A stretch of 54,215 nt of DNA from Deltaproteobacteria bacterium (lineage in GTDB: Bacteria > UBA10199 > DSSB01 > JACPFA01): positions 1 to 54,215 of the forward strand of contig JACPFA010000039.1 of NCBI GenBank assembly GCA_016183235.1, in the 5' to 3' direction. Within the stretch, counting starts at the first letter, position 1. The number at the start of each line of letters is the position of its first letter. Positions 1 to 54,215 of the stretch are shown here, piece by piece. A program made the position numbers and the translations under genes. The notes under the pieces were generated by a model. The model saw only the letters and a list, made by a program, of their open reading frames with translations. It was not told the origin of the DNA and did no database searches.

Positions 1-103
1 ACCTTCCTTCATGGATGGCCTCCTTTGCTTAAGTGTTGTTGCAACAAACCATTTTGTTGCACTCTCTTATTGGGCTAACCAGCGCCCGGTGGCAAGTGCT
101 GAG

Positions 104-236
104 GTCATCCATATCTTCTCATGGGGCTAGCCGGCACGGAATCCTTCCGCGTTCCCCCGCCAGAGGCGGGGGCCTCGGCGCATCCTCGCCGGCTAGCCCG
201 CATGGGGGCCCCGCCGATTCCGCGATGGCTGTGCCA
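104..236. repeat. Degenerate copy A of the large hairpin element
   Basis: This stretch shares the central core of the elements at 17373-17606 and 53830-54071. It has a 12-bp inner inverted repeat (124-135 and 188-199, GGGCTAGCCGGC and its complement) around a GC-rich loop containing CCTTCCGCGTTCCC, followed by a right-hand core with CATGGGGGCCCCGCC and CGATGGCT. The long perfect outer arms of the other two copies are not recognisable here, so this copy looks decayed or truncated. The rest of 1-265 shows no gene; an open frame across it is only a passenger of the repeat. Confidence 0.7.
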
Positions 237-265
237 ACACAGTGTCTATCTCAGGGTCGACTCAA

Positions 266-1366
266 TTAAAGTAAAGCGTTGCCGATTTTGACTAAGCCCT
301 GGGGGCCGTGGATGTCGGTTTCGAATTGGCTAATCTCGGTGTAAGTGCAGGGGGTCGCTAATTCTGATTTCATTTTATTGATAAGAGTCCGGTCTTGTTT
401 GGCTAGGGTTTCATACATGGTCATTAAGTTTTTGCCGGCGGTTACACAATCGCATTTGTTAAAGATCTGGTTCGTTTCAGCAACCCACGCATTTTCTAAG
501 GGGGAATGAACTCGGTTAAAGATAAAATTTTCAAAGGGCAATTCTAGCTCTTGAATCTTATTTAAAAAGAATTTGGATTCTTGGATACTTAAGCGATTGG
601 GGGTGGCCACTAAGAGAAATTGAGTTGAGTCTTGCCTTAAGATTTTCCCTACTTCTTCGGCCCGTTCTTTGAAGCCTTCAAGCATGCCGCCCGTGGTAAG
701 AAATAAGACCGACAGATCTTGTAAAAATTCAAATCCTACAATTTTATCAAGAACGCGCAATAATTTTTTAGAGCCACTTTGCAATACTTGAAAAGATTTT
801 TTTCCTAAAAAGATAGAGGGTTTGAGTAATAATTTAAATAAACTATCGCCTAATAAATTTGCCATTTTGCTGGGTGCATCTAAAAAATCTAATGCGTGTT
901 GGGTGGGTGGAGTATCCAATACTAAAAGGTCATAGGCACCTTTGGAGTAAACCTCGTAGAGTTTTTCCATGGCCATATATTCAGTAGATCCTGCCACCAT
1001 GTTCGATAGGTGGTGATAGATGGGGTTATTCAGAATGGCTGTCTTAGTGGCTTCGTTCGGGGCGTAACGTTCGATGATGGTATCAAAGGTTCGTTTGGTG
1101 TCGAGCATCATGGCCGACAAGGCCCCTGGCATGGAGATACCACAACCTTTGAAGACTTTGGCTTCGATCTCTTGAGGCTCATGGCCAATTTGGCTCAAAC
1201 CCAAAGAATTAGCCAAACGTTTGGCTGGGTCGATAGTTAAAACAATAGCCCGTCGCCCGAGGCGAGCCGCGTTGAGAGCTAAGGTAGCAGAGAGAGTTGT
1301 TTTGCCCACTCCACCTGAGCCACAGACAATGAGGATTTTTTTTTCTAGTAATAGTTCTTTCATCAT
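266..1366 (-). CDS. ArsA-family ATPase, GSGG variant
   Basis: SIMIBI-class P-loop ATPase of the ArsA/Get3 family, 366 residues. The nucleotide site GSGGVGKTT is at residues 16-24, followed by TIDPAKRLA (44-52) and a Walker-B-like YDLLVLDTPP near residue 148. Most relatives read GKGGVGKT; the signature lysine is serine here, while the upstream partner keeps it, so the two may form an asymmetric pair (inference). The start is placed at the ATG at 1366, whose ATGA overlaps the stop of the upstream gene; a TTG at 1378 is also open. No arsenic genes are nearby, so arsenite transport is unlikely and the substrate is unknown. Confidence 0.85.
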   Translation of the reverse strand: MMKELLLEKKILIVCGSGGVGKTTLSATLALNAARLGRRAIVLTIDPAKRLANSLGLSQIGHEPQEIEAKVFKGCGISMPGALSAMMLDTKRTFDTIIERYAPNEATKTAILNNPIYHHLSNMVAGSTEYMAMEKLYEVYSKGAYDLLVLDTPPTQHALDFLDAPSKMANLLGDSLFKLLLKPSIFLGKKSFQVLQSGSKKLLRVLDKIVGFEFLQDLSVLFLTTGGMLEGFKERAEEVGKILRQDSTQFLLVATPNRLSIQESKFFLNKIQELELPFENFIFNRVHSPLENAWVAETNQIFNKCDCVTAGKNLMTMYETLAKQDRTLINKMKSELATPCTYTEISQFETDIHGPQGLVKIGNALL

Positions 1367-2253
1367 AATTCTTGGCAATAAGCGGTGATTTGTTGAAGGA
1401 TTTGAGCATCGGTTTCAGGTTTCCATAGGTGAGGAATGGGCACTAGGGGGTGTTTTTTAAAAAAGCTTTTTAGTTGGTCAAAATAAGTTTGGTTTAAGTC
1501 TAGCCGACTAAAATAATGCCGTAAAATAGGATTATCGGTTTGAAAGGGTTTTAATTTTTGTGATTCTGCTTCGATAAAAAAATTAGGCCACATGCGATTA
1601 GCTAAAATGGGGCCAATAGGAATGTTGATTTTTTTTAACTCTTGAAAAAGATCGATGGTTTCATTAACGGGCATTTCTTCGCATAAGGTGACAATCCAAA
1701 CCGCCATTTTAGTAGGGTCTTTAATCAATTTAACGATGGAATGAGCCTTGTTTTTAAGTGGGCCCATACGCACGGCATGGTCGACTGTATCGGGTACTGA
1801 GAGCATGGCCAGGCTATGGCCGGTGGCGGGGCCATCAACAATGACTAAATCGTATTTTTTTTCTCCTTCTGCTAAATCCCATATTTTCCCAATGGTTAAT
1901 AATTCATTAAGCCCAGGGGTACCTTCCATAAAATGTCTTACAAAACGGTGGTCAAATATACCTTTATATAAGGTTTCAAAACGAACGTATTTTAAAACGT
2001 ATTCATGAAAGCAATCTTGGGGGTTGAGTTGAATAAGAGAGAGATTTTTTTTGAGAGGGGTTTCATGGTAACCCACTTGGGTGTTGCCCAAGAGGTTACC
2101 TAAATGGGTGCAAGAATTAATTTCAACCAATAAAACTTTGACAAATTGACTAGCAAAATTCCCCAAGGCGGCAGCAAGCATGGTTTTGCCTACACCACCT
2201 TTGCCGGTAACAAACCAGATTCTGCGTGATAAAAATTCATTGAAGAGAGACAT
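1363..2253 (-). CDS. ArsA-family ATPase, canonical GKGG motif
   Basis: Second ArsA/Get3-like P-loop ATPase, 296 residues, first gene of a two-gene operon with the GSGG variant, to which it is translationally coupled by an ATGA overlap. The deviant Walker A GKGGVGKT lies at residues 17-24 and retains the intermonomer lysine; a Walker-B-like YDLVIVDGPATGHS follows near residue 135. It lacks the metal-binding cysteine cluster of true ArsA. In the family such proteins act as homo- or heterodimers that change shape on ATP hydrolysis. The pairing suggests a heterodimer, but no client protein is evident. Confidence 0.85.
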   Translation of the reverse strand: MSLFNEFLSRRIWFVTGKGGVGKTMLAAALGNFASQFVKVLLVEINSCTHLGNLLGNTQVGYHETPLKKNLSLIQLNPQDCFHEYVLKYVRFETLYKGIFDHRFVRHFMEGTPGLNELLTIGKIWDLAEGEKKYDLVIVDGPATGHSLAMLSVPDTVDHAVRMGPLKNKAHSIVKLIKDPTKMAVWIVTLCEEMPVNETIDLFQELKKINIPIGPILANRMWPNFFIEAESQKLKPFQTDNPILRHYFSRLDLNQTYFDQLKSFFKKHPLVPIPHLWKPETDAQILQQITAYCQEL

Positions 2254-2297
2254 TAGGATAATGGGAAATTACAGATATTAAAGGGGATGTCTACCCT

Positions 2298-2384
2298 AAA
2301 AGTTTTTTAGAAGTTGGCCGTGCTATTTTGGAGCCCGTTCAAGCATGTCTCCAAAATAGCACGGCCAACTTCTAAAAAACTTTT
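2298..2384. terminator. Long perfect hairpin, probable terminator of the PhaR-like gene
   Basis: A 35-bp perfect inverted repeat (2298-2332 and 2350-2384) encloses a 17-base loop. The stem begins and ends with A/T runs (AAAAGTTTTTT), so it could terminate transcription in both directions. It overlaps the stop codon of the PhaR-like gene by one base and lies 44 bases upstream of the ArsA-like operon start. It shows what an empty long hairpin looks like in this genome, for comparison with hairpins that carry REP elements in their loops. Confidence 0.75.
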
Positions 2385-2935
2385 TATTTAGAATCTTTTA
2401 ATTTTCGTTCTAAATGGGCGAGCTTTTTACGCAAAGAGCGAATCTCGTCTTTGACATTACCTACACTCGATTGGGATTGACTAGACCGAAACTTTTCTTC
2501 GATTTTTTTTTGCAGTTCATCAACCACATTGTTGGTGCGATAAAAAAGATCTTTGAAAAAAGAACCGCTATCGCCTAGTTCTTCTTTGATTTTATCTAAC
2601 ACCTTTTCAGCCTCACCCTTGACATTGGAAAAAGAATGGACGCCTTGATGGATTGACTTTTGAACAAACTCAACTACCTGTTGCCCGGGGTTTTGAATAA
2701 TTTTGCGCAGCATATCCAAGGGAAGTAGGCTCTTTTTCTTTTTTTCTTCTTCAAAGATGATTTGAGTTAGCGTGACGCTGGTTAAATCATCGCCGGTTTT
2801 ATTGTCGATGATTTTGACGTCGTGACCTTCTTTAACTAGATTGCCAATTTCATCTAAGGTGACGTAGCAACTATCTTGAGTGTCGTAGAGTTTACGATTT
2901 TGATACCGTTTAACAACACGCGTTTTGCTTTCCAT
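2384..2935 (-). CDS. PhaR-like polyhydroxyalkanoate regulator
   Basis: 183 residues. The N-terminal block RYQNRKLYDTQDSCYVTLDE (about 10-29) is the signature of the PHB/PHA accumulation regulator DNA-binding domain (PF07879 type). The C-terminal two thirds is Lys/Glu-rich and predicted coiled coil, resembling a phasin-like segment. Known members repress phasin genes and sense PHA granules. The ATG at 2935 has a good ribosome site AAAGGA five bases upstream. No PHA synthase is in the window, so the link to storage polymer rests on the domain only. A 7-bp inverted repeat just upstream may be an autoregulatory operator. Confidence 0.85.
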   Translation of the reverse strand: MESKTRVVKRYQNRKLYDTQDSCYVTLDEIGNLVKEGHDVKIIDNKTGDDLTSVTLTQIIFEEEKKKKSLLPLDMLRKIIQNPGQQVVEFVQKSIHQGVHSFSNVKGEAEKVLDKIKEELGDSGSFFKDLFYRTNNVVDELQKKIEEKFRSSQSQSSVGNVKDEIRSLRKKLAHLERKLKDSK

Positions 2936-2955
2936 GGGGTTCCTTTGAAAAAATT

Positions 2956-2975
2956 TGACGCACTGATTTGCGTCA
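2956..2975. promoter_or_regulatory. Inverted repeat upstream of PhaR-like gene, possible operator
   Basis: TGACGCA and TGCGTCA are separated by six bases, 20 bases before the start codon. A third half-site TGCGTCA occurs at 3074-3080. Autorepression is typical of PhaR proteins, which bind GC-centred dyads; assigning this dyad to it is inference from position. Confidence 0.4.
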
Positions 2976-3077
2976 TATTGAATAAACTTGAATTGAAAAT
3001 CTGCTTTTAGATTAACAGAAATTGCTTGTTTTTGGAAAGAAAATTATGACCTTGGCAAGATTAAGCCTAAAAGTGCG

Positions 3078-3233
3078 TCAATTTTTGAAAATCTTGGCCC
3101 AAAGCGAGGGACCAAAGATAATCAATAAAATAAACAAAATAAGACCTATTTCGGGCAGATTATAGCCGCCGATGGGTAAAACTAAATTCAAGTTTACTCC
3201 TATTTTGAGATTGAGAATTACGATCGTGCCCAT
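3078..3233 (-). CDS. Possible small membrane protein overlapping the upstream gene
   Basis: A 51-residue frame starting MGTIVILNLKIG and ending with one strongly hydrophobic segment (IGLILFILLIIFGPSLWAKI). It overlaps the 3' end of the adjacent membrane-protein gene by 74 bases in another frame and has no clear ribosome site. It could be a separate small protein, or the true C-terminus of the neighbour displaced by a frameshift. The frame stays open further upstream to 3311, which fits either reading. Confidence 0.3.
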   Translation of the reverse strand: MGTIVILNLKIGVNLNLVLPIGGYNLPEIGLILFILLIIFGPSLWAKIFKN

Positions 3234-3633
3234 GAGAAAACCAATTGATCGGTAGTGGGCTATGATCAATAAAGCCGTAAAAATAGAGTAGAATACAATC
3301 GACCACAACAACAGGAAGCAAGCCGATAAAAAGTGGAATTAAGACCCATGAAGAAAGACCTAAACCGTACAAGATTTGTAGTGTGAAACTAACATAGACA
3401 ACATACACAAAGGCCTTCTGAAAGTAGTCGCGGATTCCGGTATTAAGACGTTGCCCTAGGCCATGCCAGGGAATGAAGGCCGAGAGCAGTGAAAACAGGT
3501 AAATGCCTGCACAAATTAAAAGGGTAAGACTACCCGCCTTATTTTGGGAGAACCCATAGGCCCAGTAACTTAAGGCTAGTAGATGTACGAACCAAAAACC
3601 TGGGCTGGTAAAATGAAAGAATTGCCTAGCCAT
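3160..3633 (-). CDS. Small integral membrane protein, unknown function
   Basis: 157 residues with about four hydrophobic segments (roughly 12-28, 33-53, 73-95 and 97-117), then a short polar tail rich in Ser, His and Arg. No family is recognised. The polar tail is unlike the rest and overlaps another hydrophobic frame (3078-3311), so the C-terminus may have been altered by a frameshift. The neighbours (PhaR-like regulator, PP2C phosphatase) give no functional hint. Confidence 0.55.
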   Translation of the reverse strand: MARQFFHFTSPGFWFVHLLALSYWAYGFSQNKAGSLTLLICAGIYLFSLLSAFIPWHGLGQRLNTGIRDYFQKAFVYVVYVSFTLQILYGLGLSSWVLIPLFIGLLPVVVVDCILLYFYGFIDHSPLPINWFSHGHDRNSQSQNRSKLEFSFTHRRL

Positions 3634-3787
3634 GCATGACTCATAGGTGCTTTTGATTAAATAATCAAGGTTGAGTATGGGTTAAATAAGTAATGCCTCA
3701 GTTTTAGGGGTTTAGCTTTCCGAAACCCTTTGCGCGAAAGCGACGAGTCATGAGCACTTAAAAAACATATAGTTTGTTATAAAAGCT

Positions 3788-3867
3788 GTCATTGCGAGGA
3801 GTCTGCGACGAAGCAACCTCCACCATAGCATGTTGGAGATCGCCACGCCCTTCGGGCTCGCGATGAC
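3788..3867. repeat. REP-like palindromic repeat (TCATTGCGAGGAG type)
   Basis: Starts TGTCATTGCGAGGAGTCTGC and ends with the near-complement GGGCTCGCGATGACA, forming an imperfect hairpin. The same element occurs at about 5218-5301 (reverse orientation) and 8957-9040. It sits in the 336-base gap 3634-3969, where I see no gene. Similar intergenic palindromes are common in many bacterial genomes. Confidence 0.85.
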
Positions 3868-3969
3868 AAAGTCACTTCTAATTACTTAAATGACGCAACT
3901 AGCCTTGATTTTGCCTGCAAATGGGTCTAGCTTTTAACCCTTTTCAACAATCTCTTATCAAGGTGGAAC

Positions 3970-5181
3970 ATGGTCGAGGCTGATTCCATGTTAGCTTCTG
4001 ATTTAAACAAGTGGTTGTTGTCTCATTTGCGTCTTTCAACTCCCAACTTGTTGCAGGAAGATCGTCGTTATGACGCAAGTATTTTTGTAAAACCTCCCGA
4101 ACAAATTCCTTCTTATATTCTTAATTTTTTTAAAGTGGATCCCAAAACCGGTATTCCGTTATCCGGGGGGCTCAAAGTACTATTAGCCCAAGTGTTGCTT
4201 CATGAATTGGAAGAGGGTTTGAGATTGTTACGCCGTTGGGGGCATAAAGATATCGCCAATCAAATTCAAGAAATGCAGGGGCATTATCATTTGTTAACGA
4301 TCTTGGAAAATTTGCGCTACCATCTTCAGGGGGCCAAGGGGAAACACACTCAAGTTGAATGGATTTTGATGGGAACCAAAATTCGCCATAATCAGATGGG
4401 AGTTATTGAACAAAAGTTTGGCCCCTATCATGTAATAGGGGTGACGGATTTAGGGGTGCGTTATAAATCTTGTAATCAAGATGCCATGTTGGTGATGCCA
4501 GAACAAAGGGTGGTTGCCATGGCCGACGGCATTGGTGGGTTGGCTGCAGGCGAGACAGCCTCTTGTGTGGCCATTGATTTTTTTGAATATGCTTTATCTC
4601 GGGGGCATACCATTGGGCAAGGTTTTGTTTATGCCAATGATGCCATTCTTTATCGGAGTCGTAAGTTATATTTAGATGGGCCCACTACCACCATGGGGGC
4701 ATCTTTTTTGGCCGCCAGGTTGCAAGAAGGCCAGGTTCAATTTGCTCACGTGGGTGATGTAAAAGCGATGGTGGTGCGGCAAGGCAAACTACTTAAGGCC
4801 ACCAACGATCATACCCATGGGCAAGATCTCTTGCAAAGTCATTTGGTAGATTTTGTGACCGCACGAGATCTCAACCATATCCTCACTCGTACCTTGGGAA
4901 TCGATCACCTATGTGCCCACCGAGATGTGGAGATCACTGAAGTAGCTTTAGAACCGGGGGATAGGATTTTATTGGTCACCGATGGAGTGACCACTAATTT
5001 TTATGATTTATATTTTCAATTAGATGAATTGGTAGAATTGATAGCGCAAGGGAATCCTGTTACAACCGTTGAGAACATTTGGAGGCAAACGCAGCGGCGG
5101 ATGAAGAGTGGGGTGTTGCCGCATGGGTTGCGGGCCAAGCCCGATAATTTTTCCATCCTTTTGATCGAGTACCGGCCTTAG
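3970..5181 (+). CDS. PP2C-family serine/threonine phosphatase with N-terminal extension
   Basis: 403 residues. Residues about 155-402 form a PP2C domain: NQDAM, the metal site ADGIGG, TTTMGASF, HVGDVKA, LLVTDGV and PDNFS appear in the expected order, so the Mn/Mg-binding aspartates are present. The first 150 residues are helical, unassigned and contain a leucine-rich stretch. The start has AAGGTGG upstream with suitable spacing. Bacterial PP2C enzymes dephosphorylate Ser/Thr-phosphorylated proteins or anti-anti-sigma factors; no kinase or STAS partner is adjacent, so the substrate is unknown. Confidence 0.85.
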   Translation: MVEADSMLASDLNKWLLSHLRLSTPNLLQEDRRYDASIFVKPPEQIPSYILNFFKVDPKTGIPLSGGLKVLLAQVLLHELEEGLRLLRRWGHKDIANQIQEMQGHYHLLTILENLRYHLQGAKGKHTQVEWILMGTKIRHNQMGVIEQKFGPYHVIGVTDLGVRYKSCNQDAMLVMPEQRVVAMADGIGGLAAGETASCVAIDFFEYALSRGHTIGQGFVYANDAILYRSRKLYLDGPTTTMGASFLAARLQEGQVQFAHVGDVKAMVVRQGKLLKATNDHTHGQDLLQSHLVDFVTARDLNHILTRTLGIDHLCAHRDVEITEVALEPGDRILLVTDGVTTNFYDLYFQLDELVELIAQGNPVTTVENIWRQTQRRMKSGVLPHGLRAKPDNFSILLIEYRP

Positions 5182-5196
5182 GACAATATAAGCCAC

Positions 5197-5371
5197 GTCT
5201 TTTTGAAGAGTGACTTCTGTCATTGCGAGCCCAACGGGCGAAGCAATCTCACCGGTTAAACCGAGGAGATTGCTTCGTCGCAGACTCCTCGCAATGACAG
5301 ATGCCTCCTACGGGCTCGCTCCTGGTAATGTTTTCAAACAAGGTTAGGCCCTGCTTACTTTTCAAAAAGAC
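5197..5371. repeat. REP-like repeat nested in a locus-specific inverted repeat
   Basis: Outer arms GTCTTTTTGAAGAGT (5197-5211) and ACTTTTCAAAAAGAC (5357-5371) match with one mismatch. Inside lies a TCATTGCGAG-type palindrome (5218-5301) in reverse orientation relative to the 8957 copy. The outer arms resemble those of the 8894-9111 element. The hairpin follows the PP2C stop and could terminate its transcript. Confidence 0.75.
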
Positions 5372-5457
5372 TTTACGCTTGTTTTTTCTCAGCAAACCCA
5401 TTAGTGCTCACCAAATAGGCAAATAATGGTGTTTTAGCCTAAAATATAGGCCAGTAG

Positions 5458-6540
5458 ATGATTGCTTCGCTGGGCATTAAAGGGTTTGAAAGGTTGCTGG
5501 CCAATCTTAATGATTGTGTCATGTTGCTCGACGATCATTTGCAGATCTTATCGCTCAATCCAGCGGCGGAGCGGTTGTTTGGTACTTCCCAACAGGCGGC
5601 TTCAGGTAAAGATTACCGGCATTTTTTTAAAATGCTGCCAGAATTAGTCGAACGGATTCAACAGTGTTGGGTAGATGAATTGAGTTTCACCATCCGTGAA
5701 GTTGAATTTGAATTAAGGGATTTAAAAAAAATTTTATTAGAAGTTCATGGGGCTTTGTTGGCTGGAGAAGGGGTGCATAAGGTAGGGGTCATCCTGATTT
5801 TTAGAGATATAACCTCGTTTAAACAGTTCGAAGAAGAACATAGGCTTTATGACCGCTTAACTTTAATGGGAACTATTGCCGCAGGTCTTGCCCATGAGAT
5901 TAAAAATCCTTTGAGTGGGATTCGGGCGGCGGCCGAGATGATTTTGCGAGAAGTGCATGCGGGCGAACTCCAAGAATTTCCTCAAATGATTATTAAAGAA
6001 GTCGATCGTTTAGATAAACTCATTGTCGATTTATTAAATTTTACCAAGCCTAAAAAAAAGAAATTAGTACCCGTTAATGTTAACAAGGTGTTGAACGAAA
6101 TTATTACCTTGCATGGGATAAAATGGAAAGCTCGTGGCATTAAAATTCAATTGGAAATGGACCCCAGCCTCCCCCAAGTATGGGGGCGTGAAGATGAGTT
6201 AAAACAGGCCTTCCTTAATTTTTTAAAGAATGCGGTCGATGCTATGCCCCAAGAAGGCGAAATTAAAATTGTTACCAAAATCATGACGGATTTTTTAGTG
6301 AAGGAAGCCAGCGAACGATTGCAACGCATGGTTAAGGTGGAGATTATTGATTCGGGGGTAGGCATCCCTGATGAACATAAAAAATCGCTCTTTGCGCCTT
6401 TTTTCTCTACTAAATCCAAAGGTACGGGATTGGGGCTTATGATCTCGCAAAAGATTATTCATGATTGTGGAGGGCAATTGCGTATTGAAAGCGAAGCAAA
6501 GCAAGGCACAACGGTGCAAGTTTTTCTAAAGAGCGTTTAG
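5458..6540 (+). CDS. PAS-type sensor histidine kinase, NtrB-like
   Basis: 360 residues, no membrane segment, so cytoplasmic. A PAS domain covers about 10-120, a dimerisation/phosphoacceptor domain contains GLAHEIKNPLSGIRAAAEM with His146, and a GHKL ATPase domain follows with NAVDAMP (N box), DSGVGIPD and GTGLGLMI. The H-box is the NtrB/AtoS/ZraS type that pairs with sigma-54 regulators. Its gene precedes such a regulator, separated by a long hairpin (6540-6662), and a ZIP transporter follows, so metal homeostasis is a plausible output (inference). The ribosome site before the ATG is weak. Confidence 0.85.
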   Translation: MIASLGIKGFERLLANLNDCVMLLDDHLQILSLNPAAERLFGTSQQAASGKDYRHFFKMLPELVERIQQCWVDELSFTIREVEFELRDLKKILLEVHGALLAGEGVHKVGVILIFRDITSFKQFEEEHRLYDRLTLMGTIAAGLAHEIKNPLSGIRAAAEMILREVHAGELQEFPQMIIKEVDRLDKLIVDLLNFTKPKKKKLVPVNVNKVLNEIITLHGIKWKARGIKIQLEMDPSLPQVWGREDELKQAFLNFLKNAVDAMPQEGEIKIVTKIMTDFLVKEASERLQRMVKVEIIDSGVGIPDEHKKSLFAPFFSTKSKGTGLGLMISQKIIHDCGGQLRIESEAKQGTTVQVFLKSV

Positions 6541-6662
6541 GGACCTCTAAAAAGGGCCCATCTGCGGCGTTGCCCACAAAGCCGCGATCCTCACGTATTT
6601 CCATATACGCTCCGGTCGCGGCTTTGCGGGCGCCTTGCATCTGGACCCTTTTTAGAGGTCCC
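6540..6662. repeat. Long imperfect hairpin between kinase and regulator genes
   Basis: The ends GGGACCTCTAAAAAGGG and its exact complement lie at 6540-6556 and 6646-6662. The interior continues pairing imperfectly through AAAGCCGCG / CGCGGCTTT. The first base is shared with the kinase stop codon, and the hairpin ends 19 bases before the regulator start, ahead of the ribosome site AAAGGTGAG. It looks like an inserted palindromic element and could attenuate read-through between the two genes. The start GCACCTCTAAAAA near 54082 resembles its left end. Confidence 0.75.
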
Positions 6663-6681
6663 CATAGAAAGGTGAGTTGTT

Positions 6682-8124
6682 ATGGCAAGATTATTAATCA
6701 TCGAAGATGAATTGAGTTTGCGTACGATTTTAAAAAAATTGTTTCACAAAAAAGGCTACGAAGTAGAGGCGGCTAGTGATGGTGAGTTGGCCTTGCGTAA
6801 ATTAGAGCAACAAGATTTTGATGTGGTTATTCTCGATATTAATCTGCCATCTGTTTCAGGGTTAGATTTGATGCAAACAATTCGTCAAACCAAACCTAAG
6901 ATTAGTTTTATTGTCATGACCGCTCAAGATACTATGAAGAATGCTGTAGAAGCCATGAAGCGAGGGGCCTTTGATTATTTAACCAAACCCTTTGATTTGG
7001 AAGAATTGGAAACCTTGGTTGAGAAGGCTTTAAAATCTAAGCAAGCCAGCCTTGAGACGGTTGGTTTAAAAAATAATCTTGGAAATTTAGACCCCGAGAC
7101 TAAGATCATCGGCCAGTCCAAGCCCATCAAAGATATTTATAAAATGATTGGCCGCGTCTCTAATAATGATGTCAGCGTGCTGATCTTTGGAGAATCGGGA
7201 ACAGGCAAAGAACTCATTGCTAAATCAATTCATCAAAATAGTGCGAGAGCCAAGGGGCCCTTCGTAGCCGTGAATTGTGCAGCTATTCCGAAAGATTTGT
7301 TAGAAAGTGAGTTGTTTGGTTATGTGAAGGGTGCCTTTACTGGTGCTCATGAAGATCGCATGGGTTATTTTGAGCGTGCCAATGGCGGGACGGTGTTTTT
7401 AGATGAAATTGGGGACATGCCTTTAGTCTTACAGGCTAAATTATTACGGGTATTACAAGAAAGAGAAATTCAGCGATTAGGCCAAGAAGATCCACGCCCT
7501 ATTGATGTGCGGGTTATTTCGGCAACCCATCAAGATTTAGAAAAAAAGGTAGCGGACAAATCTTTTCGTGAAGATTTGTATTTTCGTTTAAATGTAATCC
7601 CGATCTATGTGCCACCTTTGCGAGACAGGAAAGAAGATATTTCAATTTTAGCTAATTATTTTCTAAAAAGATTAGCCCAAGAACATGGAGGTGCTTATAA
7701 AAAGTGTACGGAGGGCAGTCTTAAATTGCTCGAAAATTATCGTTGGCCAGGTAATATTAGAGAATTAGAAAATGTATTAAAACGTGCGGCTATTTTGTCT
7801 AGCAATGACACCTTAGATGTTGCGGATTTTGCCCCATTCTTGGGGGTCGACAATCGAGGTAATGTTTATAAAGATTTTGAGCAAATGCATTTAGAAGAAC
7901 TAATCGAAAACAAAATCCAAAAATTTTTAGATCGATTTGAAGAATTGGATGTGGAAGATCTTTACCAGACGATCATTACCATGGCTGAGCGGCCTTTAAT
8001 TAAATTAGTGCTTAATAAATTAAATGGTAATCAAATTCGAACCGCGAAAGTATTAGGCATTAACCGCAATACGCTTAGGAAAAAAATCCGGGAATTGCAA
8101 ATTATGGTGAAAGATAATCTATGA
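6682..8124 (+). CDS. NtrC-family sigma-54-dependent response regulator
   Basis: 480 residues. Receiver domain 1-120 with phosphoacceptor Asp52 (VVILDINLP), AAA+ domain with Walker A GESGTGKE near 170, the sigma-54 contact loop GAFTGA at about 217 and Walker B GGTVFLDEIGD near 236, then a Fis-type helix-turn-helix at the end (NQIRTAKVLGINRNTLRKK). A linker of about 80 residues between AAA+ and HTH is longer than usual. All catalytic motifs are intact, so it should activate sigma-54 promoters. Its stop overlaps the start of the ZIP transporter (ATGA), so the transporter is co-translated. Confidence 0.92.
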   Translation: MARLLIIEDELSLRTILKKLFHKKGYEVEAASDGELALRKLEQQDFDVVILDINLPSVSGLDLMQTIRQTKPKISFIVMTAQDTMKNAVEAMKRGAFDYLTKPFDLEELETLVEKALKSKQASLETVGLKNNLGNLDPETKIIGQSKPIKDIYKMIGRVSNNDVSVLIFGESGTGKELIAKSIHQNSARAKGPFVAVNCAAIPKDLLESELFGYVKGAFTGAHEDRMGYFERANGGTVFLDEIGDMPLVLQAKLLRVLQEREIQRLGQEDPRPIDVRVISATHQDLEKKVADKSFREDLYFRLNVIPIYVPPLRDRKEDISILANYFLKRLAQEHGGAYKKCTEGSLKLLENYRWPGNIRELENVLKRAAILSSNDTLDVADFAPFLGVDNRGNVYKDFEQMHLEELIENKIQKFLDRFEELDVEDLYQTIITMAERPLIKLVLNKLNGNQIRTAKVLGINRNTLRKKIRELQIMVKDNL

Positions 8125-8888
8125 ATTTTGAATCAGTAGTCAATTTCTCCGTGTTTATTCGGGATTTATCACTTTTTACCTTAGTGATTGGCTTTGCTAT
8201 TTTAATAGGGGGGATTTTGCCAGCCCTCCGCCATTACAAACGAGAGCGTTTCCCCATTTTCTTAAGTTTTTCAGCCGGGCTGATGCTGGGTTCTTCTTTC
8301 TTGCATCTTATTCCAGGTTCGATTCATTTAGTGGGTGAGACTGCAAGTTTTGCAGTATTGGCCGGGTTTGTTTTTTTGTTTGTGGTCGAAAAATTTGTTA
8401 CGGTTCATATTTGTGAAAGCTTGTCGCTTGATTGCGAAGTCCATAAAATTGGTATTGCAGCTTTTATAGGCTTGGCGCTTCATTCTTTAATTGATGGCTT
8501 TGCCTTGGGTAGTGGATTGCTCAGTGTTAGTTTAGGCTTAGTAGTTTTTATTGCGGTGTTTGCCCATAAGACCCCCGAGGCCTTTAGTTTAACTTCGATT
8601 TTATTGCATAGTCAATTTAGTCGCATTAAGGTGGTTGCTTCAAATATTTTATTATGGGCCATGGTGCCAATAGGCGCCTTGTTGGCTTTCTTTGTGGTGG
8701 GGGGGATCAACGAGAGTTACTACTTAGGCTTAGCGCTAGGTTTTGCAGCCGGCACCTTTTTAGAAATTTGCTTAACCGATTTGATCCCTGAAATTCATCG
8801 CCTTTCCAGTTCACGCTGGCAGACTTTTTTGAGCTTTATGGGGGGGATTGGGATTATGTGGGTGGTGCACAAAATTTCAATTCATTGA
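8121..8888 (+). CDS. ZIP-family divalent metal transporter
   Basis: 255 residues, about eight membrane segments. The two ZIP metal-site helices are visible: HSLIDGFALGSG (about 121-132) and HKTPEAFSL (about 149-157), the latter in the HxxPE form typical of zinc transporters. It lacks the long His-rich cytoplasmic loop of eukaryotic ZIPs. The four-base overlap with the sigma-54 regulator suggests that the upstream two-component pair senses or controls metal status, as in ZraSR-like systems; the metal (Zn, Fe or Mn) cannot be told from sequence. Confidence 0.88.
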   Translation: MNFESVVNFSVFIRDLSLFTLVIGFAILIGGILPALRHYKRERFPIFLSFSAGLMLGSSFLHLIPGSIHLVGETASFAVLAGFVFLFVVEKFVTVHICESLSLDCEVHKIGIAAFIGLALHSLIDGFALGSGLLSVSLGLVVFIAVFAHKTPEAFSLTSILLHSQFSRIKVVASNILLWAMVPIGALLAFFVVGGINESYYLGLALGFAAGTFLEICLTDLIPEIHRLSSSRWQTFLSFMGGIGIMWVVHKISIH

Positions 8889-8893
8889 GCCAC

Positions 8894-9111
8894 GTCTTTT
8901 CGAGGTGGGGGGAGGTCAAGGGAGAGCCCGCGCCCGGTCGGCTTAAGGAGGGCTTCTGTCATTGCGAGGAGTCTGCGACGAAGCAATCTCCTCGGTTTAA
9001 CCGGTGAGATTGCCACGCCCGTTGGGCTCGCAATGACAGCATTTATATTACCCTCCTACGTCCGCCCTCGCTAAAAGGCTCTCCCTTGACCTCCCCCCAC
9101 CTCGAAAAGAC
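8894..9111. repeat. REP-like repeat nested inside a 35-bp perfect inverted repeat
   Basis: Outer arms of 35 bases (8894-8928 and 9077-9111, beginning GTCTTTTCGAGGTGGGG) are exact complements. Within them a TCATTGCGAGGAG-type palindrome (8957-9040) forms its own hairpin. The element lies between the ZIP gene and thiE and fills most of that gap; the outer stem followed by T-rich sequence could terminate the ZIP operon. Confidence 0.85.
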
Positions 9112-9153
9112 TTCTCTGCAAATATTTGGTGAGTTTAGAGTAATAGCATTTTT

Positions 9154-9798
9154 ATGCAAAAAAAAGTTATTCATGGGTTATATGCGATTTTTGATCCGCG
9201 GTTTAGTGTGGAGCAAGATCCGGTTAAGGTTTGCCGGGCTATATTAAAAGGTGGGGGGAAGATCCTGCAACTGCGCATCAAAGCAGGCTATACTGCCCAC
9301 GAAATTTCTACGATTGCCAAGGCTATCGTAGCTTTGAAGCAAGAGTTTGAATTTACGTTTATTGTGAATGATTATTTTGACCTTGCTTTGGAAGTGGGGG
9401 CCGATGGGGTGCACATGGGGGTTGATGATGGGAGTATTCCACAAGTGCGACAAAAAATAGGGCATGAAAAAATCATTGGTTATTCTTCTCATAGCCTTGA
9501 AGAAGCATTACAAGCGCAAAAGCTAGGGGCTGATTATGTAGCCATGGGCGCGGTTTATCCAACTGCTACGAAGGGTCTTGGCCACCCGGTTTGTGGGTTA
9601 GAGGTTTTAAAAACATTAGTGCAACAATTATCGGTGCCACTGGTGGCCATTGGTGGAATTAATCAAAAAAAATTACCAGCGGTATTAGCAACGGGCGTTG
9701 CTGCTGTGGCGATGATTACCGAGATCCTAGGAGCAAAAAATATTGAAGCTAGAGTTCGTGAATTAATTAAAATCATTTCGGCCAGAGAAACCTTTTGA
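9154..9798 (+). CDS. thiE: Thiamine-phosphate synthase
   Basis: 214 residues, TIM-barrel. It joins HMP-pyrophosphate and the thiazole phosphate to make thiamine phosphate. Visible signatures: LQLRIK near the N-terminus (pyrophosphate-binding Gln/Arg), NDYFDLALEVGADGVHMG, GAVYPTATK (equivalent of the family GPIFPTxTK) and VAIGGI. It forms a pair with thiD 36 bases downstream. The other thi genes are not in the window, and no TPP riboswitch is visible upstream, where a nested repeat occupies the gap. Confidence 0.92.
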   Translation: MQKKVIHGLYAIFDPRFSVEQDPVKVCRAILKGGGKILQLRIKAGYTAHEISTIAKAIVALKQEFEFTFIVNDYFDLALEVGADGVHMGVDDGSIPQVRQKIGHEKIIGYSSHSLEEALQAQKLGADYVAMGAVYPTATKGLGHPVCGLEVLKTLVQQLSVPLVAIGGINQKKLPAVLATGVAAVAMITEILGAKNIEARVRELIKIISARETF

Positions 9799-9834
9799 TG
9801 TCATTCAGAGCCGAAGGCGAAGAATCTTCTTCAT

Positions 9835-10587
9835 ATGAAAAAAAACAAAAAACGAGTGGTCTTAACAATCGGTGGATTTGACCCCAGTGGCGGGGCAGGG
9901 GTGTTGGCCGATTTTCAAGTGTTACAAAAACTAAAAGTTCCTTCGGTTCATGCCATTACGGCCAATACTTACCAAGTGGCAGCGAAATTTTTAAGTTATC
10001 GCGCGGTGAGTGCAAAAGAACTTTCTGAGCAGCTAAAAGCTTTGCTTGGTGCGTATGAACCCGTCGTGGTTAAAATAGGCATGCTCGGTTCTGTGAAATT
10101 AGTTGATGTTTTGCTAAAATTCGTTCGCGCTTGTCACCCTAGGATTGTAATTTGGGATCCCATTTGGAGGGCAAGTGCAGGCCCTTATTTAATTGATGTT
10201 AAAAACTTTTCACCTGAACTCAAAAAATTGTTGTTGGTCGTGAACCTATGGATCCCTAATTTGCCCGAAGCAAAATGGATTTTAGGTAAAAATTTCCCCA
10301 AAGAAGAAAACCCCATTTTGATTGCAAAATTATTATACCCCATCTTATCTCCCCAAAAATCTCTACAGAAAGCCGTGATATTAAAAGGTGGGCATTTGCC
10401 AGGTGAACCCATTGATGTTTTGTATGACGGAGAAAAAATTTACCAATCTGGGGGCAAAAGACTGAAGGGAAAATTTCACGGCAGTGGCTGTCGTTTTGCA
10501 AGCAGCCTAGCAGGGCATTTGTTTTTAGATGAGTCTTTATTTCAGGCAGTGAAGTTATCTAAAAATTTGTTTACTTCAAAAAATTAG
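9835..10587 (+). CDS. thiD: Hydroxymethylpyrimidine (phosphate) kinase
   Basis: 250 residues, ribokinase fold. It phosphorylates HMP and HMP-P to supply ThiE with the pyrimidine moiety. Motifs: GGFDPSGGAG at 13-22, the conserved KIGMLGS, KGGHLPG and the anion-hole/catalytic GSGC near 221. The 36-base thiE-thiD gap contains a partial REP (GTCATTCAGAGCCGAAGGCG). Two broken copies of the 3' half of this gene lie at 13665-13855 and 15533-15708, evidence of past duplication. A five-base gap separates it from the convergent AAA ATPase gene. Confidence 0.92.
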   Translation: MKKNKKRVVLTIGGFDPSGGAGVLADFQVLQKLKVPSVHAITANTYQVAAKFLSYRAVSAKELSEQLKALLGAYEPVVVKIGMLGSVKLVDVLLKFVRACHPRIVIWDPIWRASAGPYLIDVKNFSPELKKLLLVVNLWIPNLPEAKWILGKNFPKEENPILIAKLLYPILSPQKSLQKAVILKGGHLPGEPIDVLYDGEKIYQSGGKRLKGKFHGSGCRFASSLAGHLFLDESLFQAVKLSKNLFTSKN

Positions 10588-10592
10588 TAAAT

Positions 10593-11813
10593 TTATAACC
10601 ACTGCGCAAAAAAGGTTGCAGCATCGGTTTGCCAGTATTTCATGTTATGATAATATTTCCATTCCGGCTTGGTTGATTGATGGTACAAGAGGATAGCGTG
10701 CTCGGGTTTAAGCCTTTCACTGTAATATTTTAATTGTTTTGGATTAGATTCGTTATTCAGTTTACTTTCAATCATCAGCCAAGGTGTTTTAGCTTTTAAA
10801 ACCAAAAAATCGACTTCGCGTTTCTCCTTATCTCGTAGATAATAAAGTTCTAAAGGAGCGCCCAGCATTTCACGATAAACGGTAACTGCCTTGTATAAAT
10901 GGAGAGCCACTAAATTTTCAAATCGAACTCCGGGGTCATTAATATTGGCCCAGTCATAAAGGTAAATTTTTTGCTCCTTTTTCAAAGAGCGAATCAATTT
11001 CTTTGAATAAACAGGGATACTAAAATAATAGTAAAGATGCCTAAGCCAGCGCAGCCAATTTTTAAGAGTGGGATGAGAAATCTCGAGATCTTCGAGTAAA
11101 GATTGCAAGGATAAAGGGGAACCCACTTTGTTGGGTAATAATTCCATTAATGTGTGGATGCCCTCTAATTCTTGAATGCGACTTAAATCGCGCAAGTCCT
11201 CTTTAACCAAAGTTTCTTTGCGTAAATGAGACCATCGAGCATGTTGGGTGGCATTTAATTTAAATAGGGGCTCAGGAAATCCTCCCTGCTGAAATAATTG
11301 ATGATAAACCTGGTAATTCTCTTTTTTTACTTGATGGTTAATAGGATTAGGTAATTTGAATTGAGAGTTTTTGTTAACTTCTGCAATTGTTAGTGGAAAG
11401 AGGTGAAACAACCAATATCTCCCCATAAGACTGTCTCCACCACGACGATAGGTGTCGAGTCTTGCTGATCCTGTAACAACGATATGGAGCTGTTCGTGGA
11501 GGGCATCGTAAAGGCCCTTTAAGAATTTTTTCCAGCGAGGATTTTTGTGAATTTCGTCAAGCAGGATGAGCGTGGGGGTGGATTGGTTAGCTGCGAGTTC
11601 TCTGAAAAAATGTAGATCAGGAGATTTAAGGATTTTTCTATCTTCTGGAATATCCCAGTTTAGATAGCACGAATGACGATAGCCTAAAAGCTTAGGGAGC
11701 CTTTTCACTAGAGTAGTTTTGCCAACTTGTCTAGGGCCGGCCACTAGTACCATTTTTGCCAAATCTTGCGGATGAGTCTGCAGATAGTGAGATAAATAGC
11801 GGTAAGAACTCAT
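10593..11813 (-). CDS. AAA ATPase with DUF4143 C-terminal domain (first)
   Basis: 406 residues. The N-terminal AAA_14 domain has Walker A GPRQVGKTT (about 26-34), Walker B LILLDEIHK and sensor segment TGSARLDTYRRGG. The C-terminal DUF4143 domain has a nuclease-fold-like strand EVDFLVLKAKTPWLMIESK. Such proteins are widespread, often in mobile or defence contexts, with no settled function. It is only distantly similar to the second ATPase at 13847-15013. The start is the ATG at 11813. Confidence 0.85.
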   Translation of the reverse strand: MSSYRYLSHYLQTHPQDLAKMVLVAGPRQVGKTTLVKRLPKLLGYRHSCYLNWDIPEDRKILKSPDLHFFRELAANQSTPTLILLDEIHKNPRWKKFLKGLYDALHEQLHIVVTGSARLDTYRRGGDSLMGRYWLFHLFPLTIAEVNKNSQFKLPNPINHQVKKENYQVYHQLFQQGGFPEPLFKLNATQHARWSHLRKETLVKEDLRDLSRIQELEGIHTLMELLPNKVGSPLSLQSLLEDLEISHPTLKNWLRWLRHLYYYFSIPVYSKKLIRSLKKEQKIYLYDWANINDPGVRFENLVALHLYKAVTVYREMLGAPLELYYLRDKEKREVDFLVLKAKTPWLMIESKLNNESNPKQLKYYSERLKPEHAILLYHQSTKPEWKYYHNMKYWQTDAATFFAQWL

Positions 11814-11837
11814 CTGACTATTTTAAATAAATACTTT

Positions 11838-11882
11838 AAAAAGTCACGACTTTTTTAATATATTACTAAAAAAAGTCATTTT
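11838..11882. promoter_or_regulatory. AT-rich dyad upstream of the first DUF4143 ATPase
   Basis: AAAAAGTC and GACTTTTT are separated by two bases (11838-11855), with a second related AAAAAGTCATTTTT about 30 bases away. They lie 25-70 bases before the start codon on the minus strand, so they may be operator sites; no binding protein can be named. Confidence 0.3.
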
Positions 11883-11959
11883 TTAAGATGGAATCCTGTT
11901 GCTACCTCAAAGAAATCCTTACCCCGTATGCCACGAAATTTGTCTCATAGAGGCAGTTA

Positions 11960-12026
11960 ATGACGAAGGTACGATTTTTGGACGATCCCTAGTTTGGAAT
12001 CAGTAGCAGAATCGTACCTTCGTCAT
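11960..12026. terminator. Hairpin downstream of the DUF4116-like/barrel gene
   Basis: A 17-bp perfect inverted repeat (11960-11976 and 12010-12026, ATGACGAAGGTACGATT and its complement) with a 33-base loop, 26 bases past the minus-strand stop at 12053. ATGACGAAGG is a member of a short repeat that recurs through 12-17.7 kb (13624-13655, 15083-15093, 15487-15519, 17676-17685). Confidence 0.55.
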
Positions 12027-12052
12027 GCTTTTAATGCTTTTACTTTAATTTT

Positions 12053-13396
12053 CTAATCCGGTGGGAATATCAATAGAAGCCCTGGAAGTATCGTCATGAA
12101 ATTTACACCCAACGTTAATTGAATCGAACAAGGGAAAGTTTCATCTTTGAAAGGAGTACATAAGAATTGCACGCCGGTTTTGAGCAAAGGTAAGCCATCT
12201 ACATTAGGAATACCCGGATTAATGCTTAGTTCTAATGCTAATCCAGTGGCGAAGTCGGCCCTAACTCCTCCTCCCTCGTCCTGTGTTTTTATTCCCAAGG
12301 GCAGGGCAAGGCGAAGGTCCAAGAAACTATATTCATAAGCAGTGCGATTTGGCAAAAGACTATAACTAGGTGAAATATGATAATCACCAAAATCAGATCC
12401 TTGAAGCAAAGAAATCCCGATTCCCCAGCGACCGTTAAGGGAGGCTGTCAGGCCAAGGACAAGCCCAAGGTCTTTATAGATTGCGACACCTGTAGTCCAC
12501 TCCACAGAAATGGTTTTCTGTCGAAGCTCCCCGTAATGTTCATCTGTTTTTTGCTGAAATAGCGAAGAAATTTCGGGATCTTCTTTTAACTCTGTGGAGA
12601 GGCTTTCATAAACATTATAATTATGGTTTACGGCGGCTAAGGCTAGTTCACGATCTTTCTTAACTTCGGGGTTGGCGAGAGGATAAGCTGCTGGGTTTTT
12701 ACGAACGATCTGTCGTTGAAACTCGGTATCTTCAGGATTTGCCTCGAGCAATACCTTAGCAGCGTAAGCGTGTTCGGGCGGTTGTTGTGAGATATAACCT
12801 TTAAATTTTTGATTTTGTAGGACGTTCGGATAACTTTGTTTGGATAAATAACCAACGACCTCGTTAATGGGAAACAATTTACAGAGTTCAATGACATAAT
12901 CGGGATTGTGATGGGTTTGTTCTTGCAAGAATAAAAGTTCAATATTCTCACGAAAGAACTCTATTATTTTCTCTCGTTCAGACGCGCTTGTTGCTGATCG
13001 AAGGATTTCTTTAATGAAATTAGGTTGGGAGAAAAAATTATCGTCAGCCAAGGCAAAAAAGAGAAGGGAAACTTTATGGTAAGTATAGTAAGTATTGGGA
13101 TCGAAAACTTTCTTATAAGTATTAAGAACTTCCTCTATGGTGTCGACTAAACCATTTGGCATCACTAGGTTCTCAGAAATGCAGGGGCCTTCTAATAGAA
13201 GTTTTAATTCTTCATGTGACAGGTCTTGGTCAAGAATAAAGGCATCTAATTTTTTAGCAACTGAAGATGCCTCATCACGTTTATAATCATAAAAGCATCC
13301 CTTGTGTAAGTCTTTTTCAATATATGCTACAGATTTTTGGAATTTATCGGCGCTGACACAAACGCCATTGATCGAGTAACCAGATTCGCATCTCAT
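12053..13396 (-). CDS. Paralog 1: Cys-motif/DUF4116-like/beta-barrel-like protein
   Basis: 447 residues, no assigned family as a whole. It begins with a two-cysteine motif CESGYSINGVCVSADKFQKS (residues 3-22). The middle is helical, and the block NPEVKKDRELALAAVNHNYN resembles one DUF4116-type repeat. The last 170 residues alternate polar and hydrophobic residues with many Gly and aromatics (for example SPSYSLLPNRTAYEYSFLDL), as in outer-membrane barrels. There is no signal peptide, which is odd for a barrel. Ribosome site AGGGGGGA precedes the ATG. A paralog is at 17682-18854 and an N-terminal stump near 15095-15145. Confidence 0.6.
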   Translation of the reverse strand: MRCESGYSINGVCVSADKFQKSVAYIEKDLHKGCFYDYKRDEASSVAKKLDAFILDQDLSHEELKLLLEGPCISENLVMPNGLVDTIEEVLNTYKKVFDPNTYYTYHKVSLLFFALADDNFFSQPNFIKEILRSATSASEREKIIEFFRENIELLFLQEQTHHNPDYVIELCKLFPINEVVGYLSKQSYPNVLQNQKFKGYISQQPPEHAYAAKVLLEANPEDTEFQRQIVRKNPAAYPLANPEVKKDRELALAAVNHNYNVYESLSTELKEDPEISSLFQQKTDEHYGELRQKTISVEWTTGVAIYKDLGLVLGLTASLNGRWGIGISLLQGSDFGDYHISPSYSLLPNRTAYEYSFLDLRLALPLGIKTQDEGGGVRADFATGLALELSINPGIPNVDGLPLLKTGVQFLCTPFKDETFPCSIQLTLGVNFMTILPGLLLIFPPD

Positions 13397-13481
13397 ATTC
13401 CCCCCTGACTTTGTTAATGAGTGGTTGACCAGTTCTGAATATTAACTTGTTCTAGGCGGGGTCTCAGTGGTTTTCCAAAAG

Positions 13482-13567
13482 AGTTGCTACAAATTTTGAG
13501 GAATTTGTAAAAAAATAATTTGTACAAAATTAGATAACTCGCCGAGTCAATATTTGTAGATATTGGG
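13482..13567. repeat. Duplicated upstream region of the paralog family (copy 1)
   Basis: This AT-rich block (AGTTGCTACAAATTTTGAGG to GTAGATATTGGGG) is nearly identical to 18916-19004, differing by a few substitutions and a small indel. Each copy lies upstream of one of the two paralogs, so promoter regions were duplicated with the genes. It is part of the gap 13397-13846, which otherwise holds a 38-bp repeat (13618-13655) and a broken thiD. Confidence 0.75.
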
Positions 13568-13617
13568 GTATAGAGAATCATATTGTAGAATCTTGTAGAA
13601 TCATATGGCGGAGGAAG

Positions 13618-13655
13618 CATTGTTCCTTCGTCATATTTTTCAATACCTCCGTCAT
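13618..13655. repeat. 38-bp direct repeat in front of broken thiD (copy 1)
   Basis: ATTGTTCCTTCGTCATATTT and the following 18 bases recur at 15483-15520. Each copy stands immediately before a broken thiD fragment, although the fragments enter thiD at different points. It contains two copies of the CCTYCGTCAT motif found throughout the mosaic zone. Confidence 0.75.
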
Positions 13656-13664
13656 GATCTTTTA

Positions 13665-13855
13665 TTAAAAACTTTTCACCTGAACTAAAAAAAATATTGT
13701 CGGTGGTGAACCTATGGACTCCCAATCTACCCGAGGCAAAATGGATTTTAGGTAAAAATTTCCGCAAAGAAGAAAACCCCATTAGCAGGGCATTTATTTT
13801 TAGGAAAGGCCTTGCCCCAATCGTTTAAATTAGCAAAAAATATATTCTATAAATG
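13665..13855 (+). pseudogene. Broken thiD fragment 1
   Basis: The sequence matches intact thiD from 10199 to about 10319 (TTAAAAACTTTTCACCTGAA onward), with frame-breaking changes, then jumps at 13783 to the gene's last 24 codons (TAGCAGGGCATTT, ending NIFYK and a stop). About 190 bases of thiD are missing at the junction. The final 70 bases differ at about one position from fragment 2, so the two fragments share a recent ancestor that is diverged from intact thiD. Confidence 0.85.
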
Positions 13856-15013
13856 ATCATTTTGAAATAACTGCAGAAATTCTTGCCAATGAAAGGCTTG
13901 AACATTTCCCGCTGTTTTTCGATGTGGGTCCAGTGACAAGACAAAGGCATCAATATTTTTTGTATGGGTAGTTATTTTTTCAAGGGAAGTAAAATCTTTC
14001 TGAGTAAGATGATCAGTTGATTTTATTTCGATGAACAACGTACGTTTCCCTGGACGTTTGATAATTAAGTCAATCTCAACTCCGTCTTTGGTTTGCAAGT
14101 AATAGAGTTCTTCATCGTGCTTGCGGTATTGACATAGTTTAAAAAATTCCAAAATCAAGAAATGCTCAAAGGCACGACCATATTCATATGTTTTTGGTCG
14201 AAGGGGCACTTCAAGCATCTTGTCCAGAGCACGCTTAATGCCGCAGTCAATGAAATAAAACTTAGATGCCTTGCGTTGCTGTTTGCGCAATGACTCATCA
14301 TAGGATGGTAAGTGAAAGCCAACTAAAGTATCTTCTAAAATCTCATAGTAATTTCTAACGACAGAATGATCCAGATTAATGTCTCGCGCAATTTTTGAGT
14401 AATTCAACGGTTGACCATTCATTTGTGCTGCCACTTCTAAAAACTTTCGGAAAGCGGGCAAATTTCGCACAATTTGTTCAGCTTGGATTTCTTCTTTCAA
14501 ATAGGTGGTGGCGTAGGCGTGCAGAAATAGTTTTTTATCAACTTGATTTTTAAACTCTACAACTTTTGGAAGACTGCCCCATTCCAAGACCTCCTGCAGT
14601 TGAAAATCTTGTTTTAATTCTAAAGATGAAAAAGGAAAAAGTTGGTAGACAAAAGCCCTTCCGGCAAGAAGGTTGGCCGCTCCCCGTTTGAGTTTTCGTG
14701 CTGAAGAACCTGAAAGCGCAAAATATATTTTTTTTTCTTCAATGAGTTTGTGAACAAGGTTTAAAAGTTTGGGGGATTTTTGAACTTCATCGATGATAAC
14801 CCAGGATTGGGGAGGCAGATGCATGACCCTTCTTGTTAGTTCGTTGGGATCCGTTTGAAAAAGAGCCTCTTCATCAGGATCGAGTAAATCAACCCAGATT
14901 GTATTGGGCATAACACTAAAATGCTGCTTTAAAAGGGTTGATTTCCCCGATCCTCTTGGCCCAAAGAGAAAAAAACTGTAATTATTTTGTATAGTTAATA
15001 TTCTCGGTATCAC
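13847..15013 (-). CDS. AAA ATPase with DUF4143 C-terminal domain (second)
   Basis: 388 residues. Walker A GPRGSGKST lies at residues 18-26, Walker B WVIIDEVQKSP near 74, and ALSGSSARKLKRGAANLL is the sensor and arginine segment. The C-terminal DUF4143 part contains GVEIDLIIKRPGKRTLFIEIK, a PD-(D/E)XK-like strand pattern. Only weakly similar to the first ATPase, so probably a separate acquisition. The 3' end overlaps the end of broken thiD fragment 1 by nine bases on the opposite strand. Function unknown; such genes are typical passengers of mobile regions. Confidence 0.85.
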   Translation of the reverse strand: MIPRILTIQNNYSFFLFGPRGSGKSTLLKQHFSVMPNTIWVDLLDPDEEALFQTDPNELTRRVMHLPPQSWVIIDEVQKSPKLLNLVHKLIEEKKIYFALSGSSARKLKRGAANLLAGRAFVYQLFPFSSLELKQDFQLQEVLEWGSLPKVVEFKNQVDKKLFLHAYATTYLKEEIQAEQIVRNLPAFRKFLEVAAQMNGQPLNYSKIARDINLDHSVVRNYYEILEDTLVGFHLPSYDESLRKQQRKASKFYFIDCGIKRALDKMLEVPLRPKTYEYGRAFEHFLILEFFKLCQYRKHDEELYYLQTKDGVEIDLIIKRPGKRTLFIEIKSTDHLTQKDFTSLEKITTHTKNIDAFVLSLDPHRKTAGNVQAFHWQEFLQLFQNDHL

Positions 15014-15082
15014 AATCCCAATTTATCGTATATTTTGGGATTATACAACCAAATAAGCAAATACCAAATAAGCAAAACCATA

Positions 15083-15145
15083 CCTCCATCATGATCTTTG
15101 TTGATCGAATGACCAGAATCGCATCGCATATTTCCCCCTTGTCAA
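15083..15145 (-). pseudogene. N-terminal stump of a third Cys-motif paralog
   Basis: Read on the minus strand, a GGGGGAAAT leader is followed by ATGCGATGCGATTCTGG, encoding MRCDSGHSIN. This aligns with MRCESGYSIN and MNCNSGYSIS, the starts of the intact paralogs. Similarity ends after ten codons at GATCATGATGGAGG, the short repeat that also marks other joints in this zone. Confidence 0.65.
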
Positions 15146-15203
15146 ACTCCTAGGTTTTCTTATAACGATCGACGGTATGAAAAAGGATTAGCTTTCAAAA
15201 CTT

Positions 15204-15389
15204 ATGGGACGGCTTAAACCGCGATACCCAGGCCGATATGTGGGTGTGGTTGATGGGCGTGTTGTTGCTTCGGGAAAGGATCAGCTCAAGGTTTTTAGAA
15301 AGGCCGAAAAAGGAATTGCTAAAGATAAAGAGATTGGTATTTTTTATATCCCCGCTAAATCAGCCCCGCCGTTACTTTTAAAGATCTGA
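15204..15389 (+). CDS. DUF5678-type small protein
   Basis: 61 residues. PRYPGRYVGVVDGRVVASGK, an acidic/basic helix and IGIFYIP match the small DUF5678 proteins, which commonly sit directly upstream of a retropepsin-like aspartic protease gene. Here too a frame resembling the start of that protease overlaps the stop (TGATG at 15387-15391), but it is truncated. Function unknown; probably a remnant of a two-gene module. Confidence 0.6.
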   Translation: MGRLKPRYPGRYVGVVDGRVVASGKDQLKVFRKAEKGIAKDKEIGIFYIPAKSAPPLLLKI

Positions 15390-15523
15390 TGATTTTCCCA
15401 TACAAAAAACTGGGTGGTCAAACTTATGGGCCTGTTGTTCCTCTTCATATGAAAGGTGAGGCTCGGTGGGTTCAATTTATTTATTGTTCCTTCGTCATAT
15501 TTTTCAATACCTCCGTCATGTGA
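15389..15523 (+). pseudogene. Truncated retropepsin-like aspartic protease
   Basis: The 44-codon frame begins MIFPYKKLGGQTYGPVVPLH, like the N-terminus of small bacterial retropepsin-like proteases encoded after DUF5678 genes. Similarity stops at the residues WVQFI, before the catalytic D-S/T-G motif would appear. From 15483 the frame runs into the 38-bp repeat, which supplies the final codons. The gene is therefore cut by the repeat and cannot make an active protease. Confidence 0.55.
15483..15520. repeat. 38-bp direct repeat in front of broken thiD (copy 2)
   Basis: Second copy of the repeat at 13618-13655. It truncates the protease frame on its left and joins broken thiD fragment 2 on its right, so it marks a recombination junction. 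Confidence 0.75.
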
Positions 15524-15532
15524 TCTTTTTTC

Positions 15533-15708
15533 CCGGGTGAGCCCATTGATATTTTGTATGATGGAGAAAAAATTTATCAATTGGGTGGCAAAAGGCTGAA
15601 AGGTAAATTTCACGGCAGTGGCTGTCGTTTTGCAAGTAGCCTAGCAGGGCATTTATTTTCAGGAAAGGCCTTGCCCCAATCGTTTAAATTAGCAAAAAAT
15701 ATATTCTA
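15533..15708 (+). pseudogene. Broken thiD fragment 2
   Basis: It starts inside the region equivalent to thiD position 10400 (PGEPIDILYDGEKIYQLGG), keeps the GSGC catalytic segment, and runs to NIFYG near the 3' end, where the frame continues into the next gene's leader. The last 70 bases are nearly identical to fragment 1. Missing about 190 N-terminal residues, it cannot be functional. Confidence 0.85.
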
Positions 15709-15719
15709 TGGGAGTTCTA

Positions 15720-16535
15720 ATGAAATTAAAAAAAATATTTTTTTTCGTAAGTCTAGCTTTCTTTGCAATAATTTTAGTTGATTGTAGTGCGAGTAAAAAT
15801 AAAGAAGAACAATGGGAACAATTAGCTACTAATGCTGCCGAGTTTACTGATCGCAAACAATATGATGATGCTATGCGAGCCTGGAAATTGGCTTTGCAGT
15901 TTGCCGAAGGGAATTTTTCCTCTGGCCACGAAGCAATTACTGTTTCAAATGAAAATTTGGCAGATATCTATAGGATCAATGGCAATTTGAATAAAGCAGA
16001 AGAATTGTTAATCAGGGCATTAGGTAATGAAGAAAAAAGATTAGGTGCAAACCATCCAGATGTAGGTATAGCGCTTAATAATTTAGGCGCAGTGTATGTA
16101 GAACAGAAAAAATATTCTGAAGCGGAAGAGGCTTTAAAACGATCAATCCAATTGCTTGAACGTGCTCAAGCACCTCAACTTCTAATTACGGCGTTTTATA
16201 GTTTGGCAGATTGTTATCAAGCGCAAGGGCGTTATACGGAAGCAGAACCATTTTTTAAGCGAGTACTTGAATCTGATAAAGAAGAATATGAAAAAGATAA
16301 AGCCGAAGAAAATCTCATTTCGTTAACCATAGATTTATTAGCGTTGGCAAAAAATTATGTCCTCCAACGTGAGTATAATCAGGCTAAGGAGCTTTATCAA
16401 AAAGCGCTAAAAATAGCACCTAATGATTCAGATGTAGCTGAAGCAATTAAAAAATTAGCAGATGTTTATAAAAAACAAGGTTTTGATAAGGAAGCCAGCC
16501 TTCTGTATGAAAAAATCGGAATGTCATCCCGCTAA
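15720..16535 (+). CDS. TPR-repeat lipoprotein
   Basis: 271 residues. Start at 15720 (MKLKKIFFF) with ribosome site GGGAG; an upstream ATG at 15708 belongs to thiD debris. A hydrophobic signal ends in ILVDC, a lipobox with an unusual Asp before the Cys. Residues 35-265 hold tetratricopeptide repeats of the kinesin-light-chain type (for example NLADIYRINGNLNKAEELL and LNNLGAVYVEQKKYSEAEEA). Such repeats mediate protein-protein contacts; the partner is unknown. The promoter region is rearranged, so expression may differ from that of the ancestor. Confidence 0.75.
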   Translation: MKLKKIFFFVSLAFFAIILVDCSASKNKEEQWEQLATNAAEFTDRKQYDDAMRAWKLALQFAEGNFSSGHEAITVSNENLADIYRINGNLNKAEELLIRALGNEEKRLGANHPDVGIALNNLGAVYVEQKKYSEAEEALKRSIQLLERAQAPQLLITAFYSLADCYQAQGRYTEAEPFFKRVLESDKEEYEKDKAEENLISLTIDLLALAKNYVLQREYNQAKELYQKALKIAPNDSDVAEAIKKLADVYKKQGFDKEASLLYEKIGMSSR

Positions 16536-16602
16536 CAGCTGTCTTTGAATAGAAGATTGGCATGAGTTTTGCCTTTGCCTCAATACAGAGGAGGTAAAGG
16601 CT

Positions 16603-16776
16603 ATGATAGATCTTGTACCGATGACTGGAAAAGAGCGGGATGAACTGGTCGCAAATTGCGACCGGTTCAAGAAGCTTAAACATTCGACAGCGTTACCTAA
16701 TGTTTTTACTGAGCATGGTGCTATAAAGAACCGGGAATTTTACAGTAACTTTAATCCGCCGTATTTTTGGAAATGA
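16603..16776 (+). pseudogene. ORF6N-domain protein fragment
   Basis: A 57-codon frame contains KERDELVANCDRFKKLKHST and LPNVFTEHGAI, the C-terminal half of the ORF6N/KilA-type phage DNA-binding domain. The N-terminal half is missing, and after EHGAI the frame drifts into unrelated sequence that overlaps the vapC-like gene on the other strand. A hairpin (GCCTTTGCCTC / GAGGTAAAGGC, 16570-16602) stands just before the ATG. A dead remnant of a mobile-element gene. Confidence 0.65.
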
Positions 16777-17114
16777 CGAAAATCTTTGTCGCGTGTGATT
16801 AATGCCACAGTGTTTTCAATGCAAGCTTGGGCAATTAAAGTGTCCGCCAACCTTGCTTTAAAACCACCTGAGATGATTTTTGCTCTTAATAAGCCAGCGT
16901 TATTCCAATAATGAGTAGAAAGGTTTAACAAAGGGAGTTGGGTGAAAAGTTCTAAAGTTGTTTTGGGTAAAGAGGCATCACTTAGCAATTCGGTTAAAAC
17001 TACCGGTGGCAATACCCCTATTTTATCGGTTAAAACTTTATCGACCCATTCAACATCGGGACCTTTAGAGCCTGATAAAAAGGCAATCAAAGAACTCGTA
17101 TCGATTGCAATCAC
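16740..17114 (-). CDS. PIN-domain ribonuclease toxin, VapC-like
   Basis: 124 residues. The PIN acidic residues are visible: Asp5 (MIAIDTSSL), Glu near 42 (LTELLSD), and Asp in RLADTLIA and TRDKDF. VapC toxins cut tRNA or rRNA. The start overlaps the antitoxin stop (ATGA), the usual layout for this module. All catalytic positions look intact, so it is probably active. Confidence 0.88.
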   Translation of the reverse strand: MIAIDTSSLIAFLSGSKGPDVEWVDKVLTDKIGVLPPVVLTELLSDASLPKTTLELFTQLPLLNLSTHYWNNAGLLRAKIISGGFKARLADTLIAQACIENTVALITRDKDFRHFQKYGGLKLL

Positions 17115-17320
17115 GTACGATCTTCCCGTAATTTTTTTAGATTGAGATTAAATTTGACTTTTCCACGCAGGTTTTTAAGTTTTTCATAGGCATGGCTAGC
17201 AGCCACTAATTTTAATCCTTGGGCAATGGTTTGGGTAATGCCCAACCTCGAAGATTCAAGGGCATGGTTAAGTAATTGCTTAGGGATTTGGATGGTAATT
17301 TTTTTATAAGTATTTCTCAT
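17111..17320 (-). CDS. Ribbon-helix-helix antitoxin, VapB-like
   Basis: 69 residues from the ATG at 17320 (MRNTYKKITIQIPKQLLNHA); a TTG at 17332 is a weaker option. The beta strand KKITIQIP followed by two helices fits a ribbon-helix-helix DNA-binding antitoxin. The C-terminal basic tail would wrap the PIN toxin encoded immediately downstream. Direct repeats of AAATACCAT upstream may be its operator. Confidence 0.75.
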   Translation of the reverse strand: MRNTYKKITIQIPKQLLNHALESSRLGITQTIAQGLKLVAASHAYEKLKNLRGKVKFNLNLKKLREDRT

Positions 17321-17331
17321 TTCAAAAAACA

Positions 17332-17352
17332 AAATACCATCTTAAATACCAT
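17332..17352. promoter_or_regulatory. AAATACCAT direct repeats, possible VapB operator
   Basis: AAATACCAT occurs twice (17332-17340 and 17344-17352) with a 12-base period, directly upstream of the antitoxin start. Tandem half-sites about one helical turn apart suit cooperative ribbon-helix-helix binding; no further support is visible. Confidence 0.4.
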
Positions 17353-17372
17353 AAGTCAATATGGCAAAATAA

Positions 17373-17606
17373 ATCGATTGCAATGCCTCAGTCTTGCAGG
17401 GAGAGCACTTGGGTTGTTTCGTCAGCCGTGCTTTCCGTGGCGACCCTAATGGGGCTAGCCGGCACGGAAGCCTTCCGCGTTCCCGCCTGCGGAGGGCCTC
17501 GGCGCATCCTCGCCGGCTAGCCCGCATTGGGGCCCCGCCACTCCAAGCAATGGCTTCCTCAACAACCCAAGTGCTCTCCCTGCAAGACTGAGGCATTGCA
17601 ATCGAT
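17373..17606. repeat. Large hairpin element, copy B (intact)
   Basis: The terminal 46 bases (17373-17418) are exactly complementary to 17561-17606. Inside are a conserved imperfect core (left TCGTCAGCCGTGCTTTCCG, right CGATGGCTTCC-like sequence at 17540-17560), a 12-bp inner perfect stem (17452-17463 / 17512-17523) and a GC-rich loop. Copy C at 53830-54071 has the same architecture, with differing but equally perfect arms. No protein is encoded. The element fills most of the 17333-17681 gap. Confidence 0.9.
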
Positions 17607-17622
17607 GGGATTATAGAAAGGC

Positions 17623-17646
17623 TTAAACAATCCTATTTCGCTTTTT
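17623..17646. repeat. 24-bp direct repeat, left end of the hipBA block (att-like)
   Basis: TTAAACAATCCTATTTCGCT plus four T bases is identical to 20613-20636, which encodes the last residues KKRNRIV and stop of the 2-hydroxyacid dehydrogenase. The two copies flank 17647-20612 (paralog 2, hipA-like, hipB-like). This is how integration at the 3' end of a gene would look, but no integrase is present. Confidence 0.65.
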
Positions 17647-17681
17647 ACCCTTTAGAACAAATAAGCAAAACCATACCTCCG

Positions 17682-18854
17682 TCATGATTGAGCTGCTGAT
17701 AATGCTGCTATAATTGGCGTAAGGAAATTTAAACCAAACACTATCTGAATCGAACAAGGCAAAGTTTCATCTCCGGGAGGAGTGCATAAGAATTTCACAC
17801 CGGTTTTAAGCAAAGGTACGGGATCACCATAAGGAATATCCGGATTAATAGTTAGTTCTAATCCTAATCCAGTGGTAGGATAGACGTAATCTGTTCCTCC
17901 CTCTTCCTGTATTTTTACTCCGAAAGGCCAGGCAAGGCGAAGGTCCAAGAAAGGAAATTCATGAGCAGTGCGATTTGGGAGAAGACTATAACTAACTGAA
18001 ATATTAATATTACTAGACTTGGGTCCCTCCTCTGGCAACGTGCCAAGCAAAGTAAACCCAAATCCCCAGTGATTGGGACCAGCAAAGGAATAAGTTATGC
18101 CTAGGACAGGTGTGACAACCGCAAGATCTTTATGGATAACGAACCCTGTGTCCATTCCAATAAATATGCCTCCACGTGGAGCTATATCGTGATACTCATC
18201 TGAAATTTCGGCATCTTCTTTTAACTCTGTGGGGAGATCTTCATAATTACGATAATTATCTTTTACGAAGGCTAAGGCTAGCTCACGATCTTTCTTAACT
18301 TCGGGGTTGGCGAGGTTATAAAGTGCCGGTTCTTTATGAACGATCCATCGTTGAAACTCAGTATCTTCAGGATTTGCCTCTAACAATGCCCTAGCTGCGT
18401 CGTATTCGAGAAGATGCTTGGTTTGGCCTGAGACATAATTTTTAAATTTTGGATCTTGCAGGGTGTTTGGATAACTTCGTTCGGTGGATAAATAATCAAT
18501 AACCCCATCAATGAGGCCCAATTTACAGAGTTTAATGACATAATCGACATCGTGAGTTTGTTCTTGCAAGAATAAAAGTCCCATATTGTCAATGAAGAAC
18601 CCTCTTACTGGCTCTCGTTTAGGTACTCGTCTTGCCGTTTGAAGGATTTTATCCTGGTTCAATATATATTTAAGTTCTTCAAGTGACAGGTCTTTATCTA
18701 GAATAAAGGTATCTAATTTTGTTCCAATCGCCGTTGAAAGTTTAGAAGGTGGCCCAGATCGTTCAACATGTTCTTTAATACCTGCTATAGATTTTTGGAA
18801 TTTATCGGCGCTGACGCAAACGCCACTGATCGAGTAACCAGAATTGCAATTCAT
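17682..18854 (-). CDS. Paralog 2: Cys-motif/DUF4116-like/beta-barrel-like protein
   Basis: 390 residues from the ATG at 18854, which has GGGGGGGAGAT upstream; an open frame continues 16 codons further. It aligns with the 12053-13396 protein throughout: CNSGYSISGVCVSADKFQKS at residues 3-22, the central NPEVKKDRELALAFVKDNYR, and a C-terminal barrel-like part (SVSYSLLPNRTAHEFPFLDL). About 57 residues of the helical region are missing relative to paralog 1. No signal peptide. Function unknown; two intact copies and a stump within 7 kb imply a duplicating gene family. Confidence 0.6.
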   Translation of the reverse strand: MNCNSGYSISGVCVSADKFQKSIAGIKEHVERSGPPSKLSTAIGTKLDTFILDKDLSLEELKYILNQDKILQTARRVPKREPVRGFFIDNMGLLFLQEQTHDVDYVIKLCKLGLIDGVIDYLSTERSYPNTLQDPKFKNYVSGQTKHLLEYDAARALLEANPEDTEFQRWIVHKEPALYNLANPEVKKDRELALAFVKDNYRNYEDLPTELKEDAEISDEYHDIAPRGGIFIGMDTGFVIHKDLAVVTPVLGITYSFAGPNHWGFGFTLLGTLPEEGPKSSNINISVSYSLLPNRTAHEFPFLDLRLAWPFGVKIQEEGGTDYVYPTTGLGLELTINPDIPYGDPVPLLKTGVKFLCTPPGDETLPCSIQIVFGLNFLTPIIAALSAAQS

Positions 18855-18915
18855 ATCTCCCCCCCATATTATATCCCTCCTGACTCTGTCGGGGATCTCC
18901 ATCGTTTTGAGAAAA

Positions 18916-19004
18916 AGTTGCTAGAAATTTTGAGGAATTTGTAAAAAAATTATAATTTGTACAAAATTAGATAACTCGCTGAGTCAATATTTGTAGATAT
19001 TGGG
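18916..19004. repeat. Duplicated upstream region of the paralog family (copy 2)
   Basis: Counterpart of 13482-13567. It abuts the hipA-like stop at 19007, so the hipA transcript runs straight into the paralog's upstream region. Confidence 0.75.
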
Positions 19005-19006
19005 TG

Positions 19007-20224
19007 TTATTTCACTTCTCCTGCAAGTTTCACTGCTTTGACATTTTTTTCAATGATACGAATGGCATGAGCGGTTAAGGGCAAATGTTTGCGTTCGTGG
19101 CGCCATGCTTGACGAAAACGTTGCACCGTTTCCTTCGCGGTGTCGAGCACCCCTTTTTCTGGCAAGCCAACTTTTGCAGCTAGGTAAGAAAGTTGTTTTA
19201 ACGAAAGGTCAGTCATGCGTTTTGATTTAACCAGTTTTAGGGCCATATTTTCATCTTTAAGATAAGCAATCGTAGAAACAAAATCATAACCCGGAGACAA
19301 CTTGGCATTTTTACGATCGGGATAAAGCAAAGAAAAGTTTTTGAGATGCATGTCTGCATTACCGATAAAAGTATTGAAGACCAGACGGCGGATAAATTCG
19401 GCAATGCCTGCTTTACCCGTTTCTTGCCAAAGGACTTCGGCAATATTTTTGTAACTGGCCTTTTTGTATTTATCATCGGGATAAACCCCAAACACCTGTG
19501 CAAAATCTTCCATATGGATAGGTCCTTGAGCGGTGCGATCGAAGCGGCGCACGGCTAAGGCTTGGCCTGGAATTTTTTCGATATCTTTTGGAAGGCCAGT
19601 AATTTTGGAAAAATTCACCAACCGTATTTCGGGGATATCCATACCAATGCTTTTTGCCAGGGTCATCATAGAATATTCATTTTCGGGTACATTGGCGAAA
19701 CGAGTGGAGGGCAGCTTGACAATCCACGAGCCACCGATGCCCTTTGCTGGAATGGTCAGCCCACCGCTAGTTTCTGCTATTGCTGAGAATTTCATCTGCA
19801 CACCCGCCAAAGAGAATCGTAGTACATCTTTACGTGAAACCTGAACATTGCTGGATATTTCCGGCGGCCAGCTTTTTCTGTCAGCAGGTTCGGTGGTGAT
19901 GGCACCGGGCAAGTCGTTACCAAGGATCCAAAGCAGAAAAAATTCGCGTTTTGCATTCACTCCTGCATGGTTGGCCAGATAATCTCGCAAATGACCTTCG
20001 GGAAGCAGATTCGAAAAAAAGGGCGGTAGTTGAATTCGGGTTGGTTTAAAATCGGTAATCAGTCCACCGAAAGTATCTTTGAAGGAAAGGCTCAATACCG
20101 GCCGCGAGGGGTGGTTTAGGTAGGATTGATTGAAACTTAAAATGGTTTGTTCCCCTGGCAGAAACGTTAGCATGCCTATGGGCTCGCCATATAATAAAAC
20201 ATTCAACGAGCGAATCTCAGGCAT
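19007..20224 (-). CDS. HipA-like serine/threonine kinase toxin
   Basis: 405 residues, start at 20224 (MPEIRSLNVLLYGEPIGMLT), one base after the antitoxin stop. The N-terminal couple_hipA domain covers roughly 1-105. The kinase domain follows, with the catalytic loop GNADMHLKNFSLL and the metal-binding YDFVST. HipA toxins phosphorylate glutamyl-tRNA synthetase or other targets and cause dormancy. The catalytic Asp and Asn are present, so it may be active. Confidence 0.9.
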   Translation of the reverse strand: MPEIRSLNVLLYGEPIGMLTFLPGEQTILSFNQSYLNHPSRPVLSLSFKDTFGGLITDFKPTRIQLPPFFSNLLPEGHLRDYLANHAGVNAKREFFLLWILGNDLPGAITTEPADRKSWPPEISSNVQVSRKDVLRFSLAGVQMKFSAIAETSGGLTIPAKGIGGSWIVKLPSTRFANVPENEYSMMTLAKSIGMDIPEIRLVNFSKITGLPKDIEKIPGQALAVRRFDRTAQGPIHMEDFAQVFGVYPDDKYKKASYKNIAEVLWQETGKAGIAEFIRRLVFNTFIGNADMHLKNFSLLYPDRKNAKLSPGYDFVSTIAYLKDENMALKLVKSKRMTDLSLKQLSYLAAKVGLPEKGVLDTAKETVQRFRQAWRHERKHLPLTAHAIRIIEKNVKAVKLAGEVK

Positions 20225-20225
20225 A

Positions 20226-20540
20226 TTAGTCCTCTTCATCCTCTTCATTATCCAAGGTGTAGGCGGGCTTGATTTCATCATTACCCTTAATCGTTGTTTG
20301 AGCAGCGATCAGGCTTTTTACTAAAGAAATTTTCTGCCTGGGAATAAGCATGACTTCTAAATCTAGCCCGCGGGCCATTTCCACAAAGCTAGTCAGTTTA
20401 AGATTCACCGAGCCTGCTTCAATTTTGGAAAGATGACTTTGTGGAATACCAAGTTTATCGGCCAGCTCTCTTTGGCTTAACCTCATGGCCTTACGTGCAT
20501 TTCTGAGCATGACGATGAACGGTTGGATGGTTAATCGCAT
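20226..20540 (-). CDS. HipB-like XRE antitoxin
   Basis: 104 residues. Helix-turn-helix of the XRE family at about 14-60 (MRLSQRELADKLGIPQSHLS), then a linker and a very acidic tail (DNEEDEED). It is the first gene of the hipBA operon and would repress it. The AT-rich upstream region has short dyads such as ATGT-CCTA-ACAT (near 20545) that could be operators. Confidence 0.85.
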   Translation of the reverse strand: MRLTIQPFIVMLRNARKAMRLSQRELADKLGIPQSHLSKIEAGSVNLKLTSFVEMARGLDLEVMLIPRQKISLVKSLIAAQTTIKGNDEIKPAYTLDNEEDEED

Positions 20541-20612
20541 TAATATGTCCTAACATATAAATTTTAATATTAGATATATTACAGCATATCATTCCCGCTT
20601 TGTCTACCGCTT

Positions 20613-20636
20613 TTAAACAATCCTATTTCGCTTTTT
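20613..20636. repeat. 24-bp direct repeat, right end of the hipBA block (att-like)
   Basis: Identical to 17623-17646. This copy lies inside the dehydrogenase gene and includes its stop codon, so the gene kept its reading frame, as expected at an integration site that restores the target gene. Confidence 0.65.
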
Positions 20637-21602
20637 CCCCTTCAAAAAGGCTTGGATGTTGAGAGCGATTTCGTTGATGAGGCGTTGGCGAGATTCTTGC
20701 GATGCCCAGGCGATGTGAGGTGTAAAGATGACTTTCGATTTTATTGCTTCGTTGAGAAGTGGTGAGTTGGTTGGGGGTGGTTCTTGGGCCATGACATCGC
20801 TGGCGTAACCGGCCAAGGTTCCGTTTTCTAGAGCCAAAGCGACATCGCTTTCGTTAACGAGAGGCCCTCGGCCTAGATTTAATAAGTAAGCGCAAGGTTT
20901 CATGAAGGCCAAGGTTTGAGCGTTGATGAGATGTTGGGTTTGTTGACTGAGCGCGCAATGCAAATTGATGTAGTCACTTTTTTTTAAGAGTTCTTTAAGT
21001 GAGCAACGCTTAGGTGATGCCGCATACTGGCGCCCAGGAATTTTGCCAATCAATATTTTCATGCCTAGCGCTTTGGCTAATTTAGCTACGCGACGACCAA
21101 TGGTGCCATAGCCGATTAGCCCTAAGGTTTTGCCACTTAAATCACGATAGGGAAAATCAAGGTACGCAAAACGGGGGGAGTGGCTCCACTTTTGAGTGAT
21201 GACACTTTCGTGGTGTTCGAAAAGTCGATGCGAAAAAGCCAATAAAAAAAGCAAAGCGTGTTCAACCACCGTCGTTGTGCTATAGCCGGCCACATTGCAT
21301 ACCGCAATGCCTTGAGCTTTGGCTGAATTTAAATCTACATTATTAACCCCGGTCGCTGTGATACAGATTAATTTTAAATTGGGGAGAAGGGGTAATTCTT
21401 TTTCTTTTAATGGGACTTTATTGCAGATCAGGATCGAAGCATCGCGTAGAGAAGGTGAAAGTTCTTCGACGTGAGATAATGATGTAGCATGGTAATCGCC
21501 TAACTGCTTCAAAGGCTGGGTGTTGATATCACCTAAATCAAGAGTATCGACATCTAAGAAGACGATCTTGGGTTTTTGCATAGTGCGGGTTGACATAGGC
21601 AT
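20613..21602 (-). CDS. D-isomer-specific 2-hydroxyacid dehydrogenase
   Basis: 329 residues. NAD-binding Rossmann motif GYGTIGRRVA near 165, NLGRGPLVNE (catalytic Arg region) and PHIAWASQESR with the catalytic His. The profile fits the glycerate dehydrogenase/hydroxypyruvate reductase group better than SerA, as there is no ACT domain. The frame starts next to the pabC-like stop, so it is the last gene of an mgsA-pabB-pabC operon; a later Met (MQKPKIVFLD) is an alternative start. Its physiological substrate cannot be set from sequence. Confidence 0.85.
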   Translation of the reverse strand: MPMSTRTMQKPKIVFLDVDTLDLGDINTQPLKQLGDYHATSLSHVEELSPSLRDASILICNKVPLKEKELPLLPNLKLICITATGVNNVDLNSAKAQGIAVCNVAGYSTTTVVEHALLFLLAFSHRLFEHHESVITQKWSHSPRFAYLDFPYRDLSGKTLGLIGYGTIGRRVAKLAKALGMKILIGKIPGRQYAASPKRCSLKELLKKSDYINLHCALSQQTQHLINAQTLAFMKPCAYLLNLGRGPLVNESDVALALENGTLAGYASDVMAQEPPPTNSPLLNEAIKSKVIFTPHIAWASQESRQRLINEIALNIQAFLKGKKRNRIV

Positions 21603-22451
21603 TTACACATTAAAATGTTTTATTAATTGTTGAGTGATGGCCCCAACCTTTCCACTGCCGATTTTTTTCCCGTTGATGCGAGTGATAGGCATTATCTGTT
21701 TTAACGAACTGGTGATAAAGACTTCTTTGGCGTTAAACAGATCTTGTGTGGAGAAAAGTTTTTCGTGAATCGGCATTTTAAGCCTTTTACATAAAAGCAT
21801 GACTTTATCACGAGTGACCCCTGCCAAAATTCCACTCGATAGGGGCGGGGTTAAGATGTGGTTTTTGTCATTGATGATAAAAAGATTAGAACTACTGCCT
21901 TCGACGGGATGGCCAGTCACATCCTTCATGAGAACATCCACAACTTTTTTATTTTTGGCGATCTTACGGGCAAAGTAGGGGCGGCCATAATTGAGCATTT
22001 TGACTTGGCTTAAATAATCATGGTGGATCCTTAAATTATCGACAAGGTAAGCTTTGGCACCATGGGTATAATATTTTTTAGGATAAAGTTGATGGGGTTT
22101 GGCGATAATGAAAAAATTAGTTTCTTGATAAAGGGCGTCGGCACCTAGGTCCCACCCCACGGGCGAAATCAGCAGTTTAACATAACCTTGCGTGAGGCCG
22201 TTGAGTTTGAGGGTTTGATAAATAGCCTTTTGAATAGCGGCGTTGTCAACATCGAGGGGGATCTTTAAAATTTTGAGCCCCTTTTTCAGTCGTTGTAGAT
22301 GTTCCTTTAAGTAAAGTACCCTACCTTTAAAGCAGGCCAGCGTTTCAAAAAGGCCATAACCAAACAAATAGCCGTGGTCGAGCAAGAGGATGGTGACCTT
22401 ACTCTCTTCAAGCCAGCAGCCATTATGATAGACGAGCATTTTTGTTTTCAT
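21603..22451 (-). CDS. pabC: Class IV aminotransferase, probable aminodeoxychorismate lyase
   Basis: 282 residues of the PLP fold-type IV family. Visible are LLDHGYLFGYGLFET (about 23-37), the PLP lysine in QVKMLNYGRP, and PVEGSSSNLF, which binds the cofactor phosphate. The family includes branched-chain aminotransferase and PabC; the position directly after pabB favours PabC, which releases p-aminobenzoate and pyruvate. A long palindromic element separates the two genes. A second Met four codons in (MLVYHNGCW) is an alternative start. Confidence 0.78.
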   Translation of the reverse strand: MKTKMLVYHNGCWLEESKVTILLLDHGYLFGYGLFETLACFKGRVLYLKEHLQRLKKGLKILKIPLDVDNAAIQKAIYQTLKLNGLTQGYVKLLISPVGWDLGADALYQETNFFIIAKPHQLYPKKYYTHGAKAYLVDNLRIHHDYLSQVKMLNYGRPYFARKIAKNKKVVDVLMKDVTGHPVEGSSSNLFIINDKNHILTPPLSSGILAGVTRDKVMLLCKRLKMPIHEKLFSTQDLFNAKEVFITSSLKQIMPITRINGKKIGSGKVGAITQQLIKHFNV

Positions 22452-22453
22452 CC

Positions 22454-22633
22454 TACTAAGGAGGACATAATCTACTATACATATGACATAGGATCATGAG
22501 CCGAGACAAGGAAGATGAGCAAAAAATTCGGAGGCGTAGCCTAAGCTACGTTGATGAATTTTTTGTGAAATCTGACGCAGTCGCAGGCCATGAGCCGAAG
22601 TCAGATGTGTAGTAGATTATGTCCTCCTTAGTA
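22454..22633. repeat. Palindromic element between pabB and pabC
   Basis: Perfect 24-base arms (22454-22477 and 22610-22633, TACTAAGGAGGACATAATCT and on) enclose a partly self-complementary interior (AAAAAATTC / GAATTTTTT). The right arm encodes the last residues of PabB (LRRT, stop). The arms contain AAGGAGG, a perfect Shine-Dalgarno-like string, but it is not placed to serve pabC. Confidence 0.8.
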
Positions 22634-23873
22634 AAAGTAATTTCAAAAAATTTTTAGCTTTGTAAAGCGTTTCTTCATATTCACTAGCGGGATCAGAATC
22701 AGCTACAATACCACCCCCGCTATTAAAATAGAGCTGATTGTTTTTAAACAGTGCGGTGCGAATGGCCACATTAAAAGCGGCATTGCCTCTAAAGTCAATG
22801 TAGCCGATGGATCCAGTATAAATGCCCCGTGGGTTAGGTTCTAATTCTCGAATAATCTCCATGGCTTTGAGTTTAGGTGCGCCCGTGATCGAACCGGCTG
22901 GAGATGCCGATAAAAAGGCTTGTAGCGGGGTGATGTTGGAAGCAAGTGTTGCGGTCACGGTTGCAACTAAATGGTGAACATTCGAGAAAGTTTCGACCTT
23001 TTTTAACGAAGGCACCTTGACGCTTCCGGGCGTGCTTATTTTACCTAAGTCATTACGCATTAAATCTGTGATCATCAGAAGTTCGGCCGCATCTTTTTGG
23101 CTTTTAAAAAGTTCTGTTTTTAATTGAAGGTCTTGTTTTTTGGTTTGCCCACGGGGGCGAGTGCCTTTGATGGGGCGAGAAATGATTTCGCGGCCTTGGA
23201 TTTTTAAAAAGCATTCGGGTGAATTTGATAAAATAATTTCAGTGCCTGTATTGATGAATGCCATGTAAGGGGCAGGCGACACCGTGCGTAGTTGGAGATA
23301 AAATTCGCCGATATTTTTTTGAAAAGGGATTTTAAATTGTTGAGAGAGGTTAACCTGATAGCAATCTCCACGGTGAATGCGATGAATGATTTCTTGAATG
23401 GTTTGTTGATAGGTTTTTCTAGAAAAGTTTGATCTTAAAGAAGATAGGGCGAATGGGTTTTTAACAGCGGTTACAGGTGAGATGAGTTTTTTAATTTTTT
23501 TTAACCACTGTTGTTTGAGCTTGGCATCTTTGTTTTGATAAAGGAGGTAAGATTTTTTTCGGGAGTGATCATAAACCCAGTAGAGGCGATGGCACACAAA
23601 ATAGAATTTTGCTTCATAGGTAATAAAGCCTAAGGCCCCCCCTGCAAAAGGTAAGGGGAGTGGGTTGGCACCTGAGCTTAGGTGTTTTTCGAGCTTGGCC
23701 AATTTTTGCTTAGTATCAAAAATAATTTCGGGTTCAACACCTACGATGCTCAATTTGGCATGAGGATGTGCCATAGCGTCAGAATCAAGCCAGAAGCTAT
23801 GAGGTTGGCAGGTGATGAGACTTGCTAGGGTTGCGGGCTTGGGCCAAGCCGTGCTTTCAAATTTCCAAGTCAT
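22617..23873 (-). CDS. pabB: Aminodeoxychorismate synthase component I
   Basis: 418 residues of the chorismate-binding family. The diagnostic PIKGTRPRG has the PabB lysine, where anthranilate synthase has PIAGTR. NSPECFLKI, GSITGAPKLKAMEII and SGGGIVADSDPASEYEET complete the chorismate site. It converts chorismate to aminodeoxychorismate for folate synthesis, with ammonia from a PabA glutaminase that is not in this window. It begins two bases after mgsA. The C-terminus appears extended into the palindromic element downstream. Confidence 0.92.
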   Translation of the reverse strand: MTWKFESTAWPKPATLASLITCQPHSFWLDSDAMAHPHAKLSIVGVEPEIIFDTKQKLAKLEKHLSSGANPLPLPFAGGALGFITYEAKFYFVCHRLYWVYDHSRKKSYLLYQNKDAKLKQQWLKKIKKLISPVTAVKNPFALSSLRSNFSRKTYQQTIQEIIHRIHRGDCYQVNLSQQFKIPFQKNIGEFYLQLRTVSPAPYMAFINTGTEIILSNSPECFLKIQGREIISRPIKGTRPRGQTKKQDLQLKTELFKSQKDAAELLMITDLMRNDLGKISTPGSVKVPSLKKVETFSNVHHLVATVTATLASNITPLQAFLSASPAGSITGAPKLKAMEIIRELEPNPRGIYTGSIGYIDFRGNAAFNVAIRTALFKNNQLYFNSGGGIVADSDPASEYEETLYKAKNFLKLLLLRRT

Positions 23874-23875
23874 GG

Positions 23876-24247
23876 TTAAAGACTTTTAATAATGCAATGG
23901 GCCGTGGCAGGGTTGGTGGCCACCGGGACGTTGTGAACATCGCAAATCCGAACCAGGGCATTGATGTCGGGGTCGTGTGGTTGGGCGGTTAAAGGATCAC
24001 GAAAAAAGATTAAGATATCAACCTTGCCGGAGGCCACTAAAGAACCCACTTGCAGGTCGCCCCCCATGGGCCCCGAAAGTAAGGGGTGAATTTTTAATTG
24101 CGTTTCTCGAGTTAAAAAAGCGGCGGTGGTTTTGGTGCCGACGAGTTTGAATTTTTTTAACCACTTGATATGACGATTGGCAAATGCAATAAGCTCATGT
24201 TTTTTAGCGTCATGGGCTATGAGAGCTAAGGTTTTGGTTTTGGGCAT
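23876..24247 (-). CDS. mgsA: Methylglyoxal synthase
   Basis: 123 residues. LIAHDAKKHELIAFA, LSGPMGGDLQVG (catalytic Asp and phosphate site) and FFRDPLTAQPHDPDINALVR are the family signatures. It converts dihydroxyacetone phosphate to methylglyoxal, an overflow route from glycolysis. It is the first gene of the operon with pabB, pabC and a hydroxyacid dehydrogenase, and is divergent from tadA. The shorter-than-usual length (E. coli MgsA is about 150) comes from a trimmed N-terminus. Confidence 0.92.
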   Translation of the reverse strand: MPKTKTLALIAHDAKKHELIAFANRHIKWLKKFKLVGTKTTAAFLTRETQLKIHPLLSGPMGGDLQVGSLVASGKVDILIFFRDPLTAQPHDPDINALVRICDVHNVPVATNPATAHCIIKSL

Positions 24248-24311
24248 AATGGGTGTTGGTTTAACTTAATTTAGGGGACGTGTCTACGGGATTATAGGAA
24301 GCTCTTCAGCT

Positions 24312-24776
24312 ATGAAATTACACGATGAACAATGGATGACACTGGCCCTACGCGAGGCTCGCAAGGCTTTGAAAAAAGATGAAGTGCCGGTGGGGGCGGT
24401 GTTGGTGAAGGAAGGGGAGGTGATCGCTCGTGGTTATAATGTGCGCGAGACTCGGCAAGATCCCTTGGGACATGCCGAATTGATTGCCATTCAAAGAGCC
24501 GCTCATAAGTTAAAAAATTGGCGTTTATTAAATACAACTTTATATGTAACCCTTGAACCGTGCACCATGTGTTGGGGCGCCATTGTGTTGGCGCGTATTT
24601 CTCGAGTTGTGTTTGGGACTGTAGATCTGAAGGCCGGGGTTTGTGGGTCAGTGGCAAGCCTGCACGAGGCCAAGTTTTTTAACCATCATCCTAAAGTAAT
24701 GGGGGGAGTTAAAGCCGACGAATGCGCCCAAATGCTCAGTGATTTTTTTAAAAATTTACGGAAAAGCAAAAAATAA
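24312..24776 (+). CDS. tadA: tRNA-specific adenosine deaminase
   Basis: 154 residues of the cytidine/adenosine deaminase fold. Zinc and proton-shuttle residues are in HAELIAIQ and PCTMCWGAI. TadA converts A34 to inosine in tRNA-Arg(ACG). The C-terminal helix (ADECAQMLSDFFKNLRKSKK) is typical of TadA. Full length, and divergent from the mgsA operon. Confidence 0.92.
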   Translation: MKLHDEQWMTLALREARKALKKDEVPVGAVLVKEGEVIARGYNVRETRQDPLGHAELIAIQRAAHKLKNWRLLNTTLYVTLEPCTMCWGAIVLARISRVVFGTVDLKAGVCGSVASLHEAKFFNHHPKVMGGVKADECAQMLSDFFKNLRKSKK

Positions 24777-24818
24777 TTTTGAATTGTGGTGAAGAAGGCG
24801 TTTTGTTAAGGGCATATT

Positions 24819-24890
24819 CCTCTATTTTTCAGTGCGAAAATTTTGGAAAATGGAAAATCGAAAATAGAGGAAAAATTTTCTGACGAAAAT
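24819..24890 (+). promoter_or_regulatory. A-rich leader repeat upstream of tRNA-Ser(GGA)
   Basis: GGAAAATGGAAAATCGAAAA and the next 26 bases (24845-24890) recur with one mismatch at 50518-50563, upstream of the other tRNA-Ser gene. Here CCTCTATTTT (24819-24828) can pair with AAAATAGAGG (24861-24870). A shared upstream element suggests common control or a common repeat insertion; I cannot choose between them. Confidence 0.55.
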
Positions 24891-24993
24891 TATATAGCTT
24901 AAGCGGAGGCGAATTTACTTCGCGTAGCTTAAGCGATGAATTGTTGCTTAGGTATAGGAATAATTTTGAAATAAAGGTAGTTCAATGGGGAGC

Positions 24994-25020
24994 TCGAGGG
25001 GAGATGGGGTCTCCCCTCGA
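24994..25020. other. Hairpin directly before tRNA-Ser(GGA)
   Basis: TCGAGGGGAGA and TCTCCCCTCGA enclose a five-base loop, ending eight bases before the mature tRNA. It may be a processing or leader stem of the precursor; there is no T-run that would make it a terminator. Confidence 0.45.
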
Positions 25021-25028
25021 AGAAAAAT

Positions 25029-25116
<88 letters not shown>

Positions 25117-25142
25117 ATTTAGGGTATGTTCCGGGCACATGG

Positions 25143-25217
25143 TTAACACTTTACTGATTTAACATTCCTGCCCACGGGCTTGATGAGCTGAATATTCACT
25201 TCCGAAATTTTCATCAT
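25143..25217 (-). pseudogene. N-terminal stump resembling a SpoVG-family protein
   Basis: The minus strand encodes MMKISEVNIQLIKPVGRNVK and then stops. The first 14 residues resemble the start of the small SpoVG-family proteins often found on integrated elements; the rest is missing. Apart from this, 25116-25372 shows no gene. Confidence 0.35.
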
Positions 25218-25372
25218 GTTTTTCCCATTTGCCGAGGGCAGGTGTTGCCCTTGCGCTGGGGATTATGGGATGCTTAAAAAGTGGACGGGGTTTTGGATCT
25301 GAAAACGTAAAATTGTAACCTTTGCAAGTCTTTGACAAAGAGTAGTTTGTGATCTACCTATTTAAAATATCT

Positions 25373-25567
25373 ATGGAAAATCTACAAAGCTACATCATGG
25401 TCCGAGAAGCCGCCCGATTTTTGGGAGTGTCAGCGGGGACGCTTCGCAACTGGGAAAAGTCAGGCAAGATCAAAACTCATCGCAATCCCGTGAATGGGTA
25501 TCGGCTCTACAAGAAAAAAGATTTGGAAGCGTTGCTCAAGCAGGTGGTGCAATCGTCAAGAAAGTAA
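25373..25567 (+). CDS. MerR-like helix-turn-helix DNA-binding protein
   Basis: 64 residues. REAARFLGVSAGTLRNWEK and the wing NPVNGYRLYKKKDLEALL give a complete MerR/excisionase-type winged helix without an effector domain. Such stand-alone proteins commonly precede restriction or methylase genes. The start is placed at the ATG at 25373; a GTG at 25349 is also open. It lies nine bases before the DUF1016 nuclease and is probably its regulator. Confidence 0.7.
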   Translation: MENLQSYIMVREAARFLGVSAGTLRNWEKSGKIKTHRNPVNGYRLYKKKDLEALLKQVVQSSRK

Positions 25568-25575
25568 GAATTGTT

Positions 25576-26751
25576 ATGAAAAAAACCAAAAATAAAATGG
25601 TGAAAACTGATTCGGCGAATAGCCTCTTTGAACGTGTTGTGTCTATTTTGGAACAAGCCAGGGCCAACGTGGTGCGGTCGGTAAACAGCAACATGGTTGT
25701 TGCCTATTGGCGTATCGGGCAGGAAATTGTTCAGGAGATCCAAAAGGGACAAGAACGTGCGGAATATGGAAAGCGGGTCATTGAAGGCTTATCGGAGATG
25801 CTTACCAAGCGCTATGGTGAAGGTTATGCAGCTCCAACACTTTGGAATTTTCGCAAGTTCTATTCCGCTTATCAAGATCGCCAATCCCAGATTCTCTCCC
25901 CGACGGGGAGAGAATCTTTAGACGATAAAAAACTCTCCCTAACAGGGAGAGAATTGGCAAATAGTCCTTTTCACCCGAATTTAAGCTGGTCTCACTACCG
26001 AGCCCTCATGCGCGTTGAAAACGAAAATGCCCGAGATTTTTATGAAACGGAGGCCGTGCGCTGTGGTTGGAAGAAAAGTGAATTGGAACGCCAGATATCG
26101 ACCCTTTTCTATGAACGTTTACTCAAAAGTCGTGACAAGTCGGGAATGCTAAAAGATGCGGTTTCCAAAGATGACAGTCTTCAGCCTATTGATGTGCTCA
26201 AAAATCCTTATATTCTTGAATTTCTCAATCTTCCAAATTTGCCAAAATTGCGTGAATCAAAACTTGAAGAGGCCCTTATTGCCAATTTGCAATATTTTTT
26301 ACTGGAACTGGGCAAAGGATTTTCTTTTGTCGCTCGGCAAAAGCATATCCGCATCGGCAATAAAGATTTCTACGTCGATCTTGTCTTCTACAACTATCAC
26401 CTCAAGTGTTTTGTTTTGATTGATCTCAAAGTCGGTGCTCTTACTCATCAAGACATTGGCCAAATGGATGCTTACGTTCGGATGTATGAGGAACAATTCA
26501 AAGTGCCTGAAGACAATCCCGCTATTGGGCTCATCCTCTGCTCTGATAAAGAGGACGCGGTCGTTCACTATTCAGTGCTCAAAGAAAACCAGAAACTTTT
26601 TGCATCGCGATACAAGCTGGTGCTTCCAGATGAAGAGGAACTGCGCAAAGAAATTGAACGTGAGCGGCGTTTGATTGAAAGCGTGAATGAGTTTGTTCCC
26701 AAGAAACTTTTGGCAAAGAAAAAAACGAAACGAAGCAGAAAAGAGCAGTGA
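25576..26751 (+). CDS. DUF1016 (YhcG-type) PD-(D/E)XK nuclease
   Basis: 391 residues. The N-terminal helical DUF1016 domain (about 10-170) is followed by the C-terminal nuclease domain with FYVDLVFYNYHLKCFVLIDL and LK, the D...(D)xK core. The family is common in defence islands and near restriction systems. Residues about 106-126 (LSPTGRES and LSLTGREL) are encoded by two tandem palindromes inserted in frame between conserved blocks, absent from typical members. The frame is otherwise intact. Confidence 0.85.
   Translation: MKKTKNKMVKTDSANSLFERVVSILEQARANVVRSVNSNMVVAYWRIGQEIVQEIQKGQERAEYGKRVIEGLSEMLTKRYGEGYAAPTLWNFRKFYSAYQDRQSQILSPTGRESLDDKKLSLTGRELANSPFHPNLSWSHYRALMRVENENARDFYETEAVRCGWKKSELERQISTLFYERLLKSRDKSGMLKDAVSKDDSLQPIDVLKNPYILEFLNLPNLPKLRESKLEEALIANLQYFLLELGKGFSFVARQKHIRIGNKDFYVDLVFYNYHLKCFVLIDLKVGALTHQDIGQMDAYVRMYEEQFKVPEDNPAIGLILCSDKEDAVVHYSVLKENQKLFASRYKLVLPDEEELRKEIERERRLIESVNEFVPKKLLAKKKTKRSRKEQ
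25889..25953. repeat. Two palindromes inside the DUF1016 coding region
   Basis: Arms AGATTCTCTCCCC (25889-25901) and GGGGAGAGAATCT (25905-25917) pair perfectly. A second, related palindrome CTCTCCCT / AGGGAGAG follows at 25933-25951. Both preserve the reading frame and encode LSPTGRES / LSLTGREL, so the repeat was translated into the protein. Confidence 0.75.
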
Positions 26752-26773
26752 GATGGGAGTAATTTGGGCAGAT

Positions 26774-26824
26774 GATTTGTCACAAGGCTTGTGACAAATC
26801 AGAAACGCCACATCGGATGTGGCG
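26774..26824. terminator. Two tandem hairpins after the DUF1016 gene
   Basis: GATTTGTCACAA-GGC-TTGTGACAAATC (26774-26800) and CGCCACAT-CGG-ATGTGGCG (26806-26824) are perfect stems with three-base loops, placed back to back 22 bases after the stop. They may act as a terminator or RNA stabiliser, though no T-run follows. Confidence 0.5.
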
Positions 26825-26843
26825 AATTACTGGGCATGATCGG

Positions 26844-27149
26844 ATGACGAGATTGTTGGATAAAAAAATGACACTAAACGAAGCAGATACAAGAGCGAAA
26901 CTCATTGACCCAGCTATTCACAAATGTGGCTGGACAGAGGACCTCATTCGACGTGAAGAAACCGCAGGCACGGTTGAAATCATTAATGGGAAGGCACGAC
27001 GCCGCTCGCGAGGAAGGGTCGACTATGTGCTTCGGGTCAAGGTCAATGTCGATACTCACCCCATTGCGCTGGCACTCATCGAGGCCAAGAAGGAAAGTCT
27101 CCCAGCAGGTCATGGCCTCGACCAGGCCAAGATGTCGGAGCGGACATGA
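26844..27149 (+). pseudogene. Type I restriction HsdR N-terminal stump
   Basis: The frame encodes MTLNEADTRAKLIDPAIHKC, then GRVDYVLRV and ALALIEAKKESLPAGHGLDQ, the N-terminal PD-(D/E)XK domain of type I restriction R subunits (VDYVL...LIEAKK is the active-site pattern). It ends five codons after LDQAK, where the helicase motor should continue. The break joins a methylase-like tail in another frame, so most of the system has been deleted. Confidence 0.8.
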
Positions 27150-27253
27150 ACGCATTGGAGCAAGAGATCGACCAGTTGGTGTATGGGCTCAACGACCTTA
27201 CCAGGGAAGAAATTGAAATTGTGGAGGGCAATAGGGAGGGGGCCAATTTATGA
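27131..27253 (+). pseudogene. C-terminal remnant of a restriction-modification methylase
   Basis: In a frame different from the HsdR stump, DVGADMNALEQEIDQLVYGL and NDLTREEIEIVEG match the tail of Eco57I-like/N6 adenine methylases of restriction systems. Only about 40 codons remain. Its TGA overlaps the ATG of the next gene (ATGA), which shows that the following membrane-protein gene was once translationally coupled to the intact enzyme. Confidence 0.65.
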
Positions 27254-28947
27254 ACGACATCCCTCTCAAATGTTTGCTTGGCTTATCAGATTGTACCGAT
27301 GTGAATCCGCTTCAAGTTGTGGGGGTATATGTTCGTTGGTTCGAGATGCTCAGCCTTGCCGGCATAGTCTTCGCCATCAGCCAATTCATTGAAAATAACC
27401 GATTACGAACTTATATTCTCAAGCGAAAAAAAATCATCTGGCCTTTCTATGGTCTCATTTTCTTTTCAATACTAGCGGTAATCCTTGCAACTTTACTTTC
27501 CGTACCATTGATTCCAGCAGATCCGATACCCCTAATATCATATCCAGTCTTTTGGGAACTCCTAAGCCTTCTCACTTTTTCATTTGTCATGCTTGGGATC
27601 ATTTTGATCTCGATGCTTCCTTGGCTTTTCATCCCAAAATTCAACCGGAGAAGTTACCAGGACATCTGGAGCATTGCTACCGAGGCCATTCTGTATGACG
27701 GTTCACATCGGGCGATTGCGGCGCTATGCAAAATTATCTGCAAAAATATCGATGTAATTATCCATTACGCCTCTCAATATGACAGACACTGGAATATCCA
27801 AGGCAGTACCCATAAATCGCCTTATGAAATGAAGAAGGTGAAGAAAAAGGATATCCCTGTTGTAGCAACATCTGTTCAACTCATTGAGGAACTGCTTTCT
27901 CACGATGTCTTCTGTAAATTTATCGCTCAACGTCACTTGGCTTTAGTGATGCATTCAATTGATTTGGCGGAACGATCCAAGCTGTGGCATTCGTGCGGTT
28001 ATTTTTTCTTTAATAATATGTTCAAATGGCTCTTTGAAGATTTGGAAAGTCTTCTGTCGCAGGAGCTAAAGGGAAGCGGCACCAGTTACAGCCAGCCCTT
28101 ATCAAACCACGCTTTTAAGGCTTCTGGTATCATATCGCACTACAGAATTTTTCAGTCCTATGATGCAAGGATTGATAAGTTAAAGCCAGAAACAGTCAAA
28201 AAAGTGTGCCACGGTCTAGAAATAGCTCTTAATGAATATTTCAACAAGGAACAACTCACTTGGCATGCCGATGCACCTACTACAGCATTGAGTGTCGCCT
28301 TAAAAGATCTAGCTGGCATCGTATCAAGCATTTGCGTGTCTCTTGTTGGACTAAAGCAGGAAATATGGAGAAATCCTTATTCCGAGATCTTTAGTGAGAT
28401 ATCTCTTTTCTTCGATCATACTCTTCCCAATGCACTTCCTGAAAATGAAGACAACCTTGCTGAGGACGATAAACAGATAAATGACCGGAGCTTGCTGAAA
28501 GGCATTGTCGATGCAATCTTTGATTATCTTGAGGGGCTTTCATGGTTATCAGATACAAAATATGCTCGCCATCAGTCGACTCATGTATTTTGGATATTGT
28601 GGTCAAACCGACAACAGACAATTGGTGATAAGTTACGGACAGCCCTGTTTGAAAAAATCAAAAAAAGAATAAATGAAAACAAAGGGAGCCATTATCCACC
28701 TCTAATAAGGTTGCTGCTAGATGTTTATGGGTTCAAGTTTCGATCTATTCAAGCTGACAATCCAATCGGTGAATATATTCAGAATGAATTTTATGAAAAC
28801 ATAGCAAAATTAGCTTTAGAAAATGAGGAAAACGCAAAATACTTTCTCCCCTCGCATTGGAAATGGGATTTAGAGAAGAAAACAATTCAAACTGATCAAG
28901 GCCGACAACTCTTTCCTCTTGAACCCTGGGAGGCAAGACAGTCATGA
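27250..28947 (+). CDS. Unknown 565-residue membrane-anchored protein of the defence island
   Basis: No family recognised. Three hydrophobic segments lie in the first 125 residues (about 34-50, 62-84 and 98-121). The remaining 440 residues are mixed helical, with several Trp/His-rich blocks (QSTHVFWILWSNRQQ) and no recognisable catalytic motif. It is coupled by ATGA overlaps both to the methylase remnant upstream and to rhuM downstream, and a GGGAGGG ribosome site precedes it. The context suggests an accessory of a restriction or abortive-infection system. Confidence 0.7.
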   Translation: MNDIPLKCLLGLSDCTDVNPLQVVGVYVRWFEMLSLAGIVFAISQFIENNRLRTYILKRKKIIWPFYGLIFFSILAVILATLLSVPLIPADPIPLISYPVFWELLSLLTFSFVMLGIILISMLPWLFIPKFNRRSYQDIWSIATEAILYDGSHRAIAALCKIICKNIDVIIHYASQYDRHWNIQGSTHKSPYEMKKVKKKDIPVVATSVQLIEELLSHDVFCKFIAQRHLALVMHSIDLAERSKLWHSCGYFFFNNMFKWLFEDLESLLSQELKGSGTSYSQPLSNHAFKASGIISHYRIFQSYDARIDKLKPETVKKVCHGLEIALNEYFNKEQLTWHADAPTTALSVALKDLAGIVSSICVSLVGLKQEIWRNPYSEIFSEISLFFDHTLPNALPENEDNLAEDDKQINDRSLLKGIVDAIFDYLEGLSWLSDTKYARHQSTHVFWILWSNRQQTIGDKLRTALFEKIKKRINENKGSHYPPLIRLLLDVYGFKFRSIQADNPIGEYIQNEFYENIAKLALENEENAKYFLPSHWKWDLEKKTIQTDQGRQLFPLEPWEARQS

Positions 28948-30011
28948 ACCAAAAAAAATCCAAAAGTCTAACCACCACCAATTCCTTCACCGAGTTTATG
29001 CTCTACAAAACACCGGACGGACAGGTGAAGGTGGAGATTTATTTGCGTGATGAGAATGTTTGGCTCACCCAGGATAAAATGGCACAACTGTTTGGAGTGC
29101 AGCGGCCTGCCATCACCAAGCACCTTGAAAACATCTTTGAAACCGGTGAGTTAGATAGGGAAGTGGTATGTTCCAAAATGGAACTAACCACTCAACATGG
29201 GGCTATGGAGGGGAAAACACAGACGAATCCGGTCAAGTTTTACAACCTCGATGCCATTATCGCCGTTGGCTATCGGGTAAATTCCAAGCAAGCCACGCAC
29301 TTTCGAATCTGGGCTACGCAAATTCTCAAAGAGTACATCATCAAGGGTTTTGCCATGAATGATGAGCGTCTTAAAGATCCACGGCAAATCTTTGGAAAAG
29401 ATTATTTTGAAGAACAGCTTGCCAGGATTCGCGATATCAGGTCCAGCGAGCGGAGATTCTACCAGAAGATCACCGATGTTTATGCTCAGTGTAGCGCTGA
29501 TTACGACCCCAATGAGGATATAACCCAGCAATTCTTTGCCACCGTGCAAAATAAATTGCACTTTGCAATTATCGGCCAGACAGCAGCAGAGATTATTCGC
29601 TCACGGGTAGATAGTAAAAAATCGAATATGGGTTTGACAACCTGGAAGAATGCTCCCAAGGGCCATATTCGAAAAACAGATGTGGGGATTGCCAAGAATT
29701 ATTTGGATGAAACAGAGCTGGATCACCTCAACCGTATCGTCACAATGTATCTGGATTTTGCAGAGCTGCAGGCCAAGGCCGGGCGAGTCATGTACATGCA
29801 AGATTGGATAAAAAAGCTCGATGCCTTTTTGCAATTCAACGAAAGAGAAATTTTGCAGGATGCCAGAAAAGTGTCACATGAGGTCGCATTGGCACTGGCC
29901 GAAGAAGAATATGAAAAGTTCGCACGGACACGCGATCAAAACTATATTTCTGATTTTGACAAGCTGGTCAAGAAGCTGCCTTCGGCCAAAAAGAAAGGCA
30001 AGAAAAAGTGA
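28944..30011 (+). CDS. RhuM-family protein
   Basis: 355 residues. VKVEIYLRDENVWLTQDKMA, then LFGVQRPAITKHLENI (helix-turn-helix-like) and YNLDAIIAVGYRVNSKQATH, are the hallmarks of the RhuM/virulence family (first described on Salmonella SPI-3). Members often accompany restriction or toxin genes; the biochemical role is not established. A Lys-rich tail (KKKGKKK) may bind nucleic acid. Intact, and coupled to the preceding gene. Confidence 0.88.
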   Translation: MNQKKSKSLTTTNSFTEFMLYKTPDGQVKVEIYLRDENVWLTQDKMAQLFGVQRPAITKHLENIFETGELDREVVCSKMELTTQHGAMEGKTQTNPVKFYNLDAIIAVGYRVNSKQATHFRIWATQILKEYIIKGFAMNDERLKDPRQIFGKDYFEEQLARIRDIRSSERRFYQKITDVYAQCSADYDPNEDITQQFFATVQNKLHFAIIGQTAAEIIRSRVDSKKSNMGLTTWKNAPKGHIRKTDVGIAKNYLDETELDHLNRIVTMYLDFAELQAKAGRVMYMQDWIKKLDAFLQFNEREILQDARKVSHEVALALAEEEYEKFARTRDQNYISDFDKLVKKLPSAKKKGKKK

Positions 30012-30096
30012 AGGAATGAGATCAACCAATCCTTCAACGGTTTGTTGGAGAAATATAGTGAGCCCCACCGTGGTGGCCCGCAGTTAATTTGAACTT

Positions 30097-30963
30097 ATGA
30101 AATTGAAAAAAATATTCTTGTTTCCTTGTTTTTGCCTGCTTCTATCTCTGTTGGTATCAATCAAAGTTACGGCTTGTGAGCTAGACAGCTGTGGCAAGTC
30201 AGGGCCTCATCCTAGTTTAGAAGTGGCTTGCCAACAGGTTAGGAAACTTTACCAAAAAAGGTTTTCTGGTCAGGAAGTTGAGTGCAACTTAAAAGGTAGT
30301 ACAGAAATGTGCGATGGTGATGGCGATGAGGCAACCTGCAAACCTATCCCTAATTCTGCCATTGTCAATTTAGGCGCAGAAGGCACTTTGCTTAAGGCGG
30401 GGTATTTTTCTTTAGGATTTAATCCACAGTTATTTTTGATGGCATTTCAAAATGAAAAAGGCTGGAAAATTGTGGGGGAAATATTTAACTTCTATAGTCC
30501 AGGGGCAGGTGGGGTCACCAGCATGTTCAGAATTGATCAATTTGAAGCCGTGCAGTTAATCCCTAACGGCTCTAAGGAAGTATTATTTTCTTATCGATTG
30601 TTTGGGCATGATACCGACATGGGTATTAACCGCGTTACTGAATGGGAAGATCAATATCTCCATGTTTGTGGAATTGACAATGATACAGCTTACTGTTCTC
30701 AGCGTATTCCCATAAAATTACAGCAAATTCGTAAAATGCTGTTTGCGACAGAGGAAGCTGAGCTTTGCCAAGGTAAAGACAAATTTTGTGATCCCCTTTA
30801 TCGTTTAGAGGTTCAATCCAACCGAAAATGGAACCCCGATGCGGGTACGGTGACTCTACAATTTAAATACAAATTGCGCGGCATAAAACTTCCTCGAGAA
30901 TTAGAAGTGCTTACCCAAAACCTAACTGGCACTCGACCCATTGTTTCTTTGCCTCGATTTTAG
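30097..30963 (+). CDS. Secreted cysteine-rich protein, unknown function
   Basis: 288 residues with a signal peptide (MKLKKIFLFPCFCLLLSLLV, cleavage after VTA). The mature part has about ten cysteines, including the pairs CELDSC and CHGDGD-like CDGDGDEATC, so disulfide bonding in the periplasm is likely. No known family. The first five codons resemble those of the TPR lipoprotein at 15720. It stands alone between rhuM and a beta-helix protein. Confidence 0.6.
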   Translation: MKLKKIFLFPCFCLLLSLLVSIKVTACELDSCGKSGPHPSLEVACQQVRKLYQKRFSGQEVECNLKGSTEMCDGDGDEATCKPIPNSAIVNLGAEGTLLKAGYFSLGFNPQLFLMAFQNEKGWKIVGEIFNFYSPGAGGVTSMFRIDQFEAVQLIPNGSKEVLFSYRLFGHDTDMGINRVTEWEDQYLHVCGIDNDTAYCSQRIPIKLQQIRKMLFATEEAELCQGKDKFCDPLYRLEVQSNRKWNPDAGTVTLQFKYKLRGIKLPRELEVLTQNLTGTRPIVSLPRF

Positions 30964-31027
30964 TAGACGACGTTGGTTATCTGAAAACTGATTTTATGTT
31001 TTCTTTTAATAATCAAGAAATTATAGT

Positions 31028-31054
31028 TTTAAGGTCACAATTTGTGACCTTAAA
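31028..31054. promoter_or_regulatory. 27-bp perfect palindrome upstream of the beta-helix gene
   Basis: TTTAAGGTCACAA-T-TTGTGACCTTAAA is symmetrical around one base. The loop is too small for an efficient RNA hairpin, so a protein-binding operator is the better guess. It lies 17 bases before the start codon, where a bound repressor would block expression. Confidence 0.5.
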
Positions 31055-31071
31055 GAAAGGGATAGGAAATT

Positions 31072-32415
31072 ATGAAGAAGATGATGAAGCCGGCTAGTTA
31101 TTTGTTAATCTTGACCACGATGTTTTTAATGATACTGAGCTTGGATAGCCAGGCGGCTATTCTCACTTATCCTGGTTTGGCACCTTGTGCAACCACCTTG
31201 CAGGCTTGTATTAATGGTGCTGCAAGTGGTGATGAAATTCAGATTGCGACCAATAACCGTATTAATGAAAACCTCACCCTTTCAAAAGACCTTACCTTAA
31301 CCAATGCCAGTGGTTTTTCCCCAAAAATTGGAAGCACCGATGAGCTGGCCATAAAAACTATTACAGTTGAAGATCCAGGTTCAGGGATTACAGCTCATGT
31401 CACCGTTAGCCATATTAATTTTGAAAATGCCCGGGTGCAGGTCAGTTTTTCCGGTGACAGTGGGCATTCATTTTCGATGCAGGATTGTGAACTGACCAAT
31501 AAGATTGATAATAATAATGATGTAGGCGTGGAACTGAGTCTGCGTGTTACATCGACGGTTCTTTTGAAACGCAATGTCATTCGTTCTTCTGGTTCGGCTA
31601 TCAGTGTTTATGGCTCTATTGACGATGGAGAAGTCGTTCAAGTGACGATTGTCAATAATGAGTTGACCGGCACGACCCCTATTGAAAGTTATCAGGGCAT
31701 CCAACTTCGAAATAATTTTAAGGGGATTTTTAATGTCGATATTCAAAGTAATCTGATTCACGACGTGGGCAGTTGTTTTTGTGGCGGCCCGGGAGGAATT
31801 ACCATTGATCAAAATGGCGAGGGAGTATGGAATGTTAACCTTATCAATAATACGATTGCCAATATTGTTGGGGGTGGAGCCAATTTATATGTGTATCCAC
31901 CGTCTTCAACCGGTGTTTTGAATTTGAATTTTTATAATAACACTTTAACCCATGGCGAAGATTATGGTGTTTTTTTCCCCCCGTTCTCTTCAGAACTTGT
32001 GTTGAACAACGATTACAACAATACGTTTAATAATACGCTGAATGATGAGTGGGGTGGGTATGCTCCTGGGGCGAATCACCTTGCTGCAGATCCACTCTTT
32101 GTCAACCTGGCCATGTTTGACTTTACACTTCAAAGTGAGTCTTCACTTATCAATGCCGGTACTGCAACGATCCCCGGAGTGACATTAACCGAATTTGATT
32201 TATCCGGTAATGACCGAATAGTGGGGTTTATTGATGTGGGAGCTTTTGAAGCCACTGATGATGCTGATGATACAGATGGATCGACAACAGACACCTTAAC
32301 AGACACCTTCGAAAATGGGGGTGGATGTCAGTTGGGAACAAACACGACAGGACCTTATGCTCTCTTTTTAGCTTTGGGAACCCTTGCAGTTATTCGATCT
32401 TTGAGACGCCGATGA
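31072..32415 (+). CDS. Secreted beta-helix protein with C-terminal anchor
   Basis: 447 residues: a signal peptide (to about 29), then a right-handed parallel beta-helix of repeated NN-rich turns (for example LINNTIANI and FYNNTLTHG). Near the end ADPLFVN, LINAGTATIPG and VDVGAFE-like IDVGAFEAT match the choice-of-anchor Q pattern. The last 30 residues are GGGCQLG, a hydrophobic stretch and RSLRRR, like MYXO-CTERM/Synerg-type sorting tags, so it is probably surface-anchored after processing. Its 3' end overlaps the convergent gene by 26 bases. Confidence 0.75.
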   Translation: MKKMMKPASYLLILTTMFLMILSLDSQAAILTYPGLAPCATTLQACINGAASGDEIQIATNNRINENLTLSKDLTLTNASGFSPKIGSTDELAIKTITVEDPGSGITAHVTVSHINFENARVQVSFSGDSGHSFSMQDCELTNKIDNNNDVGVELSLRVTSTVLLKRNVIRSSGSAISVYGSIDDGEVVQVTIVNNELTGTTPIESYQGIQLRNNFKGIFNVDIQSNLIHDVGSCFCGGPGGITIDQNGEGVWNVNLINNTIANIVGGGANLYVYPPSSTGVLNLNFYNNTLTHGEDYGVFFPPFSSELVLNNDYNNTFNNTLNDEWGGYAPGANHLAADPLFVNLAMFDFTLQSESSLINAGTATIPGVTLTEFDLSGNDRIVGFIDVGAFEATDDADDTDGSTTDTLTDTFENGGGCQLGTNTTGPYALFLALGTLAVIRSLRRR

Positions 32416-32803
32416 GCACTTTGGTGTGGTGGTGTGCTGTATGCTCGTGAAAAAGTTCTCCAGAAACCATGGCGCTCTTGCCTAACAAATTTTTATATTC
32501 TTGGTATTGTTCGGGAGTTAGGGCCATCTGCAGGTCGGTGACATTTTTTTCTTCAACTTCAAAACCGGTAGGGTCTTTTGCATTAGCCTTTACACAAATG
32601 GGGCGCTCTAGGCTTAAGAACCACATTACTTCTTTGTGATCGCCTTTAGCAACATTTGAGTACTCAGGGGGCCCTGGATACACGCTTCGATTAATTTTCC
32701 CCTTTAATTGAACTTTAGCTGGCCCATACTCGAGGCATTCATTTCCTAAAGCAATAGAAGAGGCGAAAAAGATAAATAGAAAAGTTAACAGCTGAATTTT
32801 CAT
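32390..32803 (-). CDS. Secreted DUF4431-like protein
   Basis: 137 residues with a signal peptide (MKIQLLTFLFIFFASSIALG). The mature part is an OB-like domain ending in VSGELFHEHTAHHHTKVLIG, the DUF4431 signature. Function unknown. It converges on the beta-helix gene and overlaps its last 26 bases. Confidence 0.7.
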   Translation of the reverse strand: MKIQLLTFLFIFFASSIALGNECLEYGPAKVQLKGKINRSVYPGPPEYSNVAKGDHKEVMWFLSLERPICVKANAKDPTGFEVEEKNVTDLQMALTPEQYQEYKNLLGKSAMVSGELFHEHTAHHHTKVLIGVSKIE

Positions 32804-32959
32804 CTGAGTTCTCCTGGGATTTCTTTATGTAATCATGGCATCCATCTGAATGTAAATACAAATGGAACGAAAATACGACGATTAATTTAACAAAAAAACG
32901 GTTGATTTTCTCTAAAATAGCCTATAGGATCTCATTAAATTATAAAAAATTATAAATAA

Positions 32960-33559
32960 ATGAAATTTAAATCATTCACAAAAGTGATGAAAAAGGCTGT
33001 GTTTTCGAGTGAAGAAGCCCTTCGGGTAGCCTGGCAAACAGACCGCAAGACGGCCCTATTGCAACTGCACCAATGGAACAAAAACGGTGACCTCGTTCGT
33101 ATTAAGCGGGGTGTTTATGCCTTTTCAGAACAATCTCCCAATACAGCGCAACTGCTTCCTCTTCTTTATGCACCAAGTTATATCAGCCTTGAGTATGCCC
33201 TTCACTTTTATGGCTTGCTCCCTGATGTTGTTTTTACAATCACCGCGGTAAGCCCAAGAGGAACGCGAAAATTTCAAACACCCTTTGGGGCATTTGCTTT
33301 TCACAAAATCCAACCACAACTTTTTTGGGGTTATGATCCTGAAACGCTCATGGGGGAAAGAGAAAAAGTTCTTTTAGATTATTTTTATCTCAAAGGAGAA
33401 CACCTGAAAGCAAACCCGCAATTTTGGGAAGAGCAGCGTTTCCAAAACTTAGAAGAAATTGATTTTGAAAAAGCTGAAAGGTATGCTCAACATTTTCAGT
33501 CAAAAAAAATTAATAGTTTACTTTTTTCATTAAAAGAATTTTCGCATGGAACGACTTAA
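32960..33559 (+). CDS. AbiEi-family antitoxin
   Basis: 199 residues. The N-terminal winged helix (AWQTDRKTALLQLHQWNKNG, RIKRGVYAF) is the AbiEi DNA-binding domain. The rest, YISLEYALHFYGLLPDVVFT and TRKFQTPFGAF, matches the AbiEi C-terminal domain. In type IV toxin-antitoxin pairs AbiEi represses the operon and neutralises AbiEii. The gene overlaps the toxin gene by 14 bases. The AT-rich leader has direct repeats (AAATTATAAAAAATTATAAA) but no clear ribosome site. Confidence 0.85.
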   Translation: MKFKSFTKVMKKAVFSSEEALRVAWQTDRKTALLQLHQWNKNGDLVRIKRGVYAFSEQSPNTAQLLPLLYAPSYISLEYALHFYGLLPDVVFTITAVSPRGTRKFQTPFGAFAFHKIQPQLFWGYDPETLMGEREKVLLDYFYLKGEHLKANPQFWEEQRFQNLEEIDFEKAERYAQHFQSKKINSLLFSLKEFSHGTT

Positions 33560-34370
33560 AAAACTCATTTACGAACGACTGTCTCACCACCAGCTCACAG
33601 AGGATCAAATCTTGAATCTTGCCCGTGAATATTTGCAAGTTTTGACACTCAAAGTTATTTTTCAATCACCTCATGGCGCCGCCCTCTCTTTCATGGGGGG
33701 AACATGTCTTCGCATTTGTTATGATTTAAAACGTTATTCCGAAGATCTTGATTTTTGTCTTGATGGGGAAATCAAAAACTATGATTTCAGCAAAATGATT
33801 GAACATGTCAAAAAAGAAATGGGCCACCTTGGTTTTTCTGTCTCAACCAATACCCATCCAGAAAAAAATGTTCAAAAATCATTTTTACATATTGCCCATT
33901 TACCTCAGATTCTCAATTTGAGATCCTTTCGTAGAGAGCAAAAACTGCACATCAAAATTGAAGTTGACCAAACGGCAATTTCTTTAAAAGATAATGAACG
34001 CGAAAGTCACTTTGTGAATCGATGTGGAGAAATTTATCCCATTTTAAAACATACCCTCCCAACCCTTTTTGCAGGAAAAGTATTAGCCCTTTTAGGGCGC
34101 CCCTATGATCGTGGGCGAGACTACTATGACTTGATTTGGTATTTAAGTCGCCAGACTTCATTAAACGTTGACTATATCAACCGAACGCTGAAATCGAAAA
34201 AGAAAGCGTATCGAAACCAAGAAGAGTTGTTCCAAAAAATCTCTGAAAAAGTCAAAGCAGTAATACCCCAGTTGATTTTAAAAGACATCGAACATTTTCT
34301 TGAAGATCCCAGCGAGAGAAATTGGATTTTGCGTTACCAAGAGGTTTATAGCCAGCTCCAATCGGAGTAG
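33546..34370 (+). CDS. AbiEii-family nucleotidyltransferase toxin
   Basis: 274 residues. The nucleotidyltransferase motif appears as FMGGTCLRICYDLKRYSEDL followed by DF, that is G-G/S-T...D-x-D. KVDQTAI-like IKVEVDQTAI supplies the third acidic residue, and GRPYDRGRDYYDLIWYL the C-terminal motif. Known AbiEii toxins transfer nucleotides and halt growth during phage infection. Intact and co-translated with the AbiEi antitoxin. Confidence 0.88.
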   Translation: MERLKKLIYERLSHHQLTEDQILNLAREYLQVLTLKVIFQSPHGAALSFMGGTCLRICYDLKRYSEDLDFCLDGEIKNYDFSKMIEHVKKEMGHLGFSVSTNTHPEKNVQKSFLHIAHLPQILNLRSFRREQKLHIKIEVDQTAISLKDNERESHFVNRCGEIYPILKHTLPTLFAGKVLALLGRPYDRGRDYYDLIWYLSRQTSLNVDYINRTLKSKKKAYRNQEELFQKISEKVKAVIPQLILKDIEHFLEDPSERNWILRYQEVYSQLQSE

Positions 34371-34402
34371 ACGATCATCTGGCTGAATATTAGTGAGTGC
34401 TA

Positions 34403-34744
34403 TTACAAATCGTTAACACGATCTTTATGCCACTGGGCAAAGGCTCTGTACTCAGAGGCTAACTTTTGTGCCTCGGTTGAAATAGCTTCGCAGTGCTTTT
34501 GCATATCAGCAATGATTTTATCCCGTGTTGCTTTTGGGAAACGACCTTGGTTTAACTTATAGGTTTTAGCCATGGCCTTGTGCTCATTAGCTATGGCATC
34601 TTGTTGATTAGCCATCTCTTCGTATTGTTTGGCCTTGGATGAATAGTCATCTTTATTCATGGTATCCTTGGCAAAAAGTGGCGTTGTTGCTAACGTCATT
34701 ACCATAACGATCGACAAGACAACAACTTTATGAATTTGTTTCAT
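34403..34744 (-). CDS. Periplasmic helical protein, unknown function
   Basis: 113 residues, signal peptide to about residue 25 (TTPLFA). The mature part is one long amphipathic helical bundle rich in Lys, Glu, Gln and Met (AKQYEEMANQQDAIANEHKA), resembling small coiled-coil periplasmic proteins of metal- or stress-exposed bacteria. No partner visible. Confidence 0.6.
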   Translation of the reverse strand: MKQIHKVVVLSIVMVMTLATTPLFAKDTMNKDDYSSKAKQYEEMANQQDAIANEHKAMAKTYKLNQGRFPKATRDKIIADMQKHCEAISTEAQKLASEYRAFAQWHKDRVNDL

Positions 34745-34931
34745 AGCTATCCTTCCTTAGATTTTTATATTGAGACTTACAAAAAAATTGGGTGGCTGAG
34801 AGGCTGCAAAAATTATCAAACAAATAAATCATTGTCAAATTTTTTTGGGCCAGCCCCCTTTTTCCTTGTTAGAGAATATTCAAAATAATACTATGTGTGT
34901 TGTGAGATTTTGGAAATGGTGAGGAGAAACA

Positions 34932-35282
34932 ATGAGGTTTGCGAAGAAGAGTTTATGGGTGGTGGTTGTTTTATGTTTGCTTGGGGCAGGGCATTTGTTT
35001 GCGCAAGAGAAAAAAGAAACTTTGACTTTAAAAAATTTACGGGATTATTTTGCCTTTGATGGGTTGAATCCGAAGGTGAATGCGTGCTTGCCGGTTGAAG
35101 TGATTTTGTCTAACCCAAAGCATGGAAAAGTTGCTTGCCAGTCGGAAGGCCCAGAATTACCTTTTACAGGTAAGGTAGGGGAATGGTTTAAGTGCAAGTT
35201 CTCAAAAAAATCCGACGTCATGGTTTTCAAAACCCAAGCGGTTTGTCGTGAAGAGCATGAAAGGATGTTAACGACTGATTAA
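34932..35282 (+). CDS. Secreted small protein, unknown function
   Basis: 116 residues with a signal peptide ending GAGHLFAQE. The mature part has four cysteines and no known motif. Ribosome site GAGGAG is well placed. Its stop codon shares the palindrome TTAA with the stop of the convergent gene. The upstream gap 34745-34931 shows only AT-rich sequence. Confidence 0.6.
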   Translation: MRFAKKSLWVVVVLCLLGAGHLFAQEKKETLTLKNLRDYFAFDGLNPKVNACLPVEVILSNPKHGKVACQSEGPELPFTGKVGEWFKCKFSKKSDVMVFKTQAVCREEHERMLTTD

Positions 35283-35590
35283 TTCGAGCCAGGGCGCACG
35301 TAGCCTGGCCCTACCGTAGGTGATTTATAGCTGTTATCGCTTTTAGGGGCTTGGTAATTTCCGGTGGGGCGATTGGATTTTTGACAACCAGGGTTCCAGT
35401 AGCCGCATTTTTTGCTGTTTTTATCCATCTGCTTAAAAACTTTGCCGTTGGTTCCGCCCTTGTCGCCGAAGCAGCGATAGCCGTAGCCTGCGTAATAACC
35501 ACAACGGGCTTGGGTGGTTGAGCTTATTAATAGAGGAAACAATCCTAAGCTAATAATGCTTAACCAGAAAATCAGATTTTTTGACCCCAT
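35279..35590 (-). CDS. Secreted Gly/Tyr/Cys-rich protein, unknown function
   Basis: 103 residues with a signal peptide (cleavage near STTQARC). The mature chain is rich in Gly, Tyr, Pro and Asn with four Cys (CGYYAGYGYRCF, CGYWNPGC), suggesting a disordered or disulfide-pinned surface peptide. Its start lies 14 bases from a short REP (35604-35636). Confidence 0.6.
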   Translation of the reverse strand: MGSKNLIFWLSIISLGLFPLLISSTTQARCGYYAGYGYRCFGDKGGTNGKVFKQMDKNSKKCGYWNPGCQKSNRPTGNYQAPKSDNSYKSPTVGPGYVRPGSN

Positions 35591-35603
35591 AAATTCCCCC
35601 TTA

Positions 35604-35636
35604 CCATGGATCCCGGGTCAGGCCCGGGATGACGTA
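35604..35636. repeat. Short REP (GGATCCCGGGTC type)
   Basis: ATGGATCCCGGGTCAGGCCC and on to GGGATGACG forms a compact hairpin; a near-identical copy is at 36861-36895, supplying the upstream part of the ilvD leader. Confidence 0.8.
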
Positions 35637-35684
35637 GTGTAATTATAAGGGGGAATTATTTTATAGTACAGGGGTAAAGAATTG

Positions 35685-35713
35685 TTGACAAATTATATCA
35701 AATGGTATAAATT
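35685..35713 (+). promoter_or_regulatory. Promoter and AT-rich dyad of the Fur-family gene
   Basis: TTGACA (35685-35690) is followed after 15-17 bases by TATAAATT (35706-35713). AATTATA and TATAAATT form an AT-rich dyad between and over these boxes, similar to PerR or Fur boxes, so the regulator probably represses its own transcription. Confidence 0.5.
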
Positions 35714-35723
35714 ACTAAATAAT

Positions 35724-36173
35724 ATGAAGTTGCAAACAAGGACTGGCCCATTGGCCCTAAAAAAATTGGAAGAACAGTGTCGGCAGAAGGGCTTACCCTT
35801 AACCATACAACGCCGTGTGATCTTTGAATTTTTAGTGAATCACCAAGACCACCCCACCGCCGATGACATCTTTCAGGAGGTACAAGATAAACTCCCGGGG
35901 GTTTCTCGCGCCACGGTTTATCGAGTCTTGGAAACCTTGGTGGGTATGGGCTTGGCCCATAGGATTAATCATCCCGATGCGGCGGTGCGCTTTGACCCCA
36001 TGACCCATCGCCATCATCACCTCGTATGCGAAAGTTGTGGGCAAGTGCAGGATTGGGAAGATGATGCTCTCAGCACCTTGGTTTTTCCCAACACGCGGCG
36101 GGAGGGTTTTAAAATTTCAGATTATTCAATTTATTTTAACGGAATGTGTGATCGTTGTCAGAGCAAAAAATAG
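35724..36173 (+). CDS. Fur-family repressor, PerR-like
   Basis: 149 residues from the ATG at 35724; a TTG at 35682 lies inside the promoter and is discounted. Winged helix 20-90 (ATVYRVLETLVGMGLAHRIN), then HRHHHLVCESCGQ and CDRCQSKK, two CxxC zinc-site pairs typical of PerR and many Fur proteins. HHH supplies metal ligands; FDPMTH carries the Asp that PerR uses. The dps gene downstream supports a peroxide-stress role, but Fur or Zur cannot be excluded. Confidence 0.8.
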   Translation: MKLQTRTGPLALKKLEEQCRQKGLPLTIQRRVIFEFLVNHQDHPTADDIFQEVQDKLPGVSRATVYRVLETLVGMGLAHRINHPDAAVRFDPMTHRHHHLVCESCGQVQDWEDDALSTLVFPNTRREGFKISDYSIYFNGMCDRCQSKK

Positions 36174-36195
36174 GATTTTTGAGTTAATAAATAAT

Positions 36196-36325
36196 ATAGG
36201 GAGTTAACTTTTAAGTAGGCTGTCATCCCCGCGAAGGCGGGGATCTAGCGTTCCTGTAAGTACGATAAGCACTGGATCCCCGCTTTCGCGAGGATGACAA
36301 AAAGCATACTATCCAAAAGTTAAAC
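36196..36325. repeat. REP-like element nested in imperfect arms, dps leader
   Basis: A GTCATCCCCGCGAAGGCGGG hairpin with its partner GATCCCCGCTTTCGCGAGGATGAC is surrounded by AGTTAACTTTTAAGTAGGCT and an imperfect complement ending AAAAGTTAAACT. It separates the PerR-like gene from dps and would lie in the transcript leader of dps if the promoter is upstream. Confidence 0.7.
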
Positions 36326-36348
36326 TACCATAAATAGGAGGATAAAAC

Positions 36349-36822
36349 ATGAAACCAAATATAGGAATTTCAGAAGAAAACCAGCGAGGAGTCGTAGCGA
36401 TTTTGAACACCTTACTTTCTGATGAGTATGTCCTCTATACCAAAACGAGGAACTTTCACTGGAATGTCACCGGGATGCAATTTAACGATCTGCATAAATT
36501 TTTTGAATCCCAATATGACGCTTTGGCCGAAGTCGTTGATGAAGTTGCCGAACGAGTTCGCGCTATAGGTGGTGTAGCATTAGGCTCTATGGCCGAGTTT
36601 GTCAAAAATACCCGGTTAAAAGAGGTTCCAGGTCAATCAATTTCGGCTCGAGATATGTTGGCGTCGTTGCTCGCCGATCATGAGACTGTCATTCGTCATT
36701 TACGCGTGGATTTGAAGGCTTGTGCCGATCAATATGGTGATGCTGGAACTAACGATTTTCTCACCGGGTTGATGGAAAAACACGAAAAAATGGCTTGGAT
36801 GCTGAGATCCTTCTCTGATTGA
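36349..36822 (+). CDS. dps: Dps-family DNA-protection ferritin
   Basis: 157 residues, ribosome site AGGAGG. NFHWNVTGMQFNDLHKFFES supplies His and the YDALAEVVDEVAERVRAIGG helix the Asp/Glu of the inter-subunit ferroxidase site. Dps dodecamers oxidise Fe(II) with H2O2 and coat DNA. Located just after the PerR-like gene, it is a likely member of its regulon. Confidence 0.92.
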   Translation: MKPNIGISEENQRGVVAILNTLLSDEYVLYTKTRNFHWNVTGMQFNDLHKFFESQYDALAEVVDEVAERVRAIGGVALGSMAEFVKNTRLKEVPGQSISARDMLASLLADHETVIRHLRVDLKACADQYGDAGTNDFLTGLMEKHEKMAWMLRSFSD

Positions 36823-36860
36823 CAAGGAGTAGGGCAAAATATAACTATCTCAAAATGCCA

Positions 36861-36895
36861 TCATGGATCCCGGGTCAAGCCCGGGATGACGGAGG
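36861..36895. repeat. Short REP upstream of ilvD
   Basis: Near-identical to 35604-35636. The REP tail provides an ATG (36886) that is in frame with ilvD but not its start; the following GGAGGAG is the real ribosome site. Confidence 0.75.
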
Positions 36896-36903
36896 AGTTG
36901 CCT

Positions 36904-38598
36904 ATGCCCCCAAAACTTAATCGCTATAGTTCTCACATTACCGAAAATCGTGATCAGCCGGCTGCGCAGGCCATGCTTTATGGCATAGGCCTCACTAGCG
37001 AAGATTTACACAAACCTTTTGTGGGGATTGCCAGTACCGGTTACGAAGGTAACACTTGCAATATGCATTTAAACGACCTTGCCAAGGTGGTTAAACAAGG
37101 TTGTCAAGAGGCGGGTTTGGTGGGGCTTATTTTTCATTCCATTGGCGTGAGTGATGGCATCTCGATGGGGACCGATGGGATGAATTTTTCGCTGCAAAGT
37201 CGTGAGATTATTGCAGACTCGATTGAAACCGTGATGGCCGCCCATTGGTACGACGCCAATATTTCAGTGGTGGGTTGCGATAAAAATATGCCAGGTTCGG
37301 TGATTGCGATGGGCCGGCTCAACCGCCCCAGTATTATGGTATATGGCGGCACGATCAGCCCAGGGCATTTTCACGACAAAGTTTTAGATATTGTTTCGGC
37401 TTTTGAGGGCTTAGGCGAATTTGTGGCCGGCAAAATTGATCAAAAAGAACTTACCGGGATTTTGCAACATGCCTGCCCGGGGGCAGGGGCCTGCGGCGGC
37501 ATGTACACGGCTAATACTATGGCAAGCGCCATCGAAACTTTGGGGATGAGTTTGCCTTATAGTTCTTCTTATCCCGCCACCAGTCAGGAAAAAAAGGATG
37601 AATGTCGGAGGGCAGGCGCAGCCGTGCTTAATCTTTTGGAAAAAGATATTACTCCAAAAATGATCATGACAAAGGCGGCCTTTGAAAATGCGATGACCAT
37701 TATTATGGCGCTCGGAGGTTCTACCAATGCGGTGTTGCATCTAATTGCCATGGCAAAATCAGTGGGAGTGAAGTTAGTTTTGGAAGATTTCCAACGCGTC
37801 AGCGACAAAACGCCCTTTATTGCCGATCTTAAGCCTAGCGGGAAATATGTGATGGAAGATCTTTGCAAAGTAGGGGGTGTGCCGGCGGTCCTTAAATTAT
37901 TATTAAAAGAGGGGTTTTTGCACGGGGACTGCCTCACTTGCACCGGCAAAACATTGGCTGAAAATCTAGAAGCCTCGCCCGATCTTAGCCGTGGGCAAAA
38001 GATTATTGTGCCGTTGAACGACCCCATCAAAAAAACTGGGCATATTCAAATTCTCTATGGCAATGTTGCAAAAGAAGGTGCAGTGGCAAAAATTACGGGC
38101 AAAGAGGGGACATCTTTTACGGGTCGTGCCAAAGTATTTGATAGTGAAGAAGATGCCATTGCTGCCCTCGAAGCCAAAAAAATTCAAAAGGGCGATGTGA
38201 TTGTGATTCGTTATGAAGGCCCTCAAGGTGGCCCAGGCATGAGCGAAATGCTTAAAGTGACGGCGGTGGTGATGGGGGCTGGCCTGGGGAAAGACGTGGC
38301 TTTGATTACCGATGGTCGTTTTTCAGGTGGAACGCACGGTTTTGTGGTGGGGCATATTACCCCGGAGGCTCAAGTAGGTGGCGTGTTGGCGGTTCTGGAA
38401 GATGGCGACGAAATTACTATTGATGCAACGAAGCGGGTGCTCAATGTGACACTATCCGATCAAATTTTAGCCGAGCGTTTCAAAAAATGGCAAGCTCCAG
38501 CGCTCAAGGCGACCCAAGGTACTTTGTATAAATTTATTAAGAACGTTTCTTCAGCCTCAACAGGGTGTGTGACAGATGGGAGTGGGGATCATAAATAA
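36904..38598 (+). CDS. ilvD: Dihydroxy-acid dehydratase
   Basis: 564 residues from the ATG at 36904 ([10 protein letters not shown]). Fe-S ligand cysteines: [14 protein letters not shown] and [12 protein letters not shown]; the C-terminal active site is [17 protein letters not shown]. It makes 2-keto acids for valine, leucine and isoleucine. The C-terminal [12 protein letters not shown] is the normal family ending, yet the last 62 bases overlap the convergent GGDEF gene. No other ilv gene is nearby. Confidence 0.95.
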
Positions 38599-39499
38599 GA
38601 ATTTGCTGCCCGCCCGCTTTTTTAGCTTCGTACATAGCCTTGTCGGCAAATTGCAATAATTCAGGTGGGCTTTCCCCGTGTTGTGGGAAAAGGCTGAGAC
38701 CAATACTTAAATTTGGGGTTAACATTTGCTCGCCTAATAAAACCGGTATGGCGATTGTGGATAGAATACGGTGAGCAATTGAAAGAATACTTTCGGCATC
38801 TTTGATTTTATAAAGAATGGCGGTAAATTCATCGCCACCCCAGCGGGCTAGCGTATCACCCGCTCTTAAGTTTTCTTCAAAACGCTTCGCTACTTCGCGT
38901 AGCAAATGATCTCCCATTAAATGCCCTAACGTATCGTTCACTTTTTTAAAGTCGTCGATGTCGGCAAATAACACGCCTAAGCCAAAAGAATAGCGCTTGG
39001 CTTGGTTTAAACTTTGGGTCAAACGATCTTGAAAAAGCGAACGATTGGGTAAGCCGGTAAGGGCGTCATGCGTGGCCAAAAGATATTGATCGTGCCAACT
39101 TTTTTTCCATTGTTCTAAAATGCGGCCCCGGCCTAGCGCATATTTTAGGGCGCGTTGCAGGGCAAAATGATCGACCTTACTTTTGATTAAATAGTCTTGT
39201 GCCCCCAAACCAATGGCTTCAATGGCCAAGGTTTCATCGTTTAAGCCACTCAACACCACAATAGGAATATTAGGATGGGCGGCATTAACTTTTTTAAACG
39301 TTTCTAAGCCCTCACTATCGGGGAGGTACAAATCTAAAATGACCAGATGAAATGGTTTTTCTGATAAAAGCTTAAGAGTTTTTGATAAACTGTCAACCGA
39401 TTCTAAATGAAAATTCTGATTTTCATAGGCAAGCCACTTGTTAATAAGATAAGCGGAATCGGCATCGTCCTCGACGATGAGAATGGAAATGTTTTCCAT
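38537..39499 (-). CDS. Response regulator with GGDEF diguanylate cyclase
   Basis: 320 residues: receiver with Asp56 (LVILDLYLP), then a GGDEF domain with intact active site WGGDEF (221-225) and inhibitory I-site RAGD five residues before it, so it should make cyclic di-GMP and be feedback-limited. Third gene of an operon with a receiver (39512) and a histidine kinase (39942), the likely phosphate donor. Its 3' end overlaps ilvD by 62 bases. Confidence 0.92.
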
Positions 39500-39511
39500 G
39501 ATAAGATCCCC

Positions 39512-39883
39512 TTATTGTAAAATGCTTTTGATCAGCGCTTTAAGTTCAAGTAAATCGTAAGGCTTTTTTACAAAACCCGTTGCGCCTAATTGGTTGAGGC
39601 AATAGTGCTCTTGTTCGCTATGGGCAGAGAAAAACACGATGGGAATTCCTCTGCACTCTTCATCTTCACGCAACATTTTAAAAATCTCTATTCCCGAAAT
39701 GTCGGGTAATCGAATATCTAAAAAAACTAAGTGGGGTTGCTCGGTTCTAATTTTTTCAACAATGCCTTCCCCTTTATAAAGGCAGGTAACATCATAGCCC
39801 AAGGCACGAATTTGTTTGCTCATGAGCAACGACACATCTTTTTCATCGTCAACAATATAAACTTTAGAAGTCATTTCTCCCAT
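39512..39883 (-). CDS. Stand-alone response-regulator receiver
   Basis: 123 residues, one receiver domain: acidic pocket Asp12-Asp13, phosphoacceptor Asp56 (LVFLDIRLP), Lys in VKKPYD. With no output domain it probably relays phosphate or competes within the kinase/GGDEF operon. It is closely related to the receivers at 42942 and 50807. Confidence 0.88.
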   Translation of the reverse strand: MGEMTSKVYIVDDEKDVSLLMSKQIRALGYDVTCLYKGEGIVEKIRTEQPHLVFLDIRLPDISGIEIFKMLREDEECRGIPIVFFSAHSEQEHYCLNQLGATGFVKKPYDLLELKALIKSILQ

Positions 39884-39941
39884 GTAACTTCACCTCACAA
39901 CTTTTTTCCAACCAGAGGTATAGTCCTCTTTGGCCTAAGGT

Positions 39942-41072
39942 TCAAGGGTTGCGTGGGATCCATACCCTGAAAGTAGCACCCTTGCCGGGCTTGCTTGCAA
40001 CCGTTATTTTTCCCTTTTGTTCTTGAACAATTAGCCGGGCCACGGCCAGGCCCACCCCAGATCCCACTGATTTTGGGTGCTTGCTTTGTTGGGATTGTTC
40101 AAATATTTTAAAGATTTTTTCGTGGTCTTCTTTGGGAATGCCAATGCCGGTGTCTTGTACTTCAAAACGAATCTTATCTTTTTCGGGAATGACTCTTAGC
40201 CAAATTGTTCCAGCTTCGGTAAATTTGATGGCATTATTCAAAAGATTTAAGAGCACTTGTTTGCATTTGTCGGAGTCGCATACAATGCTTAAGGGACCTG
40301 AAGGCAGTTCTTGAACGAGTTGCAAATTTTTTTCATCAAGGTCCGTTGTTACGGAATGGCAAACTTCGTTGATGAGTTCATGAAGGTCAGTTTTTTCATA
40401 GATCATGGCCATTTTCCCAGCCTCGAGCCGTGAATAATCTAAAACATTACTGATTAGTCGGCTTAAACGATCGATATTTCGTTTGATGACATCCAGTGTT
40501 TCCCGTTGAGGCTCATTAATAGGGCCTTCAAATTCATTGAGTAAGATGTCGGTGCCTGATTTCATGGATGATAAAGGGGTGCGTAATTCATGAGATACCA
40601 TGGAAATAAAAGTGGATTTTATCTGAGTGGCTTTTTTGGTCTGTTCTTCGGTATGCTTTCTTTCGGTAATATCAACGACCGAACTGATAACAAAAGTCCC
40701 TGCTTCGGTGATAACAGGGTTCAACCCTATTTCCGCAGGGAATTCGCTGCCATCTTTGCGCAGCCCAAGTAAATCCCTCCCTACTCCCATAGGACGCTTA
40801 GCAGGGTTATTAAAAAACTCTTTTCTATCATAGGGATGTTGTTGATGAAAACGAGCAGGAACCAAGGCCTCAATTTTTTTGCCAATGAGTTCTTTTTTAG
40901 AATAACCAAACATTTTTTCAATTTCGGAATTTAAAAGTAGTATCCGGCCATGATCATCAACCATGATCACACCACTGGGAATAGCCTCAAAAATAATCCG
41001 AAAGCTGTCTTTGTCTTTAAATCTTATTTTTTGACCCATCATCCACAAACTCTTTTTTAAAAGAAAGGGCAT
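39942..41072 (-). CDS. PAS-containing sensor histidine kinase
   Basis: 376 residues, cytoplasmic. PAS about 18-135 (GRILLLNSEIEKMFGYSKKE), HisKA with ISMVSHELRTPLSSMKSG (His161), HATPase with LLNNAIKF, DTGIGIP and GSGVGLAVARLIV. An alternative start is the Met at 41039. It shares its HisKA/HATPase block with the kinases at 41353 and 51135, so these are paralogs. It heads an operon with a receiver and a GGDEF regulator. Confidence 0.9.
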   Translation of the reverse strand: MPFLLKKSLWMMGQKIRFKDKDSFRIIFEAIPSGVIMVDDHGRILLLNSEIEKMFGYSKKELIGKKIEALVPARFHQQHPYDRKEFFNNPAKRPMGVGRDLLGLRKDGSEFPAEIGLNPVITEAGTFVISSVVDITERKHTEEQTKKATQIKSTFISMVSHELRTPLSSMKSGTDILLNEFEGPINEPQRETLDVIKRNIDRLSRLISNVLDYSRLEAGKMAMIYEKTDLHELINEVCHSVTTDLDEKNLQLVQELPSGPLSIVCDSDKCKQVLLNLLNNAIKFTEAGTIWLRVIPEKDKIRFEVQDTGIGIPKEDHEKIFKIFEQSQQSKHPKSVGSGVGLAVARLIVQEQKGKITVASKPGKGATFRVWIPRNP

Positions 41073-41116
41073 TGTCTATTTATAATGTATAAAGGTCAAG
41101 AGGTGCTTTAAAGTTC

Positions 41117-41298
41117 GTGTAACCGGTCAGTGAACGGGTGAAATAAAGCGTTGTGTCATTCCTGCCCCCGATCAGGTCGAGGGTAAACTCCGGCAGGAAT
41201 CCAGTCTTTTTTCAGTATTTCTGGATCCCCGCCGGAGTTTACCCCTGCGTAGGCAGGGGCGGGGATGACAGCCAACCACCCGTTCACTGACCGGTTAC
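41117..41298. repeat. REP-like element nested in a 21-bp perfect inverted repeat
   Basis: Outer arms GTAACCGGTCAGTGAACGGG+T (41117-41137) and their exact complement (41278-41298) enclose a long GTCATTCCTGCC...GGGATGAC palindrome. It lies in the intergenic region between the divergent kinase genes. Confidence 0.8.
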
Positions 41299-41352
41299 AA
41301 GTTCGTAGTAATTCCGTTGAGCAAAGTTTACGTTTGTAATACGATCCTCCCG

Positions 41353-42945
41353 ATGAATCTTTCCTATTTAATCAAAATATTAGTAATTGCAGTCATCTAT
41401 ACCGTGGTTGGGAAAATAGGGCTAAACCTTGCTGAACTCCATGAAAATATTTCTTTGATTTGGCCGGCCAGCGGGATTGCTTTGGTCATTTTACTGCGTT
41501 TAGGTTACGCCTATTGGCCGGGGATTTTTTTAGGGGCCTTTTTAACCCATGTTACAACAACGGCAGGAGTTTTTACGTCTCTTGGTATTGCCACGGGAAA
41601 CACCTTAGAAGCTTATGTGGGTACTTTTTTGCTGTTGAGGGTTGGAGAATTTTCAAAAAGTCTAAACCGGCTTCGGGATGTCTTGGTCTTGGTGTTTTTA
41701 GGTGGGATGGTGGCTACCTTGGTGAGCGCTATGGTGGGTGTAACGAGTTTGAGTGTGGCAAACCCTTGGCTTTGGCGTGATTACGGCAGGCTCATGCTCG
41801 AGTGGTGGTTGGGGGATATGTTAGGTGTGGTGGTGTGGGCCCCTTTTCTTTTGGCATGGACCTGGAAGAAACCGGTCTTAGGCCCTCTATTTTGGGGGAA
41901 GTTTGCAGAAGTGGTGCTAATGGCCATTATCTCAGTGGTCATGAGCCTCGTTGTATTTAGCGCGTTTCCATCGATGGGCGAACTTTCTCGCCCTTATCCC
42001 TATGCTCTATTTCCCCTTTTTATTTGGGCGGCTTTGCGATTTGGGCCTTCAGGGGCCAGTAAAGCGATTGTTGTGATTACAATTATTGCAGCTTGGAGCC
42101 TTCACCAAGATCCAGCCCCGTTTTTTTCAAGCATGTCTTCTCATCAAAGGTTACTTTTTTTACAGGGTTATATGGTGGTGATTTCGCTTTCTACTTTAAT
42201 CTTGGCTGCCATTACTCGAGAGAGTCGAATGGTTCAGGAACGGATGAAAGAATTGGGTGAGCGAAGGTTGGCTTTTGCCTCGATGGTTTCGCATGAATTG
42301 CGTACCCCTTTATCATCGATCAAAGCCGGTATTGATATGACCCTTCGGGGGATGGATGGGTCTATTAACGACTCTCAGCGAGAGACGTTAGGCATTTCAA
42401 AAAACAATGTGGATCGTTTAGCGCGGCTGGTGGACGACATTTTAGATTATGCCCAATTAGAAAGCGGTGGCATTAACTTTAATTTTGAAAAAACAGATAT
42501 AGGTGAGCTGATCGAAGAAGTTTTTAAATTCATGCAGCTCGAAGCCAAGAAAAAAGCCATTACCTTTTCTCTATTTTTACCTCCTGATTTTGTGGAGGTA
42601 TTTTGTGACAAAGATAAAATTAAAACCGTGCTTATTAATTTGATCCATAATTCTATTAAGTTTACCGAAGTTAATGGAAGGATCAATTTAAGATTAATCC
42701 TTCATCAATACGATTCCATTGCCATACAAGTTGAAGATTCAGGTAAAGGCATTGCAAAAGAAGACCTGCCCTATATTTTTGATTTGTTTCGACGGGGACC
42801 GCACCGTGCGGGAGGCTCTGGCTTAGGCTTAGCCGTGTGTAAACTCATTATTGAAAGACACGGCGGAGAGATCTTCGTGGAGAGCTCACCCGAACAAGGC
42901 TCGTTGTTTCATGTGGTGATACCGAGGAATCCAACCTCACTTTAA
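41353..42945 (+). CDS. MASE1-type membrane sensor histidine kinase
   Basis: 530 residues from the ATG at 41353 (MNLSYLIKIL); the TTG at 41317 is discounted. Residues 1-300 form a MASE1 sensor of about eight to ten membrane helices (ISLIWPASGIALVILLRLGY). Then HisKA, ASMVSHELRTPLSSIKAG with His314, and HATPase (LIHNSIKF, DSGKGIA, GSGLGLAVCKLII). MASE1 ligands are generally unknown. Its stop shares TTAA with the convergent receiver gene at 42942. Confidence 0.9.
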   Translation: MNLSYLIKILVIAVIYTVVGKIGLNLAELHENISLIWPASGIALVILLRLGYAYWPGIFLGAFLTHVTTTAGVFTSLGIATGNTLEAYVGTFLLLRVGEFSKSLNRLRDVLVLVFLGGMVATLVSAMVGVTSLSVANPWLWRDYGRLMLEWWLGDMLGVVVWAPFLLAWTWKKPVLGPLFWGKFAEVVLMAIISVVMSLVVFSAFPSMGELSRPYPYALFPLFIWAALRFGPSGASKAIVVITIIAAWSLHQDPAPFFSSMSSHQRLLFLQGYMVVISLSTLILAAITRESRMVQERMKELGERRLAFASMVSHELRTPLSSIKAGIDMTLRGMDGSINDSQRETLGISKNNVDRLARLVDDILDYAQLESGGINFNFEKTDIGELIEEVFKFMQLEAKKKAITFSLFLPPDFVEVFCDKDKIKTVLINLIHNSIKFTEVNGRINLRLILHQYDSIAIQVEDSGKGIAKEDLPYIFDLFRRGPHRAGGSGLGLAVCKLIIERHGGEIFVESSPEQGSLFHVVIPRNPTSL

Positions 42946-43313
42946 ATATACTCATTAACCATCGAAACCAGATTGTTGACATCATAGGGTTTGGCGATAA
43001 ACCCAGTTGCCCCCAAATTCATGGCATAATCGATGATTTCTTTATCTTTGTGCCCGCTTAAAACAATGACTGGAGGTGTTTCAATATCAGGGCCGAGCCA
43101 AGTTTTAAGATTTTGGATGAAGGCACTACCGCCGGCACGGTGAAACCCCAAGTCTAATAAGACAAGGTTAGGGGGTAAGACTTTGACCATGGCCAGTGCA
43201 TCTTCCACCGAGGTGGAGCACTCACACTTATAATGTAGAGATTCGAGTTCTTTTTTTAAAAAGTGGAGAATATCAGGGTCATCATCCACAATAAGAATAC
43301 GCTTTTGTGTCAT
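42942..43313 (-). CDS. Stand-alone response-regulator receiver
   Basis: 123 residues from MTQKRILIVDDD (ATG at 43313; upstream in-frame codons are unlikely). Phosphoacceptor Asp54 (LVLLDLGF) and Lys in IAKPYD are present. It lies tail-to-tail with the MASE1 kinase, overlapping by four bases, and is the likely partner. Confidence 0.88.
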   Translation of the reverse strand: MTQKRILIVDDDPDILHFLKKELESLHYKCECSTSVEDALAMVKVLPPNLVLLDLGFHRAGGSAFIQNLKTWLGPDIETPPVIVLSGHKDKEIIDYAMNLGATGFIAKPYDVNNLVSMVNEYI

Positions 43314-43401
43314 GATTACCTTCCTCTTTCGTGACATTTCATTGTGCGCTTTTTGAATTTAGATGACAATAGGTGATCGAGATCATGGTGGCAAGAGGTT
43401 T

Positions 43402-43737
43402 TTAAGAATTGTGTCGGTACAAAATAACTTTGACTTTTTCGACAGTTACTAGGCCTTCTTTGACCATGGTGTCGAGGTGGGGTAAAAATTGGTCGATCTT
43501 TTCTTCGGCATCAATAATTTCAATAATGATAGGCAGGTCTTCAGAAAGTCGTAAGATTTTGGTGGTGTGGATGCGGCTGGCTGCGCCAAAGCCTTCAAAA
43601 CCTTTGATAACAGTACAACCTGCTAATCCCTCCCGGCGGGCTAGGTGAAGAATGGCTTCGTGGAGGGGTTGACCTTCAAACTTGTCGGATTCGCCAATAA
43701 AAATTCGTAAAAGCTTTCCTTCTTCAGGAATTTTCAT
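43402..43737 (-). CDS. DUF190 protein
   Basis: 111 residues, PII-like ferredoxin-fold family. LLRIFIGESDKFEGQPLHEA, AREGLAGCTVIKGFEGFGA and PIIIEIIDAEEKI are diagnostic. DUF190 genes very often accompany crcB, as here (13 bases downstream of it), suggesting a regulatory partner of the fluoride channel; the mechanism is unknown. Confidence 0.9.
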   Translation of the reverse strand: MKIPEEGKLLRIFIGESDKFEGQPLHEAILHLARREGLAGCTVIKGFEGFGAASRIHTTKILRLSEDLPIIIEIIDAEEKIDQFLPHLDTMVKEGLVTVEKVKVILYRHNS

Positions 43738-43750
43738 CTGTTTGCCTCCC

Positions 43751-44122
43751 TTAAATTAATCTTGCGCCTAATATTCCCAGTAGTAAACCGATAAAACAGG
43801 CCAAAAAACTTCCCATCACATTGAGAGCAGCAAAACCCGTTTCACCGGCCTTGAATAGATTCCAGGTTTCGTAGGTAAAACTAGAAAAGGTGGTGAAGGC
43901 ACCGAGGAAACCAACTAACAGAGCAAGGCGCAATTCAGGCCCAAGCAAAGAACGTTCATCGGCCAAGGTGCCTAAAAATCCGATAATAAAGCAACCGGCG
44001 CTATTAACCACCAAGGTGCCGTAGGGGAATTGGGTGCCCATCCACTGATAAACCCAACCACCGAGAAAATAGCGACAAAGAGTGCCCGCCGCACCGGCTA
44101 GGGCTAAGGTTAAAAATTTCAA
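43751..44122 (-). CDS. crcB: Fluoride channel
   Basis: 123 residues, four membrane segments. GTLCRYFLGGW, TLVVNSAGCFIIGFLG and GAFTTFSSFTYET (Phe-box and central Na site) are family-typical. It exports F- as a dual-topology dimer. The start is taken as the TTG at 44122 with GAGG nine bases upstream; the ATG at 44191 would add 23 residues encoded by a REP and is unlikely. No fluoride riboswitch is visible. Confidence 0.88.
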   Translation of the reverse strand: MKFLTLALAGAAGTLCRYFLGGWVYQWMGTQFPYGTLVVNSAGCFIIGFLGTLADERSLLGPELRLALLVGFLGAFTTFSSFTYETWNLFKAGETGFAALNVMGSFLACFIGLLLGILGARLI

Positions 44123-44156
44123 GTTGAAAACCTCTTGGTAGTAACTTTTGTTTTTA

Positions 44157-44271
44157 TATACGGGAATGTTGAAAAATGCACTTTCTGTCATCCCTGCGGA
44201 AGCAGGGATCCAGTGATTTCAAACAGTTCTGGATTCCCGCCTCCGCGGGAATGACATTTTTCAACATTTCA
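44157..44271. repeat. REP-like element with AATGTTGAAAAATG arms (copy 1)
   Basis: Arms 44165-44178 and 44255-44268 pair perfectly around a GTCATCCCTGCGG...GGAATGAC palindrome. A second copy in opposite orientation is at 47898-48022. Confidence 0.8.
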
Positions 44272-44274
44272 TAT

Positions 44275-45045
44275 ATGTTAAAAGACATTATGAAGCAAGG
44301 ACATGAATTGACTGATGAAACGGTGTATGGGCCGGTTGTTTCTAGGCGATATGGGAGAACGCTCGGGATTAACTTGTTGCCTAGCAAAAAACATTGTTCG
44401 TTTAATTGTGTTTATTGTCAGTTGGGTTGGAACGACTCGCATTATCGCCCAACCGTTGATGAATTCCCGAGTTTGGAAAAAGTCATTCATTCTTTATCTG
44501 AACGTTTGGCAGAATTAAGACCTGGCACCTTAAATTATATTGTTTTAAGTGGTAATGGTGAGCCTACCTTGCATCCTCAATTTAGAGCTGTGGTAGAAGG
44601 GATTTTTGCAGAGGTGAGACAATATTCCACAAAAATTCCCATGGTGATTTTAACGAGTGGCACCACTTTGGTGGATCCATCGATTGTAGAAGTTTTGGAG
44701 AAGTTTGATGAATGTGCCGTGAAGTGGGATGCACGTTGGGGCCGAGTCAATTTGCCGGTTCAAGCATTTGAATCAAAGGCAATGATTGCTATATTGCAAA
44801 ACTTACCTAATTTGGTTTTACAAAGTTGTTTTTTTAAAGGGAAGATTGAAAATTGTGGAGAGGCTTGGGTGAAGGCGTGGTGTAAAGAGATTATGGAAAT
44901 AAATCCTAAGTGGGTTGATATTTATACCCTTGCCCGTGGTACCTCCCTGCAAGGGCTTATTCCACTTCAATCACAAGAGCTACATAACATCGCCACTGCC
45001 TTAGCGGCGGCAGGCTTTGACCGGGCAAGGGTGGTGTCGCCATGA
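44275..45045 (+). CDS. Radical SAM protein (COG0731-type)
   Basis: 256 residues from the ATG at 44275 (a Met at 44290 is also possible); a longer open frame upstream is encoded by the REP. VVSRRYGRTLGINLLP followed by CSFNCVYCQLG carries the CxxxCxxC cluster motif. GNGEPTLHPQF is the SAM-binding segment. The family includes wyosine-type and uncharacterised Fe-S oxidoreductases; substrate unknown. Coupled to the MFS gene by ATGA. Confidence 0.85.
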   Translation: MLKDIMKQGHELTDETVYGPVVSRRYGRTLGINLLPSKKHCSFNCVYCQLGWNDSHYRPTVDEFPSLEKVIHSLSERLAELRPGTLNYIVLSGNGEPTLHPQFRAVVEGIFAEVRQYSTKIPMVILTSGTTLVDPSIVEVLEKFDECAVKWDARWGRVNLPVQAFESKAMIAILQNLPNLVLQSCFFKGKIENCGEAWVKAWCKEIMEINPKWVDIYTLARGTSLQGLIPLQSQELHNIATALAAAGFDRARVVSP

Positions 45046-46223
45046 GCCGGGGTATCACCCGTAATATTTATCTTTTGGGTTTCTTAAGTCTCTTCAATGA
45101 TCTCACCTCCGATATGATCACCCCTCTTTTGCCGGTCTTTCTTGTGTCGATGGGCTTGGGGGCTGGGTTTTTAGGTGTGATGGAGGGCTTGGCTAATTCG
45201 CTTTCTCACATGGTGGTGTTGTTTTCGGGTTGGTTAGCCGATCGTGGGGCTGATAATAAAAAATTGACGGTACGAGGCTATTGGCTTGCAGCCATTAGCC
45301 GACTGTTTATTGCGATTCCTCATCCGGCGGTGGTGTTATTGGCTCGGTTGAGTGATCGCGTTGGCAAGGGTATTCGAACCGCTCCGCGAGATAACCTCAT
45401 GACTCACTCAGCAGAACCGGCCTTTTGGGGAAAGGCGTTTGGCGTTCAGCGAGCCATGGATCATACCGGGGCTTTGATAGCGCCCCTGCTAGCAGCTTGG
45501 TTGCTATCGACCTATCACTTAAAACTTTCGTGGTTATTTTTGATCGCGTGCATTCCGGCTCTAATATCGGTGCTGGTAATTCCCCCTTACCTTAAACCCG
45601 TTGTGACTAAGGATAATCTTCTCACCGAAAAATTTGTTTGGAAGACCATGCCCAAGGCCTTGCGACGTTATGTGTTGATTATTTTCCTTTCTGCTTTAAG
45701 CACTCCTTCGGAACTTTTTCTGATTTTGAAAATGCAAAATATGGGACTCAGCGAGTATAAAGTACCCCTAGCTTGGTTTGTTTTAACCCTCTTTACTTTA
45801 GTAGCTTCTTATCTCGGTGGATTATTGAGTGATCGTTTTAGCCGGCGGCGTATTATTGCGTTAGGTTGGTTGATATTTACGGTTGCCTTTGTGGCGTTTG
45901 CCTTTAATCAAGACTTACGGTGGGCATGGTTTTGGTTGGCGATTTATGGGATTCATTTAGGAATTTTAGAGGCCAGCGAACGGGTTTATGCGATTATGAC
46001 GGTGCCAGCGGGGAATCGAGCTACAGCCCTTGGGTGGTATTATTTTGCCTATGGGGTGGGGCTTTTCCCGGCCTCATTTTTGTTTGGGATCTTGTGGAAT
46101 ACAGTCAGCGTTCGATTTGCTTTTCTTTTTAACGCTGGGTTGACGCTTATTATCATCCCGCTATTATTCGTATTGCCGAGTTCAAGCGGTGTTACTAAAC
46201 CTGAGCACGCGAATGTTGAATGA
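45042..46223 (+). CDS. MFS transporter
   Basis: 393 residues, about 12 membrane segments. The loop between helices 2 and 3 contains GWLADRGADNKK, and RLSDRVGKGIRTAPRDNL resembles the major facilitator group of small-molecule exporters. Substrate unknown. It starts inside the radical SAM stop and overlaps the aidB-like gene tail-to-tail by 29 bases. Confidence 0.88.
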   Translation: MSRGITRNIYLLGFLSLFNDLTSDMITPLLPVFLVSMGLGAGFLGVMEGLANSLSHMVVLFSGWLADRGADNKKLTVRGYWLAAISRLFIAIPHPAVVLLARLSDRVGKGIRTAPRDNLMTHSAEPAFWGKAFGVQRAMDHTGALIAPLLAAWLLSTYHLKLSWLFLIACIPALISVLVIPPYLKPVVTKDNLLTEKFVWKTMPKALRRYVLIIFLSALSTPSELFLILKMQNMGLSEYKVPLAWFVLTLFTLVASYLGGLLSDRFSRRRIIALGWLIFTVAFVAFAFNQDLRWAWFWLAIYGIHLGILEASERVYAIMTVPAGNRATALGWYYFAYGVGLFPASFLFGILWNTVSVRFAFLFNAGLTLIIIPLLFVLPSSSGVTKPEHANVE

Positions 46224-47832
46224 TGGCGTCAAAAGGTGCGTTAGGCGGCAAAGTACCAAAGGCATAACCATGATCTTTAGATAAACGTGATCGGCAGAAA
46301 GTTTCAGCTAATGCAGTTGGGCTGTAACGAAGCATTAAAGAGGCTTGCAGGCTTAGGGCCAAGCGTTCGATCAAATCGCGGGCGCGAGTTTCTAGGTGAT
46401 CCGTATTTTGTAAATCGGTTTCTAATTTTTTGATGAATGGATCATAATCACGATTGCCAGATTGAGCTTGTTTTAGTTCTTCTAGCAAAACCGCAAGAGT
46501 ATTGGGTTCGCGGGCGATGGCTCGCAATAAGTCAAGCGAGTTAACATTGCCAGAGCCTTCCCAGATAGAATTGACCGGGGCTTCACGGTAAAGCCTGGGC
46601 AAAATTGATTCTTCTACATAGCCACTCCCGCCCAAACACTCCATGGCTTCAAAGATGTGGGTGGGCGCGCGTTTACAAACCCAGTATTTACCGACCGCGG
46701 TGCCGATTCGACTAAAAGCCGCAGCTTTTTCGTTTTTTTCTTTTTCATCATAAGCCCGGGCAAGGCGCATAGCTAAGAGCACCCCCGCTTCTGCGTCGAT
46801 GGCCAAATCACTCAAGACATTTTTCATTAAAGGTTGGTCGACTAATTTTTTGCCAAAGGCCATGCGATGTTCAGAATGATAGATGGCTTGAATGGTGGCT
46901 TGGCGCATGATGGCCGAGCTTCCGATAATGCAATCAAAACGAGTGTGGCTGACCATTTTGATAATGTTGGCAACACCCCGACCTTCGTTGCCAATCAATA
47001 CTGCCCAGGCCTCGTTGAATTCGATTTCACCACTGGCGTTCGAACGATTGCCGAGTTTATCTTTTAAGCGTTGGATAAAAATATTATTTTTGCTGCCGTC
47101 GGGCCTGTAGCGAGGCATCCAAAAACAAGAGAGGCCACCCGCACTTTGGGCCAAAACTAAAAAGGCATCACTCATGGGGGCAGAGCAAAACCATTTATGC
47201 CCGGTGAGAAGGTATTCTTGGCCTGGGCCGGGTTGGTTTAAAGGTTTGGCTTGTGAGGTGTTGGCTCGAACATCGGATCCACCCTGTTTTTCAGTGAGTG
47301 CCATCCCGCAAATGAGCCCTTGTTTTTGTTCAGCGGGGATGAGGCGAGCATCGTATTGAAGAGAAAAGATTTTAGGTTCCCATTTTTTGGCTAAGTCGGG
47401 TTGCAAACGTAAAGTAGGGATGATGGCAAAGGTCATGGTGATGGGGCAATAATGGCCCTGTTCAATTTGGCAGCCCATATAATAAAGGGCGGTGCGCACG
47501 GCATGAGCCCCAGGTTTGTTTTCTGTCCACGGTAGGCTGTGCAGGCCATTTTTAACCGAAAGACCCATCCATGCATGCCAGGCCGGATGATATTCTACTT
47601 CGTCGCGGCGATTGCCGATCGTATCGTGAGTGCGAAGGACGGGGAGATTTTGATTGGCCTGAAACCCCCATTGAATGGCCTCTTCCGAACCTACTGTTTT
47701 TCCAAATTGGAGGGCTCGAGCTTTTCCCCAAGCGCCACCTTCGCGGGTTAAGGCCTCTTGTAGGCTGAGGTCGCTGGTAAAAAGATTGTAATTGGTAAGA
47801 GGTGGAGTTTGATTAAAAACTTCATGGGTCAT
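46195..47832 (-). CDS. AidB-like acyl-CoA dehydrogenase
   Basis: 545 residues from the ATG at 47832 (ribosome site GAGGAAC). MALTEKQGGSDVRANTSQA, HKWFCSAPMSDAF and ECLGGSGYVEESILPRLYRE are the AidB signature (FAD binding and substrate pocket). E. coli AidB, of similar length, is induced by alkylating agents and binds DNA; its substrate is unclear. No ada gene is nearby, so a catabolic role is equally possible. Confidence 0.9.
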   Translation of the reverse strand: MTHEVFNQTPPLTNYNLFTSDLSLQEALTREGGAWGKARALQFGKTVGSEEAIQWGFQANQNLPVLRTHDTIGNRRDEVEYHPAWHAWMGLSVKNGLHSLPWTENKPGAHAVRTALYYMGCQIEQGHYCPITMTFAIIPTLRLQPDLAKKWEPKIFSLQYDARLIPAEQKQGLICGMALTEKQGGSDVRANTSQAKPLNQPGPGQEYLLTGHKWFCSAPMSDAFLVLAQSAGGLSCFWMPRYRPDGSKNNIFIQRLKDKLGNRSNASGEIEFNEAWAVLIGNEGRGVANIIKMVSHTRFDCIIGSSAIMRQATIQAIYHSEHRMAFGKKLVDQPLMKNVLSDLAIDAEAGVLLAMRLARAYDEKEKNEKAAAFSRIGTAVGKYWVCKRAPTHIFEAMECLGGSGYVEESILPRLYREAPVNSIWEGSGNVNSLDLLRAIAREPNTLAVLLEELKQAQSGNRDYDPFIKKLETDLQNTDHLETRARDLIERLALSLQASLMLRYSPTALAETFCRSRLSKDHGYAFGTLPPNAPFDAIIQHSRAQV

Positions 47833-47897
47833 GTGCGGTTCCTCGATATTTAGGTGTTCTATAGGGGTGAGCTGCTTATTTAGCAATAAAAAAGGGT

Positions 47898-48022
47898 GTG
47901 TTGAAAAATGTCATTCCCGCCCCTGCCTGCGCAGGGGTAAACTCCGGCGGGAATCCAGAACTACCTGAAATCACTGGATCCCTGCCTCCGCAGGGATGAC
48001 AGAAAGCACCTTTTTCAACAAG
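47898..48022. repeat. REP-like element with GTTGAAAAATG arms (copy 2, inverted)
   Basis: Same element as 44157-44271 in reverse orientation, slightly longer because of an extra GGGTAAACTCCGGCGGG segment also seen at 41160-41270. The two inverted copies flank 44272-47897. Confidence 0.8.
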
Positions 48023-48032
48023 CCCTTAAGCT

Positions 48033-50177
48033 TTAGGCGCGTTGTTTTCGCAAGGCAACTAACGAACCTAGCCCAAGGAGTAAGATAAGCCCTGAGCCTG
48101 CGGCTGAGCGGGCGGGGACTGTGCTGTTGGGGGTTAGGCTACACTTAGCACCTTCGATGAATAAGTTCTCACCGCTGCTGGTACTTGGGTTGGAAGCAGT
48201 GTCGGTACTAGCACTGGGCTCATTGGAACTGGGCGTTGGAGTTGGCAGAGGTGGTACCGTCGGAGTAGGTGTAGGCGTTGGTGAAGGTGACACCGTCGGA
48301 GTGGGTGTAGGTGTTGGTGAAGGTGACACCGTCGGAGTGGGTGTAGGTGTTGGTGAAGGTGGCACCGTTGGAGTAGGTGCAGGTGTTGGTGAAGGTGGCA
48401 CCGTCGGAGTGGGTGCAGGTGTTGGTGAAGGTGGCACCGTTGGAGCAGGAGTAGGTGTTGGTGAAGGTGGCACCGTTGGAGTAGGCGTAGGCGTAGGCGT
48501 AGGTGAAGGTGGTACCGTCGGAGTGGGTGTAGGTGTTGGTGAAGGTGGCACCGTCGGAGTAGGTGTAGGTGTTGGTGAAGGTGGCACCGTCGGAGTGGGT
48601 GTAGGTGTTGGTGAAGGTGGTACCGTCGGAGTGGGTGTAGGTGTTGGTGAAGGTGGTACCGTCGGAGTAGGTGTAGGCGTTGGTTCTACACATGCACCCT
48701 CATAGTCAAATTCGTGATTTTGTAAATGGCTAGCGGCACCTTGTGGACTCAAGGTCAAGGTCTGACATTGGTCAGGCCCGTTATTATTGCCAGGTGCGTT
48801 AGGGTCTTCACAGTGACAAATCGTAACTTTTGGCTCGCTAGTGGCAGGGCAACTAGCTGCATCCCCAAAACTAAACGGCCCTGAGTCTTCATCCACAAAA
48901 GACCATACCAAGGCAGGGCCTGATACGCCGTCTACAATGGTAAACGAGAAATATTGATCCGTATCGCGAGACAAGGGGTGATAGACTCCATCTAGTAAGG
49001 CCATGCTGGTAAAATTGCGATTGGAGGGTAGTGGATTTTCTTCTACCTTGGTAACGCTGTCGAGGTCAGAAAGTTCAATGATTAAAACATTGCCGTTGGT
49101 TCTTACATAAACAATCTGATCATCATCGTTGATAACCAAGTCTCCGCCGGAAAAATAATTCTCGGTGTAATTTTTCAATAAGGTCCCAGCACCCGTAGTA
49201 AGATCGAGGGTGTAGAGGTCGTCATTTTGATCATTGATAGCATAGAGAGTACCATCAGGGCCAAAGGCCAGCGAATTAACGCTGCCGGGGATACCTGTAA
49301 AACCAATCAATTCATAAGATTCACCCGGGAGTAATTTAACGAGTTTGGTTTTATTATTGATGATGAGCAAACCATAAAGATTGCCATCGGCATCGGCAGC
49401 AAGGGAAGCAGCAAAGACATTGTGATAATGAGTGCTTTCGGTAGCTTCACCCGTTGTGACATCGACAGAATAAAGGATAGCGGGATCATTGCCCACATCG
49501 TTGGCGTTGTTCTCAGTATCGAAATGCCATAATTTATCCTCACAAGCCTCATTTTCAATTTCTATTTCTTCTACAAAGTAAGTGAAAATAACGTCATCAT
49601 AGTCGGCATCGGCCGGACTATCCCAGGGGAGATCTTCGAACCCAACAATGATTTGATCATTAGAACCACCTACGGTTTGGGCAACTCGGCGAATGCCATC
49701 ACTGTTAAGTGAAGCAACACTATAATAGGTAATATCAGGGTTGCCATCGGGATGGATAAAAAAACCAATGTGAGTCCCGCCTGGGAAACTGCCGATATTG
49801 GCAGAGTCGCCCGTTGCAAGCACGCCAAAATCTACATCGGAGAAAATAATTTCTTGGGTAATGATTTCGTCTGGGGTGATGATCGTGTCACCGTTGGTAT
49901 CATCATAGGTAAAATAACCGAAGCTATTGTGGTAGCCTGCTGTTTCATCGACAAAAGTGACCACAACTTCAGAGTCAGTAGCGAGATCAATATTGGGGTT
50001 TTTGCTTGGGTCGATAAAACTAGCGGGTACCGGCACGCCGTCGGAGAATTGATCATCTACATCTTGCAGATAAGCTTCTTCTAAATCGATATGGAAATAA
50101 TCAATGGCAAAGGCCGAAGCGGGTAAAAGGGTTAAAATTGAAAAAAGGGGAATAAATAACACCTTGATGGATTGCAT
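48033..50177 (-). CDS. DUF4114 surface protein with Pro-Thr repeats and C-terminal anchor
   Basis: 714 residues from the ATG at 50177 (ribosome site AAGGAGGATG). Signal peptide to about 26 (PASAFA). A DUF4114 beta domain (about 60-220, [26 protein letters not shown]) is followed by a propeller-like region ([20 protein letters not shown]). Then about 12 [12 protein letters not shown] repeats, a linker and a tail GAKCSLTP, hydrophobic [11 protein letters not shown], basic RKQRA. This matches a cell-surface protein with a stalk and a processed sorting tag. Confidence 0.8.
48241..48690. repeat. 36-bp minisatellite encoding [12 protein letters not shown]
   Basis: Twelve tandem units of 36 bases (one of 42) with small variations (TVPP, TVSP, APTV). 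All three frames stay open because 36 is a multiple of three. Copy number may change by slippage and alter stalk length. Confidence 0.9.
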
Positions 50178-50517
50178 GACACATCCTCCTTGTTGACGAA
50201 AAATTAAATTTTGAAAGGTCCAGGCTTTTAATGAGGTTGGACTAAAGTTTAAACCCTTCATGAACCACTTCGAAAAAAATTACAATCAATAAATTGAAAA
50301 ATCTTATTTTTTTTTCAACAAGAGGGGCCGGGTCTTGAGGTAGAACTTCAAGAGGATAAGCGGCGTAGTGGGCCTGATTTAACTGCTTGTATTGTTTGAT
50401 AAAATTTTCGTATAGAGTTTCGGAGTTTTCTGGTCATGACTTTAGTGGGTAGAAGATACTGACTTTGGTCAACTATTTTTGATTTTCTTATGCTATTTTT
50501 TTCAAAATTTTGGCACT

Positions 50518-50563
50518 GGAAAATGGAAAATCGAAAATAGAGGAAAAATTTTCTTACGAAAAT
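50518..50563 (+). promoter_or_regulatory. A-rich leader repeat upstream of tRNA-Ser(CGA)
   Basis: Second copy of the 46-base repeat of 24845-24890 (one mismatch), ending five bases before the tRNA. The rest of the gap 50178-50567 has no convincing gene; a decayed minus-strand frame (ETLYENFIKQYKQLNQAHYA) without a start runs through it. Confidence 0.55.
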
Positions 50564-50567
50564 TTTT

Positions 50568-50654
50568 GGAGAGGTGGCCGAGTGGCCGAAGGCGCCTGAC
50601 TCGAAATCAGGTATCCGCGCAAGCGGATCGTGGGTTCGACTCCCACCCTCTCCG
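50568..50654 (+). tRNA. tRNA-Ser (anticodon CGA)
   Basis: Acceptor stem GGAGAGG/CCTCTCC, anticodon stem CCTGA/TCAGG with loop CTCGAAA, long variable arm TATCCGCGCAAGCGGAT, T-arm GGGTTCGACTCCC. Class II serine tRNA; the acceptor and T arms are the same type as tRNA-Ser(GGA) at 25029. Confidence 0.95.
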
Positions 50655-50663
50655 CAGTTCCGC

Positions 50664-50779
50664 GTTTCATAATTGCTCTTACTCTGCGTTGGGAACAGAA
50701 TTTAGTCTCCGACGTACATCAAAGTACGCCTCCGACAAAATTCTGCTCCCGCCTTGATTAAGAGCAATTCTGAAACGCT
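50664..50779. repeat. Long imperfect hairpin after tRNA-Ser(CGA)
   Basis: GCGTTTCATAATTGCTCTTA and its near-complement (about 50755-50779) enclose a second arm pair AACAGAATTT / AAAATTCTG and GACGTAC / AGTACGC. It may end the tRNA transcript, and lies before the receiver gene. Confidence 0.7.
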
Positions 50780-50806
50780 ATTGAACACATATTTGGGCCG
50801 ATATTT

Positions 50807-51184
50807 ATGAAGGTATTAATTATCGATGATGAAGTAGAGCTTGTGCGTTTGACTGAAAAATGGATTCGGTCAAAGGGCTATGAAGTTTATAGTTATTTTG
50901 AGGGCAAAGGCGCCATTGACCATATCCGAGAAGTTTGCCCCGATGCAATTTTGCTAGATCTTCTTTTGCCCGATATTTCGGGAATTGAGATTTTTTATAC
51001 TTTAAAAGCCGATCCCGAATTAAGCAAGATCCCCGTATTATTTTTCACCTCTTATAATGTTAAGGAGTGGCCCGAGTTGACCAACCTGTGGCCCGAAGGT
51101 ATTATTAATAAGCCCTATGATCCTAAATATCTGCTTAGTGAACTTGAGCGCGTGCTTGCGAATCCAGAGGAATCCAAACCTTAA
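50807..51184 (+). CDS. Stand-alone response-regulator receiver
   Basis: 125 residues; acidic Asp7-Asp8, phosphoacceptor Asp51 (AILLDLLLP) and Lys in INKPYD. It converges with the Cache kinase and overlaps its last 50 bases. The likely phosphate donor is that kinase; no output domain is present. Confidence 0.88.
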   Translation: MKVLIIDDEVELVRLTEKWIRSKGYEVYSYFEGKGAIDHIREVCPDAILLDLLLPDISGIEIFYTLKADPELSKIPVLFFTSYNVKEWPELTNLWPEGIINKPYDPKYLLSELERVLANPEESKP

Positions 51185-53150
51185 AAACCGACCCTTTGCC
51201 AGGTTCGCTGGTTAAAGCAATTTTGCCTTTGTGTTCTTGCACGATTAATCGGGTAACCGCTAGGCCTACCCCCGAGCCGCCAGTTTTCCAAATGCCTCGG
51301 CTTAAAGATTGGCCAAACATTTCAAAAATCTTTTCATGATCTTGGGTAGGAATGCCCACCCCTGTGTCTTCAATTTCTAATTTTACCATGTCATTTTCTT
51401 GCACCATTCTTGCTGTAATCGTGCCATGTTCCGTGAACTTGATGGCATTGTTTAACAAGTTCAACAGCACTTGTTTGATTTTATCCGCATCACAGTTAAC
51501 GATGAGGGATGTTAGTGGGAACTCTCGAATCAAATGAAGATTTTTTTGCATAATCTCAGGTTCTACACTGTGGCAAATTTCTTCAAAAACCTCATTGAGG
51601 TTGGTGTCTTCATAAAACATTTCCATTTTGCCCGCTTCAAGCCTTGAATAGTCGAGTACATTACTAATGAGCCTAGCCAAGCGATCAATATTGCGTTTGG
51701 CGATCGTGAGGGTTTCATGTTGCGAGGTATTAATGGGCCCTTCAATTTCTTCGAGCATAATGTCGATCCCAGATTTCATAGCCGAAAGTGGGGTGCGAAG
51801 TTCATGCGACACCATCGAAATGAAGGCCGATTTCATTTGATTGGCATATCTCAATTCTTCGTTGGCCTTTTTAAAACGTTCTTCACTTTGTTTTAATTGT
51901 TGGGTGCGTTCTTGAACCCGAAGGTCTAATTCATCTTTGGCTTGTTGTAGCTCGTGTTGAGTGGTTTCGACGGCTTTTTTAGCTAACAAAGTATCTTCTA
52001 CTAAATTAAGCGCTGCACGGCGTGAAGCGATGAGTTGTTCGGTTTGTTTTTGCAGGGCTTGAGTTCGGTGTTGCACTTTTTCTTCTAGGGCCTTTTGGGT
52101 GGAAACGAGTTCTTGTGTCATGTCTTTAATTGCCAAGGCTAGTTTTCCAATTTCATCTTTCCGGCCGCTTTGGATTAATAGCATGGGTTGGACAAAATCA
52201 GGGTGTTGTTCTCTTACCTTACTCGTTAAAAAGCTGAGTTCGAGCAGAGGTTTTAAAAGTTGTTGGCGAAGAAAGAGATTGCTTATAAAAAGAATCAACA
52301 GAATAACCCCGCCCAAGATCCAAATTTTGTTTTTTATTTTGTTCACTTCTCTTAAAAAGTATTCTTCATTCATTTTGGCGGCAAAGATCCAAGGTGTGGC
52401 CGTAATATTCTTGGTAGCTATAAAATTTGCAGAGGCATTGGTTTGGCCTAAAAATTTTACAAATTCACCTTTTTGTTGGGAAGACAGGGAAGTGGGGGCA
52501 AGAAAAGTTAGCGCATTTTGTCTTTCATCGCGCCAAATTAAGGCAACGCTTGCATGATTGCCCAGGGCACTAATCTCAGCTAAAATTTTCAAAAGGTTTT
52601 CTACCCCACTTTCAATCACCAAAACCCCCGCAGGTTGACCGTTCTGTAAAATAGGCCCGGCCAGGTAAAGACGCGGAGTAAGATTAGCCTCTTCTGACAT
52701 CAAAAAATAGACCGTTTGTTCCTTGGCTAGTGTCAGATATTTCCAAAGCGGGTAAGATTTTCCTTCTGAATTAAAATCAGTGGAGACAATAATTTTCCCC
52801 TTAAAATCAAGTACACTCATTTTTTTTAAATCAGATTGCCCCTTTAAAGCCTCTTGCAAGCTCGTGCGGAGCGAAGGTTTGAGATAAGAATTGCCAACTC
52901 TAAGATTAAGCAAACCTCGGCTAAGGGAAGGCCTGCTGGCAAAAGACCGAAATAGATGCAAGTTGCTACGGAGATATTCAGAGATACCATGACTCGTTAA
53001 AGAAGTGATTTTGTTCAGACGCTCAAAGGTTTTTTGAGTAATGGTGTTTTTGAAATTTTGATAATAAAAATAGGAGGTGAGTGCAAAAGGGATTAGCACA
53101 AAAGAAGATAAAACCAAGGAAAGTTTTAACCGCAGATTCATGTGATACAA
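51135..53150 (-). CDS. Cache-type membrane sensor histidine kinase
   Basis: 671 residues: membrane helix about 8-28, a periplasmic dCache-like region to about 265, a second helix (IWILGGVILLILFISNLF), HAMP-like linker, long coiled coil, HisKA with ISMVSHELRTPLSAMKSG (His449), HATPase with LLNNAIKF, DTGVGIPT and GSGVGLAVTRLIV. It follows the ethylene-receptor-like gene by 17 bases, so the two are co-transcribed. The kinase domain is paralogous to those at 39942 and 41353. Confidence 0.9.
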   Translation of the reverse strand: MYHMNLRLKLSLVLSSFVLIPFALTSYFYYQNFKNTITQKTFERLNKITSLTSHGISEYLRSNLHLFRSFASRPSLSRGLLNLRVGNSYLKPSLRTSLQEALKGQSDLKKMSVLDFKGKIIVSTDFNSEGKSYPLWKYLTLAKEQTVYFLMSEEANLTPRLYLAGPILQNGQPAGVLVIESGVENLLKILAEISALGNHASVALIWRDERQNALTFLAPTSLSSQQKGEFVKFLGQTNASANFIATKNITATPWIFAAKMNEEYFLREVNKIKNKIWILGGVILLILFISNLFLRQQLLKPLLELSFLTSKVREQHPDFVQPMLLIQSGRKDEIGKLALAIKDMTQELVSTQKALEEKVQHRTQALQKQTEQLIASRRAALNLVEDTLLAKKAVETTQHELQQAKDELDLRVQERTQQLKQSEERFKKANEELRYANQMKSAFISMVSHELRTPLSAMKSGIDIMLEEIEGPINTSQHETLTIAKRNIDRLARLISNVLDYSRLEAGKMEMFYEDTNLNEVFEEICHSVEPEIMQKNLHLIREFPLTSLIVNCDADKIKQVLLNLLNNAIKFTEHGTITARMVQENDMVKLEIEDTGVGIPTQDHEKIFEMFGQSLSRGIWKTGGSGVGLAVTRLIVQEHKGKIALTSEPGKGSVFKVWIPLDSQARAQVH

Positions 53151-53167
53151 CCTTTTAGCGCCGTTCG

Positions 53168-53749
53168 TTATTCGTAAACTTTGTAAGGTTCGGGGTGGCC
53201 TAATTGTTGAGATAATTGGTTAATTTCTTTTTTCAGTTCAACAATCCTTTCTTCACGCCCCACTACGGCTTCGTTAAATCGTTCTAATTCTTGATTAGCA
53301 ATAGCCAGCTCAGAGGCCTTTTTTTGACTTTCAATAGCTAAGTTTTGGAGTTTGCGGTTGGTGGTTTCTAGTTCACGTGGGGCGGGCAGCTGCAAGATAG
53401 TGGGCAGATAAGACAATAAGACTGTGGCGGTTAAGATAGACACAAGGGCAGTGAAGGCCTTTACCAAACCTTCAATGCGATAAGCCCCACTCCAGGTGGT
53501 CCAAACATCCATGATATGGGTGGTACCACAGGCAAAGATGAAGATTGCAAACAGAACAAATATTTTTCGAAAGGGCATATCTTTACGAATTAAGACAAAC
53601 CAGGCAAGGGTGAAGGGAATTGAATAATAGGCTAGAGTAATGAGAATATCCGAGCTAACGTGAAGCCACAAAATTTCGGGTTTCCAAAAATAACAGTGGC
53701 CGTGAGGCATGAATTCGAATTGAGTTAGATTTTTAAAAAATTCGAGCAT
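53168..53749 (-). CDS. Stand-alone ethylene-receptor-like (ETR1-type) membrane protein
   Basis: 193 residues. Three membrane helices at about 30-125 match the plant/cyanobacterial ethylene-binding domain: LHVSSDILITLAYYSIP and FACGTTHIMDVWT. Asp34, Tyr41, Ile44, Pro45, Cys74 and His78 correspond to ETR1 D25, Y32, I35, P36, C65 and H69 with a constant offset of nine, so the copper ligands are kept. A coiled coil (ELETTNRKLQNLAIESQKKA) and a tail VVGREERIVELKKEINQL follow. No kinase domain: the downstream Cache kinase may be the partner. Confidence 0.85.
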   Translation of the reverse strand: MLEFFKNLTQFEFMPHGHCYFWKPEILWLHVSSDILITLAYYSIPFTLAWFVLIRKDMPFRKIFVLFAIFIFACGTTHIMDVWTTWSGAYRIEGLVKAFTALVSILTATVLLSYLPTILQLPAPRELETTNRKLQNLAIESQKKASELAIANQELERFNEAVVGREERIVELKKEINQLSQQLGHPEPYKVYE

Positions 53750-53829
53750 AAGGCAGGCCTCCCTCCAGAAAAAACTGGGTCATTCTCGGCCTGAGGTGAG
53801 CAAAGGTCAAGAGAGTATTTTAAGGAAGT

Positions 53830-54071
53830 ATAATGTCTCAGTTTTTAGTAGAGAGAGCTTGGATCATTTCGTCAGCCGCGCTTCCGCAGCGACCCTAATG
53901 GAATTAGCAGGCATGGAAGCCTTCCGCGTTCCCCATCATGGGTCCCTGCCTTCGCAGGGATGACATGGGCCGCGGTTTTCCATGCCTGCTAATTCTCATT
54001 GGGGGCCCCGCTGCTCCAGCGATGGCTTCCTCAATGATCCAAGCTCTCTCTACTAAAAACTGAGACATTAT
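53830..54071. repeat. Large hairpin element, copy C (intact)
   Basis: Terminal 39-base arms (53830-53868 / 54033-54071) and an inner 18-bp stem (53901-53918 / 53978-53995) are perfect. The core TCGTCAGCCGCGCTTCCGC matches copy B. The inner loop holds a nested GTCCCTGCCTTCGCAGGGAT REP-like hairpin, absent from copy B. No gene lies in 53750-54215. Confidence 0.9.
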
Positions 54072-54090
54072 TTATTAAGGGCACCTCTAA

Positions 54091-54142
54091 AAACCCTCTT
54101 TTCCCCTCTCCCTCGAGGGGAGAGGGCCAGGGAGAGGGTGAG
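54091..54142. repeat. CCCTCTCCCT palindromic repeat
   Basis: TTCCCCTCTCCCTCGAGGGG followed by AGAGGGCCAGGGAGAGGG forms nested hairpins of a widespread intergenic type. Preceded by GCACCTCTAAAAA, like the end of the 6540-6662 hairpin. Confidence 0.6.
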
Positions 54143-54215
54143 AAGCGCCGAGATGGCGTAAAACAAGTTATTTATTCTGGACTATTTTCAAAGATAAAAA
54201 AGGCTTACAAGTATT

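Follow-up and report, generated by a model that had tools for sequence, protein, structure and literature searches.

Histidine kinases are usually thought to bear their own sensor. In the H-NOX/HnoK, NosP/NahK and LuxP/LuxQ systems, a kinase-less sensor passes its signal to a histidine kinase encoded by another gene, each through its own domain-specific interface, while in CheA3/CheA4 and Hik36/Hik43 the kinase core itself is split. In the plant ethylene receptors ETR1 and ERS1, an ethylene-binding domain (EBD) is fused to GAF and kinase-like domains; these receptors are ER-located and signal mostly via a Ser/Thr kinase. The bacterial receptors SynEtr1 (Synechocystis) and AzoEtr1 hold EBD and kinase in one polypeptide, and a single-domain receiver adjoins AzoEtr1 (PMC11819568). 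Within single polypeptides, sensor and catalytic domains can be coupled by the S-helix, a helix of ~40 residues with an ERT signature (Anantharaman et al. 2006, PMC1592074).

Here we analysed a window of 54,215 nucleotides (the whole stretch of DNA examined), in which an ETR1-type EBD protein without a kinase is encoded beside a histidine kinase and a receiver. What an earlier note on this DNA had called a C-terminal coiled coil in the sensor and, in the kinase, a segment that it had missed are two specific conserved motifs, named here the tail and the box. We put the probability at roughly two in three that the locus encodes an ethylene-receptor-type two-component system cut in two, with the input delivered in trans via a tail-box helical joint. 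The features of the locus are as follows.

53168..53749 (-): stand-alone sensor gene, 193 aa, an EBD plus one long helix, without a kinase
53387..53674 (-): ETR1_N EBD with three transmembrane (TM) helices and D34/Y41/I44/P45/I71/C74/H78 (Pfam PF25487, E 2e-36)
53177..53317 (-): C-terminal tail motif of the sensor, ELERFNEAVVGREERIVELKKEINQLSQQLGHPEPYKV (84.5 bits, E 1.3e-23)
51135..53141 (-): partner histidine kinase, 668 aa from ATG, or 671 aa if from TTG 53150
52332..53066 (-): kinase extracytoplasmic domain, TM1-TM2, weakly dCache-like; within this class, in this genome only
51930..52055 (-): kinase box motif, LQKQTEQLIASRRAALNLVEDTLLAKKAVETTQHELQQAKDE (62.3 bits, E 1.2e-16)
51162..51836 (-): HisKA and HATPase_c core (Pfam)
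50807..51184 (+): single-domain receiver (REC), 125 aa (Response_reg, E 4e-17)

Results

The sensor carries an ETR1-type ethylene-binding domain

The 193-residue open reading frame with ETR1-type residues, recognized in the earlier note at 53168-53749 on the minus strand, proved exact. It matches Pfam ETR1_N (PF25487) with 124.5 bits (E 2e-36, cut-off 27) across profile positions 2-97 of 97, and is the sole EBD found in the 2.6-Mb source genome. ETR1 needs D25, Y32, I35, P36, I62, C65 and H69 to bind ethylene; at these positions the sensor has D34, Y41, I44, P45, I71, C74 and H78. An alignment of 38 EBDs shows no variation at Y41, C74 and H78 and at least 90% conservation at D34, I44 and I71. 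Sensor residues 13-145 are ~50% identical to the AzoEtr1 EBD (Azospirillum brasilense Sp7), with D34, C74 and H78 aligned to D35, C75 and H79 of that protein. These AzoEtr1 residues correspond to ETR1 D25, C65 and H69, and a radioligand assay has shown ethylene binding by the AzoEtr1 fragment of residues 1-130 (PMC11819568).

We used AlphaFold2 with an alignment to model the sensor (mean pLDDT 92.5). The model has helices at residues 24-54, 61-87, 90-119 and 124-182. The first three, mostly with pLDDT >90 and in agreement with hydrophobicity, are the predicted TM helices, and a single helix of 59 residues follows them. Judged by its sequence, the 193-aa sensor is a true ETR1-type EBD. A PDB sequence search with the sensor returned nothing useful and the Foldseek matches of the model were to small helical membrane proteins and no better than chance; neither search revealed a solved relative of the EBD. 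A complete EBD protein of 193 aa is an attractive target for structural work on this domain.

The sensor ends in PEPYKVYE and a stop codon, and its ortholog in G029, a genome from another family of the same class, ends in PEPYKIES and a stop codon and is also 193 aa long. With C-terminus and length both kept, a frameshifted kinase, one of the objections named in the earlier note, is ruled out; nor is the sensor the product of a frameshift, because the three-gene locus recurs in another family. Directly upstream of the sensor gene lies a palindromic MITE-like element (53830-54071) with 48-nt arms that are 92% complementary and spaced 146 nt apart, and, inside them, a perfect inverted repeat of 18 nt; position 54215 is the last of the contig.

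The sensor, kinase and receiver form a conserved locus

The search for the gene pair in relatives, as proposed in the earlier note, led to this locus in G029, where all three genes are found in unchanged arrangement and the pairing of a stand-alone EBD with a separate kinase is kept. Identities to the window proteins are 66% for the sensor, 51% for the kinase (TM2 onward) and 52.5% for the receiver, whose ortholog occupies the matching position. The intergenic gap between sensor and kinase is 2 bp in G029 versus 26 bp in the window. The latter figure assumes a kinase start at ATG 53141, which has AAAGG upstream and gives 668 aa; the 17-bp gap reported previously holds if translation starts at TTG 53150, but the sequence context makes the ATG the more likely start.

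The kinase core is well supported (HisKA, E 3e-16; HATPase_c, E 1e-27), while matches to HAMP (18 bits, cut-off 25) and dCache_1 (17.1 bits, cut-off 45) are sub-threshold. The extracytoplasmic domain gave a low-confidence single-sequence AlphaFold2 model (mean pLDDT 43.7), has no homolog in the 45 other genomes of the class and matched no PDB sequence. The G029 kinase is missing the periplasmic domain and has a PAS domain in its place, which identifies tail, box, kinase core and REC as the retained parts. As neither the G029 kinase nor the other class genomes have this periplasmic domain, the Cache-like domain is accessory and the EBD protein is the conserved input of the locus. A 'Cache kinase' as the defining partner was thus not supported, or at least overstated.

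The receiver does converge on the kinase, as had been noted, and overlaps its 3' end by 50 bp. This single-domain protein is likely to be the phosphoacceptor of the kinase. Immediately past the receiver gene is a tRNA-Ser (CGA) gene (50568-50655), and 48033-50261 encodes a protein of 742 aa that is probably secreted, contains a long repeat rich in Pro, Thr and Ser and has a C-terminus that, being hydrophobic and basic, resembles a sorting signal.

Stand-alone EBDs are rare

The arrangement was expected to be unusual, and it is: across 385 genomes of the domain we found 16 clear EBDs, of which 3 are intact stand-alone proteins, all in this class. Clear EBDs occur in 3 of the 46 class genomes and stand alone beside a kinase in each. 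One of these, in G024, is shorter and lacks the tail; its kinase lacks the box, which makes this locus, like the fused EBD-kinases, a negative control for the motif pair described below. Elsewhere in the genome collection, the EBD proteins of other phyla come with an output domain of their own (HisKA, HisKA_2, HWE or GGDEF/EAL); the exceptions are one or two open reading frames that are truncated or broken.

Several candidates were set aside. A 248-aa 'stand-alone' EBD in G172 has an unlikely sequence after the EBD and is probably a frameshift, and the EBD protein at L020 seemed kinase-less by the window's kinase profile, yet has HisKA_2. The EBD-like matches in tail proteins of G131 and G271 were not counted as EBDs, since the Cys is missing. 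Multi-pass membrane tail proteins at L141 (3900-5207) and L123 (2742-4043) contain a distant ETR1_N-like segment (GITHGANELMDMW) without the Cys ligand, which is possibly a diverged relative of the EBD. In the methanotroph Methylotuvimicrobium buryatense 5G, a tail sensor, a fused EBD-kinase and a box hybrid kinase follow one another (L034, 2923-11165), the latter two overlapping by 4 bp, such that an ethylene-type receptor adjoins a tail-box system.

Tail and box are conserved motifs

Searching with the sensor yielded 26 loci that match chiefly its C-terminal stretch, and in all of them the matched stretch is the C-terminus of a kinase-less sensor protein. The core pattern at the sensor end is ELERFN..VGRE.R..ELK.EIN.L...G..P.Y and the motif has the consensus xELERFNxAxVGRELxMIELKKEINQLxxxxGxxPxY; its R, E, L, K and N do not vary across 24 diverse rows. 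In total, all fetched loci contain 86 tail open reading frames, 83 of which have no kinase; the motif lies within 25 residues of the C-terminus, again in 83 of 86. The next recognized gene on the same strand is most commonly a kinase (38) or another tail protein (10). Tails are carried by PAS, GAF, CHASE, SBP_bac_3 and REC-PAS sensors.

The box lies before HisKA in the kinase, with the pattern SR.AALNLVED...A. In the window it reads SRRAALNLVEDTLLAKKA, and the consensus RLAALNLMEDAxAARxxxE is also present in tail-adjacent kinases of unrelated phyla. Neither tail nor box was found in fused EBD-kinases. Using a first box profile, we detected the motif in only three places in the 46 class genomes, which hold 540 HisKA matches. 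All three adjoin a tail, and in G017 the box comes directly after the tail in one open reading frame.

The tail and box of the window proteins fall outside every Pfam and NCBIfam model, and Pfam scans of 20 other proteins likewise left both motifs uncovered. A PDB sequence search found neither in any solved structure, and among the open-access papers in PMC, the literature covered by the search, none of relevance prints the motif strings. We provisionally conclude that tail and box are undescribed.

Tail and box are genetically coupled

With a second box profile, 13 of 14 hits in the 385 genomes had a same-strand tail no more than 3.5 kb away. Both the tail and the box profiles had been seeded from tail-adjacent loci; the held-out tests were strong, with 9 of the 10 loci unused in building the second profile lying near a same-strand tail. 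A broader profile returned 26 box loci in 23 of the 385 genomes, and at 19 of these loci a tail lies on the same strand no more than 6 kb away (chance ~0.0007 per locus). A tail is present in 20 of the 23 box genomes versus 38 of 385 overall (P 4e-20), and the gene order is nearly constant, with the box downstream of the tail. As a control, a 50-aa kinase segment adjacent to the box gave ~100 matches in 44 of the 46 class genomes, and these are near a tail only at the orthologous loci of G000 and G029.

Some tails and boxes stand apart. There are 62 tail hits versus 19 box loci near a tail, and many tails lack a strict box at distances up to 6 kb, which suggests that the box is degenerate or is not always the tail's partner. 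Several box loci, including plausible kinases in G016 and G030, are without a nearby tail.

Individual loci display the pairing in its simplest forms. Natural fusions with tail, box and HisKA in one open reading frame occur in G017 (858 aa) and G300. The minimal pair in G009 is a 145-aa tail protein followed after 2 bp by a 284-aa kinase that starts with two boxes and has nothing more before HisKA. Kinases in G337 and G195 comprise three to five tandem boxes with only HisKA/HATPase, and their genes overlap the tail gene by 4 bp; kinases of this build, without a sensor domain, lie at L128 (5272-6411) and L110 (1327-2448). Relay-like proteins have a box mid-chain and a tail at the end (L049, L111), and in Aeromonas caviae a 729-aa tail sensor gene overlaps by 4 bp that of a 1323-aa hybrid kinase with a box. 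The earlier suggestion that the EBD feeds a kinase in trans thereby gains specific motif evidence.

Discussion

In the mechanism that we propose, the 193-aa membrane protein would bind ethylene or a similar small ligand at a Cu(I) site made up of C74 and H78. Past the third TM helix, its chain would run on as the single long cytoplasmic helix that ends in the conserved tail. The kinase may sense a second signal by its own periplasmic domain, and its box would sit in the helical path before HisKA. Tail and box would then associate in trans as two halves of one helical joint; in the simplest stoichiometry, two tail helices of a sensor dimer would pack with two box helices of a kinase dimer. A shift of the EBD helices upon ligand binding could thus be passed to the HisKA bundle of the kinase, as in a fused receptor. 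In the fusions the tail is followed by the box in one chain, whereas in split systems the same joint would form between chains. If tails and boxes meet in trans, it follows that the window EBD is the ligand input of the adjacent kinase. Autophosphorylation of ETR1 is reported to be inhibited by ethylene; the kinase would phosphorylate the convergent single-domain receiver, or less of it should ethylene act here as it does on ETR1.

The same motifs would have a wider role if, as we think probable, tail and box constitute a general, previously undescribed docking code that plugs stand-alone sensors into separate histidine kinases. Such a code would span EBD, PAS, GAF, CHASE, solute-binding and REC-PAS sensors, the split ethylene receptor being one case, and would take in sensor-less kinases, several boxes in a row and tandem tail sensors.

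Other explanations of the data deserve consideration. The existence of natural tail-box fusions and the nearly constant tail-then-box order are also what would be expected had an ancestral linker been split by gene fission, with co-occurrence reflecting common ancestry and operon inheritance instead of contact while the sensor works otherwise or decays. We regard this as distinctly unlikely: in many phyla the pair is found again with widely differing sensors and kinases, sensor-less box kinases are found beside tail sensors, and both motifs are conserved when separate, whereas a non-functional remnant would not persist in this way. It is unlikely, too, that tail and box each homodimerize or are recruited to a common hub, such as a cluster, a pole or a chemoreceptor-like array, where sensor and kinase would be brought together with no direct tail-box contact and a third component would carry the signal. 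One kinase gene is often preceded by several tail genes in a row (10 tail-to-tail neighbours), boxes are repeated up to five times, as in multi-input assemblies, and AzoEtr1 is polar (PMC11819568), all of which would suit a hub; the coupling of tail and box is nevertheless pairwise, with direct tandem fusions, and the minimal pair in G009 is just two adjacent genes.

Finally, the EBD protein might be functionally separate, as a lone copper or redox sensor or a decoy, with the kinase answering to its own periplasmic domain only. That the kinase has a TM-bounded extracytoplasmic domain speaks for such an arrangement, yet it is this domain that is not conserved and the EBD-tail gene that is; together with the box in the kinase and the short gaps between the two genes (26 bp in the window, 2 bp in G029), this makes functional separation very improbable. 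We favour the reading in which the EBD protein signals to the kinase through tail and box.

If this is true, a plant-type EBD can signal in trans. More broadly, a conserved two-motif joint would explain the role, and reveal the kinase, of many 'orphan' output-less PAS and GAF sensors, and would offer a ready-made means to rewire kinase inputs.

Neither trans-acting sensors nor helical couplers are new in themselves. Like H-NOX, NosP and LuxP, the window sensor is proposed to act on a separately encoded kinase; to our knowledge, no trans sensor-kinase pair has a general short motif pair common to many sensor types. The system resembles the 'split histidine kinases' in that one signalling function is spread over two proteins (PMC3591291, PMC7656254), and differs in that its kinase core is whole and its input separate. 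In contrast to the S-helix, tail and box have no ERT and are mostly on separate polypeptides: the signature is absent from the consensus of the tail (A1) and the box (A4), while ERT-like stretches flank the box of the window kinase. The window sensor is like plant ETR1 and ERS1 in its EBD, which has three TM helices and Cys/His copper-ligand positions, and does not have their fused output. SynEtr1 and AzoEtr1 have the ETR1_N domain, binding residues and histidine kinase output seen in the window, and the latter also has the adjoining receiver. The window sensor is not an EBD-kinase of this one-polypeptide type, its kinase being the product of the next gene, and the two proteins carry tail and box. 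Set against these systems, what appear to be new variants are a motif pair of general use and an ethylene receptor divided at the tail-box joint.
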